Of a stretch of DNA of 32,005 nt, positions 1 through 32,005 are shown in pieces. The position numbers were made by a program, and so were the translations under genes. The first letter of the stretch is position 1; each line of letters begins with the position of its first letter. The DNA comes from Desulfuromonas sp. (GTDB lineage Bacteria > Desulfobacterota > Desulfuromonadia > Desulfuromonadales > Geopsychrobacteraceae), in the NCBI GenBank assembly GCA_002869695.1, contig PKUD01000173.1, positions 1 through 32,005 of the forward strand, given 5' to 3'. Under the pieces are notes generated by a model. It was not told where the DNA came from. It worked only from the letters and a program-made list of their open reading frames with translations, and searched no databases.

Positions 1-128
1 TATCTGCCAGGTCCTTCGCCACGAGAAGCCATAGCGACTCGTCCACCCACCCATAAACGAGCTGCAGGGTAAATCGCCACTGGTTTCCCGCTCACGGCTG
101 GGCTATAAACAGGGACAGGAGAAACCCC

Positions 129-1274
129 ATGCACCTGCTCATCGCCATCCTGATCCTCATCACCCACCTGGCCATCGCCGCCGTGGCGATCCTCGGCAGT
201 CGCCGGATCCCGTTTCTGCGTGATATCGGCCCGGTTGCGCTGGAGAATGCGCCGTCGGTCTCGATCGTGATTGCGGCACGTAACGAGGAGCGCAACATCC
301 GCGCGGCGCTGGAGTCGCTGCTGCGGCTCGACTACCCTGCCCTGCAGCTGGTTGTGGTCAACGACCGCTCGGAGGACGGCACCGGCGCGATTCTCACCGA
401 GCTGGCGGCCAGCGACAGCCGTCTGGAGATGATCGAGGTCACCACCCTGCCACAGGGCTGGCTGGGCAAAAACCATGCACTGTGGCGCGGCAGCGCGGCG
501 GCCACCGGGGAGCTATTCCTGTTTACCGATGCCGACGTGATGATGAACACGGAGACCCTGGCACGCGCGGTGGGCTACCTGCAGCGACAGCACCTCGACC
601 ACCTGGCGGTGACCCCCGAGGCGCGGATGCCGGGCTGGCTGCTGAACTGCTTCGGTATGACCTTCGGTTTTTTCTTCGGCCTGTTCACCCGCCCCTGGCA
701 GGTCACCAACCCGAAGCGTCGCGCGCATATCGGCATCGGCGCCTTCAACCTGGTGCGGGCCTCGATCTACCGCGAGGTCGGCGGCCACCGGACCATCGCC
801 ATGCGCCCGGACGATGACCTCAAGCTGGGCAAGATCATCAAGCTGTCCGGCGCACGGCAAGGCCTGCTCTACGGTACCGGGTTGATCCGCGTTGAATGGT
901 ACAGCAGTGTCACCGAGGTGGTGCGCGGACTGGAGAAGAACCTGTTCGCCGGCACCGACTACCGGATCTGGATGATGCTCGGCGGGATCGGCTTCAACCT
1001 GGGGTTCTGTCTCTGGCCCTGGCTGGCGCTGCTGCTGACCGGCGGCGCGGTGCAGATCCTCTATGCGGCGAGCGTCGCAGTGCTGAGCCTGGCGGTCGCC
1101 GCGAACGCCCGCTTCCACGGTTACCACGGCTGGTATGCGCTCGGCTTTCCGCTGACCACGGCGCTGTTCACCTGGATCATGGCCCGTACTCTGATCCTCA
1201 ACCTGCGGCAGGGCGGCATCTACTGGCGCGGCACCTTCTACCCGCTGGCCGACCTGAAAAAAAACCGAGTTTAA
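129..1274 (+). CDS. Membrane-associated family 2 glycosyltransferase
   Basis: Probably transfers a sugar from a nucleotide sugar to a lipid-type acceptor at the cytoplasmic membrane; the acceptor cannot be read from sequence. The 381-residue protein has an N-terminal membrane segment (about residues 3-22). A GT-A fold follows, with the nucleotide-binding VVVNDRSEDG stretch near 75-84, the metal-binding DAD at 134-136 inside FTDADVMM, and an acidic PDDD at 227-230 that fits the catalytic base region. Three hydrophobic segments lie between about 284 and 355, and the end contains WRGTFYPL, as in carotenoid or hopanoid-type GT2 enzymes (CrtQ/HpnB-like). An AGGAG ribosome binding site precedes the ATG. 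The next gene on this strand starts 159 bases downstream, so the two may not be co-transcribed. The family is certain, the substrate is not. Confidence 0.85.
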   Translation: MHLLIAILILITHLAIAAVAILGSRRIPFLRDIGPVALENAPSVSIVIAARNEERNIRAALESLLRLDYPALQLVVVNDRSEDGTGAILTELAASDSRLEMIEVTTLPQGWLGKNHALWRGSAAATGELFLFTDADVMMNTETLARAVGYLQRQHLDHLAVTPEARMPGWLLNCFGMTFGFFFGLFTRPWQVTNPKRRAHIGIGAFNLVRASIYREVGGHRTIAMRPDDDLKLGKIIKLSGARQGLLYGTGLIRVEWYSSVTEVVRGLEKNLFAGTDYRIWMMLGGIGFNLGFCLWPWLALLLTGGAVQILYAASVAVLSLAVAANARFHGYHGWYALGFPLTTALFTWIMARTLILNLRQGGIYWRGTFYPLADLKKNRV

Positions 1275-1433
1275 AACGAACAACCTCGCCAGCGCGACAG
1301 ACTGTTTCGCTGCCGAATGAATTCTGCAGAAATCAGCCCGGCACCGAAGAAATGTTTGCTAATCTGCCGATATCCTTTAGTATATAGATTGGATATCGAT
1401 TTCCTCTATACTCGTTCCTGCGGTGACTATCTG

Positions 1434-3431
1434 ATGAACAAGAAGACCCCCCCTCAACACACCGAGCCGGCGGACAAGGATCAGGCTCAGGGCAGCAGCC
1501 AGAGCAAACTGGGCAGCCTCATCATGGAGGATCCCCAGAGCTGCTCGACCATCTTCTCCATGGTGCAGGCCGGCCTGCTGATCATCGACGCCGACACCCA
1601 CAGCATCGTCGATGCCAACCCCTGGGCGCTGAAGATGATCGGTGCGCCCCGCGAACAGGTCCTCGGTGCGGTCTGTCATCATTTTGTCTGCCCGGCGGAA
1701 GTCGGCAACTGCCCGGTCACCGACCTGCACAACCGGATCGACAACTCGGAGCGGGTGCTGCTGACCAGCGACGGGCGCGAGGTGCCGATCCTGAAAACAG
1801 TCTCGACCATTGAGCTGGGCGGCAAGCCCTATCTGATCGAAAGTTTTCTCGACATCTCCGAGCAGCTGCAGGCGCGCAAGGAACTGGAGGTCAGCGAAGA
1901 GCGCTACCGCGACCTGTTCGAGAACGCCAACGACCTGATCCAGATGGTCGGCCCGGACGGCACCATCCAGTATGTCAACCGCAGCTGGAAGGAGACGCTG
2001 GGCTACAGCGATGACGAGATCAGCGGACTGACCATCCAGAATATTATCCATCCTGAGCATATGAACATCTGCATGCAGGCGTTTCAGAAAATTCTCAGCG
2101 GTGACAACATCGATTTCATTGAAACCTCCTTCGTCACCCGGGACGGGCGGGAGATCGAGCTGGAGGGGAGCATCAACTGCAACTTTGTTGACGGCAAGCC
2201 GGTCTCCTCGCGCGGCATTTTCCGCAACGTCACCGCGCGCAAAAAGGCGGAACGGAAACGGGCTGAAAGCGAACAGCGCTACCAGGATCTGTTCAACAAC
2301 GTCAATGACCTGATTCAGCTGGTCCACCCGGACGGGACCTTCGAGTACGTCAATCCGGCGACCCTGAAAACGCTCGGCTACACGGATAAAAGTTTTTCAA
2401 AGTTAAGCATTTTCGACCTTGTCCCTGAGGATCTGCATGAACAGTTCCGGGGCAAGTTCAATCGCCTGCTGAGCGGCACCAGAACCGGCCTGGTCGAGAC
2501 GGAATTCAAAACCAGGACGGGTCGCCGGATTCCGGTGGAGGGGACCCACCATCTCCAATACCAGAAGAATGAGATAGTCGGGGTCCGCTTTATCTGGAGG
2601 AATATCATCGAACGGAAACGGGCGGCGAGAAAGATCCAGGAATGGAACCGGCAGCTGGAGCTGCTGGTCGAGACCCGCACCAAACAGCTGCAGGAAACCC
2701 AGGCCAACCTCCTGCGTACCGGCAAAATGGCGGCCATCGGCGGGCTGGTGACGGGCACCGCCCATGAATTGAACAACCCGCTGGGCGGGATCATGAACGC
2801 GGTCGATGTGCTGCGTCACCACAAACAGGGTGTGCCGCAGACCCCTGAAGTGGCCGAGGAGCTCGCCTGGCTGGACGAGATCGCCAGCGCCGCACAGCGC
2901 TGCAACCTGATCGTCGATGACCTGCGCAAGTTCTCGGAGTATTCAGACTGTGAGTTCGACAAAGTGGATATCAACCAGCTGCTCGATGAGCTGCTTCATG
3001 AGCAGGCTGAGGCACTGCTGGAGGACGATATCTCGATTGACGATGACCGCGATCCGGACCTGCCGGTGATCGATGGTGATCCGGTGCAGCTGAAGAGGGT
3101 TTTCGAGAATGTCCTCGACAATGCCCGCAGTGCGATCGCAGAAAATGGTCTGATTGAGGTTGAAACCCGCTATCTGCAGGAATCAAAGATGGGAATCCCG
3201 TCGGTGGAAATTCTGATCAAGGATGACGGCTGCGGCATCCCGGACGAGATCCGCGGTAAAGTTTTCGATCCGTTCTTCACCACCAAGGGGGTCGGCCGCG
3301 GCACCGGGCTTGGCCTGTCGGTCAGTTACGGGATCGTCAAGCGGCACAGCGGGGAGATCGACATTGCCAGCAGTTCCGGCCACGGTACCGAGGTGCGGAT
3401 CACCCTGCCGACCAGCCAGGCCGACGGCTGA
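1434..3431 (+). CDS. Triple-PAS sensor histidine kinase
   Basis: Sensor kinase of a two-component system with no predicted membrane segment, so probably a cytoplasmic sensor. In the 665-residue protein PAS domains lie at about 41-150, 157-275 and 282-400. A coiled linker and a HisKA domain follow, with phospho-acceptor H444 in GTAHELNNP. The ATPase domain has an N-box (ENVLDNA), a G1 box (DDGCGIPDE), DPFFTTK and a G2 box (GTGLGLS). There is no receiver domain, so the partner regulator is elsewhere. PAS1 carries a Cys/His cluster (C81, H82, H83, C86, C93). The frame is open upstream to an ATG at 1317, but the extra 39 residues are atypical, so I chose the ATG at 1434, whose GGTGA ribosome binding site is modest. 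It ends 4 bases from the convergent pyrophosphatase gene. Confidence 0.9.
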
Positions 3432-3435
3432 AAGA

Positions 3436-5094
3436 TCAGTCGTCCGCCTTGAAGACCTTCAACAGGTGCGGCACCAGCTGTTTCTTGCGCGACAGCACCC
3501 CTTTCAACCGATAGAGAGACTCTCCTTCCTGCGGGTAACCGATGATATAGGGCAGCTCCGCCGAACCTGCAGTCAGCAGCAGACTGTTCTCGGTGACGAT
3601 GTCGGTGACCAGCAGCGCCGCCAGCTCATACCCCTTCTCTTCGCGTAGGTCCTTCAGCGCCTTGCGCAATTCCTCGCGCCGCTGATGAAAAGAGTGCAGG
3701 TTGACGACTTCGACCTGCCCCAGGCCGAGGGTCTGGCTGCCCGCCTGGTATTCCTTGAAATCGGTCAATATCAGCTCACGGGCGGAGGCGCCCCCGGCCA
3801 GCGAACTGCCGGCGGCAAACAGCCGGGCTCCATACTCTTCGATCTCCAACCCGGCCAGGCGCGCCAGCCACGGAGCGATCTCGCGGTCGACGTCCGTGGT
3901 GGTCGGCGATTTGAGGATCACCGTGTCGGAGAGCAGCCCGGACAACAGCAGCCCGGCGATGTGCGGCGCGGGTTCGAGGCCGGACTGGCGAAACAGCCGG
4001 GCCACCAGGGTGCAGGTACTGCCGAGCGGCTGGTTGATGAAATGGATCGGGGTATCGGTATGAAAATTCCCCAGCCGGTGATGATCGACCACTTCGACAA
4101 TTTCAACCCGATCGGCGCCGGGCACCGCCTGGCCCAGCTCGTTATGGTCGACCAGAATCAGTTTGAGCGGCGAACTCTTGATCAGGTGACTCTTGGTCGC
4201 AACCCCGCAGACCCGCTCCCGGTCATCGAGCACCAGGGCGCCTGACTGATTGCCGTGGACCAGCTTGAGGCGCAGCTCATCGAGCAGATCACTCTGCCGC
4301 ACGACCAGGTAATCAGCGTCGACGAGGCAACCGACCGGCGTCGCCAGGCGGGTCAGCCAGCTGCAGTTGGCGGTATCGAGATGGCTGGTGAGAATCGAAA
4401 CCCCTTTCGCTGCGGCGAGGGCCACCAGCTCGGCGGAGACCCGGGCGCCGCCGGAGAGGATCAGCAGCCGGATCCCGGCATCCACCGCCATCGCCTGGAT
4501 GTCGGCGCGGTCGCCGGTGATGAGAACCGCCCTGGCGGTATCGACGCCCGCCAGCCACTGTTTGAAGGTTGCTGCGTCGCGTGCCCCGACGTACAGGTTG
4601 AGACTTTCAAAGCGGTCAGCATCGACCAGATGCTGGGCGGTCGCCTGCAGGCAGCGGGCGACCGAATTGATCGTCACCCGGACCTGCCTGAGCAGCTCCT
4701 CGCGGTCCGGAACCAGAAACTGCTCGGAGGCCTTCTTCAACAGCAGCAAACCCTGAGCCCGCTGCTCCGCATCAACCACCGGCAGCATGCGGATATTGTG
4801 CCGGTGATAGAGCTTCAACGCTTCCGCCAGCGGCGCATCGGCGCCGATCGAGACCACCGGATCGGTCACCACATCACGGATCCGCGGGTGGACATCGGTC
4901 AACAACAGCGGCGCGGGCTGCTGCAGAGTTTTGAGAACGAATTCGGTCTGCCGGTTGAGGTTGCCGGCCCGGGCCGGCTGCACGTTCTCCAGCCCCTGCA
5001 GGCGGCGCAGTTCGGCGTAGGCGATCGCGCTGCAGATCGAGTCGGTGTCCGGGTTGCGGTGGCCGATGACATAGGTCCGTGCTGAGCGATTCAT
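3436..5094 (-). CDS. CBS/DRTGG-containing manganese-dependent inorganic pyrophosphatase
   Basis: Family II (DHH superfamily) pyrophosphatase that hydrolyses diphosphate to two phosphates using Mn or Co. The 552-residue protein has the metal motif HRNPDTDS at 12-19 and DHH at 337-339. The C-terminal DHHA2 domain ends with the substrate-binding RKKQ signature. Between the first catalytic motif and DHH are a CBS pair split by a DRTGG domain, roughly residues 65-310. In characterised CBS-PPases this module binds adenine nucleotides and adjusts activity. The ATG at 5094 overlaps the TGA of the upstream DUF3108 gene by one base (TGATG) and is preceded by GGGAGGGAG, so translation is probably coupled. 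A TTG three bases upstream is in frame but less likely. The operon context with an antiporter suggests ion and phosphate homeostasis, which is inference. Confidence 0.92.
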   Translation of the reverse strand: MNRSARTYVIGHRNPDTDSICSAIAYAELRRLQGLENVQPARAGNLNRQTEFVLKTLQQPAPLLLTDVHPRIRDVVTDPVVSIGADAPLAEALKLYHRHNIRMLPVVDAEQRAQGLLLLKKASEQFLVPDREELLRQVRVTINSVARCLQATAQHLVDADRFESLNLYVGARDAATFKQWLAGVDTARAVLITGDRADIQAMAVDAGIRLLILSGGARVSAELVALAAAKGVSILTSHLDTANCSWLTRLATPVGCLVDADYLVVRQSDLLDELRLKLVHGNQSGALVLDDRERVCGVATKSHLIKSSPLKLILVDHNELGQAVPGADRVEIVEVVDHHRLGNFHTDTPIHFINQPLGSTCTLVARLFRQSGLEPAPHIAGLLLSGLLSDTVILKSPTTTDVDREIAPWLARLAGLEIEEYGARLFAAGSSLAGGASARELILTDFKEYQAGSQTLGLGQVEVVNLHSFHQRREELRKALKDLREEKGYELAALLVTDIVTENSLLLTAGSAELPYIIGYPQEGESLYRLKGVLSRKKQLVPHLLKVFKADD

Positions 5095-5963
5095 CAATTC
5101 TCTCCCTCCCGAGGCGACCCTGTTGGCAGGTCGCCGGCGATGTCACTGCGGGTTTCGCGCAGAATCCCCCGCACATCCCCCAGTCCAATGACATTCTTTA
5201 CCACGGCACGCTGCGGGATCATCCGCTGGTCAAACTGGACAAAGATATCCCGCCCCTTGGTGCCGAAGGTATCCGGATTGACCAGGACCTTGCAGAGCTG
5301 ACTGTCCGGCGGGAAATAATTCTGCCGGCGCTGTTCCTGTTCGGCAACTCTGGCCACGACCACGTCTTCGGTGCCCCGGCGGGTGAAGGTCGGGATGGCG
5401 ATATGCCGGCCCCTGACCAGCTCTCCGAAGCGCCCGGCGCGGACATTGTAAAAGGCGCTGAGAATGTCATAGACCGGCCCCGGCTTCTCCATCGGGTAAC
5501 TTTTCTCGCTGGCTGACTGACCGGTTTTCCAGTTGCGGTAGTAGACGGTGCGCTCGTTGTGAGCGTAGCGGTAACTCCTGATCCGCTCTCTGCGGGAGTC
5601 CCCCTCCCCCTTAATGGTATGCGCCTGTTGCAGCAGAGGCCGCAGCAAGCCTTCCGGGCCAAGCTCCATCAGGGTCTCGATCCGTTCGACCCGGTGGCGG
5701 GTGAGGAACGCGGTCAGCCCCAGGGTCCGCGCTTCCAGCAGGGCGACATACTGGCCGGGCTGCGGACCGGGCTGCAGACTGATGGTCCCCTCGGCGAGGC
5801 GTTTGAACCAGAGAAAAGAGACGTCGTACGAGAGCGTCTCGCCGAGCATGAGGTTGACCGGGTGATCGCTCGGCGGCGAACCCTGCCCCGCTGAGTGAAC
5901 CGGTGGCGGTGCCAGGCAGGCCAGCAGGATGAGCATAACAGAACAGGGCAAAAGACGGCGCAT
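5094..5963 (-). CDS. DUF3108 exported protein
   Basis: Exported protein of 289 residues with a signal peptide, a positively charged start followed by a hydrophobic core, and probable cleavage near HSA at about residue 25. The body has the features of DUF3108: a beta-rich domain beginning at the ML.GE.L.YDV stretch and repeats of basic/aromatic residues. Members are periplasmic and their role is not established, so no activity is assigned. It is the middle gene of a three-gene minus-strand operon. Its ATG lies 3 bases after the antiporter stop, and its stop overlaps the pyrophosphatase start by one base. This tight packing suggests a shared transcript with both neighbours. Confidence 0.8.
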   Translation of the reverse strand: MRRLLPCSVMLILLACLAPPPVHSAGQGSPPSDHPVNLMLGETLSYDVSFLWFKRLAEGTISLQPGPQPGQYVALLEARTLGLTAFLTRHRVERIETLMELGPEGLLRPLLQQAHTIKGEGDSRRERIRSYRYAHNERTVYYRNWKTGQSASEKSYPMEKPGPVYDILSAFYNVRAGRFGELVRGRHIAIPTFTRRGTEDVVVARVAEQEQRRQNYFPPDSQLCKVLVNPDTFGTKGRDIFVQFDQRMIPQRAVVKNVIGLGDVRGILRETRSDIAGDLPTGSPREGEN

Positions 5964-5966
5964 AAT

Positions 5967-6914
5967 TTAACTCTGCAGAAAATAGAAGCCGATAAACATC
6001 AGGTAGCCAAGCAGCAGCAGACCCCCTTCGGTTCTGCCGAGCCGCATCCGCCGACCGATCAGCGGCAGCAGCGCAAAGCTGAACAACAGCATCACCGGCA
6101 CTTCGAAACGGAGCGCGGCGGGTTCGATGGCGATCGGTCTGATCATCGCACAGGTGCCGAGAACAAACAGCAGGTTGGAGATGTTACTGCCGATCACATT
6201 GCCGACGCTGAGATCCATCTCACCCCGCCAGGCCCCCATCATCGAAGCGGCCAGCTCCGGCAGGCTGGTCCCCAGGGCGACAATGGTAATACCGATAAGC
6301 ATGTCGGAGAGGCCGGCGGCCCGGGCAATGATGATCGCGGAGCGGACCATCAGTTCGGCACCAACCCCCAGGCCGACGATACCGACCAGAATCAGCACCA
6401 GGTCCCGGCGGCGGTGACGCTTTTCCTCGGCGACGACGGTCTCTTCAGCCGGGCGGGCGGTTACCGAGCGGCGTCCGCTGACCACACAATAGACGATGAA
6501 CGCGATCAGACCGGCCACCAGCAGCAGACCGTCGGTAAATCCGAGCACCCCGTCGAGGGAAAACAGGACCAGCAGCACCGAGGCCGCCAGCATGATCGGG
6601 ATATCTTTTCTCAAAGTACTGGGGTCGACCCGCATCGGCGCGAGAATTGCCGCCGCGCCGAGAATCAGGCCGACATTGGCAATATTCGAACCGATGATAT
6701 TCCCTGCGGCAATATCGGACGTTCCCTTGAGAACGGCAGCCAACGAGACCATCATCTCCGGCATACTGGTGGCCAGCGCGACCACGGTCATGCCGATCAC
6801 CAGCGGCCGGATGCCGAACGACAGGGCGAAGCGTGAACTTCCGGACACCATATATTCAGCGCCGAAATAGAGCAGCAGAAGTCCGGCAAAAAAGAGGATT
6901 ACCGGCAGAAACAT
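5967..6914 (-). CDS. Sodium/calcium antiporter of the CaCA family (YrbG-like)
   Basis: Inner-membrane cation/calcium exchanger with about ten transmembrane segments in two inverted halves. Each half carries the alpha-repeat signature: ATSMPEM with GNIIGSNIANV in the first, and LGTSLPEL with GNVIGSNISNL in the second. The acidic residue of each repeat, needed for ion binding in this family, is present. I chose the ATG at 6914, giving 315 residues, because GGGAG lies 7 bases upstream; a longer frame to 6938 would add eight atypical residues. It is the first gene of the antiporter-DUF3108-pyrophosphatase operon and is divergent from the ArsR gene. Substrate by family is Ca2+ or another divalent cation against Na+ or H+; the true ion is not known. 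Confidence 0.9.
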   Translation of the reverse strand: MFLPVILFFAGLLLLYFGAEYMVSGSSRFALSFGIRPLVIGMTVVALATSMPEMMVSLAAVLKGTSDIAAGNIIGSNIANVGLILGAAAILAPMRVDPSTLRKDIPIMLAASVLLVLFSLDGVLGFTDGLLLVAGLIAFIVYCVVSGRRSVTARPAEETVVAEEKRHRRRDLVLILVGIVGLGVGAELMVRSAIIIARAAGLSDMLIGITIVALGTSLPELAASMMGAWRGEMDLSVGNVIGSNISNLLFVLGTCAMIRPIAIEPAALRFEVPVMLLFSFALLPLIGRRMRLGRTEGGLLLLGYLMFIGFYFLQS

Positions 6915-6931
6915 GGAAAACTCCCTATAAA

Positions 6932-6948
6932 CCTGCATTTGCTGCAGG
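6932..6948 (-). promoter_or_regulatory. Stem-loop in the antiporter leader
   Basis: Perfect 6-bp inverted repeat CCTGCA / TGCAGG with a 5-base loop, 18 bases before the antiporter ATG. It falls in the probable 5' leader of the minus-strand operon transcript. It lacks a T run, so it is not a terminator. Its function is unknown. Confidence 0.35.
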
Positions 6949-6958
6949 AAAATGAAGC

Positions 6959-6987
6959 TTGACGCGATATTTTTTTGGCATTAATAT
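6959..6987 (+). promoter_or_regulatory. Sigma-70 promoter of the arsR-type gene
   Basis: TTGACG at 6959-6964, a 17-base spacer, and TAATAT at 6982-6987, close to the sigma-70 consensus and at ideal spacing. It lies 35 bases before the ATG at 7022. Inverted repeats overlap and follow the -10 box: AATAT-4-ATATT at 6983-6996, and CCATAT-15-ATATGG at 6988-7014. These are plausible operators for autoregulation. Confidence 0.65.
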
Positions 6988-7021
6988 CCATATATTCAAA
7001 ATTCTTTCATATGGGTGTGTT

Positions 7022-7339
7022 ATGGAAATCGATAAAGTTGCCTTTGACAAAGAGCAGGACTACGATCGCGAATCAGAAATCCTTAAAGTTCTCGGCCATC
7101 CCGTGCGCTTGAAAATTGTCGCCGGGCTGATGTCGCAGTCCTGCAATGTCAAGAAAATCTGGGAATGCCTCGGCCTGCCGCAGGCAACCGTCTCCCAGCA
7201 TCTGGCGCTGCTGAAAAACAAAGATATCATCTCGGGTCGACGTGAGGGGGTCGAGGTTTTTTATCAGGTCACCTGCCCTGAAGCGGTCCGCATCGTCGCC
7301 GCCATCTTCGAGCCGGGCTCCTGCGCCGAAGGCAAATAA
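7022..7339 (+). CDS. ArsR/SmtB-family transcriptional regulator
   Basis: Small winged-helix DNA-binding repressor of 105 residues. It contains the ArsR hallmarks: LGHPVRLKI at about 24-32, the recognition helix region QATVSQHLALL at 54-64, and a wing with GRREGVEVFYQV. Metal-binding ArsR proteins usually carry an ELCVCDL motif, which is missing. Cysteines are at C41, C49, C85 and C101. The C41 and C101 pair might serve metal or thiol sensing, but this is speculation. The frame is open to a TTG at 6959, but that TTG is part of the -35 box, so the ATG at 7022 is the start. It is divergent from the antiporter operon, a likely target, and ends at a strong terminator. Confidence 0.88.
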   Translation: MEIDKVAFDKEQDYDRESEILKVLGHPVRLKIVAGLMSQSCNVKKIWECLGLPQATVSQHLALLKNKDIISGRREGVEVFYQVTCPEAVRIVAAIFEPGSCAEGK

Positions 7340-7359
7340 ATTTCCTCCCGATGAATAGC

Positions 7360-7387
7360 AAGGCCGCCCGATTGGGCGGCCTTTTTT
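7360..7387 (+). terminator. Rho-independent terminator of the arsR-type gene
   Basis: A 10-bp GC-rich stem (AAGGCCGCCC paired with GGGCGGCCTT), a 4-base GATT loop and a run of six T. It lies 20 bases after the stop codon at 7339. Confidence 0.92.
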
Positions 7388-7414
7388 ATCGTTTATCAGT
7401 CCGGAAAAGCAAGC

Positions 7415-7615
7415 CTAATTCTTGCCTGAGCGGATCGCAGCAACGGTTCTGCCCCGTATCCCCCAGTTTTCCGCGGGGATCTCTTCGATCACGATATGGG
7501 TCGCTTCAGGATTCTTCCCCATGACTTCCTTCATGGTCCGGGTAAACTGTTCAATCAGCTGCTCTTTCTGCTGAGTCGTCACACCTTCCACAGTCCGTAC
7601 AATTATCACAGGCAT
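7415..7615 (-). CDS. Tautomerase family protein (4-oxalocrotonate tautomerase-like)
   Basis: A 66-residue protein of the tautomerase superfamily, which assembles as oligomers and uses an N-terminal proline as general base. The proline follows the initiator methionine (MPVIIVRTVEG), as in 4-OT. By eye alignment the two arginines of classical 4-OT are replaced: the R11 position is V and the R39 position is H. An aromatic W sits where F50 is expected, in the AENWGIRG stretch. The physiological substrate is therefore unlikely to be 2-hydroxymuconate, and the role is unassigned. A GGAGAAA ribosome binding site and a good promoter lie upstream, so it is probably transcribed independently of the biotin operon. 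Confidence 0.85.
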   Translation of the reverse strand: MPVIIVRTVEGVTTQQKEQLIEQFTRTMKEVMGKNPEATHIVIEEIPAENWGIRGRTVAAIRSGKN

Positions 7616-7668
7616 CGCTGGTTTCTCCTTTCCTCCTGGTCAACACAGGCCGCATTATGTGCTGCTCC

Positions 7669-7696
7669 AGTATAACCTCTTGCGACGAAGAAGCAA
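7669..7696 (-). promoter_or_regulatory. Sigma-70 promoter of the tautomerase gene
   Basis: On the minus strand, TTGCTT (7696-7691), a 16-base spacer and TATACT (7674-7669), 53 bases before the ATG. It falls between bioC and the tautomerase, which separates the tautomerase from the biotin operon. Confidence 0.55.
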
Positions 7697-7703
7697 CGAG
7701 AAA

Positions 7704-8528
7704 TTAACCGGCAGCGCCGCTGTTGCCCTTGCGGCAGAGCAGGTAAATCACCTGATAGGTCGCCGGGATTCCGCGCGGTTCGCCGAACGCGGTACGGTAA
7801 CAGTCGAACATGGCCTGCATGGTCCGTCGTGAAGCCAGTCCGGCGGGCCGGTTTCTGCTTGAATTCTGAGCGCCGATCCGCTTCAGGCTGCGCAGCAGTT
7901 GCGGGACATCCGCATGCCACTCGATTTCATCCTCGCTGAACAGCTGCTCAACAATAAAATCGTCGGCCAGCGCCTGCGCGACCGACCCGATCGATGGAAA
8001 ACTCTGTTCGTGGGACGGGCGGTCCGACAGGGCCTGGCGATGGGACGATCTCAACTCGTAAAGGGTGCGCTCGCCGAACAGGGCCAGCGCGAACAGACCG
8101 TCCGGCTGCAGCACCCGGGCCACTTCGCCGAACGCGGCCGGAAGGTTCTCTACCCACTGGTAGACCGAACTGGAGATCAGATAATCGAAGCTGCTGCCGG
8201 CAAACGGCAGGGCTGCGGCATCGGCATCGCAGACCGGGCAGTCCGGCAGAACCTTGCGGCTCTGGCAGCTCATGCCGTGGGCCAGGTCGGAAATAATCAG
8301 CTGCGGGTCAGGAAAAGACTGCCTGAAGCGTGAGCCGAGCAGACCGGTGCCAGTGCCAACCTCCAAACCGCTGGTGAGCTGCCGCGGCTGTTGTCCGAGC
8401 AGCGCGACCAGGCGCTCGACAACGCGCTGCTGGATCCGTGCATAGCGGTTATACTCGGCGGCATGACTGGAAAAATGCTGGCGGACCTGGAGTTTGTCGA
8501 TCGCTGCTGACATCTGTGGCACGCTCAT
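7704..8528 (-). CDS. bioC: Malonyl-[acyl-carrier protein] O-methyltransferase BioC
   Basis: SAM-dependent methyltransferase that methylates malonyl-ACP, so that fatty acid synthesis can build the pimeloyl chain of biotin. The 274-residue protein starts with the BioC-type segment in which KLQVRQHFSSHAAEYNRYA precedes the fold. Motif I is LEVGTGTG, followed by the acidic residue in LIISDLAHGM, DADAAALPF, and the conserved ISSSVYQWV stretch seen in BioC proteins. The ATG at 8528 overlaps the bioH stop by four bases (ATGA), which supports this start, although an ATG at 8513 is possible. It is the last gene of the bioW-bioF-bioH-bioC operon. No bioA, bioD or bioB is in the window. Confidence 0.9.
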   Translation of the reverse strand: MSVPQMSAAIDKLQVRQHFSSHAAEYNRYARIQQRVVERLVALLGQQPRQLTSGLEVGTGTGLLGSRFRQSFPDPQLIISDLAHGMSCQSRKVLPDCPVCDADAAALPFAGSSFDYLISSSVYQWVENLPAAFGEVARVLQPDGLFALALFGERTLYELRSSHRQALSDRPSHEQSFPSIGSVAQALADDFIVEQLFSEDEIEWHADVPQLLRSLKRIGAQNSSRNRPAGLASRRTMQAMFDCYRTAFGEPRGIPATYQVIYLLCRKGNSGAAG

Positions 8529-9352
8529 TTCAGGAAATCCCGCCAGAGCTGCACGCACAGCGCGGGACGGCTCATAAAGGGGGCGTGACCGACATCTTCG
8601 AGCAACTGCCATTGGCTGTCGGGGAGCGTCTCGGCCAGCATCCGCCCGGCCGGCCAGGGAACAATCCGGTCCTGGCGGCCGTGCATGATCAGAACCGGGC
8701 CGTGCAGCGCAGACAGCAGCGAGCGGTAATCGCCTGCGGCAAGGATCTCCAGCGTCGCCAGGCAATCCTCAGCCAGCGGCAGGCGCGAACGACGCACGGC
8801 AAAGCCGAGCAGTTCGTGGCGGCGCTCCGCCGGCAGATCCTCCCCGGCAAACTGGAGGTCAAAAAAATCCCCGAGAGTTTGCTGGTATTTGCTCTGCAGC
8901 TGGCGTCGCATGACCAGCAGCTGGGCGTGCGGCAGACCATGAGACCAGTCGTCACCGGCACAGAACCGGGGGGTCGTCGAAATCAGCAACAGCCTGGAGA
9001 CCTCAAGGTCCGGCCGACCGGCCATGGCCATGGCCACCTGCCCGCCCAATGACCAGCCGAGCAGAGCAACCCGTGAGAGGCCGATTGCGCCCAGCCAGGT
9101 GGCGATGTCGTCAGCCAGCAGATCCAGGCTGTAATGGGCACCGTGGTCGGACCAGCCATGGCCGCGCAGATCGGGACAAAGCACATGGAAGTCTGCGGCC
9201 AGTGCACTGGCGACTTCGCTGAAGACAGCGCCCGACATCGACCAGCCGTGCAGCATCACCAGCGGCGCACCCTGGCCGAACTCCCGCCAGGCCAGTTCGC
9301 GACCGTCGTCAAAACGATGAAAATGAACGTTGGCGGTCACAGTCTCAGTCAT
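8525..9352 (-). CDS. bioH: Alpha/beta hydrolase BioH, pimeloyl-ACP methyl ester carboxylesterase
   Basis: Hydrolyses the methyl ester of pimeloyl-ACP, which ends chain elongation and releases pimeloyl-ACP for BioF. The 275-residue protein has the nucleophile elbow GWSLGG with S101, the acid D228 in GRQDRIVP and the histidine H256 in VGHAPF. An oxyanion-region HGWSMSG is at about 35-41. Length and motifs fit E. coli BioH. The ATG at 9352 overlaps the bioF end by eight bases and has GGGGAG upstream; the TTG at 9373 is in frame but inside bioF. Position between bioF and bioC is the main reason for choosing BioH over a general hydrolase. Confidence 0.88.
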   Translation of the reverse strand: MTETVTANVHFHRFDDGRELAWREFGQGAPLVMLHGWSMSGAVFSEVASALAADFHVLCPDLRGHGWSDHGAHYSLDLLADDIATWLGAIGLSRVALLGWSLGGQVAMAMAGRPDLEVSRLLLISTTPRFCAGDDWSHGLPHAQLLVMRRQLQSKYQQTLGDFFDLQFAGEDLPAERRHELLGFAVRRSRLPLAEDCLATLEILAAGDYRSLLSALHGPVLIMHGRQDRIVPWPAGRMLAETLPDSQWQLLEDVGHAPFMSRPALCVQLWRDFLK

Positions 9353-10529
9353 TCCGCGCAAGCTCCCCGGCAATGGTCGCCACGATCAGCCTGGCGGCCT
9401 GCTGAAGTTCCGCCTGGCTATGATCCGCCATCAGGGTGGCGCGCAGGCGACAGGTTCCAGCCGGGACCGTCGGCGGGCGGATACCGCTGAGAAAAATCCC
9501 CTGGCGGAACAGTTCGTCGGCGATCGCCATGGTCGGTGCCGGTTCACCGATCAGGATCGGCACGATCTGGGTCTGACTGCCACACAGATCGAGACCGGCG
9601 TCAAGCAGGATGCGACTGAACAGTGCGCGGTTGAACGCCAGTTGCTGCCTTCTGCGCTGGCCTTCCGAACCGGCGATCAGATCGATGGCCGCAAGGTTGG
9701 CGGCGAGCACGCCGGGTGGCAGGCTGGTGGAAAAGATAAAACTGCGCGCGCGGTTGATCAGGGTATCGACAATCGCCCGCGAGGCGGCCAGATAGGCCCC
9801 GAAACTGCCGTAGGCTTTGCCGAAGGTGCCCATCTGCAGATCGATGCTGTCGCTGCAGCCGAAGAACTCGCCTGTACCGCGGCCGGAGTCACCCAGTACG
9901 CCCCCCCCATGGGCGTCATCCACCATCAACCAGGCATCGTAGCGCTGTTTCAGCCGGACCAGTTGGTCCAGGGGGGCGAGATCGCCATCCATACTGAAAA
10001 CACCGTCGACGACGATCAGCCAGCGCCCTTTGCGGTTGGCACTCTCCTGCCGCATCAGAGCTTCGAGGGCGGCCATGTCATTGTGCTCGAAGACCAGCAC
10101 CCGGGCACCGGAGAGGCGGCAGCCGTCGATGATTGAGGCATGGTTCAGCCGATCGGAAAAAACTACATCCGCCGGTCCGAGTAACCCCTGAATGATACCG
10201 TTGTTCGCCGCATAGCCGCTGTTGAAAACCAGCGCGGCCTCGGTTCCCTTGAAGCCGGCCAGCCGCTCTTCAAGGCGATGATGCAGGTTCATGCTGCCGG
10301 AAACCAGACGGCTGGCGCCTGAACCGGTACCGAAATCACGGGTCGCCTTAATCGCCGCCTCGACCAGCAGCGGATGGTTGGCCAGGCCGAGATAGTTATT
10401 CGAACAGAGCAGCAGTTTCTCCTCGCCATCCACCGAGACCCGTGGTCCCTGCGCGCTGTCGATACAGCGCAAAGAACGGAGCATGCCCCGTTCGGCCAGC
10501 TCGACAAGTTGTCGTTGCAGTTCCTGCAT
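9345..10529 (-). CDS. bioF: 8-amino-7-oxononanoate synthase BioF
   Basis: PLP-dependent enzyme that condenses pimeloyl-ACP or pimeloyl-CoA with L-alanine to give 8-amino-7-oxononanoate, CO2 and the free carrier. The 394-residue length is typical. The substrate-site segment NNYLGLANHP appears near residue 43, VDDAHGGGVLG near 200-212 contains the PLP-contacting Asp and His, and the Schiff-base lysine is K238 in TFGKAYGSFG. The gene starts 5 bases after the bioW stop and overlaps bioH by 8 bases. It is the convergence point of the BioW and BioC/BioH routes found beside it. Confidence 0.95.
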   Translation of the reverse strand: MQELQRQLVELAERGMLRSLRCIDSAQGPRVSVDGEEKLLLCSNNYLGLANHPLLVEAAIKATRDFGTGSGASRLVSGSMNLHHRLEERLAGFKGTEAALVFNSGYAANNGIIQGLLGPADVVFSDRLNHASIIDGCRLSGARVLVFEHNDMAALEALMRQESANRKGRWLIVVDGVFSMDGDLAPLDQLVRLKQRYDAWLMVDDAHGGGVLGDSGRGTGEFFGCSDSIDLQMGTFGKAYGSFGAYLAASRAIVDTLINRARSFIFSTSLPPGVLAANLAAIDLIAGSEGQRRRQQLAFNRALFSRILLDAGLDLCGSQTQIVPILIGEPAPTMAIADELFRQGIFLSGIRPPTVPAGTCRLRATLMADHSQAELQQAARLIVATIAGELARND

Positions 10530-10534
10530 AGTGA

Positions 10535-11335
10535 TTATTCCGGCCAGGGCAACATGTCACTGATGCTGCCGAGTTGTTCAATCAGATAAGGGGTATTTTG
10601 CAGATAATCGACCAGGCCCGCCAGGTCCAGGCCCGCCGGCCGAATAAAGAATGCCCGTCCGCCCCGCTCTTCACCGGCCGGCTTGAGCTGGCTGATCCGC
10701 TGGTAGCCGGAGGCGCTGGCAACATAACCTGCCAGGTAATCGGGGTCGTCGGACCAGCAGAGTTCAGCAACCACCTCCGCTGCGGCGCTGACCTTGCTGG
10801 CGAGAATCAGCGCTTCGACGACCTGCGGCCGGTCGAGGCCGGAGCCGGCGAGGCGGCGACGCAGTTCCGCGCGCTGCGATGAGCGGATATCCATGCGGCT
10901 GACCCGGATTCCGCGGGCCCGGTCCGGCTCCATTCGCTCGCCGGTGCAGGCATCGACCAACATCGCGCCACGCATGCTGTTGCCGTCGGGCGCCGCTCCA
11001 GCGGTCAACGCGGCCATGGCCCCGGCCACTGCGGGCGCGGCGACTCCTGCTTCTGCCAACAGGCGCTCTGCCAGGTCACGCCCCTCCTGCCAGCGCTCCA
11101 CCCGAAACCCGGTAAGATTTAACAGCCGGCCGCTGACGACCTGTTCGGGCACAACTTCCTCGACCTTGAGACTGATGCAGTCCGCCCTGCCGCGCGGGTG
11201 CGTAAGCGCGCGCTGCAACATCCCGACAAGTTCCTTTTCGACGAGTGGAGACTCTTCGAGCAGCCGTTCGGCTCCGGACAGGTGCTGCCCTTTCGCTGTG
11301 GCATGCATGCGAATGTTGAGTAAATTCCCTGACAT
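10535..11335 (-). CDS. bioW: 6-carboxyhexanoate-CoA ligase BioW
   Basis: Activates pimelate to pimeloyl-CoA using ATP and CoA. The 266-residue protein shows the BioW signatures: IRMHATAKGQHLSGAER near the N terminus and the conserved RGIRVSRMD in the middle. The C-terminal half contains a serine/glycine-rich LAGYVASASGYQRI segment typical of the family. The ATG at 11335 has no recognisable ribosome binding site. It lies next to the transcription start predicted from the upstream promoter, so leaderless translation is possible; alternatively the ATG at 11308 is used. It is the first gene of the biotin operon, behind a BirA-type operator. Coexistence with bioC and bioH is unusual. Confidence 0.9.
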   Translation of the reverse strand: MSGNLLNIRMHATAKGQHLSGAERLLEESPLVEKELVGMLQRALTHPRGRADCISLKVEEVVPEQVVSGRLLNLTGFRVERWQEGRDLAERLLAEAGVAAPAVAGAMAALTAGAAPDGNSMRGAMLVDACTGERMEPDRARGIRVSRMDIRSSQRAELRRRLAGSGLDRPQVVEALILASKVSAAAEVVAELCWSDDPDYLAGYVASASGYQRISQLKPAGEERGGRAFFIRPAGLDLAGLVDYLQNTPYLIEQLGSISDMLPWPE

Positions 11336-11342
11336 GGCGGTG

Positions 11343-11371
11343 AAACTAGCATGCAGAAGGAGCCTTGTCAA
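11343..11371 (-). promoter_or_regulatory. Sigma-70 promoter of the biotin operon
   Basis: Minus-strand TTGACA (11371-11366), a 17-base spacer and TAGTTT (11348-11343), preceded by TG in the extended -10 position. The -35 box is inside one arm of the BirA-type operator, so bound repressor would block RNA polymerase. The predicted start of transcription falls at about 11336, next to the bioW ATG. Confidence 0.55.
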
Positions 11372-11400
11372 CCAGACACCAGGGCAAGGTTGACAAGGCT
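11361..11400. promoter_or_regulatory. BirA-type biotin operator (inverted repeat)
   Basis: A perfect 13-bp inverted repeat with a 14-base spacer; arms are at 11361-11373 and 11388-11400. The core reads TTGTCAACC-N14-GGTTGACAA. This matches the BirA operator pattern TTGTAAACC-N(14-16)-GGTTTACAA with one symmetric substitution per arm. It lies between bioW and the divergent ccsA gene and overlaps the bioW -35 box. A BirA with an N-terminal DNA-binding domain would be needed; that gene is not in this window. Confidence 0.75.
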
Positions 11401-11415
11401 GGCGACGTTCGAATA

Positions 11416-11444
11416 TTGACGATCGGCGAACGAACTGCGATAAC
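11416..11444 (+). promoter_or_regulatory. Possible promoter of the ccsA-resB pair
   Basis: TTGACG at 11416-11421, a 17-base spacer and GATAAC at 11439-11444, 26 bases before the ATG at 11471. The -10 box is only a fair match. An alternative is the TTGACA at 11390-11395 in the operator arm with AATATT at 11412-11417. Confidence 0.4.
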
Positions 11445-11470
11445 TATCCTATTGCGTGACAGAGGACTTC

Positions 11471-12265
11471 ATGACAAACCTTCACCTGCTCCAGGCCGCC
11501 ACGGTGTGCTATACGCTCTCCGTCCTTGCCTACCTGACACAGCTCATGCTGCACAAGAGCTGGCTGCAGCGCGCCGCCCTGTTGCTGGTGTCAAGCGGCT
11601 TCCTGCTGCAATCGAGCTGCCTTGCCTGGCGTTGGCACCTTGCCGGGTTCCTGCCGGTCACCAATCTCTTTTCCACGCTGTTCTTTTTCAGCTGGGCCCT
11701 GGCGGCCTGCTATCTGTACTTTGAACTGCGCTACCGGATCGGTGCGTCAGGGCTGTTTGTGATGTTTCTCAATCTGCTCCTGCTGAGCGTCGCCCTGCGC
11801 CGGGACGCAGCGATTCCGCCTCTGGTCGCGGCTCTCGACACGCCCTTTTTCAGTCTCCACATCGCTTTTTCTTTCCTCGGCTATGCCCTGTTTGCAATGG
11901 CCTTTTCGCTGGGAGGGCTTTACCTGATCCAGCGGTTCATGCCGAACCGGCATCTCCCCGATCTGAGCCTGCTGCGCAAGCTCAATGAAGAGGCAATTTT
12001 CCTCGGTTTCGCCCTGTTCACCCTCTGCCTGGTGATCGGTGCAGTCTGGGCCTACTGGGCCTGGGGCTACTATTTTTCCTGGAACATCAAGGGGATCTGG
12101 TCCTTCCTGGTGTGGTTGTTCTATGCCGGCATGTGCCATGCGAAATTCATCAGGCGCTGGCAGGGCACGGGTTACGCGCTGCTGTCGATCGCCGGCTTCG
12201 GGGTTGTCCTGTTTACCTATCTGGGGATCGGCCTGCTGCTCGACAGCAACCACCCGCTGGAGTAG
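11471..12265 (+). CDS. Cytochrome c biogenesis protein CcsA/ResC with altered WWD motif
   Basis: Membrane protein of System II cytochrome c maturation. CcsA-type proteins carry haem across the membrane and present it to apocytochromes together with ResB. The 264-residue protein has about eight hydrophobic segments. Conserved histidine candidates are H130 (SLHIAF) and H223 (GMCH), flanking the WWD region at about 193-216. The usual WDPKE core is replaced by WNIKG at 204-208, so Asp, Pro and Glu are all lost while the surrounding tryptophans remain. I chose the ATG at 11471 because GAGGAC precedes it; a GTG at 11456 adds five residues. It is directly followed by resB. Confidence 0.85.
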   Translation: MTNLHLLQAATVCYTLSVLAYLTQLMLHKSWLQRAALLLVSSGFLLQSSCLAWRWHLAGFLPVTNLFSTLFFFSWALAACYLYFELRYRIGASGLFVMFLNLLLLSVALRRDAAIPPLVAALDTPFFSLHIAFSFLGYALFAMAFSLGGLYLIQRFMPNRHLPDLSLLRKLNEEAIFLGFALFTLCLVIGAVWAYWAWGYYFSWNIKGIWSFLVWLFYAGMCHAKFIRRWQGTGYALLSIAGFGVVLFTYLGIGLLLDSNHPLE

Positions 12266-12271
12266 CGAACG

Positions 12272-13318
12272 ATGGTGATGCGCATCTGGAACCTGTTCTG
12301 CTCGCTGAAACTGGCTATCTGGCTGGCCTCCATTGCCACCCTGCTGCTGATGGGGGGGTCCCTGCTGGTCCCGTTCAATGGCCGGGTCTTCGGTTCGATG
12401 GACCAGGTCCCCTTCGCGACCTGGCTGAGCGACACGGCCAGTAAACAGCTTTCTCTGACCTGGTGGTTCTGGCTGGCGGCCCTGATTATGATCCTGTTCG
12501 GGCTCAATACGCTCTGTTGCTTCCTCGACTGGCTGCTGCATATCAGGTCCCGCTGGCGCAAAGCGGGCGAATACCTGCTGCACCTGGGGGTGGTGCTGGT
12601 CCTGCTGGCCTACATCTGGGGCAGTTTCGGCGGCTGGCGGAATCCGGGCCTGCAGCTCAGGGTCGGCGTACCGGTTGCGCTCCCGCAGTGGCCGGGCCAC
12701 ACCCTGCGACTGGACGAGTTCACCCCGCTCTTTTCCGGCACAGGTCCGCCTCAGGACATGATCAGCCAGCTCACCCTGCTGGAGAACAACGAGGAGCGTC
12801 TTTCCGCCAGGGTCGGCATCAATGCCCCGCTGCTGCACAACGGCCTGGTGATTACCCCGGTGTCCTTCGGCCAGGAACCGGTCGGACTGCGCTTTGCCGC
12901 GCCTGACGGCACCCGTCACGAACTGCTCAGCGGCGGGTTGCTCGATCTGAAAAACGGCAGCGAACTCCGGCTGCTGCGCTTTGTCGCCGACCTGCAGCAG
13001 CGCAGTGATGGCAGCCTCTACTTCCGCGACGACCGCCTGGGGGTCCCGGCCTACGAGGTGCACATCAGCTATGCCGACGGCGGCAGCTGGCGGGGCTGGT
13101 ACCTGCCCACCAAAGGCCTGCCTCGCCAATTGAAGATGGCCGGCTTCAATCTGCAGCCGGTCGCGCCCGTCTACCAGAGCTACAGTGTCCTGACCGTCAA
13201 CTACGATCCTGGTGCCCGGCTGGCTGCTATCGGCGCCACGCTGATGACGATCGGGGTCCTGCTGGCGCTGGTCTCTTTCTACCGCAAGCGGACCCGTCAA
13301 GACCGGCCTGAAATCTGA
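12272..13318 (+). CDS. resB: Cytochrome c biogenesis protein ResB (Ccs1)
   Basis: Partner of CcsA in System II cytochrome c biogenesis, thought to bind apocytochrome and haem on the periplasmic side. The 348-residue protein has hydrophobic segments near residues 13-33, 65-85 and 98-115. A large soluble domain follows (about 120-300), with a last membrane segment near 310-330 and a basic tail. This topology is characteristic of ResB. The start ATG lies 6 bases after the ccsA stop, and a GGAG at the end of ccsA serves as ribosome binding site. The two genes form a compact operon, so the unusual CcsA is probably still used with this ResB. Confidence 0.88.
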   Translation: MVMRIWNLFCSLKLAIWLASIATLLLMGGSLLVPFNGRVFGSMDQVPFATWLSDTASKQLSLTWWFWLAALIMILFGLNTLCCFLDWLLHIRSRWRKAGEYLLHLGVVLVLLAYIWGSFGGWRNPGLQLRVGVPVALPQWPGHTLRLDEFTPLFSGTGPPQDMISQLTLLENNEERLSARVGINAPLLHNGLVITPVSFGQEPVGLRFAAPDGTRHELLSGGLLDLKNGSELRLLRFVADLQQRSDGSLYFRDDRLGVPAYEVHISYADGGSWRGWYLPTKGLPRQLKMAGFNLQPVAPVYQSYSVLTVNYDPGARLAAIGATLMTIGVLLALVSFYRKRTRQDRPEI

Positions 13319-13338
13319 AGATTTACTTTATTAAAATC

Positions 13339-13366
13339 TTGTCATTATTTTAAATTCTGCTATATT
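13339..13366 (+). promoter_or_regulatory. Sigma-70 promoter of the receiver-GAF gene
   Basis: TTGTCA at 13339-13344, a 16-base spacer and TATATT at 13361-13366, with an upstream TGC that fits an extended -10. An octamer TTACTTTA occurs on both sides (13323-13330 and 13372-13379). The region is strongly AT-rich compared with its neighbours. Confidence 0.6.
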
Positions 13367-13391
13367 AAAGGTTACTTTAAGGAGGAGGAGC

Positions 13392-14384
13392 ATGACCGAC
13401 GAAAGAGTTTTGGTCGTTGATCACATTGACGACCGGCGCGAGCACCTGGCCGAGCTGATTTCCAGCCAGGGAATCAATGTCCTGCAGGCGTCAACCTGCG
13501 AGGACTGCCTCTCCCTGCTCGCACATGAAAAAGTCGGAATTATCCTCAGCGAAACGGAACTGCCGAAGAAAAGCGGCCTGTTCCTGCTCAAGGAAGTCAA
13601 GCACAGCAGCCCCGACACCGAAGTCATCCTGCTGACCCATAACGCGTCCTCGTTTAACCTGCTGCAGGCCCTGCGCCTGGGGGCCTATGACTTCATCGTG
13701 CGCCCGATAGACACCGGGGAAATTCTTTTCAACACCCTGGGTCGGGCCTTTACCCACCGGCATCATCTGCAGCAGCGGGAAGATCTGCTGCAGGAACTGG
13801 AGACCAAGAACCGCAAGCTCAACCAGACCTTGCACCGGATGCAGTCGCTGACCGACGCTATCGCAAAAATTGCCGCGCTGAGCGACATCCAGAAGTCCTT
13901 CACGACCCTGCTGGAGGTCGCCATCAAGGACCTCTCAGCCCGCTCCGGATTTGTCGCGCTGTTTGACAAGAAGAACGAGAACCTCGGCATCAAGGTCAGC
14001 CGTGGAATCGGCAATGTCGCCAGCCAGAAATTTGCCCGGCAGCTGCCCGCCGGACTGACCACCGCCATCGCCCATCAGGCAAAAGACCTGCTGGTGGCCT
14101 CTGCGCTCCCCAATGCCCTGGCGACCATGCTCAACAGCCACGAAGAACAGCTCTACAGTTTCCCGGGATTGATTGCGGTTCCGCTGAGGATCAAGGAGAG
14201 ACTCGCCGGGATGCTGTTCATCTCAGGCCATCAGAAGAACAGCCACTTTGCCGATCATGACCTGCTCTACCTGACCCAACTCGTCCAGCACACCCAAATC
14301 CAACTGGAGAAGGACGGCCTGATCCACCAGCTGAGCAAAAACAAAAAGGGCAATGTTACCCCGCTCAGGGCCATCGTCTCCTGA
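13392..14384 (+). CDS. Pseudo-receiver/GAF domain protein
   Basis: The 330-residue protein has a response-regulator receiver fold (about 4-120), a coiled linker (about 122-155) and a GAF domain (about 160-315). There is no DNA-binding, HD or GGDEF output. The phospho-acceptor aspartate is replaced by E54 (ILSETELP), the conserved lysine by R104 (FIVRPID), and the acidic pair by D10-H11; the switch threonine T82 is kept. Glu at this site often mimics the phosphorylated state, so the domain may be permanently active or act only in protein binding. It probably works through protein partners or a GAF ligand. An AAGGAGGAG ribosome binding site precedes the ATG. It stands alone, between its own promoter and a terminator. 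Confidence 0.85.
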   Translation: MTDERVLVVDHIDDRREHLAELISSQGINVLQASTCEDCLSLLAHEKVGIILSETELPKKSGLFLLKEVKHSSPDTEVILLTHNASSFNLLQALRLGAYDFIVRPIDTGEILFNTLGRAFTHRHHLQQREDLLQELETKNRKLNQTLHRMQSLTDAIAKIAALSDIQKSFTTLLEVAIKDLSARSGFVALFDKKNENLGIKVSRGIGNVASQKFARQLPAGLTTAIAHQAKDLLVASALPNALATMLNSHEEQLYSFPGLIAVPLRIKERLAGMLFISGHQKNSHFADHDLLYLTQLVQHTQIQLEKDGLIHQLSKNKKGNVTPLRAIVS

Positions 14385-14408
14385 GGATGACAGTCTCTGC
14401 AAAGCGTT

Positions 14409-14446
14409 AAAAGGGGGAATGGCTCAATGACCATTCCCCCTTTTTT
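14409..14446. terminator. Bidirectional rho-independent terminator
   Basis: A 14-bp stem (AAAAGGGGGAATGG with its complement), an 8-base loop, and T runs on both strands. It separates the convergent receiver-GAF and methyltransferase genes. Confidence 0.92.
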
Positions 14447-14475
14447 ATTAGAGACTTGGTTATCAAACCTTCAGA

Positions 14476-15390
14476 TCAATTCTTGTTTTCCAGGCGAAAC
14501 AGAGCGAGATTCAGACCGCGCTGCGGATAGTGCTCGGGAAAAGCCGCACCGGCCGTATAGCTGCCGATTTTTGCCAGGCTGGGCGCTGATGCAAGAACAA
14601 GGTCATCGAGAAATCGCGGCGGCAGATGGGGCGCACTGAGGCAGGCAAGGACTTCGCCGCCGGGGTTCAACAGCTCCGGGAGTCTGCGCACCAGCTTCGG
14701 CCAGTGACGTTCGGCGGTAAAGCTCTTCCCCTGGGTGGCGGGCGGGTCACAGACAATCAGATCGAACGGCCCCAACCTGCGCAGTCGGCTCTGGCTGCGG
14801 AACAGCTCGTGGGGCAGAAAACTGACAGCGCGGAGATCCTGACTGTTGAGCTGATGGTTGATCCGCCCCAGATCGAGGGCACCGCGATTCATGTCAAGGT
14901 TGACGACCCTGCTGGCCCCGCCTGCCATGGCGGCCACCGAGAAGCTGCAGGTATAGGCAAACAGGTTCAGCACCGACCGGTTGCCGCTCCGTTCCCGGAC
15001 CACCGCTCTACCGCTCGCCATATCGGGGAAGAATCCGACATTCTGCGCATCGCCAAGACGCAAGCGAAAGCGGAGACCATTTTCCATGGCGTCAACCGTG
15101 GCCGGAAGTCTTCCGCTGAGGAGCCTGCCCGGAGCATTGACCAGAAACCGTTCCTGCAGCCAGACGGCCTGCAGGTCGGGGAGCAGCTCCGCCAGCAGGC
15201 AGCAGAGCTGCCGCAGCCAGTCATCGTCCCGCTGACGGTAGAGGGTCACCAGCACGACCGGAGGATAATAGTCGATGAGCAGATCTTCATAGCCGGGAAA
15301 ACAGTGCCCACGGCCATGAAACAGCCGGCCGGATTCACCCTGCGCCGGAAGTCGCTGCAGAATCTGCTGCCGCACCACCGTCAGCATCAT
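14476..15390 (-). CDS. Class I SAM-dependent methyltransferase, RlmI/RlmK-like
   Basis: Probable RNA methyltransferase of 304 residues. The catalytic domain resembles the RlmI/RlmK 23S rRNA methyltransferases. It has QNVGFFPDM before the SAM site, motif I in [12 protein letters not shown], the SAM-binding acid in VVNLDMN, and VCDPPA as the catalytic NPPY-like region. A full N-terminal PUA domain is not evident, so the protein is shorter than RlmI; the target nucleotide is unknown. The ATG at 15390 overlaps the threonine aldolase stop by four bases (ATGA). A second ATG is at 15387, and the longer frame to 15411 lies inside the upstream gene. Confidence 0.82.
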
Positions 15391-16412
15391 GCCCCACGCG
15401 GGGAGAGGCAATCGGCAAACGCGTCGACAACCCGATCGATATCCCGGGAATCGACATCCAGGTGGGTCACCAGGCGCAGGTCTCCGTAGCCGCCGACCAG
15501 GATACCGCGCTCGGCGAGAAAAGATTGCAGCGTCACAAGCCGGCTCTTGGCAGCCCGGACAAAGACCATGTTGGTCTGCACAGCGCCGGGATCAATCTCT
15601 ATGCCATCCAGGCCACTCAACCCCTCCGCCAGCCGGCGTGCGTTGTGGTGATCTTCAGCCAGCCGCTCGACCTGTTCGGTCAATGCCAGAATCCCCGCCG
15701 CCGCCAGAACACCAGCCTGACGCATGCCGCCGCCAACGACTTTGCGCCAGCGCCGAGCCGTGCCTATCAATGCAGCGGAGCCGCACAAAACCGACCCGAC
15801 CGGCGCCCCGAGGCCTTTGGAGAGACAGATCGACACGGAGTCGTAGTGACGGGTAATCCGTTCCAGGGGGACCTGCTGCTGAACCGCGGCGTTGAACACC
15901 CGGGCGCCGTCAAGGTGGATGGCAAGACCATGTTCGCGGGCCAGAGAGGCGGCAGACTGCTGGTAATCCAGCGGCAGAACCTTACCGGCCTGGGTGTTTT
16001 CCAAACAGAGCAGCCGGGTGTTGGCAAAATGGCAGTCCTGCGGCTTGATCGCCGCAGCAACCTTCTCCAGGTCCAGGCTGCCGTCGCTGGCGAAATCGAG
16101 CGGTTGCGGCTGGATACTGCCCAGCACCGCCGCCCCGCCGCCCTCATAGCGGTAGGTGTGGGCCGTCTGGCCGGCGATATACTCATCGCCCCGCTGACAA
16201 TGGCTCAGCAGGGCCAGCAGGTTGCTCTGGGTCCCACTGCAGACGAACAGGGCGGCCTCCATGCCCGCCAACTCCGCTGCCAGTCCTTCCAGACGGTTGA
16301 CGGTGGGATCCTCACCATAGACATCATCCCCGACCTCTGCGCTCGACATCAGCTTGCGCATGGCAGCCGTCGGCCTGGTGACCGTGTCGCTGCGCAGATC
16401 AATGATTTTCAT
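15387..16412 (-). CDS. ltaE: Low-specificity L-threonine aldolase
   Basis: PLP enzyme that splits L-threonine or allo-threonine into glycine and acetaldehyde. The 341-residue length fits the family. It begins with [12 protein letters not shown], the usual start, and has the [15 protein letters not shown] segment near 28-42. HLDGAR is the cofactor-contacting Asp region, and the Schiff-base lysine lies in [12 protein letters not shown]. The ATG at 16412 is preceded by AAGGAGAGAG, while the longer frame to 16436 has no such site. It shares a transcript with the downstream methyltransferase, though the functional link is not obvious. Confidence 0.92.
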
Positions 16413-16495
16413 CAATCTCTCTCCTTGGGCAGACAATCATCCCGAAAGCAGTCATGGGTGTCGCTCCACTGGAGCTCCTCCACCGCCGCAGTCGC

Positions 16496-16531
16496 AAAAA
16501 AAAGAAGCTGTCTCCGCGCAACAGCTTCTTT
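16496..16531 (-). terminator. Rho-independent terminator of the beta-barrel gene
   Basis: Minus-strand stem AAAGAAGCTGT with its complement, a 9-base loop and a run of eight T (read as A on the plus strand at 16496-16503). It lies about 28 bases after the outer-membrane protein stop. Confidence 0.88.
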
Positions 16532-16559
16532 GTTTGCACACGCATTCCCCGGCGGTCGC

Positions 16560-17084
16560 TCAAAAATAATACTTACCGCCGATGTTGATCGTTGTCAGGT
16601 CATAATCCGAGCTATCGATCAGCATCATGTACTCCAGGCCGATGGCGAGACGCTCCCCGACCTTGAAGTCGACTCCGGCGCCATAGGAGAGGCCGACCTC
16701 TTCGCCATCTGCCGGAAATGCGCTCCCTCCCGCCGCCATATCTGCCCTGGTCACCCCGATGATTCCGTACAGCTCAACGGTCTGATACGGGAGAATCCCC
16801 CGCGCGTAGAGGCCGACAAAATTATCCAGCTCGTAATCGATCCCGCCCTCACGTGTGTCGGACAGTGAGAAGCCGAGCCGCGCCTCCAGAGCTGTGTTCT
16901 GGCTCAGATAGGAACCGAACCGGACTGAGGCGGCATCCAGATCAATACTGTCTCCCCCGTCCGCCTCAAAATCCGTCAGCATATAGTCAAAACCGAAATA
17001 GGATTGATATTCTTCGAGTGCCGCTGCCGGAGACGCCCACATGAGCAGACCCGCCAGCACAGAGAACAGGGCCAGTCGTTTCAT
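16560..17084 (-). CDS. Small outer-membrane beta-barrel protein
   Basis: A 174-residue exported protein. A signal peptide with the PAAALEE cleavage region is near residue 22. Alternating polar/hydrophobic strands follow, and the last residue is F in KYYF, the C-terminal signal used by the outer-membrane assembly machinery. The pattern fits the eight-stranded porin-like (OmpA/OprF barrel) family, which has varied roles. A GGAGAGAAAAG site precedes the ATG. Only 14 bases separate it from the GSU3473-like gene upstream, so the two are probably co-transcribed. No substrate or partner can be named. Confidence 0.85.
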   Translation of the reverse strand: MKRLALFSVLAGLLMWASPAAALEEYQSYFGFDYMLTDFEADGGDSIDLDAASVRFGSYLSQNTALEARLGFSLSDTREGGIDYELDNFVGLYARGILPYQTVELYGIIGVTRADMAAGGSAFPADGEEVGLSYGAGVDFKVGERLAIGLEYMMLIDSSDYDLTTINIGGKYYF

Positions 17085-17098
17085 CTTTTCTCTCCTTT

Positions 17099-17296
17099 TC
17101 AGGGTTTGGTGTTTTCGCGCCGATCTTCGCCGCCGTAAAGCGCCTTTTTGTTTTCACGGACAGGGTCAACCCCCAGGGTAACCCATCCGTCACTGCGCCG
17201 GAACTTGTGGATCTTGCCGCTGCTGATCAGATGCCGCAGAAGCGGCTGCCGCACCATTTCCGTGTTTCCATCGTGATACATGACCCGAATCATCAT
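17099..17296 (-). CDS. GSU3473-like small protein (copy 1)
   Basis: A 65-residue protein starting MMIRVMYHDG. I recognise it as similar to a small family seen in Geobacter (GSU3473-like), for which no function is established. The conserved pattern is an N-terminal V.Y..G, a hydrophobic LL..LI segment, KF.RSDGW, LGVDPVR, and a C-terminal G.E.RR. The ATG at 17296 has AAAGGGGGTTG upstream; a TTG at 17305 is less likely. It is co-transcribed with the beta-barrel gene and paralogous to the genes at 17922-18140 and 26418-26612. Confidence 0.75.
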   Translation of the reverse strand: MMIRVMYHDGNTEMVRQPLLRHLISSGKIHKFRRSDGWVTLGVDPVRENKKALYGGEDRRENTKP

Positions 17297-17327
17297 CGCG
17301 CTCAACCCCCTTTGCAGATCTTTTCAA

Positions 17328-17355
17328 AAGATACCACCCCGCCCCGCCAAAACAA
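17328..17355 (-). promoter_or_regulatory. Weak promoter of GSU3473-like copy 1
   Basis: Minus-strand TTGTTT (17355-17350), a 16-base spacer and TATCTT (17333-17328), 32 bases before the ATG. The -10 box is part of a short inverted repeat, ATCTTTT-C-AAAAGAT, centred near 17325. Confidence 0.35.
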
Positions 17356-17370
17356 GTCGTTCAGAACGAT

Positions 17371-17877
17371 TTACAACGGCTCGAAGACTCCGCCACAGTG
17401 GCGATGGGTATATTGATAACGACGGCTGAGTCGCCTGAGACGCTGCAGTTCAGCGCCACAGGTGCGGCAGACGGCAACCGTCTTCAGCCGCTCCTTGGCA
17501 AGCCTGCTCAGCACGTCACTACGGCCCCTGACCTTACCGTCAAGTCCGAGCTGTTCCGCCCAGCGTGTCCAACCGGAACCATGCGCCTTGCGATAGCGTT
17601 TCCCCGGCTGGTTGCTCAGATGATCGCAGAGATGGGCCAGCTCATGGAGAAACGTATCCCTGAGCGTTTGCGGCTCCTGGGCGAATTGAAGCCTGATGCA
17701 GATCGGCTGACCGGCCCTGGACACATAACTTCCAAGGCTGCGGACAGCAGAACTCCGCCGCACCGGCAGGGCCGAGATGGTCTCCAGCAGGCGCTCTCCT
17801 GACGATTGCTCCACCACCTGCCGGACCAGGGACCAGACACCCAGCTTCCGGGCCATGCTGCTGACGGAATATTCCAC
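17371..17877 (-). CDS. SprT-like zinc metalloprotein
   Basis: A 168-residue protein of the SprT/Spartan-like family, related to proteases that act on DNA-protein crosslinks in eukaryotes; bacterial roles are unclear. Zinc ligands are in HELAH at 78-82, with H99 in KAHGSGW as a likely third ligand. A C-terminal zinc ribbon is suggested by CRTC (137-140) and HRHCGG (158-163). The start is GTG at 17877, with AGGA about 8 bases upstream; ATG at 17856 would also keep the domain. It stands between two GSU3473-like genes on the same strand, but a terminator separates it from the second. Confidence 0.8.
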   Translation of the reverse strand: MEYSVSSMARKLGVWSLVRQVVEQSSGERLLETISALPVRRSSAVRSLGSYVSRAGQPICIRLQFAQEPQTLRDTFLHELAHLCDHLSNQPGKRYRKAHGSGWTRWAEQLGLDGKVRGRSDVLSRLAKERLKTVAVCRTCGAELQRLRRLSRRYQYTHRHCGGVFEPL

Positions 17878-17892
17878 ATTAAAATCCTGACG

Positions 17893-17922
17893 AAAAAGGC
17901 TCCCGCAACTGCGGGAACCTTT
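17893..17922 (-). terminator. Rho-independent terminator of GSU3473-like copy 2
   Basis: Minus-strand hairpin GGTTCCCGCA/TGCGGGAGCC with one internal mismatch and a T run of five. It begins at the stop codon of the 17922-18140 gene, just before the SprT-like gene. Confidence 0.78.
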
Positions 17923-18140
17923 CAGACGTATCTGATCCTGGGAGACAGGCGCCGGTCACTGCGCCGCTCCAGGCCGACGTATCCGGACTTTTCCCGGATG
18001 CGCACCGGATGCACGCCGACAACCGCCCAGCTATCGCCGCGCAGGAACTGTTTTATCCTACCGATTGCCAGGAGATGGGTCAGCATGGGGGCCTTGACGA
18101 AATCAAGGGTCCCGTTATGATACATAACCAGAATTTCCAC
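17922..18140 (-). CDS. GSU3473-like small protein (copy 2)
   Basis: A 72-residue paralogue of the gene at 17099-17296, with the same order of motifs: LVMYHNG, a hydrophobic L.HLL segment, KQFLRGDSW, VGVHPVR, and GLERRSDRR at the end. An ATG at 18149 touches the AAAGGAG ribosome binding site and so is poorly placed. The GTG at 18140 is 9 bases from it and aligns with the start of copy 1, so GTG is preferred. It has its own promoter and terminator, making it a single-gene unit. Function is unknown; the basic C-terminal end could suit nucleic acid or membrane contact, but this is speculative. Confidence 0.75.
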   Translation of the reverse strand: MEILVMYHNGTLDFVKAPMLTHLLAIGRIKQFLRGDSWAVVGVHPVRIREKSGYVGLERRSDRRLSPRIRYV

Positions 18141-18167
18141 GCGCCGCATCTCCTTTACTGGTGGCAG

Positions 18168-18196
18168 ATTCTAATCGGTTTTTTTCAGCAAGACAA
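18168..18196 (-). promoter_or_regulatory. Sigma-70 promoter of GSU3473-like copy 2
   Basis: Minus-strand TTGTCT (18196-18191), a 17-base spacer and TAGAAT (18173-18168), a good match, about 28 bases before the GTG. The remaining stretch to 18316 shows no gene. Confidence 0.6.
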
Positions 18197-18316
18197 GACT
18201 ATATCAGGACACGTCGAGATTCCCGTTTTGCAACAGGCCCCCGGGGGGATCCCATGGTGAAGGCTGAGTTCCTCTCGTTGCCCGGCTCTACCCAAATGCG
18301 ACATCACCCTGCGCAT

Positions 18317-18345
18317 TTGCACGTGATCCGCTGTAGCGCTATGAT
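18317..18345 (+). promoter_or_regulatory. Sigma-70 promoter of the truncated gene
   Basis: TTGCAC at 18317-18322, a 17-base spacer and TATGAT at 18340-18345. GGAG and an ATG at 18372 follow at normal distances, so the fragment is probably still transcribed and translated. Confidence 0.6.
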
Positions 18346-18371
18346 GCGACCTTGCCCATATCGGAGTCGTC

Positions 18372-18599
18372 ATGAAAAAGCCATTGTTACACATCTTCCG
18401 CAATACACCATTCGGCCGCGAAACCTTATTGCAATCGGCCTATTTCTGTCATCGCACGCAATTGCCGTTGTCGATTTACCTGCCTGAATCAAAAAGTTTT
18501 CTTCTCTATTTTGATTCCGAGGTGGTCCAGGTCGACCTGGATGACAGGGAGGATGTGTCATTTAACTTCAGGAATGCTGCCCCACCGTGTCGTATATGA
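18372..18599 (+). pseudogene. Truncated N-terminal gene fragment, possibly universal-stress-protein-like
   Basis: The first ~57 codons look like a real protein start: MKKPLLHIFRNTPFGRE, then an alternating hydrophobic pattern through LLYFDSEVVQVDLD. It has GGAG at the right distance from the ATG and a good promoter. The reading frame ends at 18599, antisense to the last 42 bases of umuC, and its final 18 residues look like read-through sequence. I recall similar starts on universal-stress-like (alpha/beta nucleotide-binding fold) proteins in Desulfuromonadales, but this is memory and not verified. The simplest reading is that a longer gene lost its 3' part when the lexA-umuDC cassette arrived. 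A short functional gene is the alternative. Confidence 0.5.
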
Positions 18600-19820
18600 G
18601 GGAGAGAGATTCACCTGTTTCATAAACCAGTCCTTTTGAGGACGTTGACCTCCGAACCAGACTTTTCCTCTACCACTGAAGTTGATGCTATCGATGGTCT
18701 GCATCAGGATATCATTCGACCGGCGATCGGATTCTGTATCAAACAGGCTGAGTTGAACACGATTCGGCGGGCAGAAATCACCCAGCATGACTCCCGCCTT
18801 TGCATAGCGATAACCTTCTTTCCATATGTCATGGAACAAACGCGCCGACAACCCCAGGACGTCTCGGGTATCAGAGCTCGGTCGGAGCAATGTGCCGGTC
18901 GCCGAGTTTGCGTAGCCGGGGCCGGCCTTATCAAACGGACTGGTGCGGATGAACACATTGACCATCCGGGCCAGCTGTTTTTCGCTTCTGAGCTTTTCAG
19001 TGGCACGGGCCGCAAATTCACAGACGGCCTGCTTGAGATCAGCGTAATGGGTAAGCTTCTCTCCGAATGACCGGGAACAGACAATCTGCTGTTTCGGTTT
19101 TGACGACTCTGCCAGTGCGAAGCAGCTTTCTCCATTCAATTCACAAACCGTCCGTTCCAGGACCACCGAATAAAGTCTCTTGATTTGGCGAGGGTTCATC
19201 TGGGCAAGCTGCAAGGCTGTCTTTATGCCATACCGATGCAGCGTCTTGGCATGCCTTCGCCCGACACCCCAGATTTCAGAAACAGGGGTAATTCCCAGCA
19301 GCCGCTGCTGCCTTGACGGATCTCTCAGGTCCACCACCCCCTGGGTCGCCTTAAATTTCTTGGCTGCAGAGTTGGCGAGCTTTGCCAGCGTCTTCGTGGG
19401 TGCGATACCAATACAAACGGGCACCCCCACATGTTGCGCTACGGTTGAGCGGATCTTCTGCCCATAATCATTCAGTGAGTGAATTCCGGACAGGTCAAGA
19501 AAAGCTTCGTCGATAGAGTAAACCTCGACATACGGGCTGAACTGTTCCAGTGTCTGCATCACCCTCGCTGAGATATCCCCATAGAGCGAGTAGTTGGACG
19601 AAAAGACCTGAATCCCGTGCCTTTTCACCTCGCCGCGAATCTTGAACAGGGGCACAGCCATCTTGACCCCCAGGGCCTTGACCTCTGGGCTGCGGGCGAC
19701 GACACAGCCATCGTTATTCGAGAGAACAACAATTGGGACGTTTTTCAATTCGGGACGGAACAGTCGCTCACAGCTGGCGTAAAAATTATTGCAGTCGACG
19801 ATGGCAAAGGTCCGGTTCAT
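18558..19820 (-). CDS. umuC: Y-family DNA polymerase UmuC (DNA polymerase V subunit)
   Basis: Catalytic subunit of error-prone polymerase V, active in translesion synthesis after DNA damage. The 420-residue length matches E. coli UmuC. The N terminus FAIVDCNNFYASCERLF carries the first catalytic aspartate and Y-family steric-gate region, and YSIDEAFLDL holds the second acidic pair. The C terminus ends with the conserved SPSYTTRW. The ATG at 19820 overlaps the umuD stop by four bases (ATGA), so translation is coupled. The gene appears intact; its end overlaps the antisense truncated gene. It forms an SOS cassette with umuD and lexA. Confidence 0.95.
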   Translation of the reverse strand: MNRTFAIVDCNNFYASCERLFRPELKNVPIVVLSNNDGCVVARSPEVKALGVKMAVPLFKIRGEVKRHGIQVFSSNYSLYGDISARVMQTLEQFSPYVEVYSIDEAFLDLSGIHSLNDYGQKIRSTVAQHVGVPVCIGIAPTKTLAKLANSAAKKFKATQGVVDLRDPSRQQRLLGITPVSEIWGVGRRHAKTLHRYGIKTALQLAQMNPRQIKRLYSVVLERTVCELNGESCFALAESSKPKQQIVCSRSFGEKLTHYADLKQAVCEFAARATEKLRSEKQLARMVNVFIRTSPFDKAGPGYANSATGTLLRPSSDTRDVLGLSARLFHDIWKEGYRYAKAGVMLGDFCPPNRVQLSLFDTESDRRSNDILMQTIDSINFSGRGKVWFGGQRPQKDWFMKQVNLSPSYTTRWGSIPEVK

Positions 19821-20263
19821 GAGTGGCGCAAGCTATGAACAACTGAAGTCGCGACACCAAAGACTTCAAGCTCGGCGTCTTCGGCAAGCTCGATCGGGGG
19901 ATATTGGTGGTTCATCGCAACGAGCCTCATTCTGGGCCTCATCTCCAGTCTCTTGACGGTCAACTCTCCGTCCACGGAGACAATCACGATATCTCCATGC
20001 GAGGCGGTAATCGACCGGTCAACAACCAGTACGTCACCAGGAAAAATACCGGCATCGACCATGGAGTCCCCGGCTGCGCGGACGAAGTAGGTCGCGGCAG
20101 GATTCCGGACGCAAAGTTCATTCAGATCCAGCTTCCGCTCACAATAGTCGGTCGCCGGGCTGGGAAAACCTGCGGTCACCGCATCCAGGAACAGCGGGAT
20201 ACCGAGTTGCTCAAAGTCACCACTCTCGCCAATATTTACGACTGACACGCTATCTCCTGACAT
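19817..20263 (-). CDS. umuD: UmuD-type S24 peptidase, polymerase V accessory protein
   Basis: Self-cleaving partner of UmuC. RecA-filament-stimulated autoproteolysis yields the active form in the family. The protein has the cleavage pair A31-G32 (TAGFPSP), catalytic S67 in GDSMVDAG and K104 in LTVKRLE. It has 148 residues from the ATG at 20263. A GTG at 20248 has a better GGAG ribosome binding site 6 bases upstream and gives 143 residues, so that start may be the real one. It lies 75 bases after the lexA stop on the same strand, with no terminator and no convincing promoter between, so a lexA-umuD-umuC transcript is likely. Confidence 0.92.
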   Translation of the reverse strand: MSGDSVSVVNIGESGDFEQLGIPLFLDAVTAGFPSPATDYCERKLDLNELCVRNPAATYFVRAAGDSMVDAGIFPGDVLVVDRSITASHGDIVIVSVDGELTVKRLEMRPRMRLVAMNHQYPPIELAEDAELEVFGVATSVVHSLRHS

Positions 20264-20338
20264 CTGTCTCTGTTTTTCGCTATAAATTCAACAAAGTTCA
20301 TCGGGCACAGGCGTCCGGTTTTCAGCAAAACGCCATGG

Positions 20339-20944
20339 TCATGCCCCCAGGTCGCGGAAAACACCTGTCACCTTGCCGACAAGCTGGATCTCTTCGCCGG
20401 GGTAAACCAGGATCGGTTTCAGGGTCTTGTTTTCTGGCTGCAAACGGATCAACTGCGGTTCGCGAAAAAACCGTTTCAGGGTCGCCTCGCCATCCAGTAT
20501 CACGACGACGATGTCACCGTTTTGAGCGGTGCTCTGCGGCTTGACGATGGCCATGTCCCCGTCCTGGATATGCGCCTCGATCATTGAATTTCCGGTCACC
20601 CGCAGCACAAACGAGTCGGCTGACTTGACCAGGCCGGCATCGACGGCCAAATAGTCTTCAACCGCTTCAACGGCCAGCCGTGGAGGTCCGGCCTGAACCT
20701 CGCCGACCAGCGGCAACGAGAACATGCGCCCGGTGCGGGAGAGGACAATCCCCAGGGAACTGCCCTTCTCGCGCTGAATGTAGCCTTTCTTCTCCAGAGC
20801 GGCCAGATGCCGGATCACTCCGAGGTTCCCGGAAACACCCAGATGACGGGCAATCTCCTGCAGGGTCGGCGGGAAACCGTGACTGGCAACATAATGAACG
20901 ATAAAGTCGTAAACCTGCTGCTGACGCTGAGTGAGAGTGCGCAT
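20339..20944 (-). CDS. lexA: LexA repressor with divergent DNA-recognition helix
   Basis: SOS repressor of 201 residues. An N-terminal winged helix (about 1-66) is joined to an S24 autocleavage domain. The cleavage bond is A85-G86, with catalytic S120 (GNSMIEAH) and K157 (ATLKRFF), each one position later than in E. coli LexA. The recognition segment SGNLGVIRHLAAL is unlike the E. coli or Bacillus versions, so a different operator is expected. The ATG at 20944 has GGAAGG upstream; the TTG at 21004 is the -35 box. It is probably autoregulated through the palindrome at 20962-20981 and co-transcribed with umuDC. Confidence 0.95.
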   Translation of the reverse strand: MRTLTQRQQQVYDFIVHYVASHGFPPTLQEIARHLGVSGNLGVIRHLAALEKKGYIQREKGSSLGIVLSRTGRMFSLPLVGEVQAGPPRLAVEAVEDYLAVDAGLVKSADSFVLRVTGNSMIEAHIQDGDMAIVKPQSTAQNGDIVVVILDGEATLKRFFREPQLIRLQPENKTLKPILVYPGEEIQLVGKVTGVFRDLGA

Positions 20945-20961
20945 GGCAAAACCTTCCGTAC

Positions 20962-20981
20962 TAGTTATTTTAAAGTAACTA
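20962..20981. promoter_or_regulatory. Candidate LexA operator, 20-bp palindrome
   Basis: Minus-strand TAGTTACTTTAAAATAACTA reads as a palindrome with one mismatched pair (position 7/14). It begins at the -10 element and ends 18 bases before the lexA ATG, a normal place for an autorepressor site. It differs from the E. coli CTGT-N8-ACAG, the Bacillus CGAAC-N4-GTTCG and the GGTT-type box reported for Geobacter. Confidence 0.6.
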
Positions 20982-21004
20982 TCACGCCCCGATTGAACTG
21001 TCAA
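20976..21004 (-). promoter_or_regulatory. Promoter of lexA-umuDC
   Basis: Minus-strand TTGACA (21004-20999), a 17-base spacer and TAGTTA (20981-20976), with TG in the extended -10 position. The consensus -35 and weak -10 overlap the palindrome. Confidence 0.6.
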
Positions 21005-21111
21005 TCATTGTCATCCCGGGACAGAAGGCACAAACAGGTTCAGGCGGCCGGATGTCGGAAAAGTCCTGTTTTCAGGTGACGTCATCGCCCTGTTTCTGTA
21101 ATGATGAACAG

Positions 21112-22056
21112 ATGGAACTGGAAAAGCAGAAAATGACCGTCGGCACGGAAGACTGGCTGAAGATCCCGCCGGAGCTTGATGATGGCCTGAGCCGGAAGGG
21201 ACTGAGCAAGCGCCAGGCGCGGCGCTGGGCCCTGGTGCTTGAGGCCCGCCGGCTCAGCTACCGGAATGAACGGGACGACGAAGGCTGGCAGCTGCTGATC
21301 CACCGGGAGGATTTCCAGAGGGCGTTGCGCGAGTTGCGGCACTTTGAAGAAGAGAACCGCAACTGGCCGCCGCCGCTGCCGGAAGAGAAACCTCTGCAGG
21401 ACAACCACCTGGCGACACTTTCAGTCCTGATGCTGCTGGCGACTTTTCATAACCTGACCCTGCTGGACCTTAACCTGGCCGGCCACACCCCGGTCGACTG
21501 GAACCTGCTCGGCAACGCCCATGCCGGAAAAATCATGAATGGCCAGTGGTGGCGGCTGGTTACCGCGCTCTGCCTGCATGCCGACTGGCTCCACCTGCTT
21601 GGCAACCTGGTTATCGGCGGCGTTTTCATCGTCCGCCTCTGCCGCGATCTCGGCTCCGGACTGGCCTGGAGCCTGTTGCTCATGTCCGGCGGTACAGGCA
21701 ACCTGCTCAACAGCTATCTGCAGCAACCGGACCACCGGGCTGTGGGAGCCTCCACTGCGATCTTTGGTGCCGTCGGCATCCTGGCGGCACTCAGTCTGGT
21801 GCGTTATCGCCACAACCTGCGCCGCCGCTGGCCGTTGCCGGTAGCCGCGGCCCTGGGGCTGCTGGCTCTGCTCGGCGCAACCGGCGAGCGAACCGATGTA
21901 GGTGCACACCTGTTCGGATTTTTCTGCGGTTTCGGCATCGGCTTTCTCGCCGAGAATCTGATCGGACGACTGGGGGCACCCGGCCCACAGCTCAATCGGC
22001 TGCTGGCTCTCGGCTGTGTCGCGGTGGTTGTCACATGCTGGTGGCTGGCCCTCTGA
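21112..22056 (+). CDS. Rhomboid-family intramembrane serine protease with N-terminal extension
   Basis: Cleaves transmembrane substrates within the membrane. The 314-residue protein has a hydrophilic N-terminal part (about 1-100) rich in Arg and Glu that resembles no domain I recognise. The rhomboid fold begins near residue 102. The conserved HADWLHLLGN stretch is present, the nucleophile is S214 in GASTAIFG, and the histidine is H266 in VGAHLFGF. The final membrane segments reach residue 313. The start is uncertain: the ATG at 21112 and the ATG at 21133 both have weak ribosome binding sites. It is divergent from lexA and is followed by a separately promoted DUF3014 gene. Confidence 0.85.
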   Translation: MELEKQKMTVGTEDWLKIPPELDDGLSRKGLSKRQARRWALVLEARRLSYRNERDDEGWQLLIHREDFQRALRELRHFEEENRNWPPPLPEEKPLQDNHLATLSVLMLLATFHNLTLLDLNLAGHTPVDWNLLGNAHAGKIMNGQWWRLVTALCLHADWLHLLGNLVIGGVFIVRLCRDLGSGLAWSLLLMSGGTGNLLNSYLQQPDHRAVGASTAIFGAVGILAALSLVRYRHNLRRRWPLPVAAALGLLALLGATGERTDVGAHLFGFFCGFGIGFLAENLIGRLGAPGPQLNRLLALGCVAVVVTCWWLAL

Positions 22057-22105
22057 ATGACGGGACACACTCATAGGGGACGGATTCCATTTTAGCAGGG
22101 GGAAA

Positions 22106-22133
22106 TTGACATGCGCAGGGATATCGATAAACT
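22106..22133 (+). promoter_or_regulatory. Sigma-70 promoter of the DUF3014 gene
   Basis: TTGACA at 22106-22111, a 16-base spacer and TAAACT at 22128-22133, 35 bases before the ATG. The AAAGGATATGGG ribosome binding site follows. Confidence 0.55.
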
Positions 22134-22168
22134 TTGAACGTTAACCTCGGACCGACAAAGGATATGGG

Positions 22169-22984
22169 ATGAAATCGTTTATCATTGGGGCGGCAATTTT
22201 CGCCGCCGGGGTCGCCTTCTTTCTGGTTTTTTATGAGCATCCTTTTTTTGATTCAGGCCCTGAAACCTCAGCGGTTGTCGAACAACCCGGCGAGCAGGTT
22301 GCGCAGCCTCCAAGCGTAAAGTATCCGGTCCCGCAACCTCAACCGCCGGCCCAGACCGAATCAGCTGTGGAACCTGCGCCGACGGAACAGGAGCCAGGGT
22401 CTCTGCCCGAGCAGAACCAGACCCTCGAAGGGCATCTCGCGGAACTGATCCAGCAACAAAACCTGTTCGGCCTGCTGCAGTTGGACAATCTCATTCAGCG
22501 CTTCGTCGTTACCATTGACAGTCTACCGGAAAAACGGGTGTCCCAGCACCTTCTCCCGCTCAAGCCCCCACCGGGAAAATTCATGGTCACCGGCGGCAGA
22601 ATCAGCCCGGAGAATTCAAAGCGATACGGCCTCTACCTGCAGATGATCGATACCCTCGGCATCGATCGGGCGATATCCCTCTACGTCCAGTTTTATGACC
22701 GTTTCCAGGCGGCCTACCGTGAGCTCGGCTATCCCCAGGGTCATTTCAACGATCGTTTCGTTGCCGTCATCGATCACCTGCTGGCAACCCCGGCGACGGA
22801 CACGCCCCTCGAGGTTGTCCAGCCACTGCTGGTCTATAAATATGCGGATCCCGACCTGGAAAAGCTCTCCGCCGGGCAGAAGATGCTCTTGAGGATCGGT
22901 GCTGAAAACCGCAACCGGATGGAAAGCATTTTACGGGAACTGCGCCAACGGCTCACCTCGCTTGCAGAAACGAAGCCGGGCTGA
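22169..22984 (+). CDS. DUF3014 family membrane-anchored protein
   Basis: A 271-residue protein with an N-terminal membrane anchor (about 4-22), a proline/glutamine-rich linker (about 30-85) and a soluble alpha-helical domain. The soluble part matches DUF3014 in its features: QLDNLIQRFVVTID, the LPPL-like PLKPPPGKF stretch, and the YVQFYDRFQAAYRELGYP segment. DUF3014 has no established biochemical role. The linker resembles proteins that span the periplasm, which is suggestive only. An AGGATATGGG site precedes the ATG. It converges with the rbgA gene after 21 bases, with no clear terminator. Confidence 0.8.
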   Translation: MKSFIIGAAIFAAGVAFFLVFYEHPFFDSGPETSAVVEQPGEQVAQPPSVKYPVPQPQPPAQTESAVEPAPTEQEPGSLPEQNQTLEGHLAELIQQQNLFGLLQLDNLIQRFVVTIDSLPEKRVSQHLLPLKPPPGKFMVTGGRISPENSKRYGLYLQMIDTLGIDRAISLYVQFYDRFQAAYRELGYPQGHFNDRFVAVIDHLLATPATDTPLEVVQPLLVYKYADPDLEKLSAGQKMLLRIGAENRNRMESILRELRQRLTSLAETKPG

Positions 22985-23005
22985 GGTGACGTCTCCATCC
23001 GGCAG

Positions 23006-23872
23006 TCAGACAATCCCGGTTTCATCCGTCTCGCTTGTGGCGACATCCTCCGGCGTTTCCAGGCTGATCCTGCCCAGCACGCCGGATCTCAATTCCCGCA
23101 GAAAAATTTCCGCCGCGCGGTGGCTGTCAACCTCGCCACCGCTGAGCAGGCAGCCGCGCCGACGGCCGATCTGTTCCAGTCCGAGCGCAGCCGTTTCCGG
23201 CGGCTGCTCCAGCTTGTAGCGCGTCAGCACCGCCTGCGGGTAACGCTGCAGCATGAACTCCAGCGCGAACTGGGCAACGCCGATATAGTCGATCGCGTTA
23301 TCGCCGATTGCCCCGCTGGTGGCGAGGCGTCGCGCACCGATCGGGTCATCCAGGGCCGGCCAGAGCAGGCCGGGGGTATCAGACAGAAGCACCCCGTTGC
23401 GCAGATCGATCTGCTGCGGACAGGTCGTGATCGCTGGCTTGTCCCCGACCCTGGCGATTTTTTTCCCGGCCAGGGTATTGATCAGAGTCGACTTGCCGAC
23501 ATTCGGGATACCGACCACCATGACCCGCAAGGATCGCCCCGGCTTACCGCGGCCGGGGACCAGGTTCCGACAGAGGTTGATGATCCGGGACACATCGGCC
23601 CGTTTCCTGGCTTCGATCGGCAGGGCGCGCACTCCGGCATGCTGCTCAAAATAACGGATCCACTCGCGGGTGACCAGCGGATCAGCCAAGTCATTTTTAT
23701 TCAGCACCTTCACACAGGGTTTGTCGCGGCGGATCCGTTCCAGCATCGGGTTGGCACTGCTGACCGGCAGGCGCGCATCCAGCACCTCGATAAACAGATC
23801 TATCTTCGGCATCAGGTCGATGATCTGCTGCCGCGCTTTTTTCATGTGTCCAGGGTACCAATCGATAATCAT
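23006..23872 (-). CDS. rbgA: Ribosome biogenesis GTPase RbgA/YlqF
   Basis: Circularly permuted GTPase required for assembly of the large ribosomal subunit in Bacillus. The 288-residue protein has the permuted order G4 (NKND, 58-61), G1 (GIPNVGKST, 121-129) and G3 (DTPG, 165-168). The N terminus IIDWYPGHMKKA is the conserved start of YlqF proteins, and the C-terminal RNA-binding domain is present. It lies 27 bases after the rhodanese gene on the same strand and is probably co-transcribed. The ribosome binding site (GAGTAAAAG) is weak. Confidence 0.92.
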   Translation of the reverse strand: MIIDWYPGHMKKARQQIIDLMPKIDLFIEVLDARLPVSSANPMLERIRRDKPCVKVLNKNDLADPLVTREWIRYFEQHAGVRALPIEARKRADVSRIINLCRNLVPGRGKPGRSLRVMVVGIPNVGKSTLINTLAGKKIARVGDKPAITTCPQQIDLRNGVLLSDTPGLLWPALDDPIGARRLATSGAIGDNAIDYIGVAQFALEFMLQRYPQAVLTRYKLEQPPETAALGLEQIGRRRGCLLSGGEVDSHRAAEIFLRELRSGVLGRISLETPEDVATSETDETGIV

Positions 23873-23899
23873 CTTTTACTCGTTTGCAGGCGGTTAAAA

Positions 23900-24217
23900 T
23901 TATTTTGTTCTTTTCTCGATGGGCAGACCTGCCCGACGCCAGCCGGTCATATGCCCCTCAAGCAGTTCCAGTCTGACATAGCCGAGCCCGCGCAGAACCC
24001 GCATGGCCAGTTGTGCCCGCGGGCCATGTTCGCAGGTGATCACGATCAGCTGCTGCTTATCCTGCGGAAGCCTGACCAGACGCAAGAGAATTTTCGTGAG
24101 AGGCGCATGCAGCGCCTGCGGGATATGCCCGGAACGGTATTCCAAACCACTGCGGACATCCAGAATTTCTGGGGCGCCACCGGTGGCGAGCTGACGGGCC
24201 AGATGCTGTGCCTGCAT
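23900..24217 (-). CDS. Single-domain rhodanese-like protein
   Basis: A 105-residue rhodanese domain. The CDC25-like active-site loop is CEHGPRA, with cysteine as the sulfur-carrying residue, and LDVRSGLEYRSGHIPQALHAPL is the characteristic upstream segment (residues about 18-39). Members move sulfur or serve as binding modules; the acceptor here is unknown. The ATG at 24217 has GGAGAGATTT upstream; the longer frame to 24262 adds an unusual leader. It is co-directional with rbgA after a 27-base gap and has its own promoter. Confidence 0.88.
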   Translation of the reverse strand: MQAQHLARQLATGGAPEILDVRSGLEYRSGHIPQALHAPLTKILLRLVRLPQDKQQLIVITCEHGPRAQLAMRVLRGLGYVRLELLEGHMTGWRRAGLPIEKRTK

Positions 24218-24272
24218 AAATCTCTCCGGTAAAAGGTTTGCCCCCGGGAACCCCGGTGACAAAGAACCGGTA

Positions 24273-24301
24273 TCTATAGCACTTTGCTACAGAAACGACA
24301 A
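24273..24301 (-). promoter_or_regulatory. Sigma-70 promoter of the rhodanese-rbgA pair
   Basis: Minus-strand TTGTCG (24301-24296), a 17-base spacer and TATAGA (24278-24273), 56 bases before the rhodanese ATG. Confidence 0.5.
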
Positions 24302-24315
24302 TCCTGTCAGTACGA

Positions 24316-24633
24316 TCATTCCCGCTCCCGGCCACAGGACCAGCAGGCGCCGAAATGCCCCTCAAGCCATTCTTGGCACGTGGGGCACTGCCACGGCCCG
24401 GCATCGGATCCGGCCGAGTTCAGCCAGCCATCAAGGAGTAACTTTGCCCGGGGGAACATCTCCTCATCAATCACCCAGAGTTCCGGAAAACATTCCGTCA
24501 TCGGGATTTCCCCCATGGCGACCGCCAGATCCACATTTTTCAGCAGGCAGGCTATCCCCTCTTTCGCCAGAACGGTCTTCAGCAAGCTGGCCTGCGGTCG
24601 CTCCCACAGTCCGAATGTATGCAGCTTTTTCAT
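24316..24633 (-). CDS. DUF2007 domain protein with C-terminal zinc ribbon
   Basis: A 105-residue protein. The N-terminal 70 residues (MKKLHTFGLWERPQASLLKT onward) resemble DUF2007, a ferredoxin-fold domain proposed to bind signals or proteins. The C terminus has a zinc-ribbon arrangement, CPTC and CWSC, about 15 residues apart. Function is not established. The ATG at 24633 has no clear ribosome binding site. It lies divergent to the PilT-like gene across 138 bases in which I could not find a convincing promoter. Confidence 0.75.
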   Translation of the reverse strand: MKKLHTFGLWERPQASLLKTVLAKEGIACLLKNVDLAVAMGEIPMTECFPELWVIDEEMFPRAKLLLDGWLNSAGSDAGPWQCPTCQEWLEGHFGACWSCGRERE

Positions 24634-24771
24634 AACAACAGCATATCAGCTTCGCCGTCGAAGTGGCATAACTTCCTTTAAAGTGAAACAGTTCAAGTAA
24701 TTTGAGATATACAGAGGCATCGGCTCTCTGGTAATCTGATGTTTTATGGATAAAAATATTGGGAGGGTTTC

Positions 24772-26358
24772 ATGGGTCAGAAGAAGAACGATTCAAGCCG
24801 AGACAAACTGGGAGAGCTGCTGATCAGTGAGCACGCGCTGACCAAGGAACAGCTGCAGAATGCTTTGCGCAGACAGAACCAGACCGGAGGACGTCTCGGC
24901 TCAAAACTGGTTGAATTGAACTACATCGAAGCCGACAAACTGGTGGACTACCTGTCCCTGCAGTTAAATCATCCCGTCACCAATTTACTTAAAATCCGTT
25001 TTGACCCGAGGGCCCTGGCCCTGCTGACCTTCGAACAGATGAAAAGCTATCAGGCGATCCCGGTCTGCTTCGACGACCAGAACAGGCTCATTGTCGCCAT
25101 TGCGGAATCGAGCGAAAACGAGCAGTATGCCGAGCTCCCCTTTGTGATCGGCAAACCGATCAAGCCGATCGTTGTTCCGGCCTACCAGCTTACCCTGGCG
25201 TACAAGGAGATCAGGGAGCGGATGAATAATATTCCTGATGACGGGTTCGTGCTGCTCGACCCCTTTTCTCCCGGCGCTTCACGTGCCGCTCAGCTCGCTG
25301 AAGAAAGCTTCCCCCGGATCTGGACGCTCTTCAAAACGCTCAGCACGTCAGGTGCTTCAGACTTGCTGCTGGTGGCCGGAGCCATCCCCAGCCTCAAGAA
25401 AGACAATGAGATCGTCCGGCTTGATGCACCGATCCTGACACCGGAGCAGGCGGAGGTTTATGCCCGCGAACTGATGAGCAAAAGTCAGATGGATTCCTTT
25501 CAGGAATCGAAGGACATCGATTTCGCCCTGACGGATGAGGCCCTCGGTCGCTTCCGGATCAATATCTACTACCAGCGCAACAGCATTTCGATCGCGATCC
25601 GTCATATCATGGAAGACATCCCGACCCTGGAGGAACTCAACCTGCCGGCATGGCTGGAGGGCTATGCCCTCAAGTCACAGGGTCTGATCCTGGTCACCGG
25701 ACCGACCGGCCATGGTAAAAGCACAACCCTGGCCGCAATGATCGACATCATTAACACCAAACGAAAAAGGAACATCATCACCATCGAGGACCCGATTGAA
25801 TATCTCCATCAACACAAAAACAGCAATGTCAACCAGCGCGAGGTCGGCATCGACACCCAGTCTTTCCACAGTGGGCTGAAGCGCATCTACCGTGAGGCAC
25901 CTGATGTCATCCTGATCGGCGAGATGCGCGATCGGGAAAGTATTTCCATAGCACTTGAAGCGGCCGATACGGGACACCTGGTTTTAAGCACCCTGCATGC
26001 AAATAACGCCACCCTTGCCGTCAACCGGATCATTGATGTCTTCCCCGCCCAGCACCAGCAGCAGATCCGCATGCAGCTGGCCGACAACCTGCTGCTCGCC
26101 TTCAATCAGCGGCTGCTGAAAACCGAAGACAACAAACGCCGGATTCCCGCGTATGAAAAGCTCACCAACAGCTACCGGGTGGCCAACATGATCCGTGAGG
26201 GCCAGGCGCATAAAATTCGCACCCAGCTGGTGGGTACGGAAGAGTTCTCTACCCTGGATGTCAGTCTTGCCAACCTGGTCAAACAGCGCAAGGTTCATCC
26301 CGATACCGCCTTCCACTTCTGCCAGGACCAGAAAAACCTGATGGATCTGCTGCGATAA
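24772..26358 (+). CDS. GspE-N/MshEN domain fused to PilT-like ATPase
   Basis: A 528-residue secretion/pilus ATPase. The N-terminal ~130 residues form a GspE-N-type domain (LGELLISEHALTKEQL), which in some relatives binds cyclic di-GMP. The ATPase core has Walker A GPTGHGKST with K316, an Asp box and Walker B GEMRDRES with E384, plus the HLVLSTLHAN histidine box. These core motifs resemble PilT more than PilB. It probably powers retraction of type IV pili or a related motor at the inner membrane. No other pilus gene is nearby. There is a GGGAGGG ribosome binding site and a strong terminator after the stop. Confidence 0.9.
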   Translation: MGQKKNDSSRDKLGELLISEHALTKEQLQNALRRQNQTGGRLGSKLVELNYIEADKLVDYLSLQLNHPVTNLLKIRFDPRALALLTFEQMKSYQAIPVCFDDQNRLIVAIAESSENEQYAELPFVIGKPIKPIVVPAYQLTLAYKEIRERMNNIPDDGFVLLDPFSPGASRAAQLAEESFPRIWTLFKTLSTSGASDLLLVAGAIPSLKKDNEIVRLDAPILTPEQAEVYARELMSKSQMDSFQESKDIDFALTDEALGRFRINIYYQRNSISIAIRHIMEDIPTLEELNLPAWLEGYALKSQGLILVTGPTGHGKSTTLAAMIDIINTKRKRNIITIEDPIEYLHQHKNSNVNQREVGIDTQSFHSGLKRIYREAPDVILIGEMRDRESISIALEAADTGHLVLSTLHANNATLAVNRIIDVFPAQHQQQIRMQLADNLLLAFNQRLLKTEDNKRRIPAYEKLTNSYRVANMIREGQAHKIRTQLVGTEEFSTLDVSLANLVKQRKVHPDTAFHFCQDQKNLMDLLR

Positions 26359-26396
26359 AAAAAGGCCCACCCGGCGATAAGCCGGGTGGGCCTTTT
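26359..26396. terminator. Bidirectional rho-independent terminator
   Basis: A 12-bp GC stem (GGCCCACCCGGC with its complement), extended by A/T pairs, with a 5-base GATAA loop and T runs on both strands. It serves the convergent PilT-like and GSU3473-like copy 3 genes. Confidence 0.95.
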
Positions 26397-26417
26397 GCTG
26401 ACATTTAAGCGTCCAGT

Positions 26418-26612
26418 CTATTTTTTCATCTGCTTGCGGCTTTCCGAGGTGTCGTAGCCACCACGAATCATACTTCTGATCGAATCAACCCCCAGCGAAG
26501 TCCAGTTGATGCGCTGCAGGTCGAAAAAGTCCAAGTCCTCGTAGTGCTCCTCCCGTTCCTCGTTCTGAACGACCTGTAGTCTGCCGTGACGATATCTGAT
26601 CTTAATTTTCAT
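26418..26612 (-). CDS. GSU3473-like small protein (copy 3, divergent)
   Basis: A 64-residue protein starting MKIKIRYRHG. It shares with copies 1 and 2 the N-terminal I.R/M.Y..G pattern, a tryptophan, the SLGVDSIR segment and a GGY near the end, but the middle is acidic and differs. It is therefore a distant member. The ATG at 26612 has AAGGGATCGT upstream; a longer frame to 26630 is less likely. It ends just before the bidirectional terminator, and the BioD-like gene starts upstream on the same strand. Function unknown. Confidence 0.6.
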   Translation of the reverse strand: MKIKIRYRHGRLQVVQNEEREEHYEDLDFFDLQRINWTSLGVDSIRSMIRGGYDTSESRKQMKK

Positions 26613-26674
26613 ACGATCCCTTTCAAACAAACAGCTGATAGCGGTAACCTGGAAATGAGATATCCTAGCACAAC

Positions 26675-27769
26675 TCAGTCGATCAATGCATCAATCGCAT
26701 CAAAATTAAACCTCTCCTCGGCAAGCTTTTTCACCAGCTCAATCTTATGGGTATCTTCCGCGACCAGCTTGGACACGTCATCATTTATAATTTCAAATAC
26801 ATCCGTCGAGGTTCGTCCCGCTCGCATGTATGGAATCCCGCTGCTGTCGATAATCTGCTGGGTAATCCGGCTGATCGGACCAACACCGGGAATGATAATC
26901 CCTGCCAGTCGATCACGATATTCATCAATCTGATAAAGGTTTGCCAGGGTCACCATCAGCTCGTCGCGACTGCTGTTGACAATGACCAATGTGGAATCCT
27001 TGAGCAGACCCGCTACCCGCTGGGCACTGGCTGCTCCGATCTGGATATTGTGGACGATCCGTTGCGCCTCTTCCTCACTGCAGTGCAGTTCGATATCGAG
27101 CACGCTGGCGATCCTTCGCATCGTCGGGTTGGCCAGAATCGGCTGATAATTAAAACCGCCGATCACCTTGAAAGACTCATTCGCGAAGGCCATTCTGAGG
27201 TAATTCAGGGTCTGCTCCCGCTTCTGTGGAATGATTTTGTTGACCAGGGCAGCGCGCACCGGGACCCGTTGTTTCTCAAACAGCGCAAGGTTCATGTAGG
27301 CCGCATCGACAACATTCCCCAGTCCGCCACCGGTCACCAGAAGCACCGAAGCCCCGGCAACCTGAGCAATCCTGGCATTGCTGCAGCCCAGCAGAGAACC
27401 GACCCCGGAGTGCCCGGCACCTTCGATAATCAAAAAATCGTTTTTGGCGTCAAGTTCGGCGATCGCCGAAAACATCTGACTGGCAATCTGGTCGCGGGAT
27501 AGCTCTCCATCCAGGACCTTCCGGGTATCTCCGGGATTGAGAACGAATGGCGACATCAGAGGCAGATCCTCTTCAAGGCCGAAAACTTTGGCCATCAGTA
27601 CGGCGTCCTTGTCTGCGGGATATCCGTCCAGGGATGAGGGTTTTGGTCCAATCGGTTTGATAAAACCGACGCGATCATATTTCTTGCGGGCCATATGCAT
27701 CAGTGAAAGGCTTGTTGTCGTCTTGCCACTGTTCTGGCCGGTCGCGGCAATAAAAAGCTTGCGTGCCAT
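26675..27769 (-). CDS. P-loop NTPase with BioD-like and DRTGG domains
   Basis: A 364-residue protein. The N-terminal half (about 1-200) is a dethiobiotin synthetase/cobyrinate-synthase-like P-loop fold with FIAATGQNSGKTTTS (residues 6-20), the DKDAVLM stretch and the GAGHSGVG loop. The C-terminal half (about 210-335) is a DRTGG-type domain. This architecture occurs at the N terminus of long phosphotransacetylases, but no phosphotransacetylase domain is present here. The small molecule it binds is unknown; it is not expected to be true BioD. The ATG at 27769 has GGAGGAA upstream, whereas the longer frame to 27901 has a non-conserved leader. Confidence 0.85.
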   Translation of the reverse strand: MARKLFIAATGQNSGKTTTSLSLMHMARKKYDRVGFIKPIGPKPSSLDGYPADKDAVLMAKVFGLEEDLPLMSPFVLNPGDTRKVLDGELSRDQIASQMFSAIAELDAKNDFLIIEGAGHSGVGSLLGCSNARIAQVAGASVLLVTGGGLGNVVDAAYMNLALFEKQRVPVRAALVNKIIPQKREQTLNYLRMAFANESFKVIGGFNYQPILANPTMRRIASVLDIELHCSEEEAQRIVHNIQIGAASAQRVAGLLKDSTLVIVNSSRDELMVTLANLYQIDEYRDRLAGIIIPGVGPISRITQQIIDSSGIPYMRAGRTSTDVFEIINDDVSKLVAEDTHKIELVKKLAEERFNFDAIDALID

Positions 27770-27894
27770 GGGGAAATTCCTCCGTCGTCTCACAGGATGA
27801 TTGCTACCTGCATAAATTGACACGTATACAGCTACAGAGCAAGTCCTACTCTGGTTTTCTTGCCAACAAATAAACCCGTAATAGTCAGCTAGAT

Positions 27895-27922
27895 TTGACA
27901 AGTCCCGCCAGAGAGATACCCT
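27895..27922 (+). promoter_or_regulatory. Possible promoter of the exported hypothetical gene
   Basis: TTGACA at 27895-27900, a 16-base spacer and TACCCT at 27917-27922, 28 bases before the ATG. The -35 is perfect, the -10 weak. Confidence 0.35.
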
Positions 27923-27950
27923 TGAAGAAAATCAAACGGCAGGAATAATC

Positions 27951-28586
27951 ATGAGAAATTCAGGACTGGTTTTTTTGTTCGTGCTCCTATTTTTCGTCGA
28001 TTCTCAAGCCGGGGAAACCCTCCAGATTTCCAGCCGGCTCAGCCTGCACTACGATCTCCCGAACGGATGGGTTTCAGCCGCAGAACCTCCCCAGTTTCTG
28101 GTTGATGAGATGGCCGAACACATGGAGCATGAGGCAGCAGCCAAAGGTCGCCACCCAAACAGGAAGCAATTGGAGTCAGCCGCCCGGAAAAGATATTCCG
28201 AGAATGAAGTGCTGCTTTACAACCCGCAATCTTATGCGCACATGAGTCTCGATTTCAGCCAACTGCGCCAGGGAGAAAAGCCACCAAGCCGGGACACGAT
28301 CAAGCTGTCAACCCGCTATGCTGCTGAATCCTTACGGAACGAGGAGGGCGTTACAGATTTGCGAAGCACTGACACTCCGATTGAAATTAGTGGGGCCTGG
28401 TATGCTCATCGGTTTGATTCACACTACAAGCATCACGACAAAACGATGGACTTTATCGGTGTTGTCGGTTTTTCCTCAAGCTACTGGTTCTATTTCTACT
28501 TCACCGATTTTGAACGTGACGAGCAGGACAGAAAACGGGCGGAGACATTTCTCAGTACGATCAGGATCGATACCGCACCCCAATAA
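27951..28586 (+). CDS. Exported protein of unknown function
   Basis: A 211-residue protein with a clear signal peptide (hydrophobic LVFLFVLLFFV) and a probable cleavage after SQA at residue 20. It has no lipobox cysteine, so it is not a lipoprotein. The mature part begins with an LSLHYDLPNGWVSAAEPP segment, a form common in periplasmic proteins of unknown role, and contains an acidic/basic helical stretch at about 45-85. I do not recognise the family. An AGGAATAATC site precedes the ATG. It converges with dxs after 51 bases. Confidence 0.7.
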   Translation: MRNSGLVFLFVLLFFVDSQAGETLQISSRLSLHYDLPNGWVSAAEPPQFLVDEMAEHMEHEAAAKGRHPNRKQLESAARKRYSENEVLLYNPQSYAHMSLDFSQLRQGEKPPSRDTIKLSTRYAAESLRNEEGVTDLRSTDTPIEISGAWYAHRFDSHYKHHDKTMDFIGVVGFSSSYWFYFYFTDFERDEQDRKRAETFLSTIRIDTAPQ

Positions 28587-28614
28587 GGGCCGCCTCCTGG
28601 AAAAGAAGCGGCCC
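28587..28614 (-). terminator. Weak hairpin between exported protein gene and dxs
   Basis: A 7-bp GGGCCGC/GCGGCCC stem with a 14-base loop that follows the exported protein stop directly. It has no adjoining T run, so termination is uncertain. Confidence 0.3.
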
Positions 28615-28637
28615 GGATTCTCGATGGGCAGCAGGCG

Positions 28638-30533
28638 TCAACTGGCCGCGGCTTTGGCTGCACCGCTGACATTCTCAAGGATTTTTTTGACGATCCCGCT
28701 GGCATCGATTCCAAGCAACGCTCTCAATTCTGCTTGAGTCCCCTGCTCGACATACTGGTCAGGGATGCCGATTCTCACCACCGGGCTCATGATCCCCGAA
28801 TCAGACAACAGCTCGAGAACGGACGATCCGAATCCGCCCTGCAGGGCATTCTCTTCGGCAGTCACGACCAGGGGGCTATCGGTGGACATGTTGCAGATCA
28901 GATCAACATCCAGCGGCTTGACAAACCTTGGATCGACGACGGAAACCTCAATCCCCTTGGCGGCGAGCTGCTCCGCTGCAGAAAGGGCTTCTGTCACCAT
29001 TGAGCCAACAGCAAAAACAACCGCGTCCTTGCCTTCGCGCAGAACCTCTCCCTTACCGATCTGCAGTGGTTCAACCGCTCCATCCAGAGCCAGGCCAAGA
29101 CCACTGCCGCGCGGGTAACGATAGGCAAACGGACCATCAAATTGACTGGCAGTCAACATGATCCGCTTGAGTTCAAGCTCATCACGGGGAACAGCAAAGG
29201 TGAGGTTCGGGATATGCCGCAGGAAGGACATGTCAAAAACACCGTGGTGGGTCGGCCCATCGGCGCCAACCAGCCCACCCCGATCCAGGGCGAAGGTGAC
29301 CGGCAGATTCTGAAGACAAACATCATGCAACACGCTGTCGTAAGCCCGCTGTAAAAACGTGGAATAGATGGCAACGACCGGTTTCAAGCCCTGACACGCC
29401 ATCCCCGCAGCGAATGTAACCGCATGCTGCTCGGCAATACCGACGTCGTAAAAACGGTCCGGAAAGGTCTCAGCAAATTTTTTCAGTCCTGTCCCCTCCG
29501 TCATGGCTGCGGTAATCGCGACAATCCGCTCATCCTCCTGAGCAAGGTCGATGAGGGTCTGACCGAAAACCGAGGTATAGGATGCCGCACCCGGCTTCCC
29601 CCCCAGCACCTCTCCGGTGTCAGGATCGAAAGGACCGACCCCGTGAAATTTGGGCGGGTTCTGTTCTGCAGGTGCGAAACCCTTCCCCTTCTTGGTTGCT
29701 ATGTGAAGCAGGACCGGGCCGTCAATGTGCGAGAGGTTGACCAAAGTATCCTCAAGTTCGGCCAGGTTGTGCCCGTTCAGCGGACCGAAATAATCGAAAC
29801 CGAAGGCCTCAAAAAGCATCCCCGGGGTAATAAACCCCTTGAAGGACTCTTCCGCCCGTTTGGCCAGGCTGACCAGATCCTTACCGAAACCGGGAACATA
29901 GCTGAGAATATTCTCCGTTTCCTTCTTGAAACGGACGAACAGATCGGATGACATTTTTTTGCTGAGGAAGGAGGAAATCGCCCCGACGTTAGGTGAGATC
30001 GACATCTCGTTGTCATTAAGGATGACGATCAATTTCTTTTTCAGATGACCCGCATGGTTCAGGCCTTCAAACGCCATTCCTGCGGTCAGCGAGCCGTCCC
30101 CGATAACCGCGATAACCCGGTTGTTATTGCCGAATGTCTCGTTGGCTGCAGCAAACCCGAGTGCGGCGGAAATGGAGGTGCTTGAGTGGCCAACATCAAA
30201 CGCGTCGTGTTCACTCTCCTTGCGCTTAGGGAACCCGCTCAACCCGTTCAACTGGCGCAGGCTGTCGAACTGTTCCAGGCGGCCGGTCAGCAATTTGTGC
30301 GCATAGGCCTGATGGCCGACATCCCAAATGATCTTGTCTTGCGGAGAATTAAAAACACGGTGCAGGGCAATGCTCAGTTCGACAACGCCGAGAGACGAAC
30401 CCAGGTGTCCACCGTTACGGGAAACTGTCTGAATAATCTGCTGGCGCAGTTCATCCGCAAGCTGGGTAAGTTCAGCACTTGTAAACTGTTTCAACTCTGC
30501 AGGCGATTTAAGCTTGGGCAATATCTGTGTCAT
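28638..30533 (-). CDS. dxs: 1-deoxy-D-xylulose-5-phosphate synthase
   Basis: Thiamine-diphosphate enzyme that condenses pyruvate and glyceraldehyde 3-phosphate, the first step of the MEP isoprenoid pathway. The 631-residue length is typical. [15 protein letters not shown] is the diphosphate/Mg site. [10 protein letters not shown] carries a conserved histidine near residue 43, [17 protein letters not shown] is the transketolase-type motif with the catalytic glutamate region, and the C-terminal domain is present. It follows ispA on the minus strand after 123 bases and is the last gene of the xseA-xseB-ispA-dxs cluster. A GAGGAAA ribosome binding site lies about 11 bases from the ATG. Confidence 0.97.
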
Positions 30534-30656
30534 TGCTATTCATTTCCTCTTTGTAGTTTTCAGCGGGGCCGGATATGTCAGGCCACTTCCGCGACAAACG
30601 AATGGAACCTATACCAAAAAATAACCTGCTGCGAGACAAAAGCAAGCTGCCGGCGC

Positions 30657-31565
30657 TTAAAAGGAACGATCAACGATATAGCTGGCAATTTCTCGCAAAG
30701 GGCGCGCAGAGCCATCGAATGAATCTAGCGCGGCAAAGGCGAGATCGCGCAGTTCGCGCGCCCGGCCTCGCGACTCAGCCAGACCGATCAGTGCCGGATA
30801 GGTCGCTTTGCCACGTTCTTCGTCGCTGCCGACGTCTTTTCCCAGCAATTCCTGGTCAGCCACGATATCAAGGATATCATCGGCAACCTGAAAGGCCAGA
30901 CCTGCCGCCTGGCCATAACGGACCAGAGCCTGCTGCTGTTCTGCAGACGCTCCGCCGATCAGGGCGCCACATTCAATCGCCGCGCAGATCAGGGCACCGG
31001 TCTTGTGGGTGTGAATATACTCCAGCGTGGGCAGGTCAATCTCCTTGCCTTCAGACTCCATATCAACGACCTGTCCGCCGACCATGCCAAGGGAGCCGGC
31101 ACTTTTAGCCAGGATATGGATGACCTGGCTGCGGGTTTCAGCAGCCAGTCCCTTCGCGAGATTTGAATTGGACAGCAGGACGAACGCTTCAGTCAACAGC
31201 CCGTCACCGGCCAGGATAGCCAGAGCTTCGCCATAAACCTTGTGATTGGTGGGCTTTCCGCGACGCAGATCATCATCGTCCATAGCCGGGAGATCATCAT
31301 GAATCAGCGAATAGCTGTGAATCATCTCGATGGCACAGGCAGCGGGCAGCACCTGTTCCATATTTCCATCAACAGCTTCACAGGCAGCCATCATCAGGAC
31401 CGGGCGCAGCCGCTTCCCTCCGGCAAATACCGAATAGCGCATCGAATCATGAAGGCTTGCAGGCAAGGTGGTGGCCCTGGGCAGGAAACGGTCAAGGGCG
31501 TCCTCGACCATCCTCACCCGCTCCTGCAGATAGGGTTTCAACTGCCAATCTGTCGCATCATTCAT
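30657..31565 (-). CDS. ispA: Polyprenyl (farnesyl) diphosphate synthase IspA
   Basis: Makes farnesyl diphosphate from isopentenyl and dimethylallyl diphosphates, or a longer product in some relatives. The 302-residue protein has the first aspartate-rich motif HDDLPAMDDDDLRRG (about 89-103) and the second DDILD. GGKRLRPVL near 49-57 is the conserved isopentenyl-binding segment. The insertion of two residues between the aspartates of the first motif fits the bacterial type II farnesyl class. The ATG at 31565 overlaps the xseB end by eight bases, with GGGAG upstream; a longer frame to 31655 overlaps xseB and is unlikely. Confidence 0.95.
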   Translation of the reverse strand: MNDATDWQLKPYLQERVRMVEDALDRFLPRATTLPASLHDSMRYSVFAGGKRLRPVLMMAACEAVDGNMEQVLPAACAIEMIHSYSLIHDDLPAMDDDDLRRGKPTNHKVYGEALAILAGDGLLTEAFVLLSNSNLAKGLAAETRSQVIHILAKSAGSLGMVGGQVVDMESEGKEIDLPTLEYIHTHKTGALICAAIECGALIGGASAEQQQALVRYGQAAGLAFQVADDILDIVADQELLGKDVGSDEERGKATYPALIGLAESRGRARELRDLAFAALDSFDGSARPLREIASYIVDRSF

Positions 31566-31782
31566 CGAAGGGCTCCCGGGAAAAACTTCCATCCTCCTGC
31601 TGCTGTAATTGCTCAACTTCAAGTTCCGCCTTTTGCAGGGCCTTGCGGCAAACACTGATATCCTTGACAGCCGTTTTGAATATTTTCATCGACTGGTCCA
31701 GGGTCAGCTCTCCCCCTTCAAGCTGCTCCACAGCCGCCTCGAGATTTTTTATCGCTTCTTCATAGCCGTTCTTGGTGACCAT
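31558..31782 (-). CDS. xseB: Exodeoxyribonuclease VII small subunit
   Basis: A 74-residue helical subunit of exonuclease VII, which degrades single-stranded DNA with XseA. It shows the family pattern YEEAIKNLEAAVEQLEGGELTLDQSM, followed by a second helix with a glutamine-rich tail. GGAG lies upstream of the ATG at 31782. The gene sits 45 bases after the xseA stop and overlaps ispA by eight bases, so these genes are probably translated from one message. Confidence 0.93.
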   Translation of the reverse strand: MVTKNGYEEAIKNLEAAVEQLEGGELTLDQSMKIFKTAVKDISVCRKALQKAELEVEQLQQQEDGSFSREPFDE

Positions 31783-31827
31783 CCATGTACTCCATGAGGT
31801 ATTTGCTCCGAAACACTGCTGTTCATA

Positions 31828-32005
31828 TCATTTTATCTGCACAACCCTGGCGAGCAACTCACCCCGGAGGATGCGCAGACGCAGGACGTCGTCCACTTCG
31901 GCCTGGTCCGGAGACTGTAACAGCGCTCCGCTGCTCTCCAGCTGGACAATAGCATAACCACGCTCCAACACTTTTAAAGGTGAGAGCGCATCAAGCTTTC
32001 CCGCA
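31828..32005 (-). CDS. xseA: Exodeoxyribonuclease VII large subunit, C-terminal fragment cut by the window edge
   Basis: Only the last 58 complete codons are in the window; the gene continues past the right edge. The translated end reads LSPLKVLERGYAIVQ followed by a short tail ending in VVQIK. This is the hallmark C terminus of XseA, whose nuclease domain ends with the LERGYAI motif. The stop is the TGA at 31830-31828. It lies just upstream of xseB on the same strand, which supports the assignment. Confidence 0.88.
   Translation of the reverse strand, partial: AGKLDALSPLKVLERGYAIVQLESSGALLQSPDQAEVDDVLRLRILRGELLARVVQIK

Follow-up and report, generated by a model that had tools for sequence, protein, structure and literature searches.

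The window, the 32,005-nucleotide stretch of DNA analyzed here, carries lexA, umuD and umuC in close succession on the minus strand, and a 20-bp palindrome lies just before lexA. The features of this locus, from upstream to downstream, are as follows.

20999..21004, minus strand: TTGACA, putative -35 element, with 17 nt separating it from the operator (from the sequence and its conservation in relatives)
20962..20981, minus strand: candidate LexA operator, TAGTTACTTTAAAATAACTA, with half-site AGTTACT (plus strand TAGTTATTTTAAAGTAACTA)
20952..20957, minus strand: GGAAGG, putative ribosome-binding site before lexA, read from the sequence
20339..20944, minus strand: lexA, 201 aa, LexA DNA-binding domain and S24 peptidase
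19817..20263, minus strand: umuD, second gene of the presumed operon (NF007621, 161.3 bits against a cut-off of 110)
18558..19820, minus strand: umuC, third gene of the presumed operon (NF002955, 565.8 bits against a cut-off of 431)

In profile searches the window LexA matched the TIGR00498 lexA model at 202.5 bits against a cut-off of 110.95, and it scored above the cut-offs of both PF01726 and PF00717, as expected for a protein that joins the LexA N-terminal domain to an S24 peptidase. Alignment to E. coli LexA and a residue check located the Ala-Gly cleavage site and the Ser and Lys of autocleavage, and from this site and dyad the protein is predicted to be a self-cleaving LexA. The recognition helix SGNLGVIRHL, to which the earlier note had drawn attention, occupies residues 38-47 and aligns without gaps to residues 38-47 of E. 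coli LexA. This lexA is the sole PF01726 gene found in the window's genome, which is 96.84% complete. Six named relatives share at least 58% identity with the protein, four of them labelled Desulfuromusa, Desulfuromonadaceae or Desulfuromonadales, one Deltaproteobacteria and one Chloroflexi, which makes the Desulfuromonadales the most likely source of the window. We rejected a lexA start at the TTG at 21004, to which the gene had previously been extended: that TTG belongs to the TTGACA hexamer and the palindrome would fall inside the gene, making the ATG at 20944 the better start.

umuD starts 75 nt after lexA and shares 4 nt with umuC, an arrangement that suggests a single operon, and the three genes would be transcribed as such. 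The arrangement in relatives is different. In all 20 of the other loci that were sufficiently long (L096-L115), a Y-family polymerase gene follows lexA without an intervening umuD, whereas the window has umuD-umuC in this place. The three such polymerases tested, from L016 and from L309 and L310 (the latter two outside the 20-locus set), passed the DNA polymerase IV model and not the UmuC model.

The palindrome at 20962-20981 has complementary bases in 9 of its 10 pairs, confirming the description of a 20-bp palindrome with one mismatched pair, and it sits midway between the TTGACA hexamer and the lexA ATG, 17 nt from each. Palindromes of this length and quality are not rare in 32 kb (the window has three), but of 5000 mononucleotide shuffles just 13 produced an equally good one within 100 nt upstream of lexA. 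The motif TAGTTA-N8-TAACTA, allowing up to two mismatches, matched once in the window against 0.02 matches expected from shuffles. The claim that the palindrome covers the lexA -10 region held in part: the order TTGACA, 17 nt, TAGTTA points to such an overlap, but a strict sigma-70 scan of 20240-21120 returned no promoter.

We scanned 60 related genomes for TAGTTACTNTANRGTAACTA, the consensus of the relatives' sites. Within one mismatch, it was present in all 18 genomes that encode a LexA with a GN(L/V)GV helix, once in each and always before lexA; these 18 include one genome with a truncated lexA copy (G015) and one with lexA split over two contigs (G003). None of the remaining 42 genomes, 19 of which carry another LexA and 23 none detectable with PF01726, had a site within one mismatch, and it is only this absence that constitutes an independent test, since some of the same loci had supplied the consensus. 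At three mismatches the search reached background: the reversed control equaled or exceeded the real pattern in most of the 60 genomes, and the window's own genome gave 5 and 8 real matches against 19 and 20 for the reversed control. The putative -35 element is likewise conserved, with a TTGAC(A/C/T) hexamer 17 nt from the operator in 14 of the 18 loci and gaps of 11, 13, 14 and 16 nt in the other four.

The earlier note had suggested searching the genome for the site before recA and other SOS genes. When we scored candidate sites, those before lexA reached 26.7 to 34.7 bits in relatives and 29.6 bits in the window. The recA upstream regions of 15 of the 18 genomes (the other three yielded no recA or no recA start) gave at best -3.7 bits; none exceeded the best of 200 shuffles, and 5 of the 15 exceeded the shuffle mean. 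The dinB gene of the window's genome, on another contig, had no similar site (-4.9 bits), and the best other site scored in that genome reached 17.1 bits but falls within a gene that, judged by eye, is recF-like. No recognized SOS gene followed any of the 14 sites examined (L002-L015) among the 18 non-lexA matches to TAGTTA-N8-TAACTA with up to two mismatches in the own genome, or any of the eight non-lexA near matches from a second scan of that genome, as judged by eye from the protein starts of the downstream genes. With three mismatches allowed, the motif gave 245 matches per strand in the own genome against 1354 for the reversed control. Where it could be run, the search suggested in the earlier note thus came out negative, and we rejected a broad SOS regulon built on precisely this box. 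Occurrence of the motif at this one place had been named as grounds for abandoning the operator proposal; within the genome that is nearly the situation, but across genomes the single copy is conserved.

The window LexA most likely represses the lexA-umuD-umuC operon and little else, and umuDC would probably be controlled as part of that operon. Alternatively, LexA could be a global SOS regulator here too, acting through sites too degenerate for the scans used. The scans end at three mismatches, the recA and dinB promoters alone were scored directly, and LexA sites of other bacteria are often several bases off consensus, all of which leaves this alternative some room. We nevertheless consider it unlikely, given the distance in score between the 15 recA regions and the lexA sites, the equally poor score of dinB and the position of the best remaining site within a gene. 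Geobacter LexAs, moreover, reportedly do not bind the recA promoter, a result ascribed to work by Jara in 2003; for the same reason, a lack of recA control is not decisive for the name LexA.

LexA boxes differ between phyla. To relate box to helix, we compared 138 LexA loci, a part of all matches in the class, numbering helix residues by the ungapped alignment to E. coli LexA. Boxes were chosen by a GT-N12-AC frame and by how palindromic they were, the outer base playing no part in the selection, and were called strong when at least 7 of 10 pairs matched. Strong palindromes were present in 81 of the 138 loci, against 3.4 expected from shuffles. Among the 41 strong-box loci with Arg45, the outer bases of the two halves were A/A in 31, A/G in 4, C/C and T/C in 2 each, and A/C and C/G in 1 each, and G/G never occurred. 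All 39 loci with Lys45 had at least one outer G (34 G/G, and 5 with G in one half plus one A), and the single His45 locus was A/A. Weaker boxes were then admitted (4 of 10 pairs, within 100 nt, a limit that excludes L098 and L099, whose boxes lie some 210 nt away from the lexA match). Of 67 Lys45 loci, 57 were now G/G and 7 had a single outer G, whereas 3 lacked it altogether (L220 and L285, A/A; L249, C/A); G in both halves was still seen in 0 of 41 Arg45 loci.

Other positions of the box co-vary with the helix as well. In the 73 loci that passed when the fourth base was left out of box choice, the Gly39-Gly42 combination went with T (42 loci), Gly39-Pro42 with A (24 loci) and Ser39-Gly42 with G (7 loci), so that any rule linking Gly42 or Pro42 to the fourth base is limited to Gly39. 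The seventh base was T/T in 15, mixed T and C in 13, and G/A in 1 of the 29 Gly39-Asn40 types, and C/C in 36 of 41 Gly39-Thr40 types. An AGTTA box accompanied the xGN(L/V/F)GVx(R/H)HL helix in 33 of 33 distinct loci, three of which (L206, L208 and L210) have one mismatch to the degenerate frame; for L206 the automatic rule took another palindrome, and neither L208 nor L210 passed it as palindromic, but each of the three has an AGTTAC half-site, and the counts were kept as computed. Five loci with GN helices of other types (L244, L249, L252, L257 and L295) showed no AGTT box near the start. The outer A thus goes with Arg45 and the seventh T with Gly39-Asn40, a pairing that suggests which residue may read which base, although in the window's group residues 39, 40, 44 and 45 vary as a set and single-residue assignments are inseparable there. 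Residues 42 and 45, which co-vary with box letters, are among the E. coli LexA DNA contacts given in PMC3091678, namely residues 39, 41, 42, 44 and 45.

These data also bear on whether the palindrome is the site of some other regulator, or a promoter element, that LexA does not bind. It overlaps the expected -10 region, and promoter function could thus explain why some of its sequence is retained. Both arms are conserved, however, including the one downstream of the -10 position, no site within one mismatch was found in the 42 genomes lacking the GN(L/V)GV type of LexA, and the box letters follow the LexA helix letters across the class, which together render this explanation very improbable.

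The co-varying sequences are related, and many are counted repeatedly, such that the phylogenetic independence of the co-variation is limited. We built trees of 79 of the 81 strong-box loci with the helix columns excluded, leaving out L124 and L129 as short proteins. The best tree has six Lys/Arg switches at residue 45; on well-supported branches there were two independent Lys/Arg pairs in one tree and three in the other, too few for the sign test to reach significance, and it was not significant. Inside the Lys-rich clade, Arg occurs in L217/L224, five NRHL rows (which group with L217/L224 in one of the trees), L288, L256/L258, L284/L289 and L250/L268/L298, and every one of these Arg rows is without G in at least one half. 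The change to Pro42 occurred once on the tree, giving one independent pair. L284 and L289 stand apart in the tree and yet match the window in having the helix SGNLGVIRHL with a box of its kind; their C-terminal domain is nearest the GT..K types, and the rest of the N-terminal domain, with the helix excluded, leans only slightly towards the GN type. Helix and box may have arisen there by convergence or by domain exchange, both being compatible with these sequences.

We give an even chance to the broader proposal of a natural recognition code across the class, in which Lys45 would select G, and Arg45 would select A, C or T, as the outer base; provided that residue 39 is Gly, Gly42 would select T and Pro42 A as the fourth base; and residues 39-40 would set the seventh (Gly-Asn for T, Gly-Thr for C). 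Protein and operator would have switched together several times, perhaps since control by each LexA extends to little beyond its own polymerase operon, leaving a single operator to change.

The box of Geobacter sulfurreducens LexA is given in PMC8565304 as GGTT-N10-AACC. The window box, AGTT-N10-AACT, has the same xGTT-N10-AACx frame and differs in its outer base, which is A in both halves instead of G. In families f3 and f17, and in many class-level relatives, lexA has GGTT boxes such as GGTTATCATTTGACAACC, and mixed AGTT..AACC boxes occur in L105, L236, L237 and L302, within the same set of LexA loci. Because the frame is shared and mixed boxes appear in the same LexA tree, the window operator is, by its sequence, a variant of the Geobacter-type 18-bp box and not a separate class. 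The earlier note had described the palindrome as unlike the Geobacter GGTT site and proposed a new operator class. A class unrelated to the Geobacter box is the least probable of the readings considered here and is already contradicted by the shared frame: the outer and seventh bases do differ, but the length, the GTT-N10-AAC core and the position before lexA are all shared, and the mixed boxes bridge the two forms.

The G. sulfurreducens system resembles that of the window in its 18-bp palindrome, its GTT-N10-AAC core, the lexA autoregulation that is proposed for the window, and the lack of any sign of recA control, for the window's LexA type in the 15 recA regions scored. The window box differs from Geobacter-type boxes in its outer A and in a seventh T where the relatives' GGTT boxes have C, and the window's helix is of the GN..R type whereas the relatives with GGTT boxes, from which this helix comparison is drawn, have GT..K. 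E. coli LexA shares the fold, the ungapped recognition helix alignment and the cleavage residues, but its contact residues Ser39, Asn41, Ala42, Glu44 and Glu45, as listed in PMC3091678, are Gly, Leu, Gly, Ile and Arg in the window LexA, and its box CTGT-N8-ACAG, described in the same paper as a 16-bp palindrome, differs in half-site letters and spacing. UmuDAb of Acinetobacter, according to PMC8565304, is also a LexA-like repressor with a role seemingly limited to error-prone polymerase operons; unlike that system, the window has a TIGR00498 LexA beside a separate UmuD. Among the matches listed in an open-access literature search, there was no report of the window box or of a LexA helix-box code in this group.

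We consider it highly likely that the palindrome is LexA's own operator, a Geobacter-box variant controlling lexA-umuD-umuC whose letters go with those of the helix. Two observations support the proposal that LexA autoregulates through this site: the site occurs together with this LexA type, and helix and site co-vary. Two LexA subunits would bind the two AGTTACT half-sites, starting 17 nt after TTGACA, and the bound repressor would block the promoter and shut off the operon. DNA damage would then release the operon through RecA-stimulated self-cleavage of LexA, and the regulon would probably consist of this one operon alone. Within this class, natural helix-box pairs form a graded series, and each of the 18 genomes checked has a single strong operator; the series would permit direct tests both of which residue reads which base and of how a repressor can alter its site while keeping control.

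In the window's family, f1, 17 of 37 genomes have no PF01726 LexA match, including G001, G004 and G026, which are rated 100% complete. G001, of the same genus as the window, has neither a PF01726 LexA nor an operator site; it retains umuDC, with no operator in the approximately 100 nt available upstream. The order's other LexA type, about 40% identical and with SLGTVQNYL or a similar sequence as its helix, carries close to its promoter a direct repeat resembling CTTACGCAAAACTTACGCA in place of this palindrome, and such repeats were read by eye upstream of lexA in L117, L118, L120, L121, L122 and L123.

Six lexA copies had seemed to contain in-frame TAG codons, a reading that was dropped: L250 and L268, the two copies translated, give the full 200 aa without an inner stop, and the TAG is probably the normal stop codon where the match ends.

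In ten translated relatives, the space separating lexA from the Y-family polymerase gene holds a conserved ORF, roughly 80 aa long (IRVGVIHGPGG...PVWFDLNRR...), at L016:3106-3360 and in the same place in L096, L097, L100, L101, L103, L104, L109, L110 and L115, with L016 repeating L096. The one copy tested, from L101, had no Pfam or NCBIfam match at E 0.01, and the window's 75-nt gap between lexA and umuD is too short for such an ORF. Finally, in G018 (L099) and G031 (L098) the operator lies about 210 nt from the lexA match instead of about 15, and the intervening stretch holds an inverted repeat of the type GTGTCCATCCGG/CCGGATGGACAC.
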